A stretch of DNA of 64,000 bases from Microlunatus parietis (GTDB lineage: Bacteria; Actinomycetota; Actinomycetes; Propionibacteriales; Propionibacteriaceae). The notes under the pieces were generated by a model. The model made no database searches. It saw only the letters and a list, made by a program, of their open reading frames with translations, and was not told the origin of the DNA. The stretch is taken from NCBI RefSeq assembly GCF_013407955.1, contig NZ_JACCBU010000001.1, positions 4,960,001-5,024,000 of the forward strand. The letters are read 5' to 3'. The translations under genes were made by a program, and so were the position numbers. This document shows positions 1 through 64,000 of the stretch, piece after piece (position 1 is the stretch's first letter; the number at the start of each line of letters is the position of its first letter).

Positions 1-1791
1 CAGGCCGAGCTGCGCCGCACCCGGATGGTTCAAGATCGTCTGCGCCCGGGCCTCGTCGTCGACCCGCAGATAGCTGGTCGCCGGGCCGATCCGGACGCTG
101 CCGTACTGGCGGGCGACGTCGTCCACGAGATAGCCCAGGGGCTGCGGAATCGAGGTGGCCGAATGGTGAGACAACCAGTCGTGAATCCGCTCGGCGGTCC
201 AGCCGGCGTCGAAGGCGCGGCGCAGCGACTCCGCGCTGAACCGGTAAACCCCCGCGCCGCCCCGGGACTCCTGGACCGCCAGCAGCCGCAGCTCCTCGGC
301 CAGCCGGTACGGCAGCGGTCCGGCCGCCACCGCGGTCAGGTCGGCCTGGACGATGATCGAATCGACCAGGCCCGGGAACAGAGCGGCCAGCGGTTCCGGC
401 AGGGCGGCGTCCGGTCCTTCGGTGCCGGACGGGTTCAGGGCGACCGCGAAACCGGACACGGCGCCGAGTCCGGTCAGCCCCAGATAGCCTGCCTCGCGCC
501 AGATCCAGGTGGTCAGCTCGGCGATCGTCGGTTGTCCGGCGGTGGCCAGCCGGGGCCGGTGCCAGCCGACCGCGGCGACCAGCTGATCATGATCAAGAAC
601 GGTGCCGGGGCCGGCCGCGTGCATCAGTTCCATGATCAACGAGCGGGCCGCCGGCGCGGCCGGCGCGGCCAGTTCCGGACCGAGGGCGTGCTGGCCGGCG
701 GCGAGCTCCCGGCCCGGGTAGCGTTCCATGATCATCCAGGCCCGGACCAGGCGCAGCCAGCGATCCGGCAGCGGCTCGCCGACCCAGCGGTCGTAGCTCG
801 TGGTGGGCAGCAATCGGTTGCCGCCGCCGGTGCCGTACAGGTCCGCGGCCGCGCCGAGCTCCACCACGAAGGCGGTCTGCGCCAGATCGGTGCCGAGCGC
901 GCGGGCGAGCTGGGTCAGGTCGCGGCTGGCCACGCCGCCGTCGCGGACCAGCCGGTGCGACGCCTCCTCGAGCAGTGCGGCGACGCCGACGACGTCCTCC
1001 AGCAGCCCGTACGCGGCGCCGGCGGCGGCCCGGTCGACCACCGAGCCGTCCCGGTGCCGGCCGCCGACCGGCGGGGCCGTCGCCGGCACCGGCGTCGCCG
1101 CGAACCGGGCCTCGCGGAGGTGCCAGGCGACCTCGCGGGGCAGGATCACGGTCTCCGGGGTCAGCGGCCGGATCAGGCCGCGGGCGAGCAGCCGGTCGAT
1201 CGGCGTGGCGGCCTGTTCGATGCTGACCGGGCGGTCGGCGTTGCGCACCGCGCCGGCTGGGGAGTACGTCAGCCGGGCCAGCACGTCGCGCTCGTCCGGT
1301 CCGGCCGCGGCCAGTCGCTCGGCCACCTGGCCGGGGTCGAGCGGCTGCGGCGAGGGCGGGGCCAGCCCGCCGGGATAGGGCCCGAAATACTCCCGGACGG
1401 CGCGGGTCAGCCGCAGCTCGTGAGTTCCCCAGAGCAGGGCCCGGTCACGCAGGGCACCGATCGCCCGGTCGACCGCGGCGGCCACCGAGTCCGGACCGGC
1501 CAGGTCGGCGACGGTCCCCGCCGCCAGCTCCGCGGCCTCGGCCGGGGTGGTCGGATCGGGCAGCGCCGCCAGGATCTCGGCCACCAGCCGGGTCCAGGCG
1601 TCCAGGCGGTCCAGGGTCCGTACCGTCGACGTGGTGGTCGCGGCCCGGCCGGCGAGTTCGGCCAGGTCGGCCGGCAGCGGGTAGCCGAGGTCGGGCCGGA
1701 GTTCGATCAGCCGGATCAGGAAGTCCCGGCCGGCGGAGCGCAGGGCCTCGGCAAGGGTCCGCGGCCGGTCGGTGGGGTTGGTCAGGACCAC
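1..1791 (-). CDS. Helicase-associated (XPB-type, Rv0862c-like) protein, partial
   Basis: The frame is open from a GTG at 1791 to the left edge, so at least 597 residues are present and the C-terminal end lies outside the window. The N-terminal half is Ala/Leu-rich and helical, with winged-helix-like stretches. Near the visible end, residues such as SIIVQADLTAVAAGPLP and YRFSAESLRRAFDAGWT match the C-terminal 'helicase-associated' domain (PF13625 type) of the actinobacterial family that includes M. tuberculosis Rv0862c, which usually sits next to the XPB/Ercc3 helicase gene. No Walker motifs are seen, so it is probably a DNA-binding partner rather than a helicase. The GTG overlaps the end of the upstream membrane-protein gene by 10 bases, suggesting co-transcription. 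The family call is from recognised sequence patterns; the function is inferred. Confidence 0.75.
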   Translation of the reverse strand, partial: MVLTNPTDRPRTLAEALRSAGRDFLIRLIELRPDLGYPLPADLAELAGRAATTTSTVRTLDRLDAWTRLVAEILAALPDPTTPAEAAELAAGTVADLAGPDSVAAAVDRAIGALRDRALLWGTHELRLTRAVREYFGPYPGGLAPPSPQPLDPGQVAERLAAAGPDERDVLARLTYSPAGAVRNADRPVSIEQAATPIDRLLARGLIRPLTPETVILPREVAWHLREARFAATPVPATAPPVGGRHRDGSVVDRAAAGAAYGLLEDVVGVAALLEEASHRLVRDGGVASRDLTQLARALGTDLAQTAFVVELGAAADLYGTGGGNRLLPTTSYDRWVGEPLPDRWLRLVRAWMIMERYPGRELAAGQHALGPELAAPAAPAARSLIMELMHAAGPGTVLDHDQLVAAVGWHRPRLATAGQPTIAELTTWIWREAGYLGLTGLGAVSGFAVALNPSGTEGPDAALPEPLAALFPGLVDSIIVQADLTAVAAGPLPYRLAEELRLLAVQESRGGAGVYRFSAESLRRAFDAGWTAERIHDWLSHHSATSIPQPLGYLVDDVARQYGSVRIGPATSYLRVDDEARAQTILNHPGAAQLGL

Positions 1792-2678
1792 GGTCGCTGG
1801 TAGCCGCCGCCCTGACTCGGGTTCCGCAGCTCGCGGTAGATCACGATCAACAGGGCGACGCCGACGCACCAGGAGATCAGCACGCCCCACCAGCCGACGA
1901 AGGACCACCAGTCGACGAACGATTCGCCGCTGGTGAGGGCGCCGACCAGGGCGAAGAACGCGAGCACGCCGAGCCCGACCAGGAACACCCGGCGGACGGC
2001 CTCCTTGGCGACCGTGATCCGGTTGCTCAGGGCGAAGGCGATGCCGAGGGTCAGCGGTGCGACCAGATAGATGAACCCGCCGATGGCCAGGGTGAGCAGG
2101 ACCCCGGGCGTGGCCGCCTTGAGCACCGACCCGGCGTCGGCCTGGTTGGCCGGCGGCCTGGCGGACGGCGGCGGCGCGAACCACTCGGTGGTGCCGGGCG
2201 CCGGATAACCCGACGACTGGGCCGGCCCGCCGTACGGGTTGGGCGCCGCCCACGCCGTCGGGCCGCCGTCGACGGCCGGGTGGCCGCTGGTCGGCGGCGG
2301 CGGATGGTGCTGGCCCAGGGGCGCGGTCGGGTCGTACGGCAGCGCCTCGGGAGCACCCGCCGGCGGCCCCCAGCCGCCGTCCGGCCGGCTCCAGTGCGCG
2401 GCGCCCCAGGCCGAGTCGGCCGTGGTCGCGGCACTCGAGACCACCTGGAACGGGACCGACGGGTCGCGCGGATCCTTCTCCTCCGGCCGCAGTGCTTCGA
2501 GGGCGACGGTCGGGCCGGACGGTCCGTCGAACCGCGGCCGCTGGACCGGGGCACCGGCCGCCGGGTGGGCCACCGGCGGAGCCGTGCTCAGCGGCGGGAC
2601 CTCCGGAACCGTGAACTGGTTCGGTCGCTGGATCGGGGCGTACTCCGGTCCGTCCTCCCACGTCGCCATGGCGGCCAT
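1782..2678 (-). CDS. Pro-rich membrane protein of unknown function
   Basis: 298 residues. The first 180 are rich in Pro, Ala and Gly and probably disordered and cytoplasmic. Three hydrophobic segments follow: about 190-220 (TPGVLLTLAIGGFIYLVAPL), 230-250 (VFLVGLGVLAFFALVGAL) and 260-285 (VGWWGVLISWCVGVALLIVI), with a short charged tail. I do not recognise a named family; a disordered Pro-rich arm on a small membrane domain is common in actinobacterial membrane proteins. A second ATG lies three codons in (2669). The 3' end overlaps the start of the helicase-associated gene by 10 bases, so the two are probably one transcript. Confidence 0.7.
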   Translation of the reverse strand: MAAMATWEDGPEYAPIQRPNQFTVPEVPPLSTAPPVAHPAAGAPVQRPRFDGPSGPTVALEALRPEEKDPRDPSVPFQVVSSAATTADSAWGAAHWSRPDGGWGPPAGAPEALPYDPTAPLGQHHPPPPTSGHPAVDGGPTAWAAPNPYGGPAQSSGYPAPGTTEWFAPPPSARPPANQADAGSVLKAATPGVLLTLAIGGFIYLVAPLTLGIAFALSNRITVAKEAVRRVFLVGLGVLAFFALVGALTSGESFVDWWSFVGWWGVLISWCVGVALLIVIYRELRNPSQGGGYQRPWS

Positions 2679-2838
2679 CGTAGTCTCGCCCGGCCCGCCG
2701 CCGGTCAGAGGCGATCCAGGATCTATGCATCGTCCATGTCGACCTGCATCGTCCGCGTCGACTCCCAGCTGGTCCGGGTGCAGCCGTATCTGCTCGGACG
2801 GCTACCCGAGACCGATCATGCCGGTCCGGCAGGAGTTC

Positions 2839-2920
2839 GTGTCACGAATCTGCAATGCAACAGCGGCTCGAAGCCTATGAAATCGATTGCAGTACCTGTT
2901 CCGTTGCAGATTTGTGTCAC
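2839..2920. repeat. Imperfect 25-bp inverted repeat (element A)
   Basis: Arms at 2839-2863 and 2896-2920 pair at 21 of 25 positions around a 32-bp spacer. The spacer contains GAAATCGATT, a 10-mer that also lies at the centre of the inverted repeat at 28962-29019. The element is AT-richer than its surroundings and ends 19 bases before the NUDIX start codon, so it could be an operator, a MITE-like remnant or a structured leader. The rest of 2679-2939 shows no gene. Confidence 0.6.
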
Positions 2921-2939
2921 CTAGCCAAGGCTGATCAAT

Positions 2940-3389
2940 ATGGCTGACAGCTCGTCCCTTGCCCGACTCGCCAGTGAAGCCGAGCGCGATGGGGTCCACC
3001 AGCTTGTCGTTGGTGCGGTCGTCCACCACCACGGCAGGGTGCTGCTGCTCCGGCGTCCAGACGACGACTTCATGGGCGGCATCTTCGAACTGCCCAGCGG
3101 CAAGGTCGAGGTTGGCGAGGGTCTCGGCGAAGCGTTGGTTCGCGAGGTCACGGAGGAGACCGGTCTCGTCGTGGCTACCATCTCTGACTATCTCGGCCGT
3201 TTCGACTATGAGAGTGGAAGTGGCAAGGTGAGCCGACAGTTCAACTTCGCGGTCGAGATCCGCGAACCTGAACCCATCAAACTCGCGGAGCACGACGCCT
3301 ATATCTGGGCGACTCTGAATGAACCGTTGCCCGTTACCGACTCAGTCATGGAAGTGCTCGGCAGGTGTCGGGAATTGACTGGCGACTGA
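2940..3389 (+). CDS. NUDIX hydrolase
   Basis: 149 residues, full length for a small NUDIX protein. The complete NUDIX box GX5EX7REUXEEXGU is visible: G54, E60, then REVTEETGL at residues 68-76, so hydrolysis of a nucleoside diphosphate linked to another group is expected. The substrate cannot be read from sequence; MutT-like clean-up of oxidised or unusual nucleotides is one possibility. G+C (about 60%) and codon use are lower than in neighbours such as the cluster from 4 kb, and the gene is preceded by a palindromic element, both consistent with recent acquisition. The ATG is the first in the frame; no strong ribosome binding site is seen. Confidence 0.85.
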   Translation: MADSSSLARLASEAERDGVHQLVVGAVVHHHGRVLLLRRPDDDFMGGIFELPSGKVEVGEGLGEALVREVTEETGLVVATISDYLGRFDYESGSGKVSRQFNFAVEIREPEPIKLAEHDAYIWATLNEPLPVTDSVMEVLGRCRELTGD

Positions 3390-3448
3390 CTGGGTGATCA
3401 ACTCGCTCGGCACCACGGGTCCCCTATGAACAGAGGCTGCGTGACTCG

Positions 3449-3491
3449 GTCCTCGAACGAGGACAAGATCGTGATGTCCTTGAACGAGGAC
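3449..3491. promoter_or_regulatory. Tandem palindromes, candidate operator
   Basis: GTCCTCGAACGAGGAC (3449-3464) and GTCCTTGAACGAGGAC (3476-3491) are near-identical 16-bp inverted repeats whose starts are 27 bp apart. They lie about 100 bp upstream of the RibD-like gene. The spacing and symmetry suggest two dimer sites for one regulator, which is not adjacent. The remaining gap 3390-3587 holds nothing else clear. Confidence 0.5.
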
Positions 3492-3587
3492 CGAATTCAT
3501 GTCGGGCGGTTTGTCGGATCCGGCGTCTCGGCTCCGTACGAGTGTCGAATCGGGCCCGCCGGACCCGGCCAACTCAAGGAGATCGCC

Positions 3588-4151
3588 ATGACTCTCGTGT
3601 ACACCCACCTCTCTGCCTCGGTCGACGGCTACGTCTCCGGACGCGGCGCCCGGGCCGGGCTCGGGCTCGGCAACGGCTTCCGGATCTTCGACTGGCTGTC
3701 CGATCACAGTTCGGCGAACCGGGCGGTGAAGGAGTACGGCGGCAGCCGGGCCGCGGCCGTCGTTGCGGGGCGCAACACGTACGAACACGCGGACCGGTGG
3801 GGCGGCAACAGCATGGATGCCGGCACCCGGTTGTTCGTGGTCAGCCGGGACCCGATCCCGGACGCCGCTGAGGGTCAGACGATCGTCACCGACGGGCTCG
3901 AGTCGGCCGTCCGGCAGGCCCGGGAGGTGGCCGAAGCGGCCGGCAAGGACGTCAAGATCGCTGCCGGCGCGACCGCGACCGAGGCCATCCGGCTGGGGCT
4001 GCTCGACGAGATCTTGATCAGCCAGGTCCCGGTGCTGCTGGGCGGCGGGCATCCCTTCTTCCGCGAGCTCCCCGAAGCCGTCGAACTCGAGTGCACCTCG
4101 GTCGCCGTCAACCAGGGCGTCACCCATCTGACCTATCGCATCGTCAAGTAG
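3588..4151 (+). CDS. RibD C-terminal/dihydrofolate reductase-family protein
   Basis: 187 residues, starting at an ATG with AAGGAG at 3576-3581 six bases upstream; the frame is open further upstream but this ribosome binding site decides the start. The sequence opens with MTLVYTHLSASVDGYVSG, the standard N-terminus of stand-alone RibD_C proteins, and contains AAAVVAGRNTYEHADRWGG and the Gly-rich VLLGGGHPFF near the C-terminus. These are small NADPH-dependent reductases related to riboflavin-pathway reductase and DHFR; most single-domain members have no assigned substrate. Tandem palindromes upstream suggest regulated expression. It converges on the sialidase-like gene, 15 bases away. Confidence 0.85.
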   Translation: MTLVYTHLSASVDGYVSGRGARAGLGLGNGFRIFDWLSDHSSANRAVKEYGGSRAAAVVAGRNTYEHADRWGGNSMDAGTRLFVVSRDPIPDAAEGQTIVTDGLESAVRQAREVAEAAGKDVKIAAGATATEAIRLGLLDEILISQVPVLLGGGHPFFRELPEAVELECTSVAVNQGVTHLTYRIVK

Positions 4152-4166
4152 CGGCGACGGGTCTCG

Positions 4167-5366
4167 TCAGGGCTTGATCAGGTCGAGGACGCCGATCATG
4201 ATCTTGTTCCCGTCCGGTCGCACGTTGGCCATGGTGGTGACGAGCTGTCGCGGACCGGCCACCTCGATCGAGCCCCAGAATCCGTTCCCGGGCAGGAAAA
4301 CCTGGGAGTCGCCGAATTCGCGGGCGTCGTGATCACCGAGACGGACATGTTGGCGGGAGTCCAGGTTGTAGGCGAGCACGGACTCGCCGGACGGGAAGCG
4401 GGCCAGATACGGGGCCGCGCCGCGGAAGATGTTGTCCTGCCGTTCCGCCGGGCCGGGCTCGTTCAGGCCCAACCGGTCCGGCCAGTTCTGCCGGGTGTAG
4501 GCGAAGGAGATCCGGTACCCGTCGACGAGCCTGGACTCCATGGCGAGCGCGATGCCGCCCCGGGGATGCGTCTGCAGCGCGCTGGGCATCTGATCGGTGA
4601 AGATCTTGACTCCGGTGTCCGCGGTGCGGACGTATTGCTGAGCGACTCGATCGGCGGCGTACGGATAGTCGGTCACGTGCGGCGTCCACGTTCGACCTCG
4701 ATCGTGCGACCGGATGATCGCGACCCCGGTCGATCCGACGGTGTTCTCGATCACTCGTTTCGGTGCGCTGTGGGTGAAGTAGACCTGGACTTCGCCCGTT
4801 GGGGTCTGGTGCACGAACGGCTCCCAGTTGGCGCCGACGTAGATCACCTGCTCCGGCCCCCAGATGTTGCCGTTGTCGGTGCTGCGGCGCAGCATCAGCC
4901 CGTCGAGTTCCATGTGGGTGCTGAAGCGCTTGTTCGCCCGGAACGAGCACACGGCGAGGATCTCCCCGTTGTCGAGCACCCGCGCGTCCGCGGTGGCATA
5001 ACACTGATCATCGGCACCGTCGAGGATCTTGTGCGACGCGAACAGCAGTTGCGGTTCGGCCCAGCGCTTCAGGTCGCGGCTGATGGTCCGGTACACGTTC
5101 CAGGAGTGCTGAGACGTCTGGTACAGCAGCAGGAACCGGCCGTCCCGCATTCGCTTGATCCGCGGGTAGTGCGCGGTCTGGGTGTTGAGGAAGTCGGCGT
5201 CGAGCTCGACGTACCTCGACTCGTCCAACTCCAGCGAGGCCGGGCGGCGCGAAGGGTTCGCGGCGTGGGCCGGCACGGCAGCGCCGCCGATCAGCGGTGC
5301 CCCGATCGCGGCGGCCGAACCGGCGAGCAGGTGACGGCGGGCGATTCTGCGTTCAGGTGATGGCAT
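4167..5366 (-). CDS. Secreted sialidase/BNR-repeat-like protein (Tat signal)
   Basis: 399 residues from an ATG at 5366 with GGAG 7 bases upstream; an earlier ATG at 5393 would put nine residues ahead of the signal. A Tat signal is clear: RRIARRHLLAG, a hydrophobic stretch and an Ala-His-Ala cleavage region near residue 35. The body is a six-bladed-propeller type with Asp-box motifs S-x-D-x-G-x-x-W (RRSTDNGNIWGP, IIRSHDRGRTWTP). Exo-alpha-sialidases and related exported glycosidases or lectins share this fold; the sialidase Arg triad cannot be assigned with confidence. It overlaps the sulfatase stop by 14 bases, so it is translationally coupled and probably acts on the same extracellular glycan. 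Confidence 0.75.
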   Translation of the reverse strand: MPSPERRIARRHLLAGSAAAIGAPLIGGAAVPAHAANPSRRPASLELDESRYVELDADFLNTQTAHYPRIKRMRDGRFLLLYQTSQHSWNVYRTISRDLKRWAEPQLLFASHKILDGADDQCYATADARVLDNGEILAVCSFRANKRFSTHMELDGLMLRRSTDNGNIWGPEQVIYVGANWEPFVHQTPTGEVQVYFTHSAPKRVIENTVGSTGVAIIRSHDRGRTWTPHVTDYPYAADRVAQQYVRTADTGVKIFTDQMPSALQTHPRGGIALAMESRLVDGYRISFAYTRQNWPDRLGLNEPGPAERQDNIFRGAAPYLARFPSGESVLAYNLDSRQHVRLGDHDAREFGDSQVFLPGNGFWGSIEVAGPRQLVTTMANVRPDGNKIMIGVLDLIKP

Positions 5367-6654
5367 GCTCACTCCCTGGTAGTTGTTGATCATGGAGGCC
5401 GGCCGGCAGCGGGACCGGGCCGCGGAGCAGCGGGTCGTCGGTCATGATCATCCAGTGATCAAGTCGGCGGGCCAGGTCGGCCCGGATCTCCGCGGCCGCC
5501 GGGCAGTCGGCCAGATTGCGCTGTTCGTGCGGATCGAAGATCAGATCGTGCAACCGTACGGTCGGCACGTCCTGATCGGGCCAGCCGGCGTCGACCCAGA
5601 ACGTCTTGCTGTCCGAGGCATCCACGTTGGGCAGCGTCGGCCGGCGCCAGTCGTCGAAGCGCTGGATGTAGAGCCACCGCTCGGTGCGGACGGCTCGCTG
5701 TGGCTGATAGGCGACGTGGTACGTGATCTCCGCGAACGTCTCCGCGCGGATCGGGCGGCCCGCCAGCGTCGGCAGCAGCGAGGTCCCCTGCAGCCACGGC
5801 GGCGGCTCGATGCCGAGCAGGTCGCACAGGGTGGGGAACACGTCGATCTGGCTGACCAGTGCATCGACGGCGAGGCCGGCCGGCAGGCCGGGGGCCCGCA
5901 GCATCAGCATCACGCCGGTCCCCGTGGTGCCGAGCGTGCCCTTCATCTCCGGCATCGCGAGTCCGTGGTCGGTCGTCACCAGCACCACCGTGTTGTCGGC
6001 CAGACCCTCCTCGTCGAGGGTGTCCAGCACCGCCCCCAGCGCCTGGTCCACCTGCCGGGCGGCCGCCTGGAAGGACGCCATGTCGCGACGGGTGACCGGA
6101 CCGTCCGGCATGGTCGGGGCCGGCGCGGTCCACCGGTCATCACCGCCGGGGTGTCCGAACAGCCAACCGGTGTTCGGCATCGTGTGGGTCTCGTTCAGGC
6201 CGATGGACAGGAAGAACGGCCGGTCGTGCCGACGGCGCAGATAGCGCACCGCGGCATCGCGACGAGCCGGCGCCAGCGGCCCCGCGACCGGCAGCTCCTC
6301 GTGATACCCGATGAGCCGGGTAGCCGCCTCCGGGCCGGCGGCCTCGTGCTGGACGCCGGCCAGGGCCGACGTGTAGCCGTGCCGGTGCAGCGTGTGGACC
6401 AGGTGGCGGTCGTGATGCGTGAGCCGGTGCCCGCGGTGGGCCAGGCCCAGCATTCCTGCGGTGTGGGCCCACTGGCCGGTCAGCAGGGCGGCCCGACTCG
6501 GTGAGCAGGTCGGTGCCGCCGCATGCGCGTTGCGGAACACCACCGACTCCTCGGCGAACTCCTGCAGGCGCGGGGTCCGGATCGGCGCACCGTACGGCTC
6601 GATGTAGCGGCCGGTGTCGTGGGTGTGGAAGTAGATGATGTTGGGAGGTTTCAC
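5353..6654 (-). CDS. Type I sulfatase, sulfamidase-like
   Basis: 433 residues from a GTG at 6654. C50-S-P-S-R is the formylglycine signature of type I sulfatases, followed by AALLTGQWAHTAGMLGL. The N-terminus NIIYFHTHDTGRY is typical of the heparan N-sulfatase (SGSH-like) group, TTDHG is a metal-binding motif, and the C-terminus has the usual short domain (HDLIFDPHEQRNLAD). No signal peptide is seen, so it is probably cytoplasmic, acting on imported sulfated sugars. Maturation needs a formylglycine-generating enzyme, absent from this window. It starts 16 bases after the solute-binding-protein gene and overlaps the sialidase-like gene, forming one operon. Confidence 0.88.
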   Translation of the reverse strand: MKPPNIIYFHTHDTGRYIEPYGAPIRTPRLQEFAEESVVFRNAHAAAPTCSPSRAALLTGQWAHTAGMLGLAHRGHRLTHHDRHLVHTLHRHGYTSALAGVQHEAAGPEAATRLIGYHEELPVAGPLAPARRDAAVRYLRRRHDRPFFLSIGLNETHTMPNTGWLFGHPGGDDRWTAPAPTMPDGPVTRRDMASFQAAARQVDQALGAVLDTLDEEGLADNTVVLVTTDHGLAMPEMKGTLGTTGTGVMLMLRAPGLPAGLAVDALVSQIDVFPTLCDLLGIEPPPWLQGTSLLPTLAGRPIRAETFAEITYHVAYQPQRAVRTERWLYIQRFDDWRRPTLPNVDASDSKTFWVDAGWPDQDVPTVRLHDLIFDPHEQRNLADCPAAAEIRADLARRLDHWMIMTDDPLLRGPVPLPAGLHDQQLPGSEHAIT

Positions 6655-6670
6655 GATGTCGGTGCCCTGC

Positions 6671-8299
6671 TCAGCGGGAAGCCTCGTAGGCGGCGTACAG
6701 CTCTTCGGCGATCTTGTCGCCGCCGTCCTTCTTCCATTTCGCGACCGCCCGGGCCCAGTCCGAGACCGGCTTGCGGCCCTGGATGATGTCGTCGGTCACG
6801 TCGCCGATGGCACGGCCGAGCTGAGGGCCCTTGCGGTTGTTGGTCTCCGAGTACAGGCCGTCGACGGGATTGGCGAGCGCCTCCGGACAGATCTCCTTCA
6901 TCGCGTTGAAACAAGCCTCGGTGCTGCCTTCCTTCTCCGGAAGGAAGATCGCCCACGGGCCGTCGGCCTGATACTGCAGGCCGAGCTGGGTCTCGCTGAA
7001 ACCCTTGTCCGTGAGCACCGGGTTTCCGTCGACGACGGTGTGATCGACGCCGGCGATGCCGTACTTGCGGAACAGGTATTCGCTGGTGCCGAACGGAGTG
7101 GCCAGGTAGTTGAGGTAGGCCAGCAGCGTCTCGACCCGGTCCTCGGCCTCCTTGCTGACGGCGGTCACCGAGATCGTCGGTTCGCCGAGCCAGGTATGGC
7201 CGACGCCGGAGCCGTCGTGGGCCGGCGGCGCCATGATCGCGATCTCCCCGGCCTTGTCCATCGTCTGCAGATAGGCGGGCCAGCCGCTGAACGTTCCGGG
7301 CACCAGCGGACCGGTGCCGTTGCCGAACCGCGTCTTCCGATCTTGGTTCTGGCCGGTGAACGCGTCGGGGTGGACGTAGCCCGACTTCCACAGCTTCGCC
7401 AGCAGGGCCAGGGCCTCCTCCTGGGCTGGCTCCTCCAGGCCGCTGATCAGCTTGCCGTCCTGCACTCGCCACTGGTTCGGGATGGCGAACATGTTGCGGA
7501 CGTACTCCCGCGGCAGGTCGGCCAGCGCAAAGCGGTTCTTCGGCCCGTCGGTGAGTTCCCGGCAGAGTTGGACGAACTCGTCGGCGCTGGTCACCTCGGC
7601 CGGGAGGCCGTACTCGTCGAGGATGTCCTTGCGGGCATAGAGAACCATCGTGCTGATCGCGCCGCGGGGGATCGGGACGCCGTAGATCTTGCCGCCGAAG
7701 ATCGCCGCATTCCAACTGGTCTCGGGCAGGTTGGCCAGGAACGGATAGTTCTTGATCTTGTCGCCGGACAGGTACGGCGTCAGGTCGACCGCCTTCGCGG
7801 CCAGCATCTGGGGCTTCTGCGGAATGCCGCCGATCATGAACAGCTCGCCGAGCTGGCCGCCGGCGACAGCGGTGGCGAACTTCTGGCCGTAGTCGACCGA
7901 CGGCGTGAGATTGACCTCGACCGGAGATCCGACCCGCTCGTTGAGCTCCTGCCAGAACTCGTTCTGCGCCAGCTTCGGCGGCACCGGCGTGTTGGTGTAC
8001 GTCATCACCTTGATCGGCTTGCCGTCACCGGGCGGCTCGGTGATCGCCTGCACCGGATCGGCGGGGTAGCGGATGAAGGCGTCCGGGATGCCGATCTCCG
8101 CGCCGGCCAGGTCGGGTGCGACCCCCTCGTAGCGGAGGTAGGCCGGGCGCACCTTCGACTTGGTGCCGGGGTCGTTCGCGCCGGTGGCGCCGCCGCGGCC
8201 CTCGTTGGAGCAGCCGGCCAGCGCCGCGGACAATCCGACGGCCGCACCGCCGCCGAGCAAGGCCCGTCGGGACAGCCGCAGGGATTCGAGTTTCGTCAT
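6671..8299 (-). CDS. ABC transporter sugar-binding lipoprotein (LipO/LplA type)
   Basis: 542 residues from ATG 8299, with GAGAGG about 9 bases upstream; a TTG three codons earlier is too close to that site. The N-terminus combines a Tat-like SRRALLGGG with a lipobox LAGC, so the mature protein is a membrane-anchored extracellular lipoprotein. Length and sequence fit the large family 1 solute-binding proteins that bind oligosaccharides. No permease or ATPase gene accompanies it in the 16 kb around, which is unusual. Position between a ROK regulator and a sulfatase suggests a sulfated or amino-sugar oligosaccharide ligand; that is inference. Confidence 0.85.
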   Translation of the reverse strand: MTKLESLRLSRRALLGGGAAVGLSAALAGCSNEGRGGATGANDPGTKSKVRPAYLRYEGVAPDLAGAEIGIPDAFIRYPADPVQAITEPPGDGKPIKVMTYTNTPVPPKLAQNEFWQELNERVGSPVEVNLTPSVDYGQKFATAVAGGQLGELFMIGGIPQKPQMLAAKAVDLTPYLSGDKIKNYPFLANLPETSWNAAIFGGKIYGVPIPRGAISTMVLYARKDILDEYGLPAEVTSADEFVQLCRELTDGPKNRFALADLPREYVRNMFAIPNQWRVQDGKLISGLEEPAQEEALALLAKLWKSGYVHPDAFTGQNQDRKTRFGNGTGPLVPGTFSGWPAYLQTMDKAGEIAIMAPPAHDGSGVGHTWLGEPTISVTAVSKEAEDRVETLLAYLNYLATPFGTSEYLFRKYGIAGVDHTVVDGNPVLTDKGFSETQLGLQYQADGPWAIFLPEKEGSTEACFNAMKEICPEALANPVDGLYSETNNRKGPQLGRAIGDVTDDIIQGRKPVSDWARAVAKWKKDGGDKIAEELYAAYEASR

Positions 8300-8349
8300 G
8301 GGTTTCAACCTCTCGTCGGCGTCGTGGACAGCTTCGACCGCGCCTACGG

Positions 8350-8383
8350 TTCGTACGGCTGAGGAAATCAGCAGGCGTACGAA
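8350..8383. promoter_or_regulatory. Nested inverted repeat upstream of solute-binding protein
   Basis: TTCGTACG (8350-8357) and CGTACGAA (8376-8383) are perfect 8-bp arms; inside them GCTGA-N5-TCAGC forms a second stem. The structure lies 51-84 bases upstream of the solute-binding-protein start and about 60 bases after the ROK gene stop. It may be the operator of the ROK regulator or a terminator/attenuator between the two genes. Confidence 0.55.
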
Positions 8384-8441
8384 TCGCCAAGGAGGTTGCG
8401 TAACTGGGCGGCCGGGGCCGCGACTTTGTCAACTCGCGGAA

Positions 8442-9686
8442 CTACGTCCAGTGCGGACGGCCCGCCTCATCGATGACGAGGTGCCGCGAGGTGTCCATCA
8501 AGACCAACGCCGCCGCGCCCAGCGGTTCGGGTCGGCGCAGCGCGCTGAACTGCAGCCGGACCGATCTTCTCGCCGCGGGCAGCGCCCGCCGATTCATCTC
8601 GGTCCGGATCGCGTCCAAGATCACCGGGCCGCATTGTCGGCTGAGCAGGCCGCCGACGATGAAGAGGGACGGATTCAGGATGTTGATCAAGGTGCTCACT
8701 GCGACGCCGACGTGGGTGCCGAGGTTGGTGATGGCTCGCAGCGCGGCGGGCTCGGCCCGGCCGATCAACTCGAAGATCCGGCTCGGTTCGACCTCACCGT
8801 AGACCGGCCGGAGGGCGCGCTGCATGCTGTCCAGCGAGGCGACGGTCTCGAGGCAGCCCTGATTCCCGCAGCGGCAGATCTCGCCGCGCGGGTCGACCAC
8901 GATGTGGCCGAGTTCGCCCGCGAATCCGTCCCGTCCCCGGAGCAGTTGCCCGCCGCTGCAGATTCCGCCGCCGACGTTGGTATCGAGGCCGATCCAGATG
9001 AAGTCGTCGACGCGATGCCCGTCGCCCCAGAGTCGTTCGGCCAGCACCGCCAGGTTGCCGTGATTGCCGACGTAGACGGGCAGCCCGATCCTGGCCTGCA
9101 GGAGCTCGCGCACCGGGGCGTCGACCCACAGTTGATGGCAACTGGACGGTGCCGCACGCAGCGTCTCCGGGTCGATCGGCGCGGGCAGGGCCAGGCCGAC
9201 GCCCAGGCATTCCCCCTGCACCGCGGCGGCCTTGTCGATCACCCTCCGCACCACGCGGGCCACCACCTCGATGGCCTGGTCGATGTCGAGCGGATCGACG
9301 AGCGGTTCGTCGGCCGCCGCGACCACGACGTGCGCCAGGTCGGTGGCCAGACAGCGGACGTGGGCGTGGGTGATGTTCACGCCGACGACGAAGCCCAGGC
9401 CGGTGCGGAGCCGTACCGCACTGCCGGGGCGACCCAGCCGGGCCTCCTGACCGTGCGGGGCCGGAGCGTCGGTGACGAGGTTCATCCGGGCGAGCTCGCC
9501 GATGACCTGGCCGACCCTGGTCCGGCTGATGCCCAGGATCCGGGACAGGTCGGCGCGCGTGGCCGGCCCGGAGGTCCGCAGCGCCTGCAGGATCCGGCCG
9601 CCGGTGCCCCCGTCCCTCAGCGAATCTCGGCCCCTCCCCGTCGGGACGGCCGGACTACCCGGGCTGGCGCCAGTCACGAGCGTCAT
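8442..9686 (-). CDS. ROK-family transcriptional regulator
   Basis: 414 residues, normal length for an NagC/XylR-type ROK repressor. A winged helix-turn-helix lies at about 30-75 (ATRADLSRILGISRTRVGQVIGEL in shortened form), followed by the sugar-kinase-like ROK domain with the zinc motif CRCGNQGCLET and the upstream His (ELGHIVVDPRGE). These proteins bind a sugar or amino sugar and repress catabolic genes. It sits directly upstream of the sugar-binding protein and sulfatase genes on the same strand, so it probably controls them, perhaps through the nested repeat at 8350-8383. ATG 9686 is the first start in the frame. Confidence 0.9.
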   Translation of the reverse strand: MTLVTGASPGSPAVPTGRGRDSLRDGGTGGRILQALRTSGPATRADLSRILGISRTRVGQVIGELARMNLVTDAPAPHGQEARLGRPGSAVRLRTGLGFVVGVNITHAHVRCLATDLAHVVVAAADEPLVDPLDIDQAIEVVARVVRRVIDKAAAVQGECLGVGLALPAPIDPETLRAAPSSCHQLWVDAPVRELLQARIGLPVYVGNHGNLAVLAERLWGDGHRVDDFIWIGLDTNVGGGICSGGQLLRGRDGFAGELGHIVVDPRGEICRCGNQGCLETVASLDSMQRALRPVYGEVEPSRIFELIGRAEPAALRAITNLGTHVGVAVSTLINILNPSLFIVGGLLSRQCGPVILDAIRTEMNRRALPAARRSVRLQFSALRRPEPLGAAALVLMDTSRHLVIDEAGRPHWT

Positions 9687-9728
9687 TATCGTCGCCGCTC
9701 CGCCGGGTCGCCGCCGCGACGTGGTGTC

Positions 9729-11183
9729 TCAGCGGGCGCGGATGTGCACCCAGCGCCGGTACGTGCTCCGGTCCATCCCGAGCCGCAGGTTGGACCGGTG
9801 CGCCATCGCGAGGCCGGACAGCAGGGCGACGAAGGCGACCAGGCCGCCGCAGAGCAGCATGCTCGGCCGGGCGCCGAAGTGGTCGATCAGCCAGCCGACG
9901 ACCGGGCTGCCGATCGCCTGGCCGCCGAGCAGGACCAGCAGGTAGACGCTCATCACCCGGCCCCGCACCGCCGGCGCGGTGGTCAGCTGGACCAGCGAGT
10001 TGGCGCCGGTCAGGAACTGCAGGGTGAGCAGCCCGATCAAGATCAACACCATGCCGAAGGTCCAGACGCTCGGCGCGATCGCGGCGAGGCCGATGGTCAC
10101 CCCGAGCAGGGTGAGCAGGCTGACCAGCACCCGGAGCCGGACCTGGCCGCGGCGGCGGGCCGAGATCAGCGCGCCGACCAGGGCGCCGATCGCGCTGAGC
10201 GAGTTGAACAGCGAGTAGCCGCTCACGCCGGTGCCGAACTCGTGATCGGCGAACGCGGCCAGGATCACCGGCATGTTGAGGCCGAACAGGCCGATCGTCG
10301 CGACCAGCACGATGGTCCAGCCCACCTCGGAGGTGTGCTGGATGTAGCGCAGACCCTCGCGCAACTGGCCCTTGGCCTTCGCCACCACGGTCGAACTGCC
10401 GGCCGGCACCCGGATGATGATCAACATCGCGACGACCACCAGGCAGGAGGCCGCGTTGATCAAGAACGACCAGCCCTGGCCGACGGCGTGGATCAGTACG
10501 CCGGACAACGCCGGGCCGAGCAGGGCGCCGAACTGGAAGACCGACGAGTTCAGGCTGACGGCGTTCCGCAGATGTTGATCACCGACGAGTTCGGAGACGA
10601 ACACCTGGCGGGTCGGATTGTCCACCACCGTGACGAAGCCGAGGATGGCGGCGACCAGGTACACGTGCCAGACCGCGACCGTCCCGGTCAGCGCGAGCAC
10701 GCCGAGGGTGAGGGCCATCAGCGTCGCCACCGACTGGGTGATGATCAGGATGGCCCGCTTCGAGTAGCGGTCCGCGATCACCCCGCCGAAGAGCCCGAAC
10801 AGCAGCACCGGGGTGAACTGCAGCGCGACCGCGATGCCGACCGCCGCGACGCTCCCGGTCAGTTCGAGGACCAGCCAGTCCTGGGCGATCCGCTGCATCC
10901 ACAGCCCGGTCGTCGCCACCACCTGGGAGGACAGGAAGAGCCGGTAGTTGCGGACCTGGAGGGCGGCCAGCGTGCGCGGCCACTGACGGCTGCGGATCGG
11001 CCGGCTGAGTCGGTCGAGTGCTTCGGACAGTGCGATGGAACGGTCCCCGAAAATGGCCGAACGGGACCGCTCGGCGGGCGCCGTGGACAAGGCGAACTCA
11101 CCTGATTCATGGGTTGTGCTGGACTGGACCGCCGGGATCTGCCGGCAAGCGGATGGCTCTACGCTGAGGTCGCCCGACACCAA
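9729..11183 (-). CDS. MFS transporter, EntS/MFS_3 type
   Basis: Up to 484 residues with about 12 hydrophobic segments. The conserved opening LAALQVRNYRLFLSSQ, the LWMQRIAQDWLVLELTGS segment and the loop GVIADRYSKRAIL match the EntS-like exporter family (siderophore or drug efflux). The listed start is a TTG at 11183; family members normally begin 10-20 residues before ALQVRNYRLF, here about residue 73, so the true start may be downstream, for example the TTG preceding STAPAERSRS. The gene is divergent from the LysR gene across a short gap containing a LysR-type palindrome, so that regulator probably controls it. Confidence 0.82.
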   Translation of the reverse strand: MVSGDLSVEPSACRQIPAVQSSTTHESGEFALSTAPAERSRSAIFGDRSIALSEALDRLSRPIRSRQWPRTLAALQVRNYRLFLSSQVVATTGLWMQRIAQDWLVLELTGSVAAVGIAVALQFTPVLLFGLFGGVIADRYSKRAILIITQSVATLMALTLGVLALTGTVAVWHVYLVAAILGFVTVVDNPTRQVFVSELVGDQHLRNAVSLNSSVFQFGALLGPALSGVLIHAVGQGWSFLINAASCLVVVAMLIIIRVPAGSSTVVAKAKGQLREGLRYIQHTSEVGWTIVLVATIGLFGLNMPVILAAFADHEFGTGVSGYSLFNSLSAIGALVGALISARRRGQVRLRVLVSLLTLLGVTIGLAAIAPSVWTFGMVLILIGLLTLQFLTGANSLVQLTTAPAVRGRVMSVYLLVLLGGQAIGSPVVGWLIDHFGARPSMLLCGGLVAFVALLSGLAMAHRSNLRLGMDRSTYRRWVHIRAR

Positions 11184-11222
11184 CCCTAAAGGCCCGCCCT
11201 CCTATTCGGCAAAGCCATAACG

Positions 11223-11239
11223 CCAATATATTGTATTGG
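11223..11239. promoter_or_regulatory. LysR-type operator/promoter region
   Basis: CCAATATATTGTATTGG is a 17-bp palindrome (arms CCAATA/TATTGG) in the AT-rich gap between the divergent MFS and LysR genes. It includes the T-N11-A pattern of LysR sites and is 33 bases from the LysR start. Autoregulation plus control of the transporter is the expected arrangement. Confidence 0.65.
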
Positions 11240-11271
11240 CTGGACTTATAAGCCCGCGGAGGATGGTTGTC

Positions 11272-12144
11272 GTGGCCGATGACAAGACGTTCGATCCGAC
11301 GCTGTTGCGTACGTTCCTCGCAGTCGCCAACGGGCTCTCCTTCACCCGGGCCGCCGAGCAGCTCGGGCTGAGCCAGCCGACCGTCTCCCAGCACGTCCGC
11401 CGGCTCGAGGACGCCGCCGGCCGGCAGCTCGTGCAGCGGGACACCCGGTCGGTCGCGCTGACCGACAACGGGGAGGCGATGGCCGGCTTCGCCCGGACCA
11501 TCCTGGCCGCGATCGACGAGGCGGTGTCGTACTTCACCGGGTCGGCGATGAGCGGCCGGCTGCGGTTCGGCGCGGCCGACGAACTGGCGGTGAGCGAGCT
11601 GCCGACGATCCTGCGGGAGTTCCGCCAGCTCTATCCGCGGATCAACCTGGAGCTGACCGTCACCCAGAGCGGCACCCTGCTGCGGCGACTGGCCTCCAAC
11701 CACCTCGACCTGGTCTTCATCAACCAGGAGGCCGACTCGCACCGCGGCCAGCTGGTCCGGCGGGACCGGCTGGTCTGGGTCGGCCTGGACCGGACCCAGA
11801 TCGAGCCCTCGCTGCCGGTACCGCTGGTCACCTATCCGGCGCCGAGCTGGAGCCGGGACGCCGCGATCTCGGCGCTGGAGGGCGCGCACCGGACCTGGCG
11901 GATCACCTGCAACACCCGCGAGATCAACGGCATCCTGGCCGCCACCCGGGCCGGCCTCGGCATCTCGATCCTGGCCCAGAGCCGGGTCCCGCCCGACCTG
12001 CGCAACCTGTCCGGCCGGTTCGACCTGCCCGCCCTGCCCGACATCGAGATGGCCCTCGTCGCCAACCCCCGCTCCGCCCGCGGCCCGGTCGAGGCCCTCG
12101 CCAAGGCCATCACCAACCTCCCCCTCTCCCCCCTCCGCCCCTAA
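11272..12144 (+). CDS. LysR-family transcriptional regulator
   Basis: 290 residues from a GTG at 11272, placed 9 bases after GGAGG; the ATG at 11263 directly abuts that ribosome binding site and is rejected. The N-terminal helix-turn-helix is textbook: LLRTFLAVANGLSFTRAAEQ followed by LGLSQPTVSQHVRRLE. A LysR substrate-binding domain occupies about 90-285. The ligand is unknown. It is divergent from an EntS-type exporter and separated by a palindromic site, so efflux control is likely. The last 20 codons are unusually pyrimidine-rich (runs of C and T), and a 55-bp repeat starts 13 bases after the stop. Confidence 0.93.
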   Translation: MADDKTFDPTLLRTFLAVANGLSFTRAAEQLGLSQPTVSQHVRRLEDAAGRQLVQRDTRSVALTDNGEAMAGFARTILAAIDEAVSYFTGSAMSGRLRFGAADELAVSELPTILREFRQLYPRINLELTVTQSGTLLRRLASNHLDLVFINQEADSHRGQLVRRDRLVWVGLDRTQIEPSLPVPLVTYPAPSWSRDAAISALEGAHRTWRITCNTREINGILAATRAGLGISILAQSRVPPDLRNLSGRFDLPALPDIEMALVANPRSARGPVEALAKAITNLPLSPLRP

Positions 12145-12156
12145 CCCCATTCCGCC

Positions 12157-12211
12157 GACCGGTCACCAAAGCAGGCGTTTTGACGGCGTGTCGCTGCAGA
12201 AGTGACCGGTC
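12157..12211. repeat. 55-bp dispersed element, copy 1
   Basis: Perfect 10-bp inverted ends, GACCGGTCAC (12157-12166) and GTGACCGGTC (12202-12211), enclose conserved blocks TTTTGACG and GTGTCGC. A second copy lies at 41143-41196 with the same block order. Both copies follow the 3' end of a plus-strand gene, so a REP-like element or exapted terminator is plausible. Confidence 0.75.
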
Positions 12212-12361
12212 GATGGAGCGAGGGGCGGGTGGTCGGCGTTCGGGGAGAGTCGTGGATCTGGGCCAGCCGGCGATCCCGGCGCCGCGGAGGAAGCGCCGCC
12301 GGCCCGCCTCCGTCTCCGCGCTCCGATGGATCAGTTCTGCCGCGAACTTTCGTCCGAACAC

Positions 12362-12420
12362 AGGATTCCCTCCGATTGGTTGTCCCCGAGTACCAACCAT
12401 TCGGCGCGGAGGGGGATTCG
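12362..12420. repeat. Imperfect inverted repeat in gene-free gap
   Basis: The stretch contains TGGTTG (12377-12382) and CAACCA (12394-12399) as inner arms, with looser outer pairing of GGATTCCCTCCG against CGGAGGGGGATTC. It sits in the 270-bp gap 12212-12483. The only other hint there is a minus-strand frame at about 12255-12400 reading GRRRFLRGAGIAG, which resembles a Tat signal but continues into nothing recognisable. Confidence 0.4.
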
Positions 12421-12483
12421 GATTGGTCGAGCCTCCGGATCAGGATCCGACAGGCAGCGGCCGCAGGGTCTCCAGCGGGTTGA

Positions 12484-12743
12484 TCAGGTCTCCGCCGGCT
12501 CGGTGGCCGGGGCGAACCCCGCGGCCAGCAGGTCGAGCTGCTGGGCGGTGCCCGCCTCGCGCCACTCGGGCCGCTCCTGGCCGGGCAGGTACATGCCGTG
12601 CTCGGTCAGCACCAGCAGCGTGGCCGGTCCCTCGGCCTGGAACTCGATGCTGGTGACCGAGGCGGTGGAGAGAATCCGTTGCTGGTCTCCAGTCCGCCGA
12701 CCGTGAAGTCCAGTTCATGCTCGGCCTCCTGGGTGATGTCCAT
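12484..12743 (-). pseudogene. SRPBCC/AHSA1-family remnant with internal deletion
   Basis: From ATG 12743 the frame reads MDITQEAEHELDFTVGGLET, the start of the middle of an AHSA1-type SRPBCC protein. It then breaks; another frame resumes with STASVTSIEFQAEGPATLLV and LTEHGMYLPGQERPEWREAG and ends at a TGA at 12486-12484. About 60 residues between HELDF..GG and the Thr-Ala-Ser..EF segment are missing and the frame changes. These proteins are normally encoded right after an ArsR repressor, exactly as here, where the ArsR remnant ends three bases upstream. The gene cannot make a normal protein. Confidence 0.75.
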
Positions 12744-12745
12744 GA

Positions 12746-12984
12746 TCAGGATTCCTTCAGGTGGTCGTTGAGTTGATCAAGCTGCCGTTACCGTTCCGTG
12801 CGCTGCCGGCCGAGCCAGCCCTCCGCCTCGCGGAGTGCCGTCGGCTCGATTCGGCAGCTGCGCACGCGGCCGACCTTTCCGTCACGATCACTCCTGCGTC
12901 CTCCAGCACCTGCAGGTGCTGCATCACTCCGGGCAGTGACATCTCGAGCGGCTCGGCCAGCGCCTTGACCGCTGCCGGCCCGTC
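12746..12984 (-). pseudogene. ArsR-family regulator remnant, frameshifted
   Basis: The minus strand reads AAVKALAEPLEMSLPGVMQH and LQVLEDAGVIVTE, the recognition helices of an ArsR repressor of the SRPBCC-linked type. The continuation GRVRSCRIEPTALREAEGWL lies in another frame and meets a TAA; after it QLDQLNDHLKES is still readable to the final TGA at 12748-12746. The N-terminal helices and the start codon are missing. So it has a truncation, a frameshift and a nonsense codon. Its stop is two bases from the ATG of the SRPBCC remnant, the original operon layout. Confidence 0.8.
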
Positions 12985-13037
12985 ACCACCAGATATCCCT
13001 TGGCTCGAACGCCGTCCTGGCTGGCAGGCTTCGCTGC

Positions 13038-14057
13038 GTGAGTGACCCGGAGCCCGAGCGCGGCGCGCTGTCGCCGGACGGAACGCACTACTACGACGGC
13101 GCCGGCTGGGGCTGGCAACCGCTCTGGCTGACGCCGGATCGGCTGGTCCGCTTCTGCCGGGAGGAGTGGGGGCTGCCGGTGCGGCGGGCGAGCCTGCTGG
13201 CCGAGGGCATGCTCAACCAGACCTGGAAGCTGCACTGTGTCGATCATGATCGCGTCCTCAGGGTCGGCCGGGCGGAGCGGACCGCCGACCAGGTCGAGTA
13301 CGAGTACGTCGTGGCCCGGGCCTGGGCGGAGGTCACGCCGGTGCTGATCGCTCCCGAGCGCGACGAGGTGGCGGTCCTGGACGGCCACACGCTGGCCGTA
13401 TTCCCTTTCGTGCAAGGCGTTTCCGGTGTCACGGTAGCGAGCCTGGTGCGCTGCTGGGAGATCATTCCGGTGCTGGCCGCGCTGCACCGGTGCTCGCTCG
13501 GTCTCGGCCTCGGCCAGCGCCCGGGCTTCCGGTCGATCGATGATCATCCGCCCTGGTTCGACTGGGCGCAGGTACGGATCGCGATCATGGACCGGTACGG
13601 ACGCGGCCCGGAGGTGCTGGCGCCGATCGGGGTCGTCGACCGCGTCATCGAGGAACAGGACCGGCTGCTCGGCGCCTGGTCGCGGAGCGGACGGCTGGAC
13701 GTCCGGGCGCCCGTCCACGGCGACCTCAACCCGCGCAACCAGCTCTATCGCGACGACCGCCTGGTCGGCCTGATCGACACCGACGACCTGCGGGTCGAGC
13801 CGTTGGTGTGGGAGGTCGCCGGCCAGGCCTACACGGACGCCCGGGTCGATCCGCGCCGGGTCTGGCGCGACTACCTCGACGCCGGCGGGCCGCTCGACCC
13901 GCGGGACGAGGAGCTGCTGCTGCCCTTCGTCCGGATGGGTCAGCTCGGCGAGATCCAGTGGCTCACCGACGAGGACGGCACCGCGACCCACCTGGCCCTG
14001 GGCAACCTGAAGCATCTGGCGAAGGTTCTCCAGGAACCGCCGGTCCGGGACTTCTGA
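13038..14057 (+). CDS. Phosphotransferase (APH/choline kinase-like)
   Basis: 339 residues from a GTG at 13038. The catalytic loop HGDLNPRN and the Mg-binding DTDD of the aminoglycoside phosphotransferase fold are intact, as are an N-lobe with NQTWKLHCV and RVLRVGR. The family phosphorylates antibiotics, sugars, choline or amino-sugar derivatives; the substrate here is not evident. The N-terminal YYDGAGWGWQPLW is unusual. It stands alone between the ArsR-SRPBCC remnants and a convergent membrane protein, so context gives no help. Confidence 0.85.
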   Translation: MSDPEPERGALSPDGTHYYDGAGWGWQPLWLTPDRLVRFCREEWGLPVRRASLLAEGMLNQTWKLHCVDHDRVLRVGRAERTADQVEYEYVVARAWAEVTPVLIAPERDEVAVLDGHTLAVFPFVQGVSGVTVASLVRCWEIIPVLAALHRCSLGLGLGQRPGFRSIDDHPPWFDWAQVRIAIMDRYGRGPEVLAPIGVVDRVIEEQDRLLGAWSRSGRLDVRAPVHGDLNPRNQLYRDDRLVGLIDTDDLRVEPLVWEVAGQAYTDARVDPRRVWRDYLDAGGPLDPRDEELLLPFVRMGQLGEIQWLTDEDGTATHLALGNLKHLAKVLQEPPVRDF

Positions 14058-14064
14058 GCCCTGC

Positions 14065-14547
14065 TCATGATCGCGACGGCAGCGGAAACCGCAGCCGTCG
14101 GCGCCAGACCTCGATCAGGATCGTGCCGACGGCCGTCGGGGTCAGCCACGCGATCAGTTCGGCACCGCCGCGGAGCGGTCCGTCGATCGCGAACGCCACC
14201 ACCACGAGCGCGGTCACCTGGGCGATGAACGAGCCACCCATGCCGTGTACGTACCCGTGGGTCCAGCCGTGATACCGGCGGCGCGCCGACTCCACGGCGA
14301 GCACGGTCAGCCCGAACGTCAGTACGGAGACCGGGATCAGCCACCAGAGGTCCGGTCGAGCCAGCAGGACCAGCCCGCTGCCGCTCAGGCAGACGACGCC
14401 GACGATCACGGCGTAACCGGCGGTGACCGGGCCGGTGGTCCGCCGGCCGGCCGCGAACCGGCGGCTGTCGATGATCATGGCCACCGGGCCGAGCAGCAGG
14501 CCGGCGGTTCCGGCGATCACATGGATGACGACGACGAGCTGGTGCAT
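14065..14547 (-). CDS. Small integral membrane protein (DUF2306-like)
   Basis: 160 residues from ATG 14547, chosen because the ATG at 14571 would lie inside the regulatory palindrome. It has four or five hydrophobic segments: HQLVVVIHVIAGTAGLLLG, the stretch around AVIVGVVCLSGSGLVLL, LIPVSVLTFGLTVLAV and VTALVVVAFAIDG. His residues at the start of helix 1 and around RRRYHGWTHGYVHG are compatible with metal or heme binding, as suggested for DUF2306-like proteins, but no activity is established. It is divergent from a MarR gene over a perfect 18-bp palindrome and so is its likely target. Confidence 0.72.
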   Translation of the reverse strand: MHQLVVVIHVIAGTAGLLLGPVAMIIDSRRFAAGRRTTGPVTAGYAVIVGVVCLSGSGLVLLARPDLWWLIPVSVLTFGLTVLAVESARRRYHGWTHGYVHGMGGSFIAQVTALVVVAFAIDGPLRGGAELIAWLTPTAVGTILIEVWRRRLRFPLPSRS

Positions 14548-14569
14548 CGTGACACGCCCCCTGAATGCC

Positions 14570-14587
14570 AACTTAGGATCCTAAGTT
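14570..14587. promoter_or_regulatory. 18-bp perfect palindrome, MarR operator
   Basis: AACTTAGGATCCTAAGTT is perfectly symmetric and lies between the divergent membrane-protein and MarR genes, three bases before the ATG at 14591. An 18-bp palindrome over the start region of divergent genes is typical for MarR autoregulation. Confidence 0.75.
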
Positions 14588-14590
14588 AGC

Positions 14591-15031
14591 ATGGTAAAGT
14601 ACCGCATGCGTAAGACCCTCAGCTTCGATCTGCACACGCTGACCGCGCGCCTGGACCGGGAAGCGGACCGGATCCTCCGCGCCGAGCATGAGATCTCCTA
14701 CCGGCGTTTCCGGACCCTGCTCAGTGTGGCGATCCTCAGCGACGCCGGCGCGGAGGTGACCCAGCGGGCGGTCGCCGAGGAACTCGGCATCTCCGAGCCG
14801 TCGGCCAGCCGGATGGCCTCGATCCTCGCCGCCGACGGTTGGCTGGACGTCCGGTCCGGCGGCGGGAATCGGCGTCGGCTCAGCCTGACCGAGCCGGGCC
14901 GAGAGCTCGTGGCGGCCTGCCGCTCGCTGCTGGAGCAGCGCTTCGCCGCGGTGGTCCGGCGCAGCGGCGTCCGATACTCCGACTACGCCGGCGATACCCG
15001 GAAGCTGCTGGAGACGCTGGCGCAGGGCTGA
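14591..15031 (+). CDS. MarR-family transcriptional regulator
   Basis: 146 residues, normal for MarR. The winged helix-turn-helix is seen in TQRAVAEELGISEPSASRMA followed by the wing DGWLDVRSGGGNRRRLSLTE. The ATG at 14591 has no room for a ribosome binding site after the operator palindrome, so translation is either leaderless or begins at ATG 14606 (MRKTLSFDLH). It probably represses itself and the divergent membrane protein; the ligand is unknown. Stop-to-stop distance to the convergent acyl-CoA oxidase gene is only 13 bases. Confidence 0.9.
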   Translation: MVKYRMRKTLSFDLHTLTARLDREADRILRAEHEISYRRFRTLLSVAILSDAGAEVTQRAVAEELGISEPSASRMASILAADGWLDVRSGGGNRRRLSLTEPGRELVAACRSLLEQRFAAVVRRSGVRYSDYAGDTRKLLETLAQG

Positions 15032-15044
15032 CCGGCCCGCGACC

Positions 15045-16967
15045 TCAGCCAGGCTGGGCGATCGGCGCGGTGATCCAGGCCTCCGGGATGCCGAACGCGT
15101 CGATCAGTTCCGGCACCTGCGGCCGCAACTGCTCGCACAGGTCATCCACCGCGGCGATGATCTCCTTCGACCGGGCGTCGCTGATCCGGTTGTGCTCCAG
15201 ATACCAGGCCCGGTCGGCCTCGATCGCGGACAGCACGTGCAGGTCGAACACCTGGTCCAGCAGGTCGGCCCGCTCCGGGCAGCGGTCCGTCGCGGCCAGG
15301 AACGACTCGGCGACCTGTCGCTCGGCATGGGCGCTCGCGGCGGCCAGCAGGTGCGGCTGGACGGCGTTGAAGGCGGCGAACGGGTCCTTGTCCCGGGCCA
15401 GCCGGCCCCGCATCCGCAGGGCCAGCGTCTCGACGAGGTGCTTCTCCCGGTCCTCCAGCAGGCCCAGCTGCCAGTCCCGGTCCCGGATCTCGGGCTGCAC
15501 GCCGCGCCGCCGCCGGAGCCGTTCCAGCACGCCGCGGTTCACCGCACGCTCGATCGCGAAACCGACGAACTGGTCCGCCACCGCGCGGGCGACGCCGAGC
15601 ACGTCGAGGTCCTCGAACTGCGACGAGTAGTCGGTCAGCAGGCCCTTGCCGACCAGCTGCAGCAGCACCGTGTTGTCGCCCTCGAAGGTGGTGAACACGT
15701 CGGTGTCGGCGCGCAGCTGCGGCAGCACGTTCTCGGCCAGATAGCCGGCGCCGCCGCAGGCCTCCCGGCAGGTCTGGATGGTCCGGGTCGCGTGCCAGGT
15801 CGACAGCGCCTTCAACCCGGCCGCCCGCGACTCGATCTCGCGCTGGGTACGCTCCCGCTCCGGTTCGTCGGCGGCCGGCGCGGTGAGGTGTTCGTGCAGC
15901 CGTTCCAGCACGTCGTTCTGGGCCAGCGACAGTGCGTACGTCCTCACCAGCGCGGGCAGCAGCCGGCGCTGATGGCCCCGGTAGTCGAGCAGCAGCACCT
16001 CGTCCGCGCCGCCCGGCCGGGGGAACTGGCGCCGGGCCAGGCCGTGCCGGCAGGCGATGGTGAGGGCCAGCTTGGCCGCGTTCTGGGCCGAGCCGGCGAC
16101 GCTGATCCGGCCCCGGACCAGGGTCCCGATCATGGTGAAGAAGCGGCGGCCGGAGCTCTCGATCGAGCTCGTGTACGTACCGTCGGCAGCGACCTGGCCG
16201 TACCGGTCCAGCAGCGCGTCCCGTGGCACCCGTACCTGATCGAAGACGATCCTGCCGTTGTCGACCCCGTTCAGCCCGGCCTTCCGGCCGCAGTCCGTGA
16301 TCGTCACGCCGGGCCGCGGATTCCCGGTCTCGTCGCGGATCGGCACCAGCAGCGCGTGCACCCCGTGCTCGGCCCCGCCGGTGATCAACTGCGCGAAGAC
16401 GACCGCGAGCCGGCCGTCCCGGGCGGCGTTGCCGATGTAGTCCTTCCGAGCGGATGGGGTCGGCGAGTCGACGACGAACTCCTCGGTCGCCGGGTCGTAC
16501 GTCGCGGTGGTCTCCAGCGACTGCACGTCGGAGCCGTGCCCGGTCTCGGTCATCGCGAAGCAGCCGAGCAGCCGGCCCTCGATCGCGTCGGCCAGATGGG
16601 CCCGGTGATGCCGTTCGGTGCCGAGCGCGGCGATCGCGCCCGCGAACAGGCCCCACTGGACCCCGGCCTTGACCATCAGCGACAGGTCCCGGAAGCCGAG
16701 CATCTCCATCGCCACCATGCCGCCGCCGACGTCACCGACCCCGCCGTACGCCGGCTCGAAACCGATCCGGGGCAGGCCGGACGCGGCGAACTCCTCCAGC
16801 CGGTGCAGGATCCGGGCCCGGTGCTGCTCGGTGCTCAGGTCGTACGAGGGCGGGTCGAATCGCTTCAGCTCGAGGGAGCGGGCCCGGTCCCTGATCTCGG
16901 CCCAGCGTCCGTCCAGAAGCCTGCGCAGCGGCCCGCCGTCGCTGCCCTGCTCCGTCTCGGTGGTCAT
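15045..16967 (-). CDS. Acyl-CoA oxidase
   Basis: 640 residues, the length of acyl-CoA oxidases rather than of 380-residue dehydrogenases. Residues FAMTETGHGSDVQSLETTAT form the FAD-contacting loop, and TTFEGDNTVLLQ with E429 is the catalytic-base signature. The C-terminal oxidase domain extends to LIDAFGIPEAWITAPIA. The enzyme oxidises acyl-CoA to trans-2-enoyl-CoA and passes electrons to O2, making H2O2, in cytoplasmic beta-oxidation. No other beta-oxidation genes are adjacent. ATG 16967 is the start. Confidence 0.92.
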   Translation of the reverse strand: MTTETEQGSDGGPLRRLLDGRWAEIRDRARSLELKRFDPPSYDLSTEQHRARILHRLEEFAASGLPRIGFEPAYGGVGDVGGGMVAMEMLGFRDLSLMVKAGVQWGLFAGAIAALGTERHHRAHLADAIEGRLLGCFAMTETGHGSDVQSLETTATYDPATEEFVVDSPTPSARKDYIGNAARDGRLAVVFAQLITGGAEHGVHALLVPIRDETGNPRPGVTITDCGRKAGLNGVDNGRIVFDQVRVPRDALLDRYGQVAADGTYTSSIESSGRRFFTMIGTLVRGRISVAGSAQNAAKLALTIACRHGLARRQFPRPGGADEVLLLDYRGHQRRLLPALVRTYALSLAQNDVLERLHEHLTAPAADEPERERTQREIESRAAGLKALSTWHATRTIQTCREACGGAGYLAENVLPQLRADTDVFTTFEGDNTVLLQLVGKGLLTDYSSQFEDLDVLGVARAVADQFVGFAIERAVNRGVLERLRRRRGVQPEIRDRDWQLGLLEDREKHLVETLALRMRGRLARDKDPFAAFNAVQPHLLAAASAHAERQVAESFLAATDRCPERADLLDQVFDLHVLSAIEADRAWYLEHNRISDARSKEIIAAVDDLCEQLRPQVPELIDAFGIPEAWITAPIAQPG

Positions 16968-17084
16968 GGCCCCGACATTAGCGATCCGCCCACAGCGATA
17001 TCGGTTGGCCGTGTGTTGCCCGGGTGGTTAGTCTTGGCGAGCCTGAAAACCAGGTGGTTCATGCATGCCCGGAGGGAAGTAGAC

Positions 17085-17468
17085 GTGCCGGTAGGCAAGG
17101 TTCGGTTCTTCGATGCCGAGAAGGGTTTCGGCTTCTTGACCAAGGACGGCGGTGGCGACGTCTACGTACGGTCCAATGCGCTGCCGGCCGGGGTGACCGC
17201 GCTGAAGCCCGGGCAGAAGGTGGAATTCGACGTCATCGAGGGTCGCCGCGGTGAGCAGGCCTGGTCGCTCCGGCTGGTGGAGGCACCGCCGAGCTTGGCC
17301 AAGGCGCATCGCAAGTCGCCCGAGCAGATGGCGATCATCGTCGAGGACCTGATCAAGATGCTGGACGGCATCGGCAACACCTACCGCCGCGGCAAGCGCC
17401 CGGACGGCAAGACCGGCGGCAAGGTGGCCACCGTGCTGCGTGCCGTCGCCGACGAACTGGAGCTGTGA
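17085..17468 (+). CDS. cspB: Cold-shock-domain protein, CspB type
   Basis: 127 residues from a GTG at 17085 with GGAGGG 8 bases upstream. The cold-shock fold covers residues 1-65, with RNP1 KGFGFL at 13-18 and an RNP2 variant DVYVR where most members have DVFVH. A C-terminal extension of about 60 residues (MAIIVEDLIKMLDGIGNTYR, then Lys/Gly-rich) matches the long actinobacterial form such as M. tuberculosis Rv0871. It binds single-stranded RNA or DNA. The stop overlaps the DUF3027 start by GTGA, and the pairing of the two genes recalls the mycobacterial chromosome. Confidence 0.92.
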   Translation: MPVGKVRFFDAEKGFGFLTKDGGGDVYVRSNALPAGVTALKPGQKVEFDVIEGRRGEQAWSLRLVEAPPSLAKAHRKSPEQMAIIVEDLIKMLDGIGNTYRRGKRPDGKTGGKVATVLRAVADELEL

Positions 17469-18277
17469 CCTCGATGCCCCCCACGGTGAAGCGCAGCGCG
17501 GTGAAGCGAACGGTGAAGGCCGATCAGATCTGCGTCGACGCGGTCGAGTTGGCCCGCGACGCCGCGGTCGAGAGTTCCGGGCAGTTGGGCGTCGGCGACC
17601 ATCTCGGGTACGAGGCGGAGGCGGAGCGGCTGGTCAGCCACTTCTTCGCCTGCCCGCACCCGGGGTATCGCGGGTGGCGCTGGTCGGTCACCGTGGTCCG
17701 GGCCTCCCGGGCCAAGACGGCGACCGTGAACGAGGTCGTCCTGCTGCCCGGCGACGAGGCGCTGCTGGCGGCCGGCTGGGTGCCGTGGGCGGAGCGGATC
17801 CAGCCGGGCGATGTGACGGCGGGCCTGGTGCTGCCGACTCCGGACAACGATCCGCGGCTCGAGCCGGGCTACACCGGCGGCGAGCAGGCGGCCGACACCG
17901 ACCCCGCCGAGGCGAGCCAGACCCGGGCGATCGTGGCCGAGCTCGGCCTCGGCCGGGAACGGGTGCTGACGCCGCTGGGCCGGGACGAGGCCGCCGAACG
18001 GTGGCTGGCCGGCGCCGGCGGGCCGGACAACGAGACCACCCGGCTGGCGCCGGGCCCATGCCTGAGCTGCGGGTTCTTCGTCCGGCTCAGTGGCCGGCTG
18101 GGGACGTCCTTCGGGGTCTGCGGGAACGCCTACTCGGCGAGCGACGGGCAGGTCGTCGCGATCGACCACGGCTGCGGCGCCCATTCCAACGTGGCCTCGG
18201 ACGACCGGGCCGCCGAACTGCCGCCGCCGGTCTGGGACACCATCGCCTGGGACGAGCAGACCAGCCTGTTCGACTGA
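17465..18277 (+). CDS. DUF3027 family protein
   Basis: 270 residues, starting at a GTG that overlaps the cold-shock stop; ATG 17474 is an alternative. ACPHPGYRGWRWSVTVVRAS and LPGDEALLAAGWVPWAERI are hallmark segments of DUF3027, an actinobacterial family with no known function (Rv0883c-like). A Cys cluster near the C-terminus (CLSCGFF, then CGNAYS and HGCGAHS) suggests a zinc site. It is probably a soluble cytoplasmic protein translated with the cold-shock protein. Confidence 0.88.
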   Translation: MTSMPPTVKRSAVKRTVKADQICVDAVELARDAAVESSGQLGVGDHLGYEAEAERLVSHFFACPHPGYRGWRWSVTVVRASRAKTATVNEVVLLPGDEALLAAGWVPWAERIQPGDVTAGLVLPTPDNDPRLEPGYTGGEQAADTDPAEASQTRAIVAELGLGRERVLTPLGRDEAAERWLAGAGGPDNETTRLAPGPCLSCGFFVRLSGRLGTSFGVCGNAYSASDGQVVAIDHGCGAHSNVASDDRAAELPPPVWDTIAWDEQTSLFD

Positions 18278-18284
18278 TATTGCG

Positions 18285-19499
18285 TTGACGGCCCCACCCC
18301 TCACTCGGGCCGAATCGCGGCTGGCCCGGGTGGTCATCGTGCTCGGCGTCATCCTGGTCGCGACCGGGATGCGGCCGGCGCTCACCTCGGTCGGGCCGGT
18401 GCTGGACCGGATCGGCCTGGACACCGGGATGAGCGGAGCGGGTCTCGGCCTGCTCGCCGCGGTGCCGCTGCTCGCCTTCGCGGCCGTGTCGCCGCTGGTG
18501 CACCGGGTCAGCGTCCGGTGGGGGATCGACGTGACGCTGCTGGCGGCGTTGATCCTGCTCACTGCCGGGATTGTGCTGCGCTCGGTCGCCGGGCCGGTCT
18601 GGCTCTGGGGCGGCACCATGATCATCGGTACGGCGATCGCGGTGCTCAACGTGTTGCTGCCGGCCGTCGTGAAGCGGGACTTCCCGGGGCACGTGTCCCG
18701 GATGACGGCCAGCTACTCGGCGGTGATGAACGGCGCTGCCGCGGTCGCGTCCGGGCTCAGCGTGCCGCTGGCCGATCTGCTGCCGGCCGGCTGGCGTACC
18801 GCCCTGATCGTCTGGGCGGCGCCCGCCCTGATCGCCGCCATCGCCTGGCTGCTCCGGCTCCGGCTGACCCGGGTCCGCAGCGAGGTCGACGCCGTCGCGG
18901 CGCCGCCCGAGGCGCCGCGCGGACGCCTCATGTGGCGGTCCGCCCTGGCCTGGCAGGTCACCCTGGCGATGGGCCTGCAGTCGACGATCTTCTACATCCT
19001 GGCCACCTGGCTGCCGTCGATCCTGACCGACCGCGGGCTGTCGCCCGCCGCGGCCGGGCTGCACCTGTTGATCTTGCAGGTGGCCGGCATGATCGCCAGT
19101 TTCACCATCGGCAGCACGCTGTCCCGGTGGCGTGATCAACGGGCCGTCGGCGTGCTGCTCGGCGTCGGCATGATCATCGCGGCGCTCGGTCTGCTGCTGG
19201 TCCCGGCGCTGGCGTTGCTCTGGGTGATCATCGCCGGGATGTCCTCCGGTACGTCGATCATGCTGGCGCTGTCCCTGATCGGGCTGCGCACCCGGTCCGC
19301 GAGCCAGACCACCCGGCTGTCCGGGATGGCCCAGTCGGTCGGCTACCTGTTGGCCGCCTGCGGCCCGGTGACAGCGGGCTGGCTGCATACGACGACCGGT
19401 GACTGGCCGGCCGTGCTGATCTTGGTCGTCGGCCTCGCCGCCGGGCACGGGACCGCCGGCTACCTGGCCGGCCGGAATCGCTACACCCACCCGGCCTGA
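18285..19499 (+). CDS. MFS transporter, CynX/NimT type
   Basis: About 404 residues, taken from a TTG at 18285 just after the DUF3027 stop; a GTG at 18330 is another possibility. Twelve hydrophobic segments are present, and VILVATGMRPALTSVGPVLD is the signature N-terminus of the CynX/NimT (cyanate / 2-nitroimidazole) group. The substrate is not known for most members. The frame is open further upstream inside DUF3027, but that part is not coding. It may be co-transcribed with cspB and DUF3027, as only 7 bases separate the genes. Confidence 0.85.
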   Translation: MTAPPLTRAESRLARVVIVLGVILVATGMRPALTSVGPVLDRIGLDTGMSGAGLGLLAAVPLLAFAAVSPLVHRVSVRWGIDVTLLAALILLTAGIVLRSVAGPVWLWGGTMIIGTAIAVLNVLLPAVVKRDFPGHVSRMTASYSAVMNGAAAVASGLSVPLADLLPAGWRTALIVWAAPALIAAIAWLLRLRLTRVRSEVDAVAAPPEAPRGRLMWRSALAWQVTLAMGLQSTIFYILATWLPSILTDRGLSPAAAGLHLLILQVAGMIASFTIGSTLSRWRDQRAVGVLLGVGMIIAALGLLLVPALALLWVIIAGMSSGTSIMLALSLIGLRTRSASQTTRLSGMAQSVGYLLAACGPVTAGWLHTTTGDWPAVLILVVGLAAGHGTAGYLAGRNRYTHPA

Positions 19500-19561
19500 G
19501 CCCTCCACGACGGCGTCGATCCGTGCCAGCCCGGCGGGCCGAGGCAACGCGGCCTCGAACG

Positions 19562-19858
19562 TCAGTCGAGGCCTTCGATGATGCGGAAGTCGCGCTGGAA
19601 GCCGTCGGGGAGTTCGGCCAGCGCCTCCCGGTAGGCCGGGCTCTCGTAGGCGGCGACCGCCCGTTCGAAGCTGTCGAACTCGATCAGGACGACGCGCTCG
19701 GCGAGCCCGGCCTCGTGGGCGACGACTCGGCCGCCGATGCTGGCGAGCACCCGCCCGCCCGCGGCCTTGACGGCCAGGCCGGCCCGTTCGTTGTAGACCT
19801 CCAGCCGCTCAGGGTCGGTGATGGTGGGGTAGACGCTGACCCAGTAGCCCTTGGCCAC
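19562..19858 (-). CDS. DUF1330 family protein
   Basis: 98 residues from a GTG at 19858 preceded by GGAGGAACC; this gives MAKGYWVSVYPTI, the normal family N-terminus. An ATG at 19873 overlapping the nadB stop (ATGA) is possible. DUF1330 proteins are small ferredoxin-like (dimeric alpha-beta barrel) proteins of unknown role; FDSFERAVAAYESPAYREAL is characteristic. It occupies the place after nadB where nadC usually stands. Confidence 0.88.
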   Translation of the reverse strand: MAKGYWVSVYPTITDPERLEVYNERAGLAVKAAGGRVLASIGGRVVAHEAGLAERVVLIEFDSFERAVAAYESPAYREALAELPDGFQRDFRIIEGLD

Positions 19859-19869
19859 GGTTCCTCCTG

Positions 19870-21603
19870 TCATGCTGCCGCTGCCGCGGTCTCGGTCGCG
19901 GTCCGCAGCCGGCCGTCCGGCTGGAGGGCGAGATAGGAATGTCGCTGCCAGGCGGTCACCGGACGATCATGATCGGAACGCCGGTGACTGCCTCGGCTCT
20001 CGGTGCGCAGCAGGGCGGCGGTGCCCACCAGGGCGCCCACCACCTGTAGGTTCGTCGTCTCCACGTCGGCCACCGAGCCCGCCTGATCCGAGCGCGGCAG
20101 CGCCGCCAGTTCCGCGAGCAGACCGGTCAGACCGGACTCCTCGCGGAACACGCCCGCTCCGCGGCTGATCGCCTCCACCAGCCGGGGACGCTGAGCAGAG
20201 CTGATCACGGCCGGTGCCCGATCAGCGAGCGCGAAGGGATGATCGAAATCGTCCAGGTCGGCACCGTAGCGCAGCGCTGCGGAGATCACAGCGAACCTGG
20301 CTTCGGTCTCGGCATCACGAACCGCCAGCAGGCGTCCGAGCCGATCACCGGCAACGAACGCCTCGGTCAGGCTGTTGGACGCCAGCCGGTTGGCGCCATG
20401 CACACCGGTCGACGCGACTTCGCCGACCGCGTACAGGCCGGGGACGGTCGTGAGGCCGTCGAGCGTGGCCAGAACTCCACCACAGAAGTAGTGCTCGGCC
20501 GGCCGGACCGGGATCGGTTCGGTGATCGGATCGACGCCACGCTCGCGGCACAGCTGCAAGATCGTCGGGAAGTGCTGCCGCCAGGTCGTCGCACCGAGCG
20601 CGGTGCCGTCCAGGAACAGATGATCATCACCGGTGGCCAGCAGGTCGGCGTGCATCGCCGCCGCGACGATGTCCCGCGGTGCAAGATCACCCATCGGGTG
20701 CCGGCCGTCCATGATCAACTCGCCGCGGCCGTTCACCAGGCGGGCGCCTTCGCCGCGGACCGCCTCGGAGATCAGGACGCCACGATCGCCCGGCCGGCGA
20801 TGTTCCGGCGGCACGACGAGCACGGTCGGATGGAACTGGACGAACTCCGGGTCGCGGATGACCGCCCCGGCCCGCAGCGCGATGCCGAGACCGTCGCCGG
20901 TCGCGGTCGCCGGATTGGTGGTGGTGCTCCACGCCTGTCCGATGCCGCCGGCCGCGAGGACGACGGCATCGGCGAACCATTCACCGACCACGCCGTCGCT
21001 GTCGATCACCCGGAGCCCACGGACGACTCCGTCGGCGGTGCCGATCGCATCGATGGCGGTGCAGTGCTCGAGCGGGGTGAACCGTGCTCCGGAACCGTGC
21101 CGGCCCGGGCGCGCCGGTCGGGATCCGGTGAGCGCTGCCGCCAGGCTTCGGGCCACCTCGGCTCCGCTGGCGTCACCGCCGGCATGGACGATCCGACGGC
21201 GGTGGTGGCCACCTTCCAGCCCCAGCGCCAGCGCTCCGTCCACGGCTCGGTCGAACCGGGCGCCGAGTTCGATCAGCCGCTCGATCGCGGCCGGGGCGGC
21301 GGCGACGAGGGCGGCGACCTGGTTCGGTTCGCAGAGTCCGGCGCCGGCCGCCAGCGTGTCGGCCAGGTGATCGGTCAGGCTGTCGGCCGGGTCCGTGACG
21401 GCGGCCAGACCGCCCTGGGCCCAGGCGGTCGAACCGTCGCCGAGCGTTCCCTTGGTGATCATGGTGACCCGGCGGCCGGCCTCCAGCAGTCTGATCGCGG
21501 CGGCCAGGCCGGCCGCGCCGCTACCGACGATGATCACGTCGGTCTCCGTACGACGTGCGACGGGGCCGACCGGCAGCCGGGTGGGTAGTCGTAGGTCGGT
21601 CAT
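19870..21603 (-). CDS. nadB: L-aspartate oxidase
   Basis: 577 residues. The FAD-binding N-terminus VIIVGSGAAGLAAAIRLLEA, the STAWAQGGLAAV motif, the active-site segment VLISEAVRGEGARLV and HYFCGGVLATLDG are all present, and GANRLASNSLTEAFVAG closes the FAD domain. It oxidises L-aspartate to iminoaspartate for quinolinate synthesis in de novo NAD formation. It starts three bases after nadA ends and is part of the nadA-nadB-DUF1330 operon, probably repressed by the divergent NrtR protein. Confidence 0.96.
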   Translation of the reverse strand: MTDLRLPTRLPVGPVARRTETDVIIVGSGAAGLAAAIRLLEAGRRVTMITKGTLGDGSTAWAQGGLAAVTDPADSLTDHLADTLAAGAGLCEPNQVAALVAAAPAAIERLIELGARFDRAVDGALALGLEGGHHRRRIVHAGGDASGAEVARSLAAALTGSRPARPGRHGSGARFTPLEHCTAIDAIGTADGVVRGLRVIDSDGVVGEWFADAVVLAAGGIGQAWSTTTNPATATGDGLGIALRAGAVIRDPEFVQFHPTVLVVPPEHRRPGDRGVLISEAVRGEGARLVNGRGELIMDGRHPMGDLAPRDIVAAAMHADLLATGDDHLFLDGTALGATTWRQHFPTILQLCRERGVDPITEPIPVRPAEHYFCGGVLATLDGLTTVPGLYAVGEVASTGVHGANRLASNSLTEAFVAGDRLGRLLAVRDAETEARFAVISAALRYGADLDDFDHPFALADRAPAVISSAQRPRLVEAISRGAGVFREESGLTGLLAELAALPRSDQAGSVADVETTNLQVVGALVGTAALLRTESRGSHRRSDHDRPVTAWQRHSYLALQPDGRLRTATETAAAAA

Positions 21604-21606
21604 TGA

Positions 21607-22632
21607 TCACTCGCCGCTTCCCGGACGACCGATCGCCACCATCCGCTCGACCGCCTGCCGGGCCGCGGCGGCGATCTCGGCCGGGACGTGGACCTCATCG
21701 GTCTCGTTGCGCAGCGAGTTGATCAACTTCTCCGGCGTGATCATCTTCATGTAGCGGCAGGATGCCTGCGGATTGACGGGCTGGAAGTCGATGCCGGCGT
21801 TCGCGCGCCGCAGTTGGTGCAGCATGCCGATCTCGGTCGCCACCAGCACCTTGCCGGCCGAGCTGCGCCGTGCCTCGTCCAGCATCGCGCCGGTGGACAG
21901 GATGTGGGTCCGCTCGGCCGGAATGTCGCCGACACTGGTCATCCACAGGGCCGACGTCGAGCAGCCGCACTCGGGGTGCACATAGAGCTCGGCGTCGGGT
22001 TCGGCGCGTACGGCCGCCTCCAGATCCTGTGGCGAGATCCCTGCGTGGACGTGGCATTCGCCCAGCCAGCTGTGCAGGTTGGTGCGGCCGGTCTTCCGCT
22101 TGACGTGCGCGGCCAGGAACATGTCGGGCAGGAACAGCACCTCCCGGTCGGCCGGCAGGGACTCCACCACCTCGACGGCGTTGGAGGAGGTGCAGCAGAT
22201 GTCGGACTCCGCCTTCACCTCGGCCGTCGTGTTGACATAGGCGACGACCGCCGCCCCCGGGTGTTCGGCCTTCCAGGCCCGGAGTTGATCGGCGGTGATC
22301 GTGTCGGCCAGCGAGCAGCCGGCGCGGGCGTCGGGAATGATCACCTTTTTCTCGGGGGAGAGGATCTTCGCGGTCTCGGCCATGAAGTGCACGCCGGCGA
22401 AGATGATCATCGAGGCTTCGGCCGACGCGGCCAGCCGGGACAGCGCGAGCGAGTCGCCGACATGATCGGCAACGTCCTGGATCTGCGGCAACTGGTAGTT
22501 GTGCGCCAGCACGACGGCATCCTTGCGGCGCGCGAGGTCATGCACCTCGCGCTGCCAGCTGGTCCAGTCCGCAAAGCCCGGCGGCAGCGCCTGATGGCCG
22601 GCGTCGGTGTTGACCGTCTCGATCAAGGTCAC
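21607..22632 (-). CDS. nadA: Quinolinate synthase
   Basis: 341 residues from a GTG at 22632 with GGGAGAA just upstream. The conserved [40 protein letters not shown] and [12 protein letters not shown] segments carry the three Cys ligands of the 4Fe-4S cluster. The enzyme condenses iminoaspartate from NadB with dihydroxyacetone phosphate to quinolinate. First gene of the operon; its promoter region holds the palindromic site at 22666-22695. Confidence 0.96.
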
Positions 22633-22665
22633 AGCTTCTCCCGTGGTCAGGTTTTCGCCTCAGAG

Positions 22666-22695
22666 TCGAAAACTACCTACGACGGTAGCATTCGA
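22666..22695. promoter_or_regulatory. Candidate NrtR operator
   Basis: A 30-bp two-level palindrome TCGAA-N2-CTACC-N6-GGTAG-N2-TTCGA lies between divergent nadA and the NrtR gene, two bases before the latter's GTG. Position, symmetry and the identity of the flanking genes make it the expected NrtR-binding site for repression of NAD synthesis. Confidence 0.7.
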
Positions 22696-22697
22696 TC

Positions 22698-23396
22698 GTG
22701 GCCAGATCGAATGCGGTGCCCACCTTCCGGCACGAAGCGGTGGCCGTTGTGTTCAAGATCACGGACGGCGAGCTGACGGTGCTGGTCTGGCAGCGGGCCC
22801 GTGATCCGTACGCCGGCGCCTGGGCACTGCCGAGCGGTCCACTGGAGAAGGACGAGACGCTGGGCGCCTGCGTGGCCCGGCATCTGGCGACGAAGGCCGA
22901 CCTGGACGAGATCGCCCATCTGGAGCAATTGGAGACCCGCAGTGCGCCCGGCCGCGACCCGTTCCAGCGGACCATCGCGACGGCGTACCTGGGCCTGGTG
23001 CAGAGCACGGCCGACCCGCAGCTGCCGCAGAACGCCGCCTGGCACCGGGCCGACCGGCTGCCGGAGATGGCGTTCGACCATGCCTCGGTGGTGGCCTCGG
23101 CGATCGAACGCCTGCAGCGCAAGCTCTCCTACAGCAACCTCGGCTTCGGGTTGGCCCCGGACGAGTTCACCATCGCTCAACTGCGCGACATCTACGCCGC
23201 GGCTCTGGGACGCGAGGTGTCGGCCACCAACCTGCAGCGCGTCCTGCAGCGGCGCGGTCAGCTGGAGCCGACCGGGCGGACCGCGCCTTCTCGAGGCGGC
23301 GGGGGACGCCCGGCCGCCCTGTTCCGGTTCACCGAGCGCCGGCTGGCGATCACCGATCCGTTCGCCGCGCTCCGCCCCGGAGACCGGACGGTCTGA
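22698..23396 (+). CDS. nrtR: NrtR-type NUDIX-related regulator of NAD synthesis
   Basis: 232 residues from a GTG at 22698. The first 145 residues form a NUDIX-like domain (VWQRARDPYAGAWALPSGPL), but the catalytic box is degenerate: RHLATKADL replaces the REXXEEXGU core, so hydrolysis is not expected. The C-terminal 80 residues form a winged helix (TIAQLRDIYAAALGREVSAT then NLQRVLQRRG), the standard NrtR plan. NrtR proteins sense ADP-ribose or NAD-related ligands and repress nad genes. Divergence from nadA with a palindrome in between supports the assignment. A start so close to the operator suggests a leaderless transcript. Confidence 0.88.
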   Translation: MARSNAVPTFRHEAVAVVFKITDGELTVLVWQRARDPYAGAWALPSGPLEKDETLGACVARHLATKADLDEIAHLEQLETRSAPGRDPFQRTIATAYLGLVQSTADPQLPQNAAWHRADRLPEMAFDHASVVASAIERLQRKLSYSNLGFGLAPDEFTIAQLRDIYAAALGREVSATNLQRVLQRRGQLEPTGRTAPSRGGGGRPAALFRFTERRLAITDPFAALRPGDRTV

Positions 23397-23414
23397 TCAT
23401 CGAAGTCGCCTTGA

Positions 23415-23692
23415 TCAGGCCGGCAACAGGGTGTCCCAGTCGGAGGCGGTGACGATCCGGTCGAGGATGTCCGTGCGATCACCGGGCCAGGCCGGTGGAA
23501 CGCGGCCCGGGCACAGGTCCGGAACGCCCGGCCGGCGGGCCGTCGGTCAGGTAGCCGGGATGATCGAAACGGAGCTCGTGCATCCGCGCCAGGTGCCGGC
23601 CGACCATGATCAACACCTGAGCGGCCTCGGCCGGCGGCGCTGATCCGCCAGGTGTGGTTCTCCCGGAAGGGGAACTCCACCCGCGGAGGCAA
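23415..23692 (-). pseudogene. Phosphotransferase remnant
   Basis: In three minus-strand frames the gap 23397-23731 shows pieces of an APH-fold protein: VEFPFRENHTWRIS, then VGRHLARMHELRFDHPGYLT, then PGDRTDILDRIVTASDWDTL ending at a TGA (23417-23415). The middle piece resembles the LxxLHxLRFDRPGYL motif of small phosphotransferases. The catalytic HGD loop is absent and the frames do not join, so internal deletions and frameshifts have occurred. Confidence 0.55.
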
Positions 23693-23707
23693 CGGGTTTC
23701 GTTGCCT
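23687..23707 (-). terminator. Terminator-like hairpin
   Basis: AGGCAAC (23687-23693) pairs perfectly with GTTGCCT (23701-23707) around a 7-base loop, 25 bases after the metalloprotease stop on the minus strand. There is no U-tract, as is common in actinobacteria. Confidence 0.45.
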
Positions 23708-23731
23708 GCCAAGGGTTTCGGGCTCAGTTGA

Positions 23732-24454
23732 TCAACGAGACGCCTCCGGGAACGACTCCCCTTGCGCCAACCGGTCGGCCAGGGCGGTGATCGCGGCCGG
23801 TCCACCGCGGTGCCGGGCCCAGCGTTCGACGGCACAGGCCGCCCGGGCGTACGTCCGCTCGTCGGCGGAGGCGGCCGCCAGCCAGTCGCCGAGGCTCTCC
23901 GGCAAGGGGCCGTCCGGCGGGACCAGACACCGGTCCGCCGCACCGTCCGGCCTCAGGTAGCGCTCGTCGTCGGAGACCAGCACCGCGAGCCCCTCGTCGA
24001 ACCACTGCGGTACGGCAGCGCCACCGGTCCGCTGCCGGAACTCGACATGGGACAGTTCGTGGGCCGCGATCACCGGCGTGAGACCGCGCGGCGACAGCAT
24101 CAGGCCACGGTTCAAGATCGCGACACCGGCCTCCGGGCCGCCGCCGATCCGGCGGTAGCAGTCGGCCGTGCTGCAGGCCAGGATCCGTGGCCGGCTGACT
24201 GGTGTCCCGTAAAACTCGGTGATCTTGGACCGGGCCTCGGTGGTGATCTCGATGATCTTGTCCCGCTGGCCGGGCGGCAGGTCGCGCTCGCCGTACACCT
24301 CGGGTCGCAGGGCCTGCAGGCCGTAACACCCCGGGCAGGCGAGCGCCGCGACGGAGGGCCAGCGGACCACCACGAAGATCGTTCCGATGATGATCAGTGA
24401 AAACAGGACCGCCGGCACGACGAACCGAAGTCGTCGTACCGGACGGTCAGCCAC
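23732..24454 (-). CDS. Membrane-anchored HExxH metalloprotease-like protein
   Basis: 240 residues. One transmembrane segment at about 12-30 (VVPAVLFSLIIIGTIFVVV) is followed by an extracytoplasmic domain. H132-E-L-S-H136 with E154 in QWFDEGLAVL is the gluzincin zinc-site pattern of the peptidase_MA-like family. Four Cys residues (40, 43, 94, 99) may form disulfides outside the membrane. The substrate is unknown. GTG 24454 is the likely start. It follows the PhoX gene on the same strand after 29 bases. Confidence 0.78.
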   Translation of the reverse strand: MADRPVRRLRFVVPAVLFSLIIIGTIFVVVRWPSVAALACPGCYGLQALRPEVYGERDLPPGQRDKIIEITTEARSKITEFYGTPVSRPRILACSTADCYRRIGGGPEAGVAILNRGLMLSPRGLTPVIAAHELSHVEFRQRTGGAAVPQWFDEGLAVLVSDDERYLRPDGAADRCLVPPDGPLPESLGDWLAAASADERTYARAACAVERWARHRGGPAAITALADRLAQGESFPEASR

Positions 24455-24483
24455 GGCCCGAGCTTACGTTCGGGCCGGTCGGG

Positions 24484-26499
24484 TCAGGCGCGGGTGACCT
24501 GGACGACCGAGGGGCGCGGGCCCCGCCAGTCGCCGCGGTCCGGGCGCGAGCCCTCCGGCACGTAGTCCGGGAAGAAGGACTGCTGCTCCTCCCAGGAGCC
24601 GTCCTCGCCCGGGTGCTGGACGGCCACGAACACCGAGCCGTCGAGGTCATGGATCACCGGGCCGCACGTCTCCGCTCCGCTCGGCACGGCGAGGAACTGG
24701 ACCAGATGGCCACGCTCCCTACCTTGCACCGGCACCCGGTAGAGGGCGTCACTCTTGCCGATTCCGCTCGGCGCCCCGTCGGTGGAGATCCACAGGTTGC
24801 CCGCGGAGTCGAACGCGACGTTGTCCGGTGACGAGATCGGAGCGACCGGACCGTCCCAGCCGCCGAAGTAGGTTCCCGACTCCTCCGGGTCGCCACAGAC
24901 CAGGAACAGGTTCCAATCGAACGTCGTCGCGTTGGCCGCGTTCTTGTGCTCGGTGATCTCGATGATGTGACCGTTCTTGTTCTGCGGCCGCGGGTTCGGC
25001 GCGTCGGTCCCCGGCTTGCCGTCGGTGCCGCGCTGCGAGTTGTTCGTGCAGGCCACGTACACCTTGCCGGTCCGCGGGTTCGGCTCGACGTCCTCGGGCC
25101 GGTCCATCGGGGTCGCCTTCATCTTGTCGGCGGCCAGCCGCGTGAACACCAGCACCTCTTCGATGCTCATGTCGGGCACCATCGACTTGCCGTTCTGGGT
25201 CAGCGGGATCCAGACGCCACGGCCGAGGTTGGCATTGTCAGGCTTCTGCTGGCCGCTGAACCGGGCCACGTAGAGGTCGCCCTCGGTCAGCAGGGTCAGG
25301 TTGTGCCGGCGGGCAGCGGCCGAGTCGCCCTTGCGGTACTTCTTCTTGGCGACGAACTTGTACAGGTAGTCGAACCGCTCATCGTCGCCCATGTAGGCCA
25401 CCACGGTGCCGTCGTCGTCCACCCGGACGTTCGCGCCCTCGTGCTTCATCCGGCCCATCGCGGTGTGCTTCCGGGGCGTCGAGGTCGGATCCATGGGGTC
25501 GATCTCGACGATGTAGCCGAACCGGTGGGGCTCGTTCACGTAGTCGGGGTTGGTGGCGTCGAACCGGGGGTCGACCTTCTCGAACCCGTACACGCTGCTG
25601 CCGGTGAGACCGTACCGGGCGTTCTCCGGTACGGCCGGATCGGCCTTGAAGTAGCCGTTGAAGTTCTCCTCGCCGGAGAGCACCGTGCCCCAGGGGGTGG
25701 TGCCACCGGCGCAGTTGTTGACCGTGCCGTACACCTTCTTGCCGGACGGGTCGGCGGCGGTCTTCAGCAGGTCCGTCCCGGCCGCCGGGCCGGTCAGGGA
25801 GAACAGCGAATACGCGGTGATCCGACGGTTCTTCTCGCCGCCGCGGACGTACTTCCACGGCTTCCCCTTGCCGCGGCGACGCAGCTCGACTACGGCGAAA
25901 CCGTGCGCGGCCATCAGGGTCCGGATCACCTCGAGTTCCTGGGCCTCGTTGTCGGTCGGCGGGAACATGATGTCGCGGTTGGTGTACTCGTGGTTGCAGA
26001 CCAGCAGGGCCTCACGGCCGGCGCGGTCGGTCACCATGATGTCCAGGTAGTCGTTGTTGTAGCCGAACTGCAGCTCCTGCGCTTCGGCGTTCGGGTGTTC
26101 CGGATCGAAGGCCGGAGAGTTGTGGAACAGCGGGTCGCCCCAGCGGATGATCGGCGTCCACTCATATCCCGGCGGCACCGTGAGCGCGTCCTTCGCCGCG
26201 TCCACCGGAGCGATCGGCTGGAACGAGAGCGGGCCACGGATCGTCGACTCGCCCGGCGCGCGGCGGCCCTCGGTGGCGGCCGCGAGCTGCGGTACCAGAG
26301 CGGGCGCTGCAGCCGTGGCGGCGAGAGCGCCACCCCCGATCAGCACGGCCCGCCGGCTCAGTTGTCCGCGCGCGATCTCGGCGAAGGTCGGCTCGGTGCT
26401 GGTGTTCGGCGGCGGGCTGGCGCAGGCGCTGTCACACTTCAGGTGACAGGTCACCGCGCTCCGGTTGCCATGGGTGTGGCCCAGCATGGGCAGGTTCAT
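24484..26499 (-). CDS. phoX: PhoX-family alkaline phosphatase (DUF839), Tat-exported
   Basis: 671 residues from ATG 26499, five bases after GGGAG; a GTG two codons earlier is too close. A Tat motif LSRRAVLIGGG lies at about residue 50 after a His/Cys-containing N-terminal region, which is longer than usual. The body shows the PhoX hallmarks: VCNHEYTNRDIMFP, TPWGTVLSGEENFNGYF, RMKHEGANVRVDDDG and EDVEPNPRTGKVYVACTNN. PhoX enzymes are Ca/Fe-dependent phosphomonoesterases that release phosphate outside the cell. No convincing PHO box was found in 26500-26680. Confidence 0.88.
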   Translation of the reverse strand: MNLPMLGHTHGNRSAVTCHLKCDSACASPPPNTSTEPTFAEIARGQLSRRAVLIGGGALAATAAAPALVPQLAAATEGRRAPGESTIRGPLSFQPIAPVDAAKDALTVPPGYEWTPIIRWGDPLFHNSPAFDPEHPNAEAQELQFGYNNDYLDIMVTDRAGREALLVCNHEYTNRDIMFPPTDNEAQELEVIRTLMAAHGFAVVELRRRGKGKPWKYVRGGEKNRRITAYSLFSLTGPAAGTDLLKTAADPSGKKVYGTVNNCAGGTTPWGTVLSGEENFNGYFKADPAVPENARYGLTGSSVYGFEKVDPRFDATNPDYVNEPHRFGYIVEIDPMDPTSTPRKHTAMGRMKHEGANVRVDDDGTVVAYMGDDERFDYLYKFVAKKKYRKGDSAAARRHNLTLLTEGDLYVARFSGQQKPDNANLGRGVWIPLTQNGKSMVPDMSIEEVLVFTRLAADKMKATPMDRPEDVEPNPRTGKVYVACTNNSQRGTDGKPGTDAPNPRPQNKNGHIIEITEHKNAANATTFDWNLFLVCGDPEESGTYFGGWDGPVAPISSPDNVAFDSAGNLWISTDGAPSGIGKSDALYRVPVQGRERGHLVQFLAVPSGAETCGPVIHDLDGSVFVAVQHPGEDGSWEEQQSFFPDYVPEGSRPDRGDWRGPRPSVVQVTRA

Positions 26500-26680
26500 G
26501 TGCACTCCCGAGAATGTCTGACCGGTGTGAGTCCGGTCGGGGTCTGGACAGCGCGAGCCTCTCCCTCGCCTGTGAACGTGCCAGCACGGTTAGGCGACGA
26601 GCAGATGAACTCCCGGGCGGGTCGTCACTCCGAGCCCCCGCGCTGAAACGGGTGCGACGGCGGTGGCAGGATGGACCGCT

Positions 26681-27190
26681 ATGTCGCGGCGCCGCGGTCT
26701 CACCGAGACCGACAACTACCAGCAGGTGGTGCAGTCCTACGTCGCGGCCGGCGGTGACGAGCAGGTCCAGCAGGTGATCACCGCGGTGCACCGGCTGTCC
26801 CGGCGGCTGAACCAGTCCTACGACCGGCAGCTGGCCGACCTCGACGTGTCGACGGGGGAGTGGGCGGTGCTGGCCGAACTGGCCCGGGCGAACGGCGAGG
26901 CGCTGACGCCGAGCCGGCTGGCCGAAGCCGCGGGCGTCGCGCCGTCCTCGATGACGCACCGGCTGGACGGCATGGTGCAGCGCGGTCTGGTCACCAGGGA
27001 AGGGGATCCGGGCAACCGGACCCGGGTCCTGGTCCGGCTGGCCGAGCCCGGCTGGCAGCTGTTCACGACCTCGATCCAGCAGGCCAACGTGGTCGAGTCC
27101 GAGGTGCTGTCCGCGCTCACCCCGGCCCAGCTGCGCGACCTGGCCGGACTGCTGGAACGCCTGCTGGCCAACCTCGACAGCCTGAAATAG
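26681..27190 (+). CDS. MarR-family transcriptional regulator
   Basis: 169 residues from ATG 26681, with CAGGA 8 bases upstream; the frame also allows a GTG at 26663. The winged helix is visible in LTPSRLAEAAGVAPSSMTHR and the wing REGDPGNRTRVLVRLAE. The N-terminal YQQVVQSYVAAGGDEQVQQV forms the dimerisation helix. It is upstream of the purine permease on the same strand (48 bases) and divergent from PhoX, so either may be its target. Confidence 0.88.
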   Translation: MSRRRGLTETDNYQQVVQSYVAAGGDEQVQQVITAVHRLSRRLNQSYDRQLADLDVSTGEWAVLAELARANGEALTPSRLAEAAGVAPSSMTHRLDGMVQRGLVTREGDPGNRTRVLVRLAEPGWQLFTTSIQQANVVESEVLSALTPAQLRDLAGLLERLLANLDSLK

Positions 27191-27237
27191 CGGGTACGCC
27201 GGGCGCGGCACCGGGGTCGTCGGCAAGAATGCCCTCC

Positions 27238-28776
27238 ATGGTTACGAAGTCGCCCAAGGCTGCTCCGCCCACCGGACCGGACGATCGACCGATCGGCGCG
27301 CTGGACAACTACTTCCAGATCAGCGCCCGCGGCTCGACCGTGGGCCGGGAGATCCGCGGCGGCATCGTCACCTTCTTCACGATGTCGTACATCCTGGCGT
27401 TGAATCCGTTGATCATCGGGACGAAGCCGGACGGCTCCGGGAACCTGCTCGGCGGGCTGCCGTACCTGGACCAGGCGGGCGCGGTGATCGACGCCAACGT
27501 CAATCAGGCCACGACGATGGTGGCCGCCGCGACGGCCCTGATCGCCGGGTTGATGACGATCGCGATGGGCGTCTTCGGCCGGTTCCCGATCGGCATCGCG
27601 ACCGGCCTCGGGCTGAACGCGCTGCTGGCCGTGGTGATCGCGCCGCAGATGACCTGGCCGCAGGCGATGGGGCTGATCCTGATCGAGGGCATCCTGATCG
27701 CGATCTTGGTCCTGACCGGCTTCCGGACCGCGGTGTTCCGGGCCGTGCCGCGATCACTGCGGACCGGCATCTCGGTCGGCATCGGCCTGTTCATCTGCTT
27801 CGTCGGCCTGGTCGACGGCGGCATCGTCCGCAAGCCCGAGGGGGCGCCGCCGGTCGAACTCGGCATCAACGGTTCGCTGATCGGCTGGCCGATGCTGGTC
27901 TTCGTGATCGGCCTGTTCGGCGTCGCGATCCTGTACGCGAAGCGGGTCAAGGGCGCCATGCTGATCTCCATCCTCGGCGCCACCGTGATCGCCCTGGTGA
28001 TCGAACTGATCGGACAGATCGGCGGCAAGACCGACGACAACCCGGCCGGCTGGGTGCTGAACAAGCCCGAGTTCACCGGTGCGCTGTCGGTACCGAATCT
28101 GGGGTTGATCGGCCAGGTCGACCCGTTCGGCGCGTTCGGGGCCGCGTTCGCCGAGGGCTTCAAGATCAACATCTTCGTACCGCTGCTGCTGTTGGTGTTC
28201 GCGCTGCTGCTGGCCGACTTCTTCGACACCATGGGCACCGTTGTCGCGGTCGGCGCCGAGGGCAACCTGCTGGACCGTCGCGGCAACCCGCCGTACCTGT
28301 CCCGGATCCTGTTCGTCGACTCGGTCGCCGCCGCGGCCGGCGGCGTCGGCTCGGTCTCCTCCAACACCTCCTACATCGAGTCCGCGGCCGGCGTCGGCGA
28401 GGGCGCCCGGACCGGCCTGGCCTCGGTGGTCACCGGCGTCGGCTTCCTGCTCGCGATGTTCTTCGCGCCGTTGATCAACCTGGTCCCGTCGGAGGCGGCC
28501 ACGCCGGCCCTGGTCTTCGTCGGCTTCCTCATGATCAGCCAGGTGGTCAAGGTGGACTGGACCGACATCGAGGAAGGCCTGCCGGCGTTCCTGACCATGG
28601 TGCTGATGCCGTTCACGTTCTCGATCACCATCGGGATCGGCGCCGGCTTCATCATGTACACGGTGCTGAAGCTGGTCCGCGGGAAGGCCCGCAAGGTCCA
28701 TCCGGTGATGTACGTCGTCGCGGGCGCTTTCGTCATCTACTTCATCCAGGGGCTGCTGGTCCAGGCCGTCGGCTGA
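27238..28776 (+). CDS. NCS2 purine permease, AzgA-like
   Basis: 512 residues with about 12-13 hydrophobic segments. GGIVTFFTMSYILALNPLII and GIATGLGLNALLAV are signatures of the AzgA subgroup (adenine, guanine, hypoxanthine uptake), and LLADFFDTMGTVVAVGAEGN plus VGSVSSNTSYIESAAGVGEG form the conserved substrate-binding helices. It is a proton-coupled transporter in the inner membrane. The upstream MarR gene may control it. No purine salvage gene is adjacent. Confidence 0.92.
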   Translation: MVTKSPKAAPPTGPDDRPIGALDNYFQISARGSTVGREIRGGIVTFFTMSYILALNPLIIGTKPDGSGNLLGGLPYLDQAGAVIDANVNQATTMVAAATALIAGLMTIAMGVFGRFPIGIATGLGLNALLAVVIAPQMTWPQAMGLILIEGILIAILVLTGFRTAVFRAVPRSLRTGISVGIGLFICFVGLVDGGIVRKPEGAPPVELGINGSLIGWPMLVFVIGLFGVAILYAKRVKGAMLISILGATVIALVIELIGQIGGKTDDNPAGWVLNKPEFTGALSVPNLGLIGQVDPFGAFGAAFAEGFKINIFVPLLLLVFALLLADFFDTMGTVVAVGAEGNLLDRRGNPPYLSRILFVDSVAAAAGGVGSVSSNTSYIESAAGVGEGARTGLASVVTGVGFLLAMFFAPLINLVPSEAATPALVFVGFLMISQVVKVDWTDIEEGLPAFLTMVLMPFTFSITIGIGAGFIMYTVLKLVRGKARKVHPVMYVVAGAFVIYFIQGLLVQAVG

Positions 28777-28813
28777 CTCGGGACCCGTGGAGGAATAACA
28801 GCACGCACCGCCG

Positions 28814-28866
28814 CGCGACGCGAATCGTGGAGGACCAGCGGTACCCGCCGGTCTTGTGGCGTCGCG
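28814..28866. repeat. 53-bp inverted repeat after permease gene
   Basis: CGCGACGC (28814-28821) and GCGTCGCG (28859-28866) are perfect arms, and GACCAGCGG / CCGCCGGTC form an inner stem. The structure lies 38 bases after the permease stop and could end transcription. The gap 28777-29279 contains no gene. Confidence 0.5.
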
Positions 28867-28961
28867 ATTGCCGCCGCGCGCACGGTGGCGAGTTGCGCGC
28901 CACCACAGGCACGGCGTGCCCCGCGGCCCGGCGGCCCCACCCTCGAGTCTGCCCAATGCGC

Positions 28962-29019
28962 CGAGTGTGAGGTTATGCACGTACGAAATCGATTTCCAAC
29001 GGCCGTAACGCCACACTCG
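28962..29019. repeat. 58-bp inverted repeat (element B)
   Basis: CGAGTGTG (28962-28969) and CACACTCG (29012-29019) are perfect ends; inside, GTTA pairs with TAAC, and the centre holds the perfect 12-bp palindrome GAAATCGATTTC (28985-28996). The 10-mer GAAATCGATT is shared with element A at 2839-2920. The rest of the gap up to 29279 has an AT-rich stretch at about 29200-29235 that may be the promoter of the next gene. Confidence 0.6.
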
Positions 29020-29279
29020 ATTGGCGTCCTTGTCGGCCACTGCGACATCTTCGGCGTCGCGCCGTGGATCGCCGGGAAGTCCAGGCTCCGCCGGCTTGCG
29101 CCACACCGGAATGACTCACTTGTGCCCTTCAAGATCAACTTCCGTCAGCTGATCAGACCTGCCTGAACTTATCGGCGATCCCAATGACGATGGTTTGCAG
29201 TTGTAATTAGTGTTGCTAACGAATATTCTGGAGGAGGCGCGGGGAATCTGAAGTTGATCATGGACAGGGTGGCTGGAGT

Positions 29280-30665
29280 TTGAGTCTGGATACGGGACCG
29301 AAGCGAACGGGCCTCTCGGCCGACACCGATCACGAGGCCACCGCTCCCGTACCCGTATCCACCGAGACCGCCGAACCGCCCGCGCCCGCCGCAGCCGAGA
29401 AGCCGGATCGCACCGGCATGTTCGCCGCTCTGCAGCTGCCGAACTACCGGATCTTCCTCGGTGGATCGTTCATCTCCAACATCGGCACCTGGATGCAGCG
29501 GGTCGCCCAGGACTGGCTGGTCCTCGAGCTGTCCGGCGGCTCCGGTCTCGCGGTCGGCATCACCACGGCCCTGCAGTTCCTGCCGATGCTGCTGCTGTCC
29601 CCGTACGGCGGACTGCTCGCCGACCGCTTCGACAAGCGGACCATCCTGCGGATCACTCAGGCCTGGATGGCGCTCGCCGCGGCGGCACTCGGCCTGCTGG
29701 CGGTCACCGGCACCGCGGTCACCTGGCACGTCTACCTGATCGCGTTCCTGTTCGGCCTCGGCACCGCGATCGACAACCCGTCCCGGCAGGCCTTCGTCAA
29801 CGAAGTGGTCGGGTCGAAGCACCTGGCCAACGCGATCGGGCTCAACTCGGCCACGTTCCACGCCAGCCGGATCGTCGGCCCGGCGCTGGCCGGTCTGGTG
29901 ATCGCGGTGTTCGGCAGCGGCTGGGCGATCCTGTCCAACGCCGTCACGTACGCCGCCTTCATCGCCGCCCTCGGTCTGGTCGATCCGGCCAGGCTGCAGA
30001 TCACCCAGCGGCCGCCGCGGGCGAAGCGGCAGATCCGCGAGGGCTTCTCCTACGTCCTCGGCAACCCGGAGATCCTGCTCGTCATGTGCGTGGCGTTCTT
30101 CGTCGGCACGTTCGGCATGAACTTCCAGATGACCTCGGCCCTGATGGCGCAGCAGGAGTTCCACAAGGGCGCCCAGGAGTACGGCATCCTCGGCACGATC
30201 ATGGCCGTCGGCTCGCTCACCGGGGCCCTGCTCGCGGCCCGCCGCCGGACCGCGCCGCGCGGCCGGTTCATCGTCAAGATGGCGATCCTGTTCGGCCTGA
30301 TTCTGATCATCACCGGACTGATGCCGAGCTACCTCACGTACGCGCTGATCCTGCCGATCACCGGCTTCGTCGCGCTGCTGACGATGACCGCCTCCAACGC
30401 GGCGATCCAGCTCAGTGTCGATCCGCAGCTGCGCGGCCGGGTGATGGCCCTCTACGCGATGGTGATGATGGGCGGAACCCCGATCGGCGCGCCGATCCTG
30501 GGCTGGCTGGGCGAGCTGTTCGGGCCGCGCTGGACCCTGCTGGCCGGCGGCGGGCTGACCGTCCTCGGCGTCGCCCTGTCGGCGCTGATCCTGGCCCGGC
30601 GGCAGCAGATCAGAATCGTGCCGGTGCTCAGCCCGCGGCCGCACTTCGAGCTCCGTGACCGCTGA
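29280..30665 (+). CDS. MFS transporter, EntS/MFS_3 type
   Basis: 461 residues from a TTG at 29280. After a 45-residue Pro/Thr-rich tail, MFAALQLPNYRIFLGGSFIS and WMQRVAQDWLVLELS begin the transporter domain, close to the protein at 9729-11183. GGLLADRFDKRTIL is the MFS loop 2-3 motif. ATG 29419 (MFAALQ) is a possible internal start. A seven-codon frame MDRVAGV at 29260-29283 overlaps the TTG by TTGA, a layout seen in translational coupling. The substrate is unknown; siderophore or drug export is typical of the family. Confidence 0.85.
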   Translation: MSLDTGPKRTGLSADTDHEATAPVPVSTETAEPPAPAAAEKPDRTGMFAALQLPNYRIFLGGSFISNIGTWMQRVAQDWLVLELSGGSGLAVGITTALQFLPMLLLSPYGGLLADRFDKRTILRITQAWMALAAAALGLLAVTGTAVTWHVYLIAFLFGLGTAIDNPSRQAFVNEVVGSKHLANAIGLNSATFHASRIVGPALAGLVIAVFGSGWAILSNAVTYAAFIAALGLVDPARLQITQRPPRAKRQIREGFSYVLGNPEILLVMCVAFFVGTFGMNFQMTSALMAQQEFHKGAQEYGILGTIMAVGSLTGALLAARRRTAPRGRFIVKMAILFGLILIITGLMPSYLTYALILPITGFVALLTMTASNAAIQLSVDPQLRGRVMALYAMVMMGGTPIGAPILGWLGELFGPRWTLLAGGGLTVLGVALSALILARRQQIRIVPVLSPRPHFELRDR

Positions 30666-30751
30666 CAATCCGGCCGTGTGAACATCTTCCGCACGACAAG
30701 CAATCGAGGTTAATGTCAGACACGTCCGATACCGCTTGTCGAGGAGGACCC

Positions 30752-31540
30752 ATGTCTCTGCGGACCCCAACCCCACTCAATCGCCGGCGCCTGCTCGGGC
30801 TCGCCGCCGGCCTGGCTCCGGTCGCCGTGCTCGGCGCGCCGGCTGTCGCGGCCGCGGCTCCACGCGGCACCGAACCACTCGTCAGCACCCGGGCCGTCCG
30901 GGACGCCGACTTCCGTCCGGCCACTGCGCGCGAGGTCGAGGAGGCCCGGCAGGTCGCCTCGCCCACGATCAGTCGCACCGATCCCGCTCAGGTACGGCGA
31001 GCGGTCGCGGCCCAGCTCGAGGACGCCGCCGCGGACGGCAACGTCGTCGTCGAGATCGACTTCCAGTACCAGGAGACCGGCTACTGGTGCGGCCCGGCCG
31101 CGACCCGGCACGCCCTGTCCGCGCGCGGCGTGAATGTGTCCCAGCAGCAGATGGCCAACGAGCTGCCGACCACCACCAACGGCACCGACTGGATCGGCCA
31201 GGTGACCCGGGTGCTGACGAACTACGTCGGCTGGTACGAGACCAAGGAGATGCCGAACGACCCGCCGACCCAGGCCCAGCGGGACCTGCTCTGGCGGGAC
31301 GTCATGCTCGACCTCGACAAGGGGTACGCCCTGGTCGCCAACATCGTCGCGCCGGCCAGCAACCACCCGCCGGGCTACCCGAACTACACGATCTGGCACT
31401 ACTTCACCGTGATCGGCTACAACCCCGGCAACCAGGACGTGCTGATCGCCGACTCGGCCGGGTTCGCCCCGACCGCGACGTACTGGCTCACCTTCAACCA
31501 ACTGGCCACCTTGATCCCGCCGAAGGGCTACAGCGCCTGA
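30752..31540 (+). CDS. Secreted C39-like papain-fold protein (Tat signal)
   Basis: 262 residues from ATG 30752 with GAGGAGG 5 bases upstream. A Tat motif NRRRLLGLAAG and hydrophobic stretch to VAAAAP direct export. The C39-like peptidase domain shows DFQYQETGYWCGPAATRHAL with the active Cys, a His in TIWHYFTVIGY and an Asp in LIADSAGF, giving a full Cys-His-Asp set. Members of this group cleave peptides or act as structural cell-surface proteins. It lies 53 bases upstream of the ECF sigma gene on the same strand, but its own promoter lacks the ECF-type elements seen there. Confidence 0.82.
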   Translation: MSLRTPTPLNRRRLLGLAAGLAPVAVLGAPAVAAAAPRGTEPLVSTRAVRDADFRPATAREVEEARQVASPTISRTDPAQVRRAVAAQLEDAAADGNVVVEIDFQYQETGYWCGPAATRHALSARGVNVSQQQMANELPTTTNGTDWIGQVTRVLTNYVGWYETKEMPNDPPTQAQRDLLWRDVMLDLDKGYALVANIVAPASNHPPGYPNYTIWHYFTVIGYNPGNQDVLIADSAGFAPTATYWLTFNQLATLIPPKGYSA

Positions 31541-31559
31541 CCCCGTGAAGGTCGGCGGT

Positions 31560-31587
31560 TGAACCGGGCCGCCGTCGGTTCCGTGTT
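31560..31587 (+). promoter_or_regulatory. ECF-type promoter P1 of the sigma gene
   Basis: TGAACC (31560-31565), a 16-base spacer and CGTGTT (31582-31587) match the -35/-10 layout of ECF promoters of the SigL kind. Transcription would begin at about 31593-31595, at or beside the GTG start codon, so the sigma mRNA is probably leaderless. The same elements recur at 32799-32826. Confidence 0.7.
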
Positions 31588-31593
31588 GGAAGG

Positions 31594-32112
31594 GTGGACC
31601 TTCCACGCGCGGACGAGGCACTGCTGCGCGATCTGTTCGATCGACACGCGGCGGCCCTGCTGCGGTATCTGCTGCCGCTCACCGACGGTGACCGGGGCCG
31701 CGCCGAGGACCTGGTCCAGGAGACGCTGCTGCGCGCCTGGCGACATCCCGAGGTGCTGGCCCGGCGCGGCCCGATCCGGCCCTGGCTCTACACCGTGGCG
31801 CGAAATCTCGCCGTCGACGCGCATCGGGCCCGCTCGGCGCGGCCGCGCGAGGTATCCGACGCGGCCCTGGTGACGATGCCCGATCCGACCGCGGACCTGG
31901 ACCGGACGGTGCTGGGCTGGGCGATCGCCGAGGTGCTGGCCGCCCTGCGTCCGGAGCATCGGCAGGTGTTGATCGAGACCTACTTCCGGGCCCACACGGT
32001 GGCCGAGGCGGCCGCGATCCTGAAGATCCCGCCGGGCACGGTGAAGTCCCGCACCTACTACGCGCTGCGGGCCTTCCGGCTGCTCTGCGAGGAACGAGGG
32101 CTGTTGCCGTGA
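31594..32112 (+). CDS. ECF RNA polymerase sigma factor (SigL-like)
   Basis: 172 residues from a GTG at 31594. Region 2 is seen in DLFDRHAAALLRYLLP and AEDLVQETLLRAWRHP, region 4 in LRPEHRQVLIETYFRAHTVA and IPPGTVKSRTYYALRAF. The next gene, overlapping by four bases, encodes a zinc-type anti-sigma factor, so activity is probably released by redox or envelope stress. The GTG lies directly after an ECF-type promoter, consistent with autoregulation and leaderless translation. Resemblance to M. tuberculosis SigL-RslA is by gene order and promoter form; orthology is not proven. Confidence 0.9.
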   Translation: MDLPRADEALLRDLFDRHAAALLRYLLPLTDGDRGRAEDLVQETLLRAWRHPEVLARRGPIRPWLYTVARNLAVDAHRARSARPREVSDAALVTMPDPTADLDRTVLGWAIAEVLAALRPEHRQVLIETYFRAHTVAEAAAILKIPPGTVKSRTYYALRAFRLLCEERGLLP

Positions 32113-32801
32113 ACTGCGACCAGGCCAGGCTGAGCCTCGGTGCCTACCTGTTCGGCGCGATCGATCGGGCCGAAGGTGTCGAGGTCGAGGAACACGTACG
32201 GGACTGCCCGGCCTGTCGGGCCGAGCTCGCCGATCTGGCCGAACTGCCGCCGCTGCTGGACCGGCTGACCCCGGCCGACGTCGAGCGGCTGGAGCACGGC
32301 TTCGCGGGCGAGGATCCCGGCGCGCAGACCGTGACCGAGCTGCGGCCCTCACCGGACCTGCTGGACCGCTTGCTCGCCGCGGCCTCCCGGCGGCACCGCT
32401 GGCGGCGGCTGCTGGTCTCGGTCGCCGTCGCGGCCGCAGTGCTGACGGCCGCGCTCGGTGGCGGCTCGATGATCTTGAGCCTGATCCGGCCGGCGCCGCC
32501 GGACCAGGTCGTCGTGCTGACCGGGGCCGACCCCGGCACGCAGGTGCACGGCCAGGCGCGGCTCACCGCACGACCCTGGGGTACGTCGATCACGGTGGAC
32601 ATCGCCGGGCTGCCGGCGGGCACCGAGTGCAGCCTGGTCGCGGTCGCCGCCGACGGGCGCCGCCAGTCGCTCGGCGCCTGGGAGGCCGACTACTCCGGCA
32701 CCGCGGACGTCACCGTGGCCACCAGCTACTCGCTGTCCGAGATCGCGTCCCTGGTGATCAACGACCGTGATCACGAACCGCTGCTCCGGCTCCGGCGGTG
32801 A
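32109..32801 (+). CDS. Membrane-bound zinc anti-sigma factor
   Basis: 230 residues, GTGA overlap with the sigma gene. The zinc motif H29-x3-C33-x2-C36 (EEHVRDCPACRAEL) with C3 forms the ZAS/zf-HC2 domain that holds the sigma factor. One transmembrane segment at about 100-122 (LLVSVAVAAAVLTAALGGGS) precedes an extracytoplasmic domain with beta-rich repeats (TSITVDIAGLPAGTECSLVA), as in RslA-type proteins. The stop codon is inside the -35 element of the next promoter. Confidence 0.9.
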   Translation: MNCDQARLSLGAYLFGAIDRAEGVEVEEHVRDCPACRAELADLAELPPLLDRLTPADVERLEHGFAGEDPGAQTVTELRPSPDLLDRLLAAASRRHRWRRLLVSVAVAAAVLTAALGGGSMILSLIRPAPPDQVVVLTGADPGTQVHGQARLTARPWGTSITVDIAGLPAGTECSLVAVAADGRRQSLGAWEADYSGTADVTVATSYSLSEIASLVINDRDHEPLLRLRR

Positions 32802-32826
32802 ACCGTACCGGCCCGGGATCCGTGAC
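32799..32826 (+). promoter_or_regulatory. ECF-type promoter P2 of the lipoprotein-cytochrome pair
   Basis: TGAACC (32799-32804), exactly 16 bases, then CGTGAC (32821-32826): the same -35, spacer length and CGTG core as at 31560-31587. It lies in the 73-base gap before the lipoprotein gene. A GGCGGCAC/GTGCCGCC hairpin between promoter and start codon may add control. Confidence 0.7.
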
Positions 32827-32874
32827 AGGGAAGGACGGACGGCGGCACCGTGCCGCCGCCGCAGAGGAGTGATC

Positions 32875-33330
32875 ATGTCCACCGAACTCTCCCTCACCCG
32901 CCAGGTGGTGCTCAGGGTCAGCGCGCTCCTGGCCGGGGTCGTGCTGGCCGGCTGCGGCCCGCTGTATGCCCAGCCCGGAGCCGGTACGGACTCGGGCGCC
33001 ACGCTGGCGATCACCGAGCCGGGCGACAACGCCTCGGTGACGCAACCGTTCACGCTCAAGGTCGAATCGAGCGAGGAGCTCGGCCCGCCCGAGTCGGGCC
33101 GGCACCACGTCCACCTGTCCTTCGACGGCAACGCCGACGACTACACCGTCGAGCCGGACGGCGAGATGATCATCGATCAACTGGCTCCCGGCCGGCACAC
33201 GATCAAGGTCACCCTGCAGCATGCCGATCACTCGTCGGCCGGCGCGGAGGACGAGATCACCGTCACCGTGACCGACGGTGCCGCACCGCCGACGGAACAG
33301 GATCAGGGTTCCGACGGCTATGGCTACTGA
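32875..33330 (+). CDS. Lipoprotein with DUF4399-like domain
   Basis: 151 residues from ATG 32875 with GAGGAG upstream. The signal peptide ends in lipobox LAGC with C27, so it is anchored outside the membrane. The mature part is a beta-sandwich-like domain with HHVHLSFDGNADDYTVEPDG, then PGRHTIKVTLQHADHSSAG, resembling DUF4399, whose conserved His residues suggest metal or heme contact. Its stop overlaps the start of the cytochrome b gene, and an ECF-type promoter precedes it, so it is a direct sigma target and likely partner of the cytochrome. Confidence 0.75.
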   Translation: MSTELSLTRQVVLRVSALLAGVVLAGCGPLYAQPGAGTDSGATLAITEPGDNASVTQPFTLKVESSEELGPPESGRHHVHLSFDGNADDYTVEPDGEMIIDQLAPGRHTIKVTLQHADHSSAGAEDEITVTVTDGAAPPTEQDQGSDGYGY

Positions 33331-34000
33331 TCACCGGTCCCGCCTCCCCGTCGCAACGGTCGAACGCAACCGGCGCGGCACCCGGTGGCTGCACGCCGGG
33401 ATCTACGTCAGCACGCTGTTCCTGCTGGCGACCGGCGGTTGGCTGTGGCTCGGCCGGGAAGGTGATCCGACCGTCCTGGCCGCGATCACCGGGGTGCCCG
33501 ACATCGACCTGCACAAGATCATCGGCGTGCTGCTGGCCGGGCTCGGCCTGGTCGGCGCCGGCTACTGGCTGCGGCGGATCGGCGGCTTCCTGCGCGAGAC
33601 GTTCCGCTGGGACGCCGGTGATCTTCGCTGGCTGGCGCGCTGGCCGGTCGCCGTGTTCACCGGACGGTTCCGCCGCCACGAAGGGGACTTCGACCCCGGC
33701 CAGCGGCTGGCCAACCTGATCCTCGTCGGCGGGCTGTTGATCTTGGTGCTGAGCGGGCTCGGGTTGATCATGGTGCGCGGCGGTCCGCTGTTCGTCGTCC
33801 TGCACTGGCTGCATCTGGTGGTCACCTTCCCGGTCGCCGCCATGATCATCGGGCACGTACTGATCGCGTCCGGGGTGTTGCCGGGCTACCGCGGTGCCTG
33901 GCGTGCGATGCACCTGGGCGGGCGGCTGCCGCGCACGGTCGCCCGCCGGCTCTGGCCGGCCTGGCTGGAGCGCCACGACCAAGGCCACAACGTTCCCTGA
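33320..34000 (+). CDS. Cytochrome b561/FdnI-type membrane protein
   Basis: 226 residues from ATG 33320, overlapping the lipoprotein stop. Four transmembrane helices with His residues in the right places for two b hemes: RRGTRWLHAGIYVS, DIDLHKIIGVLLAG, VVLHWLHLVVTFPV and IIGHVLIASGVLPG. This is the pattern of cytochrome b561 / formate dehydrogenase gamma subunits that move electrons across the membrane. No dehydrogenase partner is adjacent; the lipoprotein is the likely one. The stop codon is supplied by a CCCTGAGCCTGTCGAAGGG repeat unit, so the last residues derive from that repeat. Confidence 0.8.
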   Translation: MATDHRSRLPVATVERNRRGTRWLHAGIYVSTLFLLATGGWLWLGREGDPTVLAAITGVPDIDLHKIIGVLLAGLGLVGAGYWLRRIGGFLRETFRWDAGDLRWLARWPVAVFTGRFRRHEGDFDPGQRLANLILVGGLLILVLSGLGLIMVRGGPLFVVLHWLHLVVTFPVAAMIIGHVLIASGVLPGYRGAWRAMHLGGRLPRTVARRLWPAWLERHDQGHNVP

Positions 34001-34052
34001 GCCTGTCGAAGGGCAGGGCCACATCCGGCTTGGCCCTTCGACAGGCTCGGGG
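33995..34052. repeat. Inverted pair of CCCTGAGCYTGTCGAAGGG units
   Basis: One unit at 33995-34013 and an inverted one at 34034-34052 give 16-bp perfect arms GAGCCTGTCGAAGGGC / GCCCTTCGACAGGCTC. The unit is a REP-like sequence found in many high-G+C genomes. The hairpin directly follows the cytochrome gene and may act as terminator. A third unit lies in ndh at 46476-46494. Confidence 0.8.
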
Positions 34053-34112
34053 CGCGAAGGTTGGGCCGGGCTCAGGGTGGGAGGTTGGCCGGGCTCAGGG
34101 TGCGGAGGGGCG

Positions 34113-34601
34113 TCAGCCGGCGGGATGCAGGGCGATGAACTTCGCTCCGCGTTCCCGCGCGGCGTCGAACTGATCGCGCCGCGGCAGTCCGGCCTCGTCG
34201 AGCTCGATCTGCTGGAACCGGCGCAGCACCGGGTTGGGCGGCAGCAGGGCGACGGCGATCTCCCAGGCCCGGTCCGGATCCTCCGCGACTTCGGGCGTGG
34301 TGGTGATCCGGCGGCCGTGGTGCTGCACCTCGACCGGGCCGCCGCCACGCAGATTCCGTACCCAGGTGCCCCCGGAGACGAGCAGGATCTGTCCCTCGTG
34401 ATCGGTGTAGGCCAACGGCACGGCATACCGGGCTCCGCTCTTCCGTCCGGTCACGTACAGCAGCGTGAGCCGGCCGCTCATCAACCCGTGCAGTGGCGAG
34501 TTGAGGATGCCGCGCATCATCCGGTTGATCACTCGCTGCCGGCCAACGCTGTTGTCCCGGATCGGTGCCGTCGACGGCTGGGCGGTACTGGTTCGGGGCA
34601 C
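34113..34601 (-). CDS. Deazaflavin (F420)-dependent nitroreductase-family protein
   Basis: 162 residues from a GTG at 34601 that follows GAGGAGG by five bases; an upstream TTG at 34619 precedes that site. LTLLYVTGRKSGARYAVPLA, WVRNLRGGGPVEVQHHGRRI and the C-terminal FQQIELDEAGLPRRDQFDAA are the motifs of the Ddn-like family, which uses reduced F420 to reduce quinones or nitro compounds. Membership implies the host makes F420. It is divergent from a TetR gene across a perfect palindrome and so probably regulated by it. Confidence 0.85.
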   Translation of the reverse strand: MPRTSTAQPSTAPIRDNSVGRQRVINRMMRGILNSPLHGLMSGRLTLLYVTGRKSGARYAVPLAYTDHEGQILLVSGGTWVRNLRGGGPVEVQHHGRRITTTPEVAEDPDRAWEIAVALLPPNPVLRRFQQIELDEAGLPRRDQFDAARERGAKFIALHPAG

Positions 34602-34621
34602 GACTGCCTCCTCGCTCAAAG

Positions 34622-34639
34622 TTCAATCATTTGATTGAA
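34622..34639. promoter_or_regulatory. TetR operator palindrome
   Basis: TTCAATCATTTGATTGAA has perfect 8-bp arms around TT and sits between the divergent F420-type reductase and TetR genes. Confidence 0.75.
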
Positions 34640-34704
34640 TCCAGCCTAGGGACCTGGCTGGCTAGGATCAAGCAGTTGATCGAAACGACGGTGAGAGGTG
34701 CGTC

Positions 34705-35283
34705 ATGCCGAGGGTCGACCGCCGCGAACAGATCTCCGCGGCCGTGTTCGCCGGCATCGCCGAGCACGGCCTGGAAGGGCTCCGGACCAGGGACGTCGCT
34801 GCCCGGGCAGGTGTCAACATCGCGACCGTGCACTACTACTTCGCCACCAAGGAGGACCTGATCACGGCCGCGTACCAGCTGCTCCAGCAGCGGTTCGGCG
34901 CGTCCCTGCCGGAGTCGGGCAGCCCGGCCGAGCGGCTGGCCGGTCATCTCACCGGCGTCCTGGAGCTGCTGATCGGCGACGCCGAACTGCGCCGTGTGCT
35001 GGCCGAGCTCGCGCTGCGGGCCGACCGGGATCCGCGGCTGGCCGCCGACATCGCCGCTGCCGAGAACGCCTGGCTGGCCAACCTCCGGGACCTGGTCACG
35101 GCCGGCACGGAACAGGGGTGTTGGGCGGTCGAGGTCGATCCGGACGCGTTCGCGGTCACCTGCGTCGCGCTGCTCAAGGGCACCTGCATGCCGACCCTGC
35201 TGACCACTCGGGCCGGCGAACTGCGGCGCGCGGTCGATCAGTTGCTGTCCTGGCTCACCGGGCGCGCGACACTGACGACATGA
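34705..35283 (+). CDS. TetR-family transcriptional regulator
   Basis: 192 residues. The N-terminal helix-turn-helix reads LRTRDVAARAGVNIATVHYY followed by FATKEDLITAAY, standard for TetR. The C-terminal ligand domain resembles the TetR_C_6 type. It is divergent from the F420-type reductase over an 18-bp palindrome. Its stop overlaps the start of the CDP-alcohol phosphotransferase gene (ATGA), so the two are co-translated and the regulator may respond to membrane or lipid signals; that is inference. Confidence 0.9.
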   Translation: MPRVDRREQISAAVFAGIAEHGLEGLRTRDVAARAGVNIATVHYYFATKEDLITAAYQLLQQRFGASLPESGSPAERLAGHLTGVLELLIGDAELRRVLAELALRADRDPRLAADIAAAENAWLANLRDLVTAGTEQGCWAVEVDPDAFAVTCVALLKGTCMPTLLTTRAGELRRAVDQLLSWLTGRATLTT

Positions 35284-36056
35284 CCTCACCGGTGCCTGAA
35301 CTCGCGGTACCCGAGCTCTCAGCGCGCGGCGGCGGCTGGCGGCTCGAGGTGTACGGCGCGGTCGGACTCCAACTGTCCATGCTGCTTGCGGTGCAGCAGC
35401 TGGTCGGGCTGACCGTCGCCGGGTGGGTGGCCGCGGTCGGCTACCTGTTCGCGCTCAGCCTGGCTGTCGCGGCCGGACCCTGGCGGCCGGTGCCGGCCCG
35501 TGCCGCGGACCCGTCGATCGGCCCGGCGAACCTGATCACGCTGGCCCGGTCGCTGCTGGTCGGTGCGGTGATCGCCCTGGTCGTCAGTGGATTCTCGGGC
35601 GGCTGGCAGGACGGCCAGCGGGCGCTGGCGGTGGGCCTCTCGGTGGTCGGGGTGATCTTGGACGGCGTCGACGGCCGGGTGGCCCGGCGAACCCGGACCA
35701 GCTCGGCCTTCGGGGCCCGCTTCGACATCGAGATCGACTCCGTGCTGGCGCTGGCGCTGGCGATCGGACTGGCCCGCGAGCTGACCCCGCTGGCACTGGT
35801 GCTCGGGCTGGCCCGCTACCTGTACCTGGCCGGTGCCCGGATCTGGCCGTGGCTCAACCTGCCGCTGCCGACCCGGCTGTCCCGCAAGATCATCGGCCTG
35901 CTCGGCACCGTCGCGTTGATCATCGCGACGGCCCGGTTCGGCCCGCCGGCGTTCGGTATCGGCGTCGTCGCCGCCGGCACTGCTGCCGTGGTGTATTCGT
36001 TCGGCCGGGACATCGTCGCCCAGTTCCGGCTGCGAAAGGGCGCCGACGTAGTGTGA
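35280..36056 (+). CDS. CDP-alcohol phosphatidyltransferase-family membrane protein
   Basis: 258 residues with six to eight hydrophobic segments. The full CDP-OH motif D-x2-D-G-x2-A-R-x8-G-x3-D-x3-D is visible as LDGVDGRVARRTR followed by FGARFDIEID. The enzyme transfers a phosphatidyl group, or another phospho-alcohol, from a CDP-linked donor to an acceptor in the membrane. The acceptor (glycerol phosphate, inositol phosphate or other) is not evident. It overlaps the TetR stop and is followed at once by the mannosidase gene, an uncommon neighbourhood. Confidence 0.88.
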   Translation: MTSPVPELAVPELSARGGGWRLEVYGAVGLQLSMLLAVQQLVGLTVAGWVAAVGYLFALSLAVAAGPWRPVPARAADPSIGPANLITLARSLLVGAVIALVVSGFSGGWQDGQRALAVGLSVVGVILDGVDGRVARRTRTSSAFGARFDIEIDSVLALALAIGLARELTPLALVLGLARYLYLAGARIWPWLNLPLPTRLSRKIIGLLGTVALIIATARFGPPAFGIGVVAAGTAAVVYSFGRDIVAQFRLRKGADVV

Positions 36057-36061
36057 CGCCC

Positions 36062-39000
36062 ATGCCGGCATCGTCACCGACCACCGCAGACCTGACGCTC
36101 ACCCCGGGCACCGGACCGATCGCGCCGCCGAGTTCCAAGCCGGGCGCCGGGCTCTTCGCCCCCACCGCCACCGGGTTCGAGACCAGCACCGACGGCCGGG
36201 CCCGTGCGCTCGTCGCCGAGCCGGACCGGGTGATCACGGCGGGCGACCGGCTCCGCTACGCGATCTTCAGCCCGTACGATCCGGACGCCGGCACCGTCGA
36301 GGACGGCTGCGCCGCGACCGCGGTCGGCCTCGAGTTGATCATGGACGACGGTACGGTGATCGGCGGCGAGGGTCTGGTCGATGATCACGGCGTGCCGATC
36401 GACCCGCTGGCGCAGTACGCGGACCGTACCTCGTTTCCGGACCAGTGGAACCATAAGAGCGTCGACCTGACCGCGCTGGCCGGTCGTCGAGTGGCCGGGA
36501 TCGCCTTGCTCGTGGACGTTTCCGGGCTGCCGACCCCGGGCCGCCGAACCGTCCGCGGCTGGTTCGAGCTGATCGGGATCGGGCCGGCCGAGCCGGGCGC
36601 GGAGGGCCGGCGGCCGGCCGACTTCGTCCGCACCACCCGGGGCACCCACGCCAGCGGCGGCTACTCCCGCGGCAACAACGCGCCGTTGACGGCGGTGCCG
36701 CACGGCTTCCACTTCGTCACCCCGATCACCGACGCCCGGACGTTCCGCTGGATCTACTCCTGGCACCAGCACAACAACGCCGACAACCGACCGGAGCTTC
36801 AGGGTCTGGCCTTGTCGCACATTCCCAGCCCGTGGATCGGCGACCGGACGACGTTCCAGGTCTGCCCGTGGGGGAGTGCCGACCGGCCCGAGCTCGACCC
36901 GGCCGCGCGCGGGCTGGAATTCGATCATGCCGACGAGACCGACCGGGCGCACTACTACTGCGTGACCACCCGGTCCGGGATCCGGGCCGAGGTGGCGCCG
37001 ACCGACCACGCGGTGATCATGCGGTTCACGTTCTCCGGGCCGGATGCGGCGTTGATCTTCGACCAGTCCGATGATCATGGCGGGCTGCGGCTCGCGACCG
37101 ACCCGGAGACCGGCCGGGGCATCGTCACCGGCTACGCCGACGGCGGATCGCAGCGGGCCGGCGCGACGCCTCGGATGTTCGTCTACGGCGAGCTGGACGC
37201 GCCCGTCGTCGATCATGGTCCGCTGGACCAGCCGGACCACACCGGCGTCGGCGGCTACCTCCGGGTCCGACCCGGCGCCGACGCCACCGTGGTGCTGCGG
37301 CTGGCCAGCTCGTTCATCGGGCTGGACCAGGCCAAGCGGAATCTCGCCGCCGAGCTCGGCCCGGACCAGACCGTGGAGTCGGTGGCCGAGCGAGCCGAGC
37401 AGACCTGGAACGAACTGCTGGGCAAGATCACCGTCGGCGGCGCCACCGAGGATCAGTTGATCACCGTCTACTCGAACCTGTACCGGCTGTTCCTCTACCC
37501 GAACACGATGAGCGAGAACGTGGGGACCGAGGACGCGCCGAGGCCGGCCTACGCCAGCCCGTTCCGGGTCGACGGGCCGGACACCGAGGAGCACACCGGC
37601 CGGGCCGTGCTGGACGGGGAATGTTCGGCGAACAACGGGTTCTGGGACACGTACCGGACCTGTTGGACGGCCCTCGGCCTGTTCGAGCCGGAGCGGACCG
37701 GCCGGCTGCTGGACGGGTTCGTCCAGCACTATCGTGACGGCGGCTGGACCGCCCGCTGGTCCGCGCCCGGCTACGCCGACTGCATGGTCGGCACCAGTTC
37801 CGACATCGTGCTGGCCGACGCGTACGTCAACGGCGTGCCCGGCTTCGACGTCGCCGACGGCTACGACTCCGCGCTGCGCAACGCGACCGTACCGGCCGAC
37901 GAGCCGGTGGTCGGGCGGTACGGGCTGGAGAAGTCGATCTTCGCCGGCTACACCTCGACCGCGATCGACGAGGGCCTGTCCTGGACCCTGGAGGGCGCGA
38001 TCAACGACTACGGCCTCGCGGTCTGGTCGGCGGCCCTGGCCGAACGGGCGGCGGCGGACGACCCGCGCCGCGAGGAGTACCGGGCGAACGCGCGCTACTT
38101 CGCCTCCCGCGCGGCCTGGTACGTGAACCTGTTCGACGAGCGGACCGGCTTCTTCGTCGGCCGTGATGATCATGGTGCCTTCCGGGTCGGGCCGGACGGC
38201 TACGACCCGCGGCAGTGGGGCGGCGACTACACCGAGACCAACGGCTGGGGGATGGCGTTCACGGTGCCGCAGGACGGCGCCGGGCTGGCCGCGTTGCACG
38301 GCGGCCAAGATCAACTCCGGGAACGACTGGACGCGTTCTTCGCCACCGACGAGACCGGCGCCGAGGGCGTCAAGGGCGCCTACGGGCACGTGATCCACGA
38401 GATGACCGAGGCCCGCAACATCCGGCTCGGCATGCTTGCCCTGTCCAACCAGCCGGCCCACCACATCCCGTACTTCTATCTGCATGCGGGCGCCTCGGAG
38501 CGGACCCAGCAGCTGGTCCGGGAGTGCGTCCGGCGGCTGTTCGTCGGCTCCGAGATCGGCCAGGGCTACCCGGGTGACGAGGACAACGGGGAGATGTCCG
38601 CCTGGTACCTCTTCTCCGCCTTCGGCCTCTACCCGCTCTCCCTGGCCAGCGGCGAACTGGTGCTGACCGCGCCGACCTTCGCCGAGGTACGGATCGAGCT
38701 CGACCAAGATCGGGAACTGGTGATCATCGCCCATGATCAACATCCCGACCACCACTACATCCAGTCGGTGCTGATCGACGGCGAGCCGTGGACCTCGGTC
38801 GCCGTCCCGTACCGGAAGGTCGCCGACGGTGCGACGATCGAGTTCTTCCTCGGCCCGGAGCCGTCGGACTGGGGCGCCGACAGCGCGCCGGCCTCGCTGA
38901 CACCTGCCGGCGAACGCCCGCGTCCGCTGGTCGACCTGACCCGCCCGGACGGCCCGGTCGCGGCGAGCACCGGCGACGGCGCCGCCGCGGTCGACGACAC

Positions 39001-39301
39001 CTCGGCCACCGCGATCACGCTGCCGCCCGGCGGCTGGGTCGAGTACACGCTGGAGGATCCGGCGGTGTTCGAGCTCTACACGATCACCGCCTCACCCGGT
39101 GAGATGAGCGGTTGGGTGCTGGAGGGCAGCGACGACGGCGAGACCTGGCAGCCGATCGACGAGCGGACCGGCGAGGAGTTCGGTTGGCAGCGCCAGACCC
39201 GGCCGTTCCGGCCCGGCCGCCCCGGCGCCCACCGTCGCGTCCGCCTCCGGGTCGCCGATGATCATCCTTCGACCCTGCAGCAGTGGGAGCTGCTGGTCTG
39301 A
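36062..39301 (+). CDS. GH92 alpha-mannosidase with F5/8-type C-terminal domain
   Basis: 1079 residues from ATG 36062; a GTG at 36053 overlapping the previous stop is also possible. The GH92 fold is clear: FHFVTPITDARTFRWIYSWH in the N-terminal sandwich, GECSANNGFWDTYRTCWTAL, GDYTETNGWGMAFTVPQDG with the proposed acid Glu, and GDEDNGEMSAWYLFSAFGLY with the Asp base region. These enzymes are Ca-dependent exo-alpha-mannosidases. Residues about 960-1079 resemble a discoidin/F5-8C carbohydrate-binding domain. No signal peptide is seen, so it acts inside the cell or on imported or own glycans such as mannosylated lipids. Confidence 0.9.
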   Translation: MPASSPTTADLTLTPGTGPIAPPSSKPGAGLFAPTATGFETSTDGRARALVAEPDRVITAGDRLRYAIFSPYDPDAGTVEDGCAATAVGLELIMDDGTVIGGEGLVDDHGVPIDPLAQYADRTSFPDQWNHKSVDLTALAGRRVAGIALLVDVSGLPTPGRRTVRGWFELIGIGPAEPGAEGRRPADFVRTTRGTHASGGYSRGNNAPLTAVPHGFHFVTPITDARTFRWIYSWHQHNNADNRPELQGLALSHIPSPWIGDRTTFQVCPWGSADRPELDPAARGLEFDHADETDRAHYYCVTTRSGIRAEVAPTDHAVIMRFTFSGPDAALIFDQSDDHGGLRLATDPETGRGIVTGYADGGSQRAGATPRMFVYGELDAPVVDHGPLDQPDHTGVGGYLRVRPGADATVVLRLASSFIGLDQAKRNLAAELGPDQTVESVAERAEQTWNELLGKITVGGATEDQLITVYSNLYRLFLYPNTMSENVGTEDAPRPAYASPFRVDGPDTEEHTGRAVLDGECSANNGFWDTYRTCWTALGLFEPERTGRLLDGFVQHYRDGGWTARWSAPGYADCMVGTSSDIVLADAYVNGVPGFDVADGYDSALRNATVPADEPVVGRYGLEKSIFAGYTSTAIDEGLSWTLEGAINDYGLAVWSAALAERAAADDPRREEYRANARYFASRAAWYVNLFDERTGFFVGRDDHGAFRVGPDGYDPRQWGGDYTETNGWGMAFTVPQDGAGLAALHGGQDQLRERLDAFFATDETGAEGVKGAYGHVIHEMTEARNIRLGMLALSNQPAHHIPYFYLHAGASERTQQLVRECVRRLFVGSEIGQGYPGDEDNGEMSAWYLFSAFGLYPLSLASGELVLTAPTFAEVRIELDQDRELVIIAHDQHPDHHYIQSVLIDGEPWTSVAVPYRKVADGATIEFFLGPEPSDWGADSAPASLTPAGERPRPLVDLTRPDGPVAASTGDGAAAVDDTSATAITLPPGGWVEYTLEDPAVFELYTITASPGEMSGWVLEGSDDGETWQPIDERTGEEFGWQRQTRPFRPGRPGAHRRVRLRVADDHPSTLQQWELLV

Positions 39302-39334
39302 CGGCCTGGCCGAAGGGCACACCTCGGTCGGGCG

Positions 39335-39994
39335 TCAATCGTGGCGGCGCGTGGCGAGGTCGACCGCGGTCGCCAGCTCTTCGGCGTAGTGCGGCAGGTC
39401 GACGTCCGGATGATCCAGCAGCCGGGTCAGGCCTTCGAGGGTTCGCTGGACCATGGCCGCGATCACCAGCGGGTCGAAGGAGCGGAACTCGCCCTGCTCC
39501 TGGCCTCGCCGCAGCAGCCCGTGCAGGTGGCTCATCACCTGGCCCTGCGGGTCGGCCTGGTGGGCGGCCGGGCTGTCCGGATCGTCGTGCACGGCGGCGA
39601 AGATCGACTGCAGGGCACGCAGCCGGGACCGGTGATCATCGACGTAGGCGACGACGCCGGTGATGTAGGCGCGCAGCTCCGCGGCCGCCGAAGCCGGCGG
39701 ATCCAGGCCTTCGCCGTCCGCGGGCCGGCCGATCGGGCGGCTGGCCGGGTCGACGCTCCGCCGGGCCAGCAGGAACGCATCGATCGACCGGTACACGTCG
39801 TCGAGGACGGCCTGCATCAGGGCGGTCTTGCTGTCGAAGTGGTACGAGATCAGCCGGGTGCTGCTCAGCCCGCCGCGCGCGGCGATCCGCGCGAAGGTGG
39901 TCCGGGCATAGCCGAGCTCGGCCACGGTCTCGATCGTGGCCTCGATGATCTGGGCCCGCCGCGCCGCGGCCGCGGCCGATCGGTTCGTCGACAC
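39335..39994 (-). CDS. TetR-family transcriptional regulator
   Basis: 219 residues from a GTG at 39994. The helix-turn-helix TTFARIAARGGLSSTRLISY followed by HFDSKTALMQAVLDD is plain. The C-terminal ligand domain (LRAYITGVVAYVDDHRSRLR) is of the TetR_C type common in actinobacteria. It is divergent from a membrane-protein gene with a palindrome between them. Confidence 0.9.
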   Translation of the reverse strand: MSTNRSAAAAARRAQIIEATIETVAELGYARTTFARIAARGGLSSTRLISYHFDSKTALMQAVLDDVYRSIDAFLLARRSVDPASRPIGRPADGEGLDPPASAAAELRAYITGVVAYVDDHRSRLRALQSIFAAVHDDPDSPAAHQADPQGQVMSHLHGLLRRGQEQGEFRSFDPLVIAAMVQRTLEGLTRLLDHPDVDLPHYAEELATAVDLATRRHD

Positions 39995-40041
39995 TCCCGT
40001 ACCCCCTGTCTTGCGTCACCGCTGTCCCGCAACCTACAGTC

Positions 40042-40057
40042 TTACTCAGTCAAGTAA
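40042..40057. promoter_or_regulatory. Candidate TetR operator
   Basis: TTACT-N6-AGTAA in the AT-rich 86-base gap between the TetR gene and the divergent membrane-protein gene. Short arms but well placed. Confidence 0.5.
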
Positions 40058-40080
40058 TAATCGGCTGCGGACGGAGCGAC

Positions 40081-41169
40081 GTGACGGATTCGGTGATCGA
40101 TCGGCGACGGCGGGGCAGGGCGGCCTGGCTGCTGCTCCTGCTCGCGCCGCTCTGTGCCGAACTGGCGTTCTCGGCGGTGAGCATGCCGATCATGTGGCTC
40201 GCGTTCCCGTTCCTGATTCCGATGTACGGGCTGGGCGTGCTGGTGATCCGGGAGTTGGTCATCCGGTCCGGCGGCGGGTGGCCGAGCCTGCTGCTGATGG
40301 GCTTGGTCTACGAGCTCGCCGAGGACGGGCTCGGGCTGCAGGCGCTGACCAGCCCGGTGCTGTACAACGCGGCCGAGTGGGGACCTCGGGTGCTCGGGCT
40401 CAACCTGACCTACTGGGAGTCCCAGGTCGGCTACCACCTCACGTTCAGTGTGCTGATCCCGGTCATGATCACCAACCTGGTCTTCCCGGAGCTGCGGGCT
40501 GAGCCCTACCTGCGGCGACGGGGCTTGATCATCTCCGGGATCGCCGCAGCGCTCGGCATCGCGATGCTCAAGATCGTCTTCACCTCGACGACCGATCCCG
40601 GGTATCTGGCGCCGCTGCCGTTCCTGGTGGGGCTGGTGGCGGTGATGGGCGTCCTGTCCTTCGTCGCGCTGCGGATCCTGCCGCGGCGCTGGCCGGCCGC
40701 GGCACCGCCCGTGGCCGACCGTGGCGGCACCGGGCCACCGGTCCCCCCGCCGCCGGTCGCCGCGCTGATCGCCGCCGCGGCGACGTTGATCTTCCTCGGC
40801 CTGCTGATGCCGGGGGACCCGATGCAGGGGCCCGCGATCGGCGAAGGGAGCTTCGTCCTGCTGCCGATGACCGTCGCCGCCGCGGTCGCGATCACGGTGG
40901 CGGTCCTGATCGTGCGCTGGCACAACGCGGGGATGTCCGACCGGCACCGGATCTGGCTCGCCGGCGGTGCGCTGGTGGCGCACACCCTGTTCCCGATCGT
41001 GACGACGATCCTGCACCCGGTGGACCAGCTGACCACCACGGTCGCGCTCACGGCCGGTCCGGCCATGATCGTCGTGACCGTGCTGCTGCTGGCCCGGCTC
41101 GCCGCCGTGACCGGCCGTCGCTCCGGCCAGCTTTCTCCCGCCGACCGGTCACAACCGCTGCGGTTTTGA
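40081..41169 (+). CDS. Multi-spanning membrane protein of unknown function
   Basis: 362 residues from a GTG at 40081, with 9-10 hydrophobic segments (for example AAWLLLLLAPLCAELAFSAV, IPVMITNLVFPEL, VVTVLLLARLAAV). Glu-rich helix starts such as LLMGLVYELAEDGLGLQAL recall CPBP-type proteases but the catalytic EExxxR motif is not clear. The divergent TetR regulator probably controls it; such pairs often concern efflux or membrane stress. The last nine codons (PADRSQPLRF) are encoded by a 54-bp dispersed repeat, so the C-terminus has been replaced or extended by that insertion. Confidence 0.75.
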   Translation: MTDSVIDRRRRGRAAWLLLLLAPLCAELAFSAVSMPIMWLAFPFLIPMYGLGVLVIRELVIRSGGGWPSLLLMGLVYELAEDGLGLQALTSPVLYNAAEWGPRVLGLNLTYWESQVGYHLTFSVLIPVMITNLVFPELRAEPYLRRRGLIISGIAAALGIAMLKIVFTSTTDPGYLAPLPFLVGLVAVMGVLSFVALRILPRRWPAAAPPVADRGGTGPPVPPPPVAALIAAAATLIFLGLLMPGDPMQGPAIGEGSFVLLPMTVAAAVAITVAVLIVRWHNAGMSDRHRIWLAGGALVAHTLFPIVTTILHPVDQLTTTVALTAGPAMIVVTVLLLARLAAVTGRRSGQLSPADRSQPLRF

Positions 41170-41196
41170 CGTTGTGTCGCGCACTTGTGACGGGTC
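41143..41196. repeat. Dispersed element, copy 2 (54 bp)
   Basis: GACCGGTCAC at 41143 and GTGACGGGTC ending at 41196 flank TTTTGACG and GTGTCGC in the same order and spacing as 12157-12211. This copy overlaps the 3' end of the membrane-protein gene and lies 24 bases before the AbiE operator, at the likely edge of an acquired segment. Confidence 0.75.
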
Positions 41197-41220
41197 AGCA
41201 GGGTCTTTCAAATCCGGGAG

Positions 41221-41256
41221 TGCTGCATATCTATCAATAGTGATAGGTTTGCAGCA
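41221..41256. promoter_or_regulatory. Nested palindrome, AbiE promoter/operator
   Basis: Outer arms TGCTGCA (41221-41227) and TGCAGCA (41250-41256), inner arms CTATCA (41231-41236) and TGATAG (41241-41246). The last base is the A of the AbiEi start codon, so the mRNA is probably leaderless. AbiEi antitoxins are known to bind inverted repeats in their own promoter. Confidence 0.7.
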
Positions 41257-41912
41257 TGTCGCGCAGGACTGCCTTGGCTCAACTCGGCGACCTGGCCGCC
41301 GAGCAGTGGGGGATGGTGACGACGGCACAGGCTCGGCGCGCCGGGGTGAGCAGCTTGGACCTGGCACGACTGGCGAGTGACGGCATCCTTGCCCCGGTCA
41401 GCGGTGCGGCACGGGTGTATCGGGTGACCAGCACGCCTGAAAGCCCGGATCTGGATCCGCTGCGGGCGGCCTGGCTTCAACTCGGTGGCGGTCGAAGCTG
41501 GGAAGAACGGAGCCTCGACATGGACGCGGTCGTCAGTCATCGCTCGGCCGCACACCTTCGCGGGTTTGGCGATCTGATCCCGGAGGTTCACGAGTTCTAC
41601 GTCGTGCGACGTCGGCAACTTCGCCGCACGGATCTGCTGCTGCGTGTACGTCCGGCGATATCCCGAAGCGACTGGGAGTTCGTGGACGGGATGCCAGCGA
41701 GCCGGCCGGAGCAGATGGTCGCCGATCTTCTTGCCGATCACGAAGACGAGTCAGCCGTGGCACAGATCGTTCACGACGCCCATCGTGCCGGCCTACTCAC
41801 GCCGAGTCAGTTGACGGAGGTCGTGGCACCGCACGCGAGGCGGTACGGTCATCGAACGGGAGCCGACCTGGCGACCATGCTGCTGGCCGGCGCAGAAGGC
41901 GTGGAATCGTGA
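41256..41912 (+). CDS. AbiEi-type antitoxin
   Basis: 218 residues. The N-terminal winged helix AAEQWGMVTTAQARRAGVSS, the stretch DGILAPVSGAARVYRVTSTP and the C-terminal domain with VVSHRSAAHLRGFGDLIPE match AbiEi (PF13338-type N-terminus). In type IV toxin-antitoxin systems AbiEi represses the operon and counteracts AbiEii without direct binding. The stop overlaps the toxin start by GTGA. G+C is about 60%, well below neighbours, and a repeat lies just upstream, pointing to acquisition. Confidence 0.88.
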   Translation: MSRRTALAQLGDLAAEQWGMVTTAQARRAGVSSLDLARLASDGILAPVSGAARVYRVTSTPESPDLDPLRAAWLQLGGGRSWEERSLDMDAVVSHRSAAHLRGFGDLIPEVHEFYVVRRRQLRRTDLLLRVRPAISRSDWEFVDGMPASRPEQMVADLLADHEDESAVAQIVHDAHRAGLLTPSQLTEVVAPHARRYGHRTGADLATMLLAGAEGVES

Positions 41913-42859
41913 GTTCCAAGGGTGACCAGCCAGCGACGGTATCGGACGGTTTTCAGTACTCGACTGCCACCGCCTTCCATCGTGCGTTGCTCGATCGGTT
42001 CAAGGCGATCGCCAAGTCGGACCCGCGCTACAGCGTGAACCAGTTGCAGCGCCACTTCGCCTACGACCGAGTCCTGGCCCGGTGTTTCACGGCCCCAGAC
42101 GCCGACCTTTGGGTACTCAAAGGCGCGGGTGCGCTCCTGTCGCGCCTCCAGCACGCTCGCCACAGCCGGGACCTCGATCTCTACTATGCGGATTCTGATC
42201 ATGGAGTCGAGCACGCGGCAGCGGCGCTGCGTGCTGCGCTCGATCGTGATATCGGGGACAGGTTCAATTTCTCGGTCAGCCGCATCGTGCCCTTGCTCGA
42301 AGAGGCCAAGGGGTGTCGGGTGCACCTTGCCGCGATGCTCGGTCGGAAGGAGTTCTCGGTTTTCCACGTGGACGTCGTCGTGACGACTGCGATGACGCTG
42401 GCCGCCGAACGTGCCGCTCCGCTGACTCCCGTTCAGATCGACGGACTCGTACGACCCGATTACCGGGTGTTCCCGATCGTTGATCACCTCGCCGACAAGC
42501 TCTGTGCCATGGTCAGTACGCATGTCCAACAGGGCCGGGTCAATGCAAGCAGTCGGGTGAAGGATCTTGTGGACATCGCCTTGATCGCACGATCACACCG
42601 CATGGCGGGTGTTCAGTTGCGCCGGGCGATCGTTACGGGTTTCGCCTTTCGCGGCATGACCATGCCCGCGCGGTTCCAGGTTCCAGACCCGGTCGCTTGG
42701 CGTGCGGGATACCCGAAGTCGGCGGCTTCCGCTCCGGCTCCCGTACCCAGTTACGAAGACGCGGTCGATCTTGCAACGCGACTCCTCGATCCCGTCCTGG
42801 CCGGCCGTGTCGAAGGCACCTGGGAGCCCGAAGCCCGTCAGTGGCGGGATGCGAAATGA
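41909..42859 (+). CDS. AbiEii-type nucleotidyltransferase toxin
   Basis: 316 residues from a GTG at 41909. WVLKGAGALLSR followed by HSRDLDLYY gives the G-x..D-x-D core of the AbiEii nucleotidyltransferase (PF08843), and IVDHLADKLCAMVS and SSRVKDLVDIALIA complete the conserved motifs. The catalytic residues appear intact, so the toxin should be active. AbiE systems abort phage infection and stabilise DNA; related toxins attach nucleotides to tRNA. G+C is low like the antitoxin gene. Confidence 0.9.
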   Translation: MSSKGDQPATVSDGFQYSTATAFHRALLDRFKAIAKSDPRYSVNQLQRHFAYDRVLARCFTAPDADLWVLKGAGALLSRLQHARHSRDLDLYYADSDHGVEHAAAALRAALDRDIGDRFNFSVSRIVPLLEEAKGCRVHLAAMLGRKEFSVFHVDVVVTTAMTLAAERAAPLTPVQIDGLVRPDYRVFPIVDHLADKLCAMVSTHVQQGRVNASSRVKDLVDIALIARSHRMAGVQLRRAIVTGFAFRGMTMPARFQVPDPVAWRAGYPKSAASAPAPVPSYEDAVDLATRLLDPVLAGRVEGTWEPEARQWRDAK

Positions 42860-42892
42860 CCTGCGTCGGGTTGCCTGACGGGTCAGCGCGGA

Positions 42893-44623
42893 CTACTCGA
42901 CCAGCTTGCCTGCGGTCTCGACGTCCTTGATCAACTTCTCGATCTCAGCCGATAGGGGAGCGATCGGCTCGGCGGTGACACCGTTGGCCGGGGACCAGAC
43001 CAGGTTCACCTGCAGGGCCGGGTCGGGGTCGGGGTAGTCGGAGCGGTTGTGGCAGCCGCGGGTCTCCCGCCGTTCCAGGGCCGACTCGAGGGTGGCGCGG
43101 GCGGCCAGGATCGACGCCTTGAGGTCGAACGCGTGGGCCAGGTCGGAGTACCCGGCGAGGTCGGGATGGACGCCGATCTTGGTGGCGCGCTCCTCGATTT
43201 CGGCCAGTTCGGCCAGCCCGGTGGTCAGGCCGTTCTCGTCGCGGACCACGCCGGCGTACTCGGTCATCGTCGTGCGCAGGGCCCGCTGCAGGGCCCGGAC
43301 GTTCTCCGGGCCGTCGGCGGCGAGCAGTCCGGCCAGCTCGGCCCGGGCGTTCGCGATCGCGCCGGGGGAGCGGCGCTGCACGGCCCGGGCGGCGGCGAAG
43401 TCGGCGGCGGCGCGGCCGGTGATCCTGCCGTAGACCAGGAGTTCGATCAAGGAGTTGCCGCCCAGCCGGTTGGCGCCGTGCAAGCCGCTGGCCGCCTCGC
43501 CGATCGCGTACAGGCCGGCCACATCGGTTCCATGATCATCGTGCCGGGTCCGGACGCCGCCCATCGAATAGTGCGCGGTCGGCGCGACCTCGATCGGATG
43601 CTGGGTGATGTCCAGCAGCTGCAGGTCGAGCAGGGTCTGGTAGACCCGGGGCAGCCGGTTCATGATCGTTTCCCGCGGCAGGTGCGACACGTCCAGCCAG
43701 ACGCCGCCCTTCTCGGTGCCGCGGCCTGCCTTGATCTCCGTGTACGCGGCCAGGGCGACCCGGTCCCGGGTCGACAACTCCATCCGCTCCGGATCGTAGC
43801 GTTCCATGAACCGTTCGCCGACGGCGTTGCGCAGGATGCCGCCCTCGCCCCGGGCGGCCTCCGAGACCAGCGTCCCGGCCGCGCTCTCCGGGTCCAGGAT
43901 CCCGGACGGGTGGAACTGCACCAGCTCTGCGTCGCGCAGCCGGCCGCCGGCCTCGACGGCCAGCCGGAACGCGTCGCCGGTGTTCTCGTCCCGGCGCGAC
44001 GAGGTGCGCCGCCAGATCCGGGTGTGCCCGCCCGCGGCCAGGATCACCGCGTCGGCGTGGATCAGGGCGGGGCTGCCGTCGGCGAGGTCGAAGCCGTACG
44101 CGCCGAAGACCGTGTTGTCGTCGACCAGGATCCGGGTCACGTACACGCTGTCCAAGATCGGGATCTCCAACTGCTCGGCGCGGGCGAGCAGGCTGCGCTG
44201 GATCTCCAGCCCGGTGTAGTCGCCGGCGAACGCGGTCCGCCGGAACGTGTGCGCACCGAAGAACCGCTGCGAGATCCGCCCGTCGGTCTCCCGCGCAAAG
44301 GCCATGCCGTAGCGCTCAAGATCACGAATGCCCTGTTCGGCGCCGCGGGTGACGATCTCGACGGTCCGCGGGTCGGCCAGGTAATAGCTCTCCTTGATCG
44401 TGTCGGCCGCGTGCTGCTGCCAGGAGTCCTGCGGATCCATGGTGGCGAGCGGAGCGTTGATGCCGCCGGCGGCGAGCGAGGTGTGCGCGTCCAGCCGGGG
44501 CCGTTTGCCGAGCACGATCACGTCGACCCGCTGCTCGGCGAGCTCGATCGCCGCCCGCAGCCCCGATCCGCCGCTGCCGATCACCAGGACCGTGGTGGAG
44601 ATCCTTCGCTCCGAGTCGTTCAT
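42893..44623 (-). CDS. Fumarate reductase/succinate dehydrogenase-type flavoprotein
   Basis: 576 residues from ATG 44623, sharing one base with the cytochrome b stop. The FAD fold starts with TVLVIGSGGSGLRAAIELAE; H47 in DAHTSLAAGGINA is the residue that binds FAD covalently in SdhA/FrdA. The dicarboxylate site is intact: QFHPSGILD, LVSEAARGEGGILRN and APTAHYSMGGV. So it should interconvert fumarate and succinate or act on a similar acid. No iron-sulfur FrdB/SdhB gene is adjacent; instead it ends an operon with NDH-2 and a cytochrome b, suggesting an unusual electron route. Confidence 0.88.
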   Translation of the reverse strand: MNDSERRISTTVLVIGSGGSGLRAAIELAEQRVDVIVLGKRPRLDAHTSLAAGGINAPLATMDPQDSWQQHAADTIKESYYLADPRTVEIVTRGAEQGIRDLERYGMAFARETDGRISQRFFGAHTFRRTAFAGDYTGLEIQRSLLARAEQLEIPILDSVYVTRILVDDNTVFGAYGFDLADGSPALIHADAVILAAGGHTRIWRRTSSRRDENTGDAFRLAVEAGGRLRDAELVQFHPSGILDPESAAGTLVSEAARGEGGILRNAVGERFMERYDPERMELSTRDRVALAAYTEIKAGRGTEKGGVWLDVSHLPRETIMNRLPRVYQTLLDLQLLDITQHPIEVAPTAHYSMGGVRTRHDDHGTDVAGLYAIGEAASGLHGANRLGGNSLIELLVYGRITGRAAADFAAARAVQRRSPGAIANARAELAGLLAADGPENVRALQRALRTTMTEYAGVVRDENGLTTGLAELAEIEERATKIGVHPDLAGYSDLAHAFDLKASILAARATLESALERRETRGCHNRSDYPDPDPALQVNLVWSPANGVTAEPIAPLSAEIEKLIKDVETAGKLVE

Positions 44624-46005
44624 CAGGCTCCCTTCGAATGGTGGCCGAGTGCCAACTTCGGCCGAGGTGGGGCGATCGCCGGCGGCGGCGGGAAATGATC
44701 TTCGACGTAGCCGCCGCTCGGCAGCCGGACGATCACACCGGTCGGCCGACCATGTTCGGCCAGTTCGGCGTCCCGGCGCTGCAGCCAGCGGCACAGACTC
44801 CAGGCTACGCCGAATCCGAGCACCGGCCCGGTGATCAATGTCACCTGGAACACGGTGAGGATCTGGTTCAGCCCAAGGCCGAACTCGGTGGCCATGATGT
44901 CGGCGCTGGCCGCCGCCCAGAGCACCCCGTAGAAGATCATCCCGGCGACGCCGATACCGGTCCGGACCGGTACGTCACGAGGCCGGTCGAGCAGATCGTG
45001 CTCGAGCCGATCCTTGGTGAACCGCTCCTCCAGGAAGGGATACAGGGCGACGATCAGCATGAACGTGCTGATCACGGCCAACGGCGCGATCACCGCCAGG
45101 GTCCAGGTACGGCCGAGCCAGGTGATCTCCCAGCCCGGCGGCACCAGCCGGAGGGCGCCGTCCAGGAAGCCGGTGTACCAGTCCGGCTGGCTGCCGGCCG
45201 AGGCGTTGCCGGTGGACGCGGGACCGTACAACCAGATCGGGCTGATCGTCATCGTGCCGGCCATCACCATGATCACGCCGACCGACAGCGCGAACAGCCC
45301 GCCGGCCCGCACCGCCGCCGTCGGGAACAGCGCCACCTCGCCGACCGGCCTGCCGCGCCGCCGCAGCGGCCGTTCCTTGATCGCGGACCGCAGCCACAAC
45401 GCGATCAGGCCGACCAGCAGGGCGCCGGTCACCCAGACGTGGACCGGGAACAGGAACTCGAGCACCCGGCCCGGGAACGCGTCGCCGAAGATCAGGCCGG
45501 AGGCCAGGGTGCCGATCACCGGCAGGCCGAGCAGGATGCCCTCGAAGATCCGCAATCCCGTGCCGGACAGGGAATCGTCCGGGAGCGCGTACCCGCTCCA
45601 ACCGCCGAGCAGCGCGGTCACGAACAGGCCGAACAGCAGCAGCCAGCGGAACCGGTGCGGCTTCCGGAACGCCCCGGTGAAGAACGTCACCAGCAGCTGC
45701 AGCATGATCGCGGCCGGCAGCAGCAGGGCCGCCCAGTGGTGCGCCTGCCGGACCAGCAGCCCGCCGGGCAGGTCGACCGAGATCCGCAGCGTCGACGCGT
45801 ACGCCTTCGACACCTCGGCGCCGTTCAGCGGGCCGTAGCTGCCGTGGTAGACGGTCGATTCGCCGGACGGCTCGTAGAAGATCATCAAGATCACGCCGGT
45901 CACCAGCAGCACCACAATGCACGCGGAGGCCAGGATGCCGAACAGGTTCGACCAGTGCGGGACGAAGGTGCGTTGCCGCAACGGCAGCGGCCGCTCAGCG
46001 GGCAT
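44623..46005 (-). CDS. QcrB-like cytochrome b lacking heme bH ligands
   Basis: 460 residues. Strong QcrB features: GGLLVRQAHHWAALLL, FFTGAFRKPHRFRW, LPDDSLSGTGLRI, SQPDWYTGFLDGALRLVPP, RPRDVPVRTGIG and VIVRLPSGGYVEDH at the end. In QcrB two His pairs bind hemes bL and bH. Here H89 and H189 (bL pair) are kept, but the bH positions 14 and 15 residues later are Q103 and W204. So one heme is predicted instead of two. No Rieske (QcrA) or cytochrome c (QcrC) gene is near. It overlaps ndh by 11 bases and abuts the flavoprotein gene. Confidence 0.88.
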   Translation of the reverse strand: MPAERPLPLRQRTFVPHWSNLFGILASACIVVLLVTGVILMIFYEPSGESTVYHGSYGPLNGAEVSKAYASTLRISVDLPGGLLVRQAHHWAALLLPAAIMLQLLVTFFTGAFRKPHRFRWLLLFGLFVTALLGGWSGYALPDDSLSGTGLRIFEGILLGLPVIGTLASGLIFGDAFPGRVLEFLFPVHVWVTGALLVGLIALWLRSAIKERPLRRRGRPVGEVALFPTAAVRAGGLFALSVGVIMVMAGTMTISPIWLYGPASTGNASAGSQPDWYTGFLDGALRLVPPGWEITWLGRTWTLAVIAPLAVISTFMLIVALYPFLEERFTKDRLEHDLLDRPRDVPVRTGIGVAGMIFYGVLWAAASADIMATEFGLGLNQILTVFQVTLITGPVLGFGVAWSLCRWLQRRDAELAEHGRPTGVIVRLPSGGYVEDHFPPPPAIAPPRPKLALGHHSKGA

Positions 46006-47371
46006 GATCGACTTCCTTTCGCTTGGTCGGAGCAGGCTTCGGTACGACGATCGACTCGGCCGCCTCGGTGAACGCCTGCCGCGGATGCTGGACCGCGATC
46101 AGCGAGACCGTGTCCCGGCCGAAGAAGAACGCGGCCAGCCAGACCAGCAGCACTCTGATCTTGCGTTCCCAGGTCGGCACCGCCAGCACGTGGTAGCCGC
46201 GGTGCATCAGCCAGGCCGGCAGCCCCTTGATCACCAGGCCCCGCCACTGGAAGATGCCGCGGCCGAGGCCGAGCGTCGCGACGACGCCCAGGCTGTGATG
46301 CTTGTACGGCTTCGGGCTCCGGCCGCGCAGATCGGCGACCAGGTTCGCCGCCAGCAGCCGGCCCTGCCGCACCGCATGCTGCGCGTTGGGTACGGTCAGC
46401 GACCCCGGCACCGCGAGGTCGGGAACGGCCGCGTTGTCGCCGGCCGCCCAGGCGTCCTCGACGATCTCGTCAGCACCCTGAGCTTGTCGAAGGGCCACCC
46501 GGAGATCGGCCCGCACCGGCAGCATCCCGCGGGCGTCGATCGGCAGGTCGGTGTGCGACGCGACGACCGGGTTCGCCGCGTTGCCCGCGGTCCAGATCAG
46601 CAGCTCGGAATCGTATTCCGTACCGTCGGACAGCTTGACGTGACCGCCGGCGGCGGACACCAGCCGGGTGTTCAGGTGGACCGCCGCGCCGCGCCGCTCC
46701 AGGTCCCGGACGACCCATTCACCGGGCCGGTCGGTCACCTCGGGCAGGATCCGCGGCGTGGCCTCGACCAGGTGGAACGCCAGGTCCTCGAAGCTCAGTT
46801 CCGGGTAGCGCTTCAGCAGGGCGGTGGCCAGCGAGAGCAGTTCGCCGGTCGCCTCGACGCCGGTGAACCCGCCGCCGACCACGGTCACGGTGAGCAGGGC
46901 CCGCCGGCGCGGCCCGGCCGGCAGGTTGGACGCGCGCTCGAAGGCGGTCAGCAGCCGGTCCCGGATCGCGACGGCCTCCTCGACGTGCTTCAGGCCGATC
47001 GCGTTCTCGGCGATGCCCGGGATGGCGATCGTCCGGGTGACTGCGCCGGCCGTGATCACGATCGTGTCGTAGCTCAGTTCGCGGTCCGGGCCCTCCAGCG
47101 GGCGCACCCGGACCGTCTGGTCGGCGTGGTGGATCGCGGTCACCGTACCGGCGATGATCTTGGTCCGGTGCAGGTGGCCGCGCAGCGCGACCGCGACGTG
47201 CCGGGCCTCGACGGAGCCGGCCGTGACCTCGGGCAGGAACGGCTGATACGTCATGTAGGGGCGGGGATCGACGAGGGTGACCTCGGCCTCACCGCGGCGG
47301 AGCCTCTTCTCGAGTCCCCAGGCCGTGTAGAAGCCGGCGTAACCGCCGCCGATGATCAGGATCCTTCGCAT
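45995..47371 (-). CDS. ndh: Type II NADH:quinone oxidoreductase-like protein
   Basis: 458 residues from ATG 47371 with GGAGG upstream. Two nucleotide-binding motifs, RILIIGGGYAGFYTAWGLEK for FAD and TVTVVGGGFTGVEATGEL for NADH, plus YMTYQPFLPEV and the C-terminal AWLMHRGYHVLAVPTWERKI membrane-association region, fit NDH-2. It passes electrons from NADH to menaquinone without pumping. Codons for LRQAQGAD at residues about 293-300 come from a REP-like unit at 46476-46494, lengthening a loop before AWAAGD. First gene of a three-gene operon with the cytochrome b and flavoprotein. Confidence 0.9.
   Translation of the reverse strand: MRRILIIGGGYAGFYTAWGLEKRLRRGEAEVTLVDPRPYMTYQPFLPEVTAGSVEARHVAVALRGHLHRTKIIAGTVTAIHHADQTVRVRPLEGPDRELSYDTIVITAGAVTRTIAIPGIAENAIGLKHVEEAVAIRDRLLTAFERASNLPAGPRRRALLTVTVVGGGFTGVEATGELLSLATALLKRYPELSFEDLAFHLVEATPRILPEVTDRPGEWVVRDLERRGAAVHLNTRLVSAAGGHVKLSDGTEYDSELLIWTAGNAANPVVASHTDLPIDARGMLPVRADLRVALRQAQGADEIVEDAWAAGDNAAVPDLAVPGSLTVPNAQHAVRQGRLLAANLVADLRGRSPKPYKHHSLGVVATLGLGRGIFQWRGLVIKGLPAWLMHRGYHVLAVPTWERKIRVLLVWLAAFFFGRDTVSLIAVQHPRQAFTEAAESIVVPKPAPTKRKEVDHAR
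46476..46494 (-). repeat. REP-like unit inside ndh
   Basis: CCCTGAGCTTGTCGAAGGG on the plus strand differs at one base from the unit at 33995-34013. It is in frame in ndh and gives the peptide LRQAQG, a footprint seen where this repeat enters genes. Confidence 0.8.
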
Positions 47372-47424
47372 CTTGTGCCTCCAGTGGGTCTCACCCTTAA
47401 AGACCGTGCAGGCGGGTCCGTTGT

Positions 47425-47456
47425 GACACGACGTGACCAACCGGACACGACGTGAC
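47425..47456. promoter_or_regulatory. Tandem 13-bp repeats in ndh/GH67 intergenic region
   Basis: GACACGACGTGAC occurs at 47425-47437 and 47444-47456, exactly 19 bp apart. Each holds the near-palindrome CACGACGTG. They lie 54-86 bases upstream of ndh. Candidate operator; the pattern is not a proper Rex box. Confidence 0.5.
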
Positions 47457-47592
47457 GAAGCGCACGTCGGCGGCAATGACATCCGTCAGCGATGTCCGGC
47501 CCGGGGTCCAAGGCCGGCGGCCGCCCGTTGACCTGGTGCGGCCGGTCTCCTAGCGTCGTGTAAACGATTTCGAGCGACCAAAGGGGGCCGCC

Positions 47593-50403
47593 GTGACGGG
47601 TGTGACACGACGCGGATTCGTTGCCGGTACGTCAGCGGCGGTGGCCGCCGGCTGGCTGAGCGGGGCGGCCGGGACCGCCTGGGCCGACACCGGGACGCCA
47701 CCACCCGACGAGGACGGCTCCCGACTGTGGCTGCGCTATCCGCTGGTGGCCGACCGGCGGTTGCTGGACGAGTACCGGCGCGACCTGCGCTACGTGGTGG
47801 CGCCGGACACCGATGGCCCGCTCGGCTCGGCCGCCGGCGAACTGTCCCGGGCCCTCACGTCGTTGCTCGGCCGGGACGTCCCGATCCGGCGGAAGGTCGA
47901 CGGCGCCGGGCCCCTGGTGCTCCGGACCGCGGCCTCGGACGCCGGACCGGAGAGCTACACCCTCCGCCGCGGCCGGGTCGACGGAACCGCTGCCGTGATC
48001 ATCACCGGCGGTGCTGACCGGGGTGCGCTCTACGGGGCGTTCCATCTGCTCCGGCTGGTGCAGACGCACGTCACGCTCGACCGGCTCGACGTCGCGGAGC
48101 GGCCGCGGAACCCGCTCCGGCTGGCCAACCACTGGGACAATCTCGACGGCAGTGTCGAGCGCGGCTACGCCGGCCGGTCGGTGTTCGGGTTCGCGGAGCT
48201 GCCCGAGTTGACCGAGCGGCACTCCACGTACGCCCGCGCCCTGGCCTCGGTCGGGCTGAACGGGACCGTGATCAACAACGTCAACGCGAACGCCCAGTTC
48301 ATCGCGCCGGAGATGTTGTTCAAGCTCCAGCCGCTGGCCGCGCTGCTCCGCGGCTGGGGCATCTCGCTCTACCTGTCGCTGAACTTCGCCAGCCCGATGA
48401 TCTTGGGCGGGCTGACCACCGCGGACCCGTTCGACGCCGGCGTGAAGGACTGGTGGCGGACCAAGATCACCGAGATCTACCGGGCGATCCCCGACCTCGG
48501 CGGGTTCCTGGTCAAGGCCGACTCCGAAGGACAGCCGGGTCCGATCTCGTACGGCCGCACCCATGCCGACGGCGCCAACCTGATCGCGGAGGCCGCCGCG
48601 CCGCACGGCGGGATCGTCATGTGGCGGGCGTTCGTGCACGACTTCAACGCGCTGGAATGGTCCAACAAGGCGTACGAGACGTTCAAGCCGCTGGACGGCA
48701 AGTTCGCCGACAACGCGATCGTCCAGATCAAGAACGGCCCGATCGACTTTCAGGTCCGGGAGCCGGCCCACCCGCTGTTCGGCGCGCTGCCGAACACCAA
48801 CGCGATGATGGAACTCCAGGTCACCCAGGAATACACCGGGCAGTCGACCCACCTGTGCTACCTGGTGCCGCAGTGGCAGGAGGTGTACGGCTTCGACACC
48901 CACGCCGAGGGCTCCGGCACAACGGTCGCCAAGATCATCTCCGGCCGGACCTACGGCCGCGAACTCGGCGGCGTGGCCGGCGTGATGAACCTCGGCGACG
49001 ACACCGACTGGACCCGGCACCAGCTCGCCGCGGCGAACACGCACGGCTACGGTCGGCTGGCCTGGAACCCAGGGCTGAAGGCGCGCGACATCGCCGAGGA
49101 GTGGACCCGGCAGACGTTCGGAAATGATCAACGCGAGGTCGCGGTGATCACCGGCCTGCTGCTCGGCTCCTGGCAGACCTACCTCGACTACACGAATCCG
49201 CTCGGGGTCAGCTTCCTGATCAAGGGCGACCACTTCACGCCGAGCCCGCAGACCAACACCGGCTGGCACCAGGCCGACGCCGAGGGCACCGGCTTCGACC
49301 GGACCGTCGCGACCGGCAACGGCTTCACCGGCTTCTACCACCGGCCCGTCTCGGACCGGTTCGAGAACCTCTCCGACTGCCCGGACGAACTGCTGCTGTT
49401 CCTGCACCACGTCCCGTACGGGCACCGGCTGAAATCCGGCAAGACCGTGATCCAGCACGTCTACGACAGCCACTTCGACGGTGCGGCCGAGGTGGGCCGG
49501 ATGCGGGACCGGTGGCGCGAGCTGCGCGGTCGGATCGACGCGAAGCGGTGGGCGGACACGGCGGAACGGTTCGACCGGCACCGGGAGCAGGCGATCCTGT
49601 GGCGGGACACGATCGCCGGCTACTACTTCGCCGCGTCTCGGGTACTCGACGAACGGCGTTCCTGGGTTCAGGTCACGCCGACCGGCAACGCCGCGATCTG
49701 CCTGATCGGCGGCCGGGAGAACCTGGTCCGGCTGTCGCTGGCCAACGCGTCGGCGGCCGAGGCCGAGCTGGTCGCCGGGCTGCCCGAGCGGGACGGCTGG
49801 ACCAGCGGCACGGCCGGCCTGGTGCTGCCGTCGAAGGGCGACGGGACCGTCGACGTCCCGGTGACACCCTCGCTGCCGCCGCAGGTCCTGACGCTTAGGC
49901 CGACCCTGCGGTCCGGCGACCTGCCCGCGCTGATCGCGGAGCAGCCGGTGATCACCGCCCCGGCCGGCGAACACTGCCTGCTCGCGGTCGACGCCGGCTC
50001 GGCGAGTTCGCCGCTGCTGGACGGCTACCGCCGGCTGTCGCCGGCCGACGCCTGGGCCGACGGGGCGGCGTACGGCTGGGTCGGCGGGGCCCCGCAGTCG
50101 CGGGACCGCAACATCGCCGCCCCGCTGCTGCGCGACTTCGTCAACGACACCCGGGCCCGCGCGCTGCGGCTGACCGTGCCTGCCGGTGATCATGAACTGC
50201 ACGTGCTGGTCGGCGACGTGCACGACTCGTTCCCGACCACGGTCAAGGTGGACGGCAAGGTTGCCGCGGTCAGCGAGTTCCTGCTCGGCGGATCCTTTAC
50301 CTGGTTGAATTTCGCCGTGCCTGGAGGTCGTACCGTCGAGCTCGAGTTCTCCAGCGTGCCCGGCCAGCACTGGCACCTGAACGGTCTGGTGATCCTCTCC
50401 TGA
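47593..50403 (+). CDS. GH67 alpha-glucuronidase, Tat-exported, long form
   Basis: 936 residues from a GTG at 47593 after a G-rich ribosome binding site. The N-terminus TRRGFVAGTSAAVAAGWLSG is a Tat signal. GH67 catalytic residues are at exact spacing: E312 in KADSEGQPGP (acid), D385 in NGPIDFQVREP and E413 in VTQEYTG (base pair 28 apart). The enzyme removes 4-O-methyl-glucuronic acid from xylo-oligosaccharide ends. Most GH67 enzymes are about 700 residues and intracellular; this has a C-terminal extension of about 220 residues, probably a beta-sandwich. LacI-like AAACGATTT occurs at 47562-47570 in the promoter. Confidence 0.9.
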   Translation: MTGVTRRGFVAGTSAAVAAGWLSGAAGTAWADTGTPPPDEDGSRLWLRYPLVADRRLLDEYRRDLRYVVAPDTDGPLGSAAGELSRALTSLLGRDVPIRRKVDGAGPLVLRTAASDAGPESYTLRRGRVDGTAAVIITGGADRGALYGAFHLLRLVQTHVTLDRLDVAERPRNPLRLANHWDNLDGSVERGYAGRSVFGFAELPELTERHSTYARALASVGLNGTVINNVNANAQFIAPEMLFKLQPLAALLRGWGISLYLSLNFASPMILGGLTTADPFDAGVKDWWRTKITEIYRAIPDLGGFLVKADSEGQPGPISYGRTHADGANLIAEAAAPHGGIVMWRAFVHDFNALEWSNKAYETFKPLDGKFADNAIVQIKNGPIDFQVREPAHPLFGALPNTNAMMELQVTQEYTGQSTHLCYLVPQWQEVYGFDTHAEGSGTTVAKIISGRTYGRELGGVAGVMNLGDDTDWTRHQLAAANTHGYGRLAWNPGLKARDIAEEWTRQTFGNDQREVAVITGLLLGSWQTYLDYTNPLGVSFLIKGDHFTPSPQTNTGWHQADAEGTGFDRTVATGNGFTGFYHRPVSDRFENLSDCPDELLLFLHHVPYGHRLKSGKTVIQHVYDSHFDGAAEVGRMRDRWRELRGRIDAKRWADTAERFDRHREQAILWRDTIAGYYFAASRVLDERRSWVQVTPTGNAAICLIGGRENLVRLSLANASAAEAELVAGLPERDGWTSGTAGLVLPSKGDGTVDVPVTPSLPPQVLTLRPTLRSGDLPALIAEQPVITAPAGEHCLLAVDAGSASSPLLDGYRRLSPADAWADGAAYGWVGGAPQSRDRNIAAPLLRDFVNDTRARALRLTVPAGDHELHVLVGDVHDSFPTTVKVDGKVAAVSEFLLGGSFTWLNFAVPGGRTVELEFSSVPGQHWHLNGLVILS

Positions 50404-50453
50404 CGCGACCGCCCGACCTCGGTTGATTTCCGCCGCGACTGCCCGGCAGGAAT

Positions 50454-51236
50454 TCACTCTCGATCCGCTACCGCGTAACCGACGTAGGAGATCGACAGGT
50501 TGCGGCTCTCCTGGATGTTCAGCGCCCGGGCCAGCTCGCCGTACCCGATCTCGCCGCGGCTGCGGCGCCGGAGCTGATTGATCAGCGTGATCGGATCGCA
50601 CCCCGGTGACAGTCCGGCGAAGGCCCGATCCGCCAGCCCGTGAGCCCGCAGGACGCGGCGCAGCTCGGCCGGCTGGATGAACTTGTTCCAGACGTGCAGA
50701 TTCGGCGTCATGAAGCGGGTCGACTTCCACTCCTGGAAGATCTTGATCGCCACCAGCCAGCTCACCAGGGTGCGGTTGATCGTGTCGAACAGGTAGAGCC
50801 CGCCGGGCCGCAGCACGCGAGCCGTCTCGGCGATCACTCGATCGAGATCGTCGACGTGCTCGAGCACGTCGCAGCAGTAGACGACGTCGAAGGCAGCGTC
50901 CGGCAGCGGCAGCCGTTCACCGGTCCCGGACCGGTAGTCGATCACGTACCCGCTCGCGGCCGCGTGCCGCCGGGCCGCGGCGAGCGACGGCTCGGACGGG
51001 TCGACCCCGGTGACCTTGCAGCCGAGCGCGGCGAACTCCTCGGCGAGCAGCCCACCGCCGCATCCGACATCCAGGACCTCGAGGCCGACCGGATCGATCC
51101 GGTGCTCGTCGATGATCACCCGGCGCATGAAGCCGAACCGGGACGGATTCATGCCGGTCCTGAGCAGGCTGGGCAGGGTGTCCTCGCCCCACCAGGCGTC
51201 GTCCCAGCTGTCGTAGATGGTGTTGTCGATGGTCAT
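50454..51236 (-). CDS. UbiG-like SAM-dependent methyltransferase
   Basis: 260 residues from ATG 51236 with GGAGATGTCCG upstream. Motif I VLDVGCGGGLLAEEFAALGC, motif II FDVVYCCDVLEHVDD and LRPGGLYLFDTINRT give a class I methyltransferase, and the N-terminal WDDAWWGEDTLPSLLRTGMN with the C-terminal NISYVGYA-type ending resemble UbiG (3-demethylubiquinone 3-O-methyltransferase). Actinobacteria use menaquinone, so the substrate is more likely another phenol or secondary metabolite. It stands alone between GH67 and an oxidoreductase gene. Confidence 0.85.
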   Translation of the reverse strand: MTIDNTIYDSWDDAWWGEDTLPSLLRTGMNPSRFGFMRRVIIDEHRIDPVGLEVLDVGCGGGLLAEEFAALGCKVTGVDPSEPSLAAARRHAAASGYVIDYRSGTGERLPLPDAAFDVVYCCDVLEHVDDLDRVIAETARVLRPGGLYLFDTINRTLVSWLVAIKIFQEWKSTRFMTPNLHVWNKFIQPAELRRVLRAHGLADRAFAGLSPGCDPITLINQLRRRSRGEIGYGELARALNIQESRNLSISYVGYAVADRE

Positions 51237-51322
51237 CGGACATCTCCGTTCCGCCTTCCTGCCGGACATTGTCCGCCACGGCGGTCGCGGGCACCAGCGG
51301 TTGCCCTCCAGGAACGGCCGGG

Positions 51323-52360
51323 TCAGGCGAGTTCGCTGAGGTGGATCACGCGGCGTTCCCGGACGCTGCGCCAGACGGCCTCGGTGAAGATCAGGTAGCC
51401 CAGCCCGTCGGCGAAGGTGGTGCGGCGGACCGGCTCGGAGCCGCGGATGGCGCCGATGAACTCCTCCTCGACCCGCCAGCCGATCCGCTCGGCGTCCGGG
51501 ATGTCGATCTTGGTCGGCTCCGCCTCGCCGCGCCGGGCGCCGAAGAGCCCGTCACCGGTCAGCCGGAGGGTGCCGTCGGTGCCGTACAGCCAGACGCCGT
51601 TGGCCGGCGCGTGGCCGGTGACCTGGGAGACGGCGATCCGCAGCTGCGCGCCGGAGGGCAGCGCGCCGATCACGTCGAGATGGTCCGGTACGTCGACGAT
51701 CTCGCTCGCACCCCCGGCGCCGGGGCGCCGGGTGATCATGGTGCGGCCGGCCGCCATCACCCAGGCCGCGTCGCCGAGCCAGCGTTGCATCGCCTCGTAC
51801 CAGATGCCGAGCGACATGATGTTCACGCCGGAGATCGCGGTGGTCTGCCGCCAGGTCCGGGCCGCCGCCGGGTCCACGAAGCCGGACCGATCGGTGATCT
51901 CCACCGCGACCAGGTCGCCCAGATACCCCTCGCCGAGCAGCCGGGAGATCGTCGCGTCGTACTCCAGGGTGAACGGCGACGGCACCACCTGGGTGATCAA
52001 CCGCGGCCGGCGCTCGGCGGCGACGATCATCTGCTTCGCCTCGGCGACCGTGCGGGCCAGCCGGGCCTCGCACAGCACGTGCTTCCCGGATTCCAAGGCT
52101 GCGATCGTCACCTGCGCGTGCAGGTTGGGCCAGGTGCCGATCACGATCGCGTCGATCTCCGGGTCGGCGATCAGCTCGGACCAGTGATCGGCCACCCTCG
52201 GGATGCCGAACTCGTCGGCCACGGCCTGTCCCGATCCGCGAGTACGGTTGCTGACCGCGACCACCTCGACGCCCTCGATCGCCTGCAGCTTGGGCAGATG
52301 GTGCAGCTTCGTGTTGCCGCCGGCGCCGACGACTCCGACGCGGATCACCGAATCGATCAT
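51323..52360 (-). CDS. Gfo/Idh/MocA-family oxidoreductase
   Basis: 345 residues from ATG 52360 (a TTG three codons earlier is less likely). The N-terminal Rossmann domain starts IRVGVVGAGGNTKLHHLPKL. In the conserved position of the EKP motif the sequence is HVLCEARLARTVAEAK, so Lys is replaced by Ala-Arg: CEARLA instead of CEKPLA. In this family that Lys is catalytic, so the protein may be inactive or catalyse a different reaction. The C-terminal domain (GWRVEEEFIGAIRGSEPV) is normal. Substrate is probably a sugar or cyclitol. Confidence 0.85.
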   Translation of the reverse strand: MIDSVIRVGVVGAGGNTKLHHLPKLQAIEGVEVVAVSNRTRGSGQAVADEFGIPRVADHWSELIADPEIDAIVIGTWPNLHAQVTIAALESGKHVLCEARLARTVAEAKQMIVAAERRPRLITQVVPSPFTLEYDATISRLLGEGYLGDLVAVEITDRSGFVDPAAARTWRQTTAISGVNIMSLGIWYEAMQRWLGDAAWVMAAGRTMITRRPGAGGASEIVDVPDHLDVIGALPSGAQLRIAVSQVTGHAPANGVWLYGTDGTLRLTGDGLFGARRGEAEPTKIDIPDAERIGWRVEEEFIGAIRGSEPVRRTTFADGLGYLIFTEAVWRSVRERRVIHLSELA

Positions 52361-52381
52361 GGTGACCAATCTACGGTCCGG

Positions 52382-52647
52382 TCAGGCGAGCCGCGGTTGC
52401 AGGGCGAGCTTGACGCCGAACCCGATCAACACAGCACCGCAGACGCGGTCGCACCACCTGATCACGCCCGGCCGGCGCAGCCGGCGCCCGGCCAGCTCGG
52501 CGCCGAAGATGATCATGTTGAACCAGGCCAGGCTGAGCAGACACGGCTGATCGCCGACCGCAGCACCAGCGTGTTGTCGAGGCCGGGAATTGTCGCCATC
52601 AGGGCGGCGAGCAGACCGAACGACACGAGGGATGACCAGATCTCCAC
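52382..52647 (-). pseudogene. LysE-family exporter remnant with deletion and frameshift
   Basis: From a GTG at 52647 the frame reads EIWSSLVSFGLLAALMATIP then GLDNTLVLRSAI, the first helix of a LysE/RhtB exporter. It then breaks. A second frame gives LSLAWFNMIIFGAELAGRR and VCGAVLIGFGVKLALQPRLA with a TGA at 52384-52382, the last helix. The middle 110 or so residues of a normal 205-residue LysE are missing and the two ends differ in frame. Confidence 0.78.
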
Positions 52648-52679
52648 CAGGTGACGGTAACCGCGGGTAGCTTCTGCCT

Positions 52680-53327
52680 ATGACCACACCGATCGTCACC
52701 GTCCGCGGCGAGGCGGAACTCGAGGTCCCGCCCGACCTCGCCGAACTGCGGATCACCCTGCACGCCGCCGCGGCCGACGCCCGGGCGGTCTTCGCCGAAT
52801 TGGCCCGGTCCGGTTCCGGCCTGACCGAGGTGATGGACGCCCACGCCGCCGCGATCGAGGAGCGGGCCACCACCGGAGCGCACGTCGGGCCGGTGTTCCA
52901 TCGGCGCAGCCAGACCAAGATCACCGGCTACCGCGGCAGCCAGCACACCCGGGTGGTCGTGCACGACTTCGACGCGCTCTCGCCGTTGCTGCTGGCCGTG
53001 GTCGAGTTGCCCAACGGCCAGGTGGACGGGCCCTCCTGGTCGCTCCGCCGGGACAACGCCGTCTATCGGGACGCCCGGCTCGCCGCGATCGAGGACGCCC
53101 GGGCGCGGGCCGCCGACTATGCGGCCGGGTTCAGCGGCCGGATCGCCGAACTGGTGGAGATCTCCGACCTCGAGGAGGGCTACGGCGGCCCGCGGCCGGT
53201 CGCGATGTACGCCCGGGCGGCCGGCGGCATGGCCGACGAGGTCGAGCTCGACCTGGAGCCGCAACCGCAGCGCGTCACCGGGCGGATCACGGTCCGGTTC
53301 GGCCTTGCCGCGGTCTCCCTCGGCTGA
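52680..53327 (+). CDS. SIMPL-domain protein (DUF541)
   Basis: 215 residues. TVRGEAELEVPPDLAELRIT and RDARLAAIEDARARAADYAA are the conserved segments of the SIMPL/DUF541 family, which forms oligomers; a few members are secreted or linked to kinase signalling but general function is unclear. No signal peptide is present, so it is cytoplasmic here. ATG 52680 is the natural start. It converges on the SRPBCC gene. Confidence 0.85.
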   Translation: MTTPIVTVRGEAELEVPPDLAELRITLHAAAADARAVFAELARSGSGLTEVMDAHAAAIEERATTGAHVGPVFHRRSQTKITGYRGSQHTRVVVHDFDALSPLLLAVVELPNGQVDGPSWSLRRDNAVYRDARLAAIEDARARAADYAAGFSGRIAELVEISDLEEGYGGPRPVAMYARAAGGMADEVELDLEPQPQRVTGRITVRFGLAAVSLG

Positions 53328-53350
53328 CCCGCGGAGGGTCGTCGGCACGA

Positions 53351-53830
53351 TCACGAACGATCCCGGATCGGCCCGCTCCGGGCTGCGGCCCGGCCGAGCC
53401 GGACCAGGTCGGTGCGCAGCGCCGCGGATCGGTCGCCGTGTTCCGGCAGGAGCAATCTGATCATCATGGCCAACGGGCGGGCGAGCCGGAGGATTTCGTA
53501 GGTCTGCCGGATCCGGGTCCCGTCCCCGGCCGGTTCCAGGTCGTACGTCCAGCGGGTGCAGTCGGACCGGCTGACCGTCTCGAAGACGAACCGGCGCGGT
53601 GCGGCGGCCTCGATCACCCGGCACGGGCGGGACCAGCGGATCCAGCGGACCCGGTTGCGGCCCACGAAGCGGGCACCGGGCACCGGGCCGGTGGCGCCGT
53701 CGAGCCAACCGCCGGTCCGGCACTCGCCGCTCCACTCGCCGACCCGGGCCGGATCGGTGAGCACCGACCAGACCGCCGCCGGCGCGGCGGCGACCACTGC
53801 CGTCGCGGTGCGGACCTGTCCGACCTCCAT
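53351..53830 (-). CDS. SRPBCC (polyketide cyclase-like) protein
   Basis: 159 residues from ATG 53830 with GGAGG 8 bases upstream. RTATAVVAAAPAAVWSVLTD, ARVGEWSGECRTGGWLDG and the C-terminal helix (DRSAALRTDLVRLGRAAAR) fit the SRPBCC hydrophobic-ligand fold. The ligand is unknown. Its start is 83 bases from the palindrome at 53914-53931, so it is divergent from the histidine kinase gene and may belong to the same regulon. Confidence 0.85.
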   Translation of the reverse strand: MEVGQVRTATAVVAAAPAAVWSVLTDPARVGEWSGECRTGGWLDGATGPVPGARFVGRNRVRWIRWSRPCRVIEAAAPRRFVFETVSRSDCTRWTYDLEPAGDGTRIRQTYEILRLARPLAMMIRLLLPEHGDRSAALRTDLVRLGRAAARSGPIRDRS

Positions 53831-53913
53831 GATCAACACCTCCGGGATTTCGCTGCTGAGATCAGCCTGGGCGCCGACGCAACAGCGCGGAAGCCGGTGG
53901 CCCGGGCCGCGTC

Positions 53914-53931
53914 CTGGAGGCTGTCCTCCAG
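53914..53931. promoter_or_regulatory. Regulon palindrome, site 1
   Basis: CTGGAGGCTGTCCTCCAG: 7-bp arms CTGGAGG/CCTCCAG (with adjoining bases) in the gap between the SRPBCC gene and the histidine kinase, 56 bases before the kinase ATG. Identical to the core of site 2 (57477-57494). Confidence 0.75.
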
Positions 53932-53987
53932 CCCGGGCGGCGGAGTTCCGCCTTCCCGAACCGGCTTCGCCGCCGGAGAATGAGCTC

Positions 53988-56030
53988 ATGGAAGCGCAGG
54001 GCGTGCGGCTCAGCGCGACGCTGCTCTTCGCCGTGCTGGGCGGAATCTGCTTCGTCGTCGGGACCGGTCTCGCGGTGGTTCGTCCGGTCAACGGGGCGGA
54101 CGTGGGACTCGGCCTGATCTGGCTGCTGGCAGGGCCGCTGCCGTTCTTCCTGGTCGGCGTGGCCGGTCGCTGGCGGGGCCCGGTCCAGTGCACGCTCGCC
54201 GCCCCGCTGCTCTGGGTCGGCGGTACCGGCGCGATCGCCGCCGTGCTCGGCCACCTGGCCGGCGCCCCCGAGACGTACGGTCTCGACGGCGCCGCCCGGA
54301 TCGCGGTGACGGGCGCCTACCAGGTCGGCAGCATGATCATGATCGTCCTGCTGGCCAGGGCGCTGGCGCTGTTGCCGGACGGTCGCCCGCGCTATCCGTA
54401 CGAACGGATCATGCTGGGCGGACTGTGGCTCCTGCCGGTGCTCGGGCTGGTCGCGCTGTTCACCGCACCGGCCGGCGAGCTTGATCGAATCGCGCTGCCC
54501 GGTGACGGCCGGCCGGTGCCGGGTCCGCTCCCGGAGCTGCCCTGGCTGCCGGAGCCGGTCGCTCTCGGCTACACGTACTCCTGGTTCGTGGTGCTGCTCG
54601 GCGTCGCGCTGTTCCTGGTCCGCGCCGTCCGGATGGCGCCGGCCGAGCGGCGGATGTTCCGGATCATCCTGATCGTCATGGCGGTGCTGACCCTCGAACT
54701 GATCGTCCTCGTGGTCGGCTATCTCTGGTTCGCCGACGCGGCGCTGGCCCTCCTGTTGCCGAACGGGGTCTTCGCCATGCTGCCGTTCGTCGCGGTGCTC
54801 GCCACGGTCGTGGTGACCGGGGTGCGCCGCGGCTTCCTCGGCGTCGGCCCGGCGGCCCGGCGGACCCTGATCTATGCGGGTCTCTGGCTCCTGATCGCCG
54901 GCGGCTACCTCGGCCTGGCGACCGGGCTCGGGCTGGCCGCGACGGCCCGGCTGCCGGTCGCGATCGCGATCATGATCACCGTGGCGGCGACGATCGCGCT
55001 GGAGCCGGTCCGGCGCTGGGTGAACCGGATCGCCGAGCGGCAGGTGCTCGGCCGCCGGCTCTCCGGGTACGAGGTGCTGGTCCGCCTCGGCAGCACCCTC
55101 GAGCATGCGGGCCGCCCGCACGAACTGGCCGAAGTGCTGGCCGCGGGGCTCCGGGACGGACTCGGGCTGGCCTGGGCCGAGGTGCGGCTGGAGGAGTCGG
55201 TGGCGACCGCCGGGCCCCGGACCGGCGACGCGGTGCTGGAACAGCCGCTGCGGCACGGCGCCGACGAACTGGGCCTGATCCGGTGCGGCCCGCGCCAGGA
55301 CGGACCGTTCGGGCCGCGGGACCACGAACTCGTCGACACCCTGGCCCGGCAGGCCGCGCTGGCGCTGCAGAATCGGCGACAGACGGCGGAACTGGAGGCG
55401 TCCCGGGCCCGGATCGTGCAGGCTCAGGACGCCGAGCGGCGGCGGATCGAGCGGGACCTGCACGACGGCGTCCAGCAGGAGCTGGTGGCCCTGGTCGCGA
55501 AGCTCGCGCTGACCCGGTCGGCCCTGCGCCGCGACACGGAGCGGGCGGGCCTGCTGATCGAGGAACTCCAGGGCGAGGTGGTACGGATCGTGGAGGACCT
55601 GCGGGAACTGGCGCACGGCATCCACCCCTCGGTGCTCAGCGACGAGGGCCTGGTCGCCGCCGTCGAGTCGAGCGCCCGCCGGATGCCGATCCCGGTCACC
55701 GTGTCGACCTCGACCGGTCTGCGGGACGCCCGGTTCGCCGTGGAGGTGGAGGAGTCGGCGTTCTACTTCGTGGCCGAGTCCCTGACCAACGTGCTGAAGC
55801 ACGCCCGGGCGACGCAAGCGGCGATCGACCTGGTGGCGAGCAACGGATCACTGCAGCTGGAGGTCCGCGACAACGGGTCCGGGCTGCCGCCGACGGTCTG
55901 CTCCGGCTCCGGCCTGACCTCGCTGCGGGACCGGGTCGAGGCCGTCGGCGGCACCGTACGGGTCGGCAACGCGGCCACCGGCGGGGCGACCATCCACGCC
56001 CGGCTGCCGGCATCGGCAGGTGTGTCGTGA
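53988..56030 (+). CDS. Membrane sensor histidine kinase (HPK7/NarX-like)
   Basis: 680 residues from ATG 53988. About ten transmembrane helices fill residues 10-335. A GAF-like domain follows at about 365-465. The HisKA_3 dimer domain AERRRIERDLHDGVQQEL holds the phospho-acceptor H492, and HATPase motifs appear in ESLTNVLKHARA (about 597-608) and VRDNGSGLPP. The large multi-pass sensor suggests a signal in or at the membrane, such as lipid, redox state or proton motive force. The stop overlaps the response-regulator start by GTGA. Palindrome site 1 in front suggests autoregulation. Confidence 0.93.
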   Translation: MEAQGVRLSATLLFAVLGGICFVVGTGLAVVRPVNGADVGLGLIWLLAGPLPFFLVGVAGRWRGPVQCTLAAPLLWVGGTGAIAAVLGHLAGAPETYGLDGAARIAVTGAYQVGSMIMIVLLARALALLPDGRPRYPYERIMLGGLWLLPVLGLVALFTAPAGELDRIALPGDGRPVPGPLPELPWLPEPVALGYTYSWFVVLLGVALFLVRAVRMAPAERRMFRIILIVMAVLTLELIVLVVGYLWFADAALALLLPNGVFAMLPFVAVLATVVVTGVRRGFLGVGPAARRTLIYAGLWLLIAGGYLGLATGLGLAATARLPVAIAIMITVAATIALEPVRRWVNRIAERQVLGRRLSGYEVLVRLGSTLEHAGRPHELAEVLAAGLRDGLGLAWAEVRLEESVATAGPRTGDAVLEQPLRHGADELGLIRCGPRQDGPFGPRDHELVDTLARQAALALQNRRQTAELEASRARIVQAQDAERRRIERDLHDGVQQELVALVAKLALTRSALRRDTERAGLLIEELQGEVVRIVEDLRELAHGIHPSVLSDEGLVAAVESSARRMPIPVTVSTSTGLRDARFAVEVEESAFYFVAESLTNVLKHARATQAAIDLVASNGSLQLEVRDNGSGLPPTVCSGSGLTSLRDRVEAVGGTVRVGNAATGGATIHARLPASAGVS

Positions 56031-56710
56031 GAGTGGTGATCGCCGAGGACCACTACCTGGTCCGGGAGGGCACCCGGCGGATCCTCGAGGACGCCGGCGT
56101 GTGCGTCGTGGCCGCGGTCGGCACGGCCGTCGAGCTGCTCGACGCGGTGGACCGGCTGCATCCGGACGCGGTGATCACCGACATCAGGATGCCGCCCGGC
56201 CACCACACCGAGGGCATCGCGGCGGCGCACGAGATCCGGGCCAGGTTCCCCGCGGTCGGCGTCGTCGTGATGTCGCAGCACGCCGGGGAGCAGTACGCCT
56301 TCGCCCTGTTCCGGCACGGCACCGAAGGGCTGGCGTACCTGCTCAAGGAACGGGTCGGCGACGTCGACGAACTGGTCCGGGCCCTGCACGCGGTGACCGC
56401 CGGCCGCTCCGTGATCGATCCGCGGATCGTCGAGGTGCTGGTCCGCAGCCAGAGCAGGGCCGCCGAGTCGCCGCTCGGCACGCTCACGGCGCGAGAGCTG
56501 GAGGTGTTGGCGGCGATGGCGCAGGGGATGAGCAACCGGGCGATCGCCGAGTCGCTGACGCTGGCCGAGTCGACGGTGGAGAAGCACGTCAATGCGGTGT
56601 TCGCGAAGCTCGGCCTGGGCGTCGAGGATTCCTTGCACCGCAGGGTTTCCGCCGTGCTCACCTTCCTGCGCCACGCGCCGTCGGACAACGCGGAGCCGGC
56701 CACCGACTGA
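56027..56710 (+). CDS. LuxR/NarL-type response regulator
   Basis: 227 residues from a GTG at 56027. The receiver domain has the acidic pair in VVIAEDHYLVREG, the phosphorylated D52 in AVITDIRMPPG and the Lys in YLLKERVG. The C-terminal LuxR helix-turn-helix LTARELEVLAAMAQGMSNRA continues as IAESLTLAESTVEKHVNAVF. Partner of the overlapping histidine kinase. LuxR-type dimers bind palindromes of about 18 bp, fitting the three CTGGnGGCTkTCCnCCAG sites nearby. The gene ends 9 bases from the convergent hemerythrin gene, with GACGTACGTC at 56712-56721 in between. Confidence 0.94.
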   Translation: MRVVIAEDHYLVREGTRRILEDAGVCVVAAVGTAVELLDAVDRLHPDAVITDIRMPPGHHTEGIAAAHEIRARFPAVGVVVMSQHAGEQYAFALFRHGTEGLAYLLKERVGDVDELVRALHAVTAGRSVIDPRIVEVLVRSQSRAAESPLGTLTARELEVLAAMAQGMSNRAIAESLTLAESTVEKHVNAVFAKLGLGVEDSLHRRVSAVLTFLRHAPSDNAEPATD

Positions 56711-56719
56711 CGACGTACG

Positions 56720-57403
56720 TCAAGCCTTCGGGCCGTAGTGGCCGGGTCCCCAGGTCGCCGTCGCCCGGCGCCGGTAGCCGCCGCGGAATCCGTTCAGCAC
56801 AATGAATCTCGGGATCGGCGGCAGGAGCTCCCGCACGGTCTGATATCGGGCCTGGTCCAGGTTGTCGATGACCCAGTGCGCCTCAGGACCCAGCTGGGTC
56901 ATCGGCTTCGGCTTGATGTTGTGCTCTTCGTCCCAGGTGTCCCACTCGGCGGCCGTGATGCTGGCCGAGACCACCGGCATCGCCTCGTCCTCCTCGCGAC
57001 GCAGGTGGGGCAGGACTACCTCGCAGAGCGTGTCCAGGGCGCTGAGTACCGCGCTCCGGGCCGCCGCCGAACCGTCGTCGGCGTACCCGGCTGCCGCCGC
57101 CTCCAGATCGTCCATGGCCGGCGCGATCCGGGAGTGGTCCGCATCCATCGTCGCCATGATCGCCGCGGCGCCGGGATTCTTGCGCAGCACCATCGGCCAG
57201 AGCCCCTCGTCCTCGCTGGTGTGGTGGGCGTGCAGGATCCTCATCATCCAGAGCAGGTGTTCGGCGATGGCCTTGCGCTGTTCGACGGCGGGGTACGGTT
57301 CCGTGGTCAGAGCCGTCCTGGCCCGCGCCAGGTCGCGCCGGAACGCGTCGTGGACGACCCCCATCATCGTCGTGTCGGCCGGGCGTTGCGGATCGGATTT
57401 CAT
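56720..57403 (-). CDS. Hemerythrin HHE-domain protein
   Basis: 227 residues. The HHE domain spans about 15-155 with the di-iron ligands in ILHAHHTSEDEGLWPMV, MDADHSRIAP and VLPHLRREEDEAMPVV. Such proteins bind O2 or NO, or sense redox state, with a non-heme di-iron site. The C-terminal 70 residues (LPPIPRFIVLNGFRGGYRRR) are an extension typical of actinobacterial members. Palindrome site 2 lies 73 bases upstream of ATG 57403, linking the gene to the adjacent two-component system. Confidence 0.9.
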   Translation of the reverse strand: MKSDPQRPADTTMMGVVHDAFRRDLARARTALTTEPYPAVEQRKAIAEHLLWMMRILHAHHTSEDEGLWPMVLRKNPGAAAIMATMDADHSRIAPAMDDLEAAAAGYADDGSAAARSAVLSALDTLCEVVLPHLRREEDEAMPVVSASITAAEWDTWDEEHNIKPKPMTQLGPEAHWVIDNLDQARYQTVRELLPPIPRFIVLNGFRGGYRRRATATWGPGHYGPKA

Positions 57404-57476
57404 CGTGCCTCCTCATGCTCGCTTCGAGCCTGCCCCGACGCCGATCCCGGCGGAACCCGGCTATCCGTACGCCGTT

Positions 57477-57494
57477 CTGGAGGCTGTCCTCCAG
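57477..57494. promoter_or_regulatory. Regulon palindrome, site 2
   Basis: CTGGAGGCTGTCCTCCAG, identical to site 1, extended to 22 bp by TT/AA at the ends (57475-57496). It lies 73 bases before the hemerythrin start and 8 bases after the membrane-protein stop. Confidence 0.75.
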
Positions 57495-57502
57495 AACGAA
57501 AG

Positions 57503-58120
57503 TCAGCGGAGCAGCAGCACGACGCCGATCAGCAGGGCCGGGAAGTAGTGGAAGCCGGGCAGCGTGTCGCCGGTGATCATGAGTTGCAGCAGCGGCGCAA
57601 CGCTCAGTGCGAGGGCGACCCAGCCGACCCAGGCAGGGGTCAGACTGGTCATGATCAACGCTCCGGAGAGGGCGGCCAGGCTCAGGCAGCCGAGCATCAG
57701 ATAGCCGCGGATCAGCCAGACCGACCAGTCGGCGAACGTCTCGAAGCCCGGCCGGACCACGCCGGACCGGTAGCCGGTGACACCCAGCCACAGCGCCGCG
57801 GCGATGAGGAGCCCGGCGAGCCCGATCCGGGACAGCACGACCGCGCCGGACCTGCCGAGCAGCGCGGTCATGATCGTCATGCCGCCGGCGAGGAGCACGA
57901 TCGCGAGGCCCATCAGCAGATTGGCCAACCGCCAGCCGGCTTCGGCGCCGGCCACGGCCAGCAACTGCTCCCGTACCGGAAGGGAGAAGATCGAGGGATT
58001 GCCGCGCGGACCGACCAGCGGCACGATCGCGCCGATCACGAAACAGACGAAGGCCAGCACGAGCAGAACGCCCGCGATCCTGGGCGCCGTGCGACCGGCA
58101 ACCTCCAACACCATGATCAT
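57503..58120 (-). CDS. Six-helix membrane protein of unknown function
   Basis: 205 residues from ATG 58120, 8 bases after GGAG; the frame is open upstream but not coding. About six hydrophobic segments, including VLLVLAFVCFVIGAIVPLVG, MGLAIVLLAGGMTIMTALLG and IGLAGLLIAAALWLGVTG. Related uncharacterised proteins are found in soil actinobacteria. Palindrome site 3 (58182-58199) lies 61 bases upstream, and the hemerythrin gene follows, so it is a likely member of the same regulon. Confidence 0.75.
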   Translation of the reverse strand: MIMVLEVAGRTAPRIAGVLLVLAFVCFVIGAIVPLVGPRGNPSIFSLPVREQLLAVAGAEAGWRLANLLMGLAIVLLAGGMTIMTALLGRSGAVVLSRIGLAGLLIAAALWLGVTGYRSGVVRPGFETFADWSVWLIRGYLMLGCLSLAALSGALIMTSLTPAWVGWVALALSVAPLLQLMITGDTLPGFHYFPALLIGVVLLLR

Positions 58121-58181
58121 CACCCGGCTCCATTTTCGGCCGCTGGTCCGATCGGCGAAACCCGGCTGGCCGCCAGCCCGG

Positions 58182-58199
58182 CTGGCGGCTTTCCGCCAG
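58182..58199. promoter_or_regulatory. Regulon palindrome, site 3
   Basis: CTGGCGGCTTTCCGCCAG, 15 of 18 bases as in sites 1 and 2, and the changes at the arm positions are compensatory (A-T pair replaced by C-G). Flanks GGC/GCC extend it to 22 bp. A second palindrome GGCTGGCCGCCAGCC lies at 58164-58178. It is 61 bases from the membrane-protein start and 78 bases before the pyruvate carboxylase start. Confidence 0.65.
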
Positions 58200-58277
58200 C
58201 CGATCGGCCGTCGGACGGGTGTCCAGCATTCGCGGGAGGATTCGGGCGGTCGCCACATGGAAGATAGATTCAGGGGC

Positions 58278-61200
58278 ATGTTCGCCAAGGTCTTGGTCGC
58301 CAATCGGGGCGAAATCGCCGTCCGAGCCTTCCGTGCCGCGTACGAGTTGGGCGCGGCCACCGTCGCCGTCTATCCGTACGAGGATCGCAATGCCGTCCAC
58401 CGCATCAAGGCGGACGAGGCGTACCTGATCGGGACGAAGGGTCACCCGGTCCGGGCCTACCTGGACGTCGCGGAGATCGTCCGCGCGGCGAAGGAGTGCG
58501 GTGCCGACGCGATCTATCCCGGGTACGGCTTCCTGAGCGAGAACCCGGACCTGGCCAGGGCCTGCGCCGAGGCCGGGATCACCTTCATCGGCCCGCCGGC
58601 CGACGTGCTCGAACTGGCCGGCAACAAGGTCCGCGCACTGGCCGCCGCGAAGGCCGCCGGCATCCCGACGCTGCGGTCGACCCCGCCGTCCGACGACGCG
58701 GAGACACTGCTCGCCGGCGCCGCCGAGATCGGCTTCCCGGTCTTCGTCAAGGCCGTCGCCGGCGGCGGCGGCCGCGGCATGCGCCGGGTCGACGACCCCG
58801 CCGCGCTGCCCGAGGCGCTGGCCGCCGCGATGCGCGAGGCCGAGGGCGCGTTCGGCGACCCGACGGTGTTCATCGAGCAGGCGGTCGGCCGGCCGCGGCA
58901 CATCGAGGTGCAGATCCTGGCCGACAACGACGGCAACACGATGCACCTGTTCGAGCGGGACTGCTCGATCCAGCGGCGGCACCAGAAGGTCGTCGAGATC
59001 GCGCCGGCGCCCAACATCAGCGAGGAACTGCGGGAGGCGCTCTGCCGGGACGCGGTCGCGTTCGCGAAGTCGCTCGGCTACTCCTGCGCCGGCACGGTCG
59101 AGTTTCTGGTCGAGACCGAGGGCGAGCGAGCCGGCCAGCACGTGTTCATCGAGATGAACCCGCGGATCCAGGTCGAGCACACGGTCACCGAGGAGATCAC
59201 CGACGTCGACCTGGTCCAGGCGCAGATGCGGATCGCCTCGGGGGAGGCCCTCGATGATCTTGGTCTGAGCCAGGACGTGGTACGGATCAACGGCGCCGCG
59301 CTGCAGTGCCGGATCACCACCGAGGACCCGGCCAACGGCTTCCGCCCGGACACCGGGACGATCACCGCCTACCGGTCGGCCGGCGGCGCCGGAGTCCGGC
59401 TGGACGGCGGCACCGCGGCGACCGGTGCCGAGATCAGCGCCCACTTCGACTCCATGCTGGTGAAGCTGACCTGCCGCGGCCGCACCTTCCAGGCCGCGAT
59501 CGCCCGGGCCCGGCGCGCACTGGCCGAGTTCCGGATCCGCGGCGTCAGCACCAACATCCCTTTCCTGCAAGCGGTTCTGGAAGATCACGACTTCCTGGCC
59601 GGGGACGTCTCGACCGGCTTCATCGAGCAGCGGCCGCAGCTGCTGACCACCCACGCGCCGGCCGACCGCGGCACCCGGCTGCTGCGCTGGCTGGCCGAGG
59701 TCACCGTCAACCAGCCGTACGGCAAGGCGCCGACCCTGCTCGACCCGGGCGAGAAGCGCCCGGCCGGCGTCGATCTTGATCAACCGTCGCCGCCCGGCTC
59801 GCGGCAGCGGCTGCTCGAGCTCGGCCCGGAGGCGTTCGCTGTTGATCTTCGGAACCGAACCGGGGTCGAGGTCACCGACACCACGTTCCGGGACGCCCAC
59901 CAGTCCCTGCTGGCGACCCGGCTGCGGACCAAGGACATGCTCCGGATCGCGCCCTACGTGGGCCGGATGACGCCGGAGTTGTTCTCGGTCGAGTGCTGGG
60001 GCGGTGCCACCTACGACGTCGCGCTGCGGTTCCTCAACGAGGACCCGTGGGAGCGGCTGGCCGCGCTGCGCTACAACATGCCGGGGCTGTGCCTGCAGAT
60101 GCTGCTGCGCGGGCGGAACACGGTCGGCTACACCCCGTACCCGGAGAAGGTGACCAGCGCGTTCGTCGCCGAGGCCGCCGAGACCGGGATCGACATCTTC
60201 CGGATCTTCGACGCGCTGAACGACGTCGAGCAGATGCGGCCGGCGATCGAGGCCGTACGGGAGACCGGGACCACCATCGCAGAGGTCGCGCTCTGCTACA
60301 CCGCCGACCTGAGCGATCCGGCCGAGGACCTCTACACGCTGGACTACTACCTCCGGCTGGCCGAGAAGATCGTCTCCGCCGGGGCGCACATCCTGGCGAT
60401 CAAGGACATGGCCGGGCTGCTCCGGCCGCCGGCCGCGCGGACCCTGGTCACGGCGCTCCGGGAGCGGTTCGACCTGCCGGTGCACCTGCACACCCACGAC
60501 ACCGCGGGCGGCCAGCTGGCCACCCTGCTGGCCGCGATCGACGCCGGGGTGGACGCGGTCGACGTGGCCAGCGCGCCGATGTCGTCGACGACCAGCCAGC
60601 CGCCGGCCTCGGCCCTGGTCGCCGCGTTGCAGCACACCGAGCGGGCGACCAATCTTGATCTTCGTGCGGTGATGGACCTGGAGCCGTACTGGGAAGCCGT
60701 CCGGCGGGCCTATCTGCCGTTCGAGTCCGGCCTGCCCAGCCCGACCGGTCGCGTTTATGATCATGAGATCCCCGGCGGCCAGCTGTCCAACCTGCGGCAG
60801 CAGGCGATCGCCCTCGGGCTCGGCGACAAGTTCGAGCAGATCGAGGCGATGTACACGGCTGCCAACAAGATCCTGGGCCGGCTGCCCAAGGTCACGCCGT
60901 CGTCCAAGGTCGTCGGTGATCTTGCCCTGCACCTCGTTGCCGCCGGCGCCGATCCGGACGACTTCGCCGAGAACCCGGCGAATTACGACATCCCCGACTC
61001 GGTGATCGGCTTCTTCAACGGCGAGCTCGGCGATCCGCCCGGCGGCTGGCCGGAGCCGTTCCGCAGCAAGGCGCTGCAGGGCCGCAAGATCCCGCCGGTC
61101 CACGCCGAGCTGTCCGAGGAGGACTCGGCGGCGCTGGACAAGCCCGGCCGGGACCGCCAGGTCACACTGAACCGACTGCTGTTCCCCGGCCCGTCGAAGG

Positions 61201-61685
61201 ACTTCGAGGCGGCCCGGGAGACGTACGGCGACGTCGCTCGGCTCGACACGATCGACTACCTGTACGGCCTGCGCCCGGGCGAGGAACACGTCGCCCGGAT
61301 CGGCAAGGGCGTCAGTCTGATCTTGGGCCTGGAGGCGATCGGCGAGGCCGACGAGCGCGGCCTGCGCACGGTCATGTGCACCCTGAACGGCCAGCTCCGG
61401 CCGATCCGGGTCCGGGACCATTCGATCAAGGTCGACGTGAAGGCCGCCGAGCGGGCCGACACCGGCAACCCGGGCCACGTGGCCGCGCCGTTCGCGGGCG
61501 TGGTCAGCGTGACCGTCACCGAGGGCGACAAGGTCGAGGCGGGCGCAACCGTGGCCACCATCGAGGCGATGAAGATGGAAGCCTCGATCACCGCCCCGAT
61601 CGCCGGCACCGTGCAACGGCTCGCGATCGGCCGGGTGCAACAGGCCGAGGGCGGCGACCTGGTCCTGGTGATCATCCCCGGCTGA
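58278..61685 (+). CDS. pyc: Pyruvate carboxylase
   Basis: 1135 residues from ATG 58278; an in-frame ATG at 58257 would add seven residues. Domains in order: biotin carboxylase (about 1-450, ATP loop KAVAGGGGRGMRRV, EMNPRIQVEHTVTEE), carboxyltransferase (about 530-800, DTTFRDAHQSLLATRLRTKD, metal HLHTHDTAGG and AIKDMAGLLRP), and a biotin carrier domain with K1099 in EAMKMEA. It makes oxaloacetate from pyruvate and bicarbonate with ATP. Stand-alone gene, complete. Site 3 of the palindrome family is upstream, so control by the two-component system is possible. Confidence 0.97.
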   Translation: MFAKVLVANRGEIAVRAFRAAYELGAATVAVYPYEDRNAVHRIKADEAYLIGTKGHPVRAYLDVAEIVRAAKECGADAIYPGYGFLSENPDLARACAEAGITFIGPPADVLELAGNKVRALAAAKAAGIPTLRSTPPSDDAETLLAGAAEIGFPVFVKAVAGGGGRGMRRVDDPAALPEALAAAMREAEGAFGDPTVFIEQAVGRPRHIEVQILADNDGNTMHLFERDCSIQRRHQKVVEIAPAPNISEELREALCRDAVAFAKSLGYSCAGTVEFLVETEGERAGQHVFIEMNPRIQVEHTVTEEITDVDLVQAQMRIASGEALDDLGLSQDVVRINGAALQCRITTEDPANGFRPDTGTITAYRSAGGAGVRLDGGTAATGAEISAHFDSMLVKLTCRGRTFQAAIARARRALAEFRIRGVSTNIPFLQAVLEDHDFLAGDVSTGFIEQRPQLLTTHAPADRGTRLLRWLAEVTVNQPYGKAPTLLDPGEKRPAGVDLDQPSPPGSRQRLLELGPEAFAVDLRNRTGVEVTDTTFRDAHQSLLATRLRTKDMLRIAPYVGRMTPELFSVECWGGATYDVALRFLNEDPWERLAALRYNMPGLCLQMLLRGRNTVGYTPYPEKVTSAFVAEAAETGIDIFRIFDALNDVEQMRPAIEAVRETGTTIAEVALCYTADLSDPAEDLYTLDYYLRLAEKIVSAGAHILAIKDMAGLLRPPAARTLVTALRERFDLPVHLHTHDTAGGQLATLLAAIDAGVDAVDVASAPMSSTTSQPPASALVAALQHTERATNLDLRAVMDLEPYWEAVRRAYLPFESGLPSPTGRVYDHEIPGGQLSNLRQQAIALGLGDKFEQIEAMYTAANKILGRLPKVTPSSKVVGDLALHLVAAGADPDDFAENPANYDIPDSVIGFFNGELGDPPGGWPEPFRSKALQGRKIPPVHAELSEEDSAALDKPGRDRQVTLNRLLFPGPSKDFEAARETYGDVARLDTIDYLYGLRPGEEHVARIGKGVSLILGLEAIGEADERGLRTVMCTLNGQLRPIRVRDHSIKVDVKAAERADTGNPGHVAAPFAGVVSVTVTEGDKVEAGATVATIEAMKMEASITAPIAGTVQRLAIGRVQQAEGGDLVLVIIPG

Positions 61686-61723
61686 CCCGCTGAGTCCGGT
61701 GCCCGTGCCGAGTCTCACCGGAC

Positions 61724-62134
61724 ATGACCACGACAACCGAGACTGACCGGCCCCAGGTGGGCATGTATTCCTTCGTCTCCACGAATCCGGCCCGGCTGGC
61801 CCGGTTCTGGGCCGAGCTGATGCGGCTGCCGGTCGCCGACGGCGCGACCGACGACTTCGTGATGCTCGACTTCGACCACGAGTTCGGCCTGACCTGGCTC
61901 TTCGAGCGCGTCGACCAGGCCCCGGCGGCGGTCGCGCCCATCTCGCTCGACCTCGGCACCGAGTCCGGCACCGGCTGGGCCGAACTCGCCGAGCGCGCGG
62001 TGTCGCTGGGCGCCGAACGGGTCGCCGACCGCGAGGTCGACGGCGTCCGCTGGATCGAACTTCGCGATCCGGACGGGAACCGGTTCAGGGTGTTCGGACC
62101 GCGGCCGGAGGTCCGGGAGTCGACCACGCTCTGA
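61724..62134 (+). CDS. VOC-family (glyoxalase-like) protein
   Basis: 136 residues. One glyoxalase/bleomycin-resistance fold: GMYSFVSTNPARLARFWAEL at the start and VDGVRWIELRDPDGNRFRVF at the end, the latter typical of the glyoxalase_6 group. VOC proteins bind metals and act as dioxygenases, isomerases or antibiotic-binding proteins; no specific role is evident. It is 38 bases after pyc on the same strand. Confidence 0.85.
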   Translation: MTTTTETDRPQVGMYSFVSTNPARLARFWAELMRLPVADGATDDFVMLDFDHEFGLTWLFERVDQAPAAVAPISLDLGTESGTGWAELAERAVSLGAERVADREVDGVRWIELRDPDGNRFRVFGPRPEVRESTTL

Positions 62135-62214
62135 TCCGATGTCGTGATTCCTCTTCGCACCGACCGGTTAAGCGCTTGATTGATCGTTCGGGGCCCGTCA
62201 GAAGAGAAATCGCG

Positions 62215-62560
62215 TCAGCGTCGGGCGGTGCTGGCCAGGATGAGACCGGGTCGAGCGTGATCCGCTGCGTGGCGGGCGGCACGATCGCGGTCAGGGCCGG
62301 TTGCGCCAATGCGGCCGGCTCAACCTCGTAGGCGTCACAGGCAACTGGTCGGAGTTGGCGACGTGCCGGACCAGGATCAGGGCGTACTCGTCGTTGTGGC
62401 AGGCCTGGGCCGTGATCCTGCGGCGGCGAAGCAGCGTCGTCCAGCCGGTCGCCGGTCCAGCCCGGCCAGGTCAGCGGGGGAACGAACGGCAGATCCTCGT
62501 CGAGACCAAGATCATCGCCGGCCTGCCGCCAGCCGGCCTGGATCAGCTCGGCGGTCTGCG
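62215..62560 (-). pseudogene. Frameshifted remnant of an unidentified gene
   Basis: Minus-strand frames hold consistent coding-like pieces: DDLGLDEDLPFVPPLTWPGW, then in another frame LLRRRRITAQACHNDEYALI and LVRHVANSDQ, then DAYEVEPAALAQPALTAIVP, then LILASTARR ending at a TGA (62217-62215). At least three frame changes are needed to join them. I do not recognise the family. The piece lies between the VOC gene and the nitroreductase and fills the 428-bp gap. Confidence 0.55.
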
Positions 62561-62562
62561 TG

Positions 62563-63084
62563 TCAGTCCGGCCAGGCGCCGACCAGGCGCAGCAGGTCGG
62601 CGGTGGGGCGGCGGCCGACGGGAATCGCGGAGCGACCGCGCGGTGCGGGCCGGGGTCGGCCCAGGGCGATCGCATGGTGGGCGGACCAGCCCGGTTCGGC
62701 GCCGACCAGCCGGGCCGCGCGGTCAGCGTTGGCCTCCGGATAGAGGCTGACCACGCAGCTGCCCAGGCCGGCCTCGTCCGCGGCGATCGTGATGGACTGC
62801 GCGACCCGACCAAGATCGAAGGCGGTGTCCCGGCGCTCCGCGGTAGGACTGAGCAGCACCAGAACGGCCGGAGCGTCCCGGAGCAGGGCGGCGTAGTCGC
62901 CGAGTCGTGAGAGCTGATCTTGAACTGCCGAATCCCGTACCGCTGCGAAGCGCCACGGCTGGCCGTTCCGCGCCGAGCCGGTCCAGCGAGCCCGGTCGAT
63001 CAGTTGCCGGATCGTCGGGAACGGGACCAGGTCCGGCTCGAAGGTGCGGACGGCGCGAGGGGTGTAAGCGGGGCGTTCTCCCAT
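62563..63084 (-). CDS. Nitroreductase-family protein
   Basis: 173 residues. IRQLIDRARWTGSARNGQPW is the FMN-contacting start of the nitroreductase fold, and QSITIAADEAGLGSCVVSLY then GRRPTADLLRLV carry the conserved helices. It probably uses FMN and NAD(P)H on a quinone or nitro compound. At 173 residues it is on the short side. The end of the decayed gene upstream of its 3' side suggests local rearrangement. ATG 63084 is the first start. Confidence 0.82.
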   Translation of the reverse strand: MGERPAYTPRAVRTFEPDLVPFPTIRQLIDRARWTGSARNGQPWRFAAVRDSAVQDQLSRLGDYAALLRDAPAVLVLLSPTAERRDTAFDLGRVAQSITIAADEAGLGSCVVSLYPEANADRAARLVGAEPGWSAHHAIALGRPRPAPRGRSAIPVGRRPTADLLRLVGAWPD

Positions 63085-63139
63085 CGCCGTAGTGTGCCCT
63101 GCCGCCGAGCTTCCGCTTCAAGTGCGGCATGCTCGGCCG

Positions 63140-64000
63140 ATGAGGTTCGAGCGTCACTCGCGCTATTCCGATCCGGGCCGGTACGCCCGCCTGTTGGGTG
63201 CGGTCCGGCCGGAGCTTCCCGAGGTCTGCGCGGTCGCGCGCAATGTCATCGCGCACTACCGCTACGCGCGAGTTCCGTTGCCGGAATCGACCAACGGCGA
63301 CATCAACGCCCGCTGGCTCAGCCGCATCCTGGAGCTTGATCAGGCACGGCACCCGACGCCGTTGACCGAACCCCGTGCCGAGGCCGAGCGGGTTCAGGGT
63401 TGTTGTCGGGACCAGGTGCTGCTCGCCGTGGGCATCCTTCGTGAGCACGGCATCCGGGGCAGGTGTCGGGTCGGATTCGCGGACTACCTGCGAGCCGGGG
63501 CCCGGGTTGATCATGTGGTCGGCGAGGCCTGGATCGACGGGCGCTGGCTCCGCTTCGATCCGTGGCTCGCGAGTCCGAGGGGAGTGATCGAGGATCCGCA
63601 TGATCTTCCGCCGGGGGCCTTTCTGACCGCGGCGGCTGCCTGGAACGATCATCGACGCAACGGCACAGACATTGATGATCTTGGTGTCCGGATCGGCCCG
63701 ATCAGGTACACCGGACCGCCGTTCGTGCTCTCGTACCTGATCATGGACGTGGCGCACCGCTTCGGCGACGAGTTGTTGCTCTGGGACAACTGGGGCGTCA
63801 TGCCGTTACCCGGGCAGTGGGTCGACACCGCACTGGGCGACCGGCTGGCCGCCCTCGTCCTGCGTGCGGACGCGGGCGACGAAGCGGCTGAGCAGGAGTT
63901 GGCCGCCATCCACAGCTCCGATGCCAGGGTCAGGCCGGGAGCGGTGGTGCTGCAACTCTCGCCTCGTGGGGAGCCGCCGCGGCCGGTGGCTGTCGGAATT
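63140..64000 (+). CDS. Transglutaminase-like domain protein, partial
   Basis: At least 287 residues; open at the right edge. VQGCCRDQVLLAVGILREHG carries the active Cys of the transglutaminase-like (papain-fold) superfamily; the His is in ARVDHVVGEAWIDGRW and the Asp in LRFDPWLASP. The C-terminal half (about 150-287) is not recognised. Such proteins in bacteria are often peptidases or accessory factors. ATG 63140 is the first start and no strong ribosome binding site is seen. It is divergent from the nitroreductase gene across 55 bases. Confidence 0.8.
   Translation, partial: MRFERHSRYSDPGRYARLLGAVRPELPEVCAVARNVIAHYRYARVPLPESTNGDINARWLSRILELDQARHPTPLTEPRAEAERVQGCCRDQVLLAVGILREHGIRGRCRVGFADYLRAGARVDHVVGEAWIDGRWLRFDPWLASPRGVIEDPHDLPPGAFLTAAAAWNDHRRNGTDIDDLGVRIGPIRYTGPPFVLSYLIMDVAHRFGDELLLWDNWGVMPLPGQWVDTALGDRLAALVLRADAGDEAAEQELAAIHSSDARVRPGAVVLQLSPRGEPPRPVAVGI

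Follow-up and report, generated by a model that had tools for sequence, protein, structure and literature searches.

A probably acquired AbiE gene pair in Microlunatus parietis and the palindrome–promoter layout found in many relatives of the pair

AbiE systems and the M. parietis gene pair

The AbiE locus of S. agalactiae is bicistronic, with a 4-nt overlap between its two genes, and its AbiEi protein binds inverted repeats that lie over the promoter (PMC3985639). According to the portions of that 2014 paper drawn on here, the repeats are arranged as 23-N3-23, transcription was mapped to start 26 bp upstream of the ATG, leaving a leader that contains a ribosome site, and similar repeats occur upstream of other abiE loci; its -10 element (TAAAAT), as placed from the printed sequence and a 17-bp spacer, falls about 1 nt past the palindrome centre. 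In mycobacteria, Rv2827c-Rv2826c encodes an AbiEi-like autorepressor and is preceded by two pairs of 23-bp repeats, four in all, located between -1 and -131 relative to the start codon, while for rv1044-rv1045 the sections of the same report used here describe no identifiable inverted repeats and no binding of Rv1044 to its tested upstream probes (PMC7319586). The product of Rv1045, MenT3/TglT, is a nucleotidyltransferase toxin, as described in the part of its report cited here (PMC11375011).

The locus analyzed here lies in a 64,000-nucleotide stretch of the M. parietis genome (contig NZ_JACCBU010000001.1, positions 4,960,001 to 5,024,000, forward strand), hereafter the window. Two open reading frames at 41256-42859, overlapping by 4 nt (41909-41912), were identified as AbiEi and AbiEii (Table 1). 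The first matched the PADLOC AbiEi profile (E 4.7e-72) and Pfam PF13338, and the second the PADLOC AbiEii profile (E 1e-82) and Pfam PF08843, so that, as in S. agalactiae, an AbiEi-family gene stands directly 5' of and overlaps an AbiEii/DUF1814 gene. Searches of the PDB by sequence returned no match for AbiEii and two only for AbiEi (E 0.34-0.35), and comparison of folds was therefore needed. The AlphaFold2 model of AbiEi (pLDDT 94.4), in which an N-terminal winged helix is predicted to be joined to a C-terminal antitoxicity domain, found S. agalactiae AbiEi as its best match (6y8q; E 4.3e-8, TM about 0.5), followed by 1zel, from the mycobacterial Rv2827c-Rv2826c system (E 1.4e-6). For the AbiEii model (pLDDT 93.5), the nine best matches were all MenT3/TglT, the top one at E 5.7e-13, TM 0.67-0.73 and 18-20% identity.

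Table 1. Features of the AbiE locus, in window coordinates
Feature	Position	Strand	Remarks
Dispersed hairpin element, complete copy, roughly 65 bp	41137..41202	+	arms 41137-41154 / 41185-41202
12-bp direct repeat TGACGGGTCAGC, left copy	41188..41199	+	near right end of dispersed element
36-bp nested palindrome, proposed AbiEi operator	41221..41256	+	final base is the A of the AbiEi ATG
TAGGTT, proposed -10 (TAnnnT)	41244..41249	+	placed for transcription start at ATG
AbiEi antitoxin, proposed autorepressor	41256..41912	+	ATG start, 218 aa
AbiEii nucleotidyltransferase toxin (predicted)	41909..42859	+	GTG start, 316 aa
12-bp direct repeat TGACGGGTCAGC, right copy	42876..42887	+	beyond toxin; 5 nt before convergent flavoprotein stop codon

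The catalytic motifs of the toxin, which the original prediction had reported as present, could be confirmed. AbiEii contains hG[G/S]..DhD, a conserved Lys and +DxxD, the motif residues being G72, R84, D88/D90, K197 and K218-D219..D222 in an alignment of homologues, and keeps 38/38 strongly conserved columns, defined by identity in 28 or more of the 31 homologues aligned with it. In motif I, Ala replaces the second Gly; S. agalactiae AbiEii was still toxic after a G50A change at the same position, and the aromatic residue and Arg of motif III, in the form that the cited part of that paper gives for COG4849, were not seen in the window's AbiEii (PMC3985639). Two further AbiEii-family genes (L001 and L003) are present in the genome. 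Profiles and predicted folds place the pair in the known family of type IV AbiE systems, and the gene pair itself is ordinary.

Homologues of AbiEii were found in 98 of 72,556 plasmid records (PLSDB) and in none of 50,697 phage records, making the stabilization of mobile DNA at least as likely a function as phage defence, a role that is a guess at the level of the family. The actinobacterial plasmid AbiE operons, seven loci of which were examined from the 98 records, carry the same gene pair, with the genes separated in two (L227 and L228); they are plasmid-borne, unlike the pair in the window, and the best identity of their AbiEii proteins is 36% among the matches listed.

Origin of the pair and its borders

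With 64.7% G+C the pair falls below the whole window (70.2%), whose lowest 1604-nt stretch, at 50-nt steps, begins at 41151, and its GC3 is 0.72 versus 0.90-0.94 in seven neighbours. Another stretch, at 2701, comes close to it (64.2%) and includes an ORF whose GC3 is 0.69. The comparison with relatives that the original prediction had proposed yielded an empty site in one genome, G004, the sole relative found with both neighbours side by side: the same two convergent genes adjoin each other there without the AbiE pair, the flavoprotein being 88% and the membrane protein 79% identical to that of the window. A search of 19 same-genus genomes, not all of which are completely assembled, detected no toxin relative at E <= 1e-5. 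Acquisition of the pair is well supported by the deviant GC3, the empty site and this absence from the genus taken together, and the view of the locus as an acquired unit of lower G+C than its neighbours stands; the pair is neither of normal G+C nor shared at this position by all relatives.

The upstream gene, for a membrane protein, has its last codons within a copy of a dispersed hairpin element, which ends 53 nt before the AbiEi ATG. What had earlier been taken for the right end of this element was a misreading, since the copy at 41137-41202 is full-length and has both of its inverted arms. The element occupies at least 43 distinct places in this genome, one of them at 12152 of the window, a lower bound given that the best 40 of 122 candidates were scored; among relatives it occurs at eight distinct places in G004 (10 rows) and at one in G016, and no copies were found in the other 17 same-genus genomes. 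Exact copies of TGACGGGTCAGC number two in the window and seven in the 7.24 Mb genome. The form TGACGGGTCA taken by the left 12-mer is seen in one of 41 aligned copies of the element, that at 41137-41202, which suggests that the right 12-mer was probably copied from the left copy or together with it. A second element copy at the right border was not supported (score 18, shuffled 95th percentile 20), and the idea that the element might be an attachment site of the integron kind was set aside in view of the usual look of such sites.

How the pair came to be here can be read in more than one way. Presence in the ancestor of the genus and loss from the relatives, with low G+C maintained by other causes, would be in keeping with the finding of just one relative that has the same two neighbours side by side, but the far-off GC3 of the pair, the lack of any toxin relative in the same-genus genomes and the 12-bp direct repeat flanking the insert render it highly improbable. 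A route of entry compatible with the explanation preferred here, and one that we regard as possible though doubtful, is movement of the operon, in the form of a cassette, into the hairpin element at its right end, with the 12-bp repeat representing a target duplication or a recombination core. Two of the seven genomic 12-mers sit at the borders of the insert, and the left one lies near the element's end in the single copy that has the form noted above; against this, the insert showed no inverted ends when inspected by eye, the adjoining genes include no recombinase or transposase, the right border lacks the score of an element copy, the other five 12-mers lie outside clear element copies, and the locus is a single case.

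Palindrome and promoter layout among AbiEi homologues

The region preceding AbiEi contains a nested palindrome, TGCTGCA-tat-CTATCA-ATAG-TGATAG-gtt-TGCAGCA, which was described correctly in the original prediction as reaching with its last base the A of the start codon, and whose arms of 16 nt are 88% complementary. Its single-strand folding is strong (z = -6.36; 0/200 shuffles as good), and no second site within three mismatches, unpaired bases masked, exists in the 7.24 Mb genome. Scans of 41000-43000 for sigma-70 consensus promoters and terminators found none, and a search of Rfam with 40900-43000 gave no match at E <= 0.5. Inverted repeats at the promoter are common to S. agalactiae, where AbiEi binds them, and to this locus, where promoter and binding are predicted, while the arrangement differs: a single palindrome ending at the ATG replaces the 23-N3-23 repeats of S. 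agalactiae and the two pairs of Rv2827c-Rv2826c, no space is left for a leader, and the TAGGTT motif begins about 6 nt, instead of about 1 nt, past the centre.

A total of 140 homologous loci, some with the same gene twice, were scanned, from which 91 frames with a usable AbiEi start were obtained by a protein rule, those without a recognizable N-terminus, start codon or 60 nt of upstream sequence being left out. A further 12 were discarded because they shared more than 80% identity across 60 nt, leaving 79 non-redundant upstream regions, which represent related loci and not independent events. The best palindrome was centred at -20.5 to -17.5 in 51/79, compared with 10.2 on average and 21 at most in 200 shuffled sets, ties between centres being broken by the same rule in data and shuffles; with the tie rule reversed, the count was 47/79 against a mean of 4.2 and a maximum of 10. 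Among these 51 near-palindrome loci none had a Shine-Dalgarno-like match and 46 had TAnnnT at -12/-13. In a 'far' class of 18/79 the palindrome lies further upstream; by position alone this number shows no excess over shuffles (mean 10.3, maximum 20), and the class is therefore founded on its Shine-Dalgarno-like matches (16/18) and on a TAnnnT placed 6-7 nt past the palindrome centre (17/18). Ten loci fall outside both classes, seven of which still have TAnnnT at -12/-13. Most homologues place TAnnnT 6-7.5 nt after the centre, and 32/79 only have palindromes individually at p <= 0.02.

With 39 other plasmid genes as controls, TAnnnT at -12 or -13 was present in 53/79 AbiEi upstreams versus 1/39, and at least 11 pairs near -19 in 37/79 versus 0/39; the best, weaker, palindrome of a control gene was centred near -19 in 6/39. 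The seven named plasmid loci had TAnnnT at -12 in five and lacked it in two, with a best centre at -20.5 to -17.5 in only three and at -21.5 to -18 in five. In the closest AbiEi loci, L103 and L104, identity to the window is 25/36 and 27/36 across -36..-1 and only 17/54 and 15/54 across -90..-37. Across 69 of the 79 loci, AbiEi distance correlates with operator distance (r 0.65) and hardly with that of the upstream flank (0.15); the DNA-binding half of AbiEi was no better a predictor of the operator than the rest of the protein (partial r 0.310 vs 0.315). Judged from sequence comparison, this palindrome–promoter layout, shared by many relatives of the pair, is what is new here, and the recurrence of its register among homologues lends indirect support to 41221-41256 as an autoregulatory site.

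Proposed regulation and its meaning

We consider it likely that the locus is an acquired type IV AbiE operon that is repressed by AbiEi through the palindrome and expresses a leaderless antitoxin mRNA and a MenT-like toxin. In the scheme that we infer, which extends from binding, repression and a leaderless start to toxicity, a tRNA target and host benefit, AbiEi would bind both arms of the palindrome and repress the operon; the palindrome spans the proposed core promoter, roughly -35 to +1, and RNA polymerase would be kept out once AbiEi is bound. With the proposed -10, transcription would begin at the A of the ATG and yield a leaderless antitoxin mRNA, and the toxin would be translated through the 4-nt overlap. 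AbiEii, a putative MenT-like nucleotidyltransferase, would most likely block translation by modifying tRNA, to judge from its family and fold, and would be neutralized by AbiEi.

It might be argued instead that the palindrome is no DNA operator and acts at the RNA level, as a leader hairpin that hides the start codon and controls translation, a view in keeping with its strong single-strand folding and its contact with the start codon. However, the absence of Shine-Dalgarno-like matches in the near-palindrome loci and the prevalence of TAnnnT at -12/-13 point to a transcript that begins at the codon, in which case the hairpin would be untranscribed; moreover, relatives with a leader hold the distance of the palindrome constant to TAnnnT and not to the start codon. 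We therefore think this reading improbable.

A search of main texts in an open-access library found no paper tying AbiE to leaderless starts. Returning to repression through a DNA operator, a wider proposal, which is speculative and on present evidence rather unlikely, is that within the AbiE branch to which the pair belongs, and which probably spans the actinomycetes, operator and core promoter form one object of fixed geometry, that the majority of antitoxin mRNAs are leaderless, and that the leaderless start is functional, the promoter layout being part of the toxin-control circuit. If this were true, antitoxin would still be made while the toxin disturbs ordinary initiation. The layout may be stated as a rule, in which transcription would start about 19 bases past the palindrome centre, TAnnnT lies 6-7 bases past that centre, and the start codon is on or adjoins the palindrome's final base except where a leader containing a ribosome site intervenes. 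Such a rule may make the AbiEi operators of this group directly legible in the sequence. Dozens of operons gain predicted binding sites and transcription starts from it, and naturally matched AbiEi proteins and sites become available for studies of specificity.

The AbiE gene pair and its proposed operator

The AbiEi antitoxin and AbiEii toxin reading frames overlap by 4 nt in a genome of 7.24 Mb assembled as a single contig. Both were recognized by PADLOC and Pfam models (see table), and an NCBIfam search at E 0.01 returned no match for either. The AbiEi start agrees with an alignment to 22 homologues and follows an in-frame stop at 41244 with no alternative start between the two; a conserved Trp falls at residue 18 here and, from the annotated starts, in seven plasmid genes. 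The original prediction of a 36-bp palindrome ending on the start codon was borne out to the base, and no second site with three or fewer mismatches was found in the genome. No Shine-Dalgarno sequence was seen before the ATG.

Coordinates of the AbiE pair, its candidate control sites and the dispersed hairpin element
Feature	Position	Strand	Remarks
Dispersed hairpin element, further copy	12151-12215
Dispersed hairpin element, complete copy	41137-41202		Family of ~65 bp
36-bp palindrome, candidate AbiEi operator	41221-41256		Last base is the A of ATG
TAGGTT, candidate -10	41244-41249		Fits TAnnnT; six bases from there to the A of ATG
AbiEi ORF	41256-41912	+	PADLOC PDLC02231, E 4.7e-72; Pfam PF13338
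AbiEii ORF	41909-42859	+	PADLOC PDLC02291, E 1e-82; Pfam PF08843

Toxin and antitoxin both look intact, judging from sequence and predicted structure. The catalytic motifs expected of the toxin are present: AbiEii keeps the common residue at all 38 strongly conserved columns of a 32-sequence alignment (those where 28 or more of the 31 sequences besides that of the window share one residue), including G72, R84, D90, K197, D219, and D222. In the motif R84-x-S86-x-D88-x-D90, S86 sits at what we take to be the position of the MenT3 phosphoacceptor serine. Confidently predicted folds (pLDDT 94.4 for AbiEi and 93.5 for AbiEii) match S. agalactiae AbiEi (6y8q, E 4.3e-8) and Rv2827c (1zel, E 1.4e-6) for the antitoxin and MenT3/TglT (6j7r, E 5.7e-13) for the toxin; MenT3 is reported to carry a phosphoserine (PMC11375011). 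The same genome holds two more AbiEii-family genes (L001 and L003), which the window AbiEii does not detect at E <= 1e-5; the neighbor of L001 is weakly AbiEi-like.

Probable acquisition of the pair

The AbiE genes have a lower G+C content than their surroundings, as had been proposed, with 64.7% for the pair against 70.2% for the window and a GC3 (G+C at third codon positions) of 0.72 in both genes against 0.90-0.94 in seven neighbors; the lowest-G+C 1604-nt stretch of the window begins at 41151. A second stretch, at 2701-4305, is nearly as low (64.2%) and perhaps holds another acquired gene, an ORF at 2805-3293 on the minus strand with a GC3 of 0.69. Of 57 genomes searched, this one counted among them, 12 had an AbiEii relative (E <= 1e-5); the 19 others of the genus had none. 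An empty site did emerge in one of these, G004, which has the same gene order (TetR, membrane protein, flavoprotein, and cytochrome b) and a flavoprotein 88% identical to that of the window; there, 26 nt without AbiE separate the convergent stop codons of the membrane protein and flavoprotein genes. Membrane-protein relatives were present in four of 198 genomes of the family, own counted, and this empty site is the only one because among them, by listed positions, only G004 has the flavoprotein adjoining. At the G004 site (L030, ~3230-3300) the membrane protein gene ends in a different repeat, CCCTGAGCTTGTCGAAGGG, for which the window has three matches away from the junction (33995, 34034, and 46476); the junction may attract repeats.

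The pair had been placed 60 bases after the start of the right end of a dispersed element; the sequence there proved instead to be a complete copy of a hairpin element, which also encodes the C-terminal residues of the membrane protein. The element occupies at least 43 distinct places in this genome, eight in G004 and one in G016, and none in the remaining 17 same-genus genomes; its loop region is conserved around GTTTTGRCGGCGTGT (copies in the window and at L055-L093), and the copy beside AbiEi matches no Rfam family. Near its right end lies the 12-mer TGACGGGTCAGC, repeated beyond the toxin at 42876-42887, a border whose score is too low for an element copy. Of seven exact 12-mer copies genome-wide, the five that do not flank AbiE lie outside clear element copies, and the form TGACGGGTCA was seen in one of 41 aligned element copies, that adjoining AbiEi. 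In this single case the 12-bp repeat looks like a duplication that may have arisen on entry of a 1688-bp segment into the element's end. AbiEii relatives are carried by 98 of the 72,556 plasmid records searched and by none of the 50,697 phage records; a role in phage defense is possible, as is stabilization of mobile DNA.

Promoter geometry among AbiEi homologues

Homologues came from genomes of the class (24 of 394 with matches), phylum (29 of 396), and order (56 of 293) and from the search of 57 genomes, with starts set by protein alignment only; 79 non-redundant upstream regions were retained from 91 usable. The best palindrome was centered at -20.5 to -17.5 from the start codon in 51 of the 79; shuffled sets treated by the same rule averaged 10.2 and reached at most 21. 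None of these 51 loci shows a Shine-Dalgarno-like match; TAnnnT begins at -12 or -13 in 46. A far-centered class (18 loci, -33 to -38.5), whose count is not above shuffles by position alone (mean 10.3, maximum 20), has a Shine-Dalgarno-like match in 16 and TAnnnT beginning 6-7 nt after the center in 17. Ten loci belong to neither class, seven of them with TAnnnT at -12/-13. Only 32 of the 79 palindromes are individually significant (p <= 0.02). Among 39 other annotated plasmid genes serving as controls, the best center fell near -19 in six; at least 11 pairs near -19 were formed in none (37 of 79 for AbiEi), and TAnnnT at -12/-13 occurred in one (53 of 79). Seven named plasmid AbiE loci have TAnnnT at -12 in five cases and a center at -21.5 to -18 in five, only three of the seven falling within -20.5 to -17.5.

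Half-sites differ strongly between subfamilies and the geometry is retained. Operator distance correlates with that of AbiEi across 69 loci (r 0.65), a correlation that is slight for the upstream flank (r 0.15); as a predictor of the operator, the DNA-binding half of AbiEi does no better than the rest of the protein. Variant arrangements were also encountered. In G031 (L020, 790-2316) a single 509-codon open frame contains both the AbiEi and the AbiEii match; it is apparently a natural fusion, and a palindrome ends close to its start codon. In two Rhodococcus plasmids (L227 and L228) the genes are ~0.35 and ~0.87 kb apart, the wider gap containing an opposite-strand gene. G989, a genome of the order, has seven AbiEi matches (L159, L186-L190, and L201), with several palindrome kinds among the six upstream regions in the set.

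Proposed regulation and comparison with known systems

AbiEi would occupy both palindrome arms and block RNA polymerase, the promoter lying wholly within the operator; when AbiEi is absent, transcription would begin at the ATG, giving an antitoxin-toxin mRNA without a leader. Any AbiEii set free would be expected to modify tRNA and halt growth. By analogy with S. agalactiae AbiE, Rv2827c, and MenT toxins, this is the most likely account of binding, start site, toxicity, and target. The portions of the open-access literature searched yielded no AbiE tied to leaderless starts; in PMC7319586 the word 'leaderless' appears twice, in a passage with two reference titles. Transcription of S. agalactiae AbiE starts 26 bp before the ATG and the palindrome is of the form 23-N3-23 (PMC3985639), its -10 following the center by ~1 nt (placed from the printed sequence and a 17-bp spacer) compared with 6-7 nt here; at Rv2827c the 23-bp repeats form two pairs, located within -1 to -131 (PMC7319586). 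The M. parietis pair thus belongs to a known system but has another promoter geometry, one that recurs among homologues.
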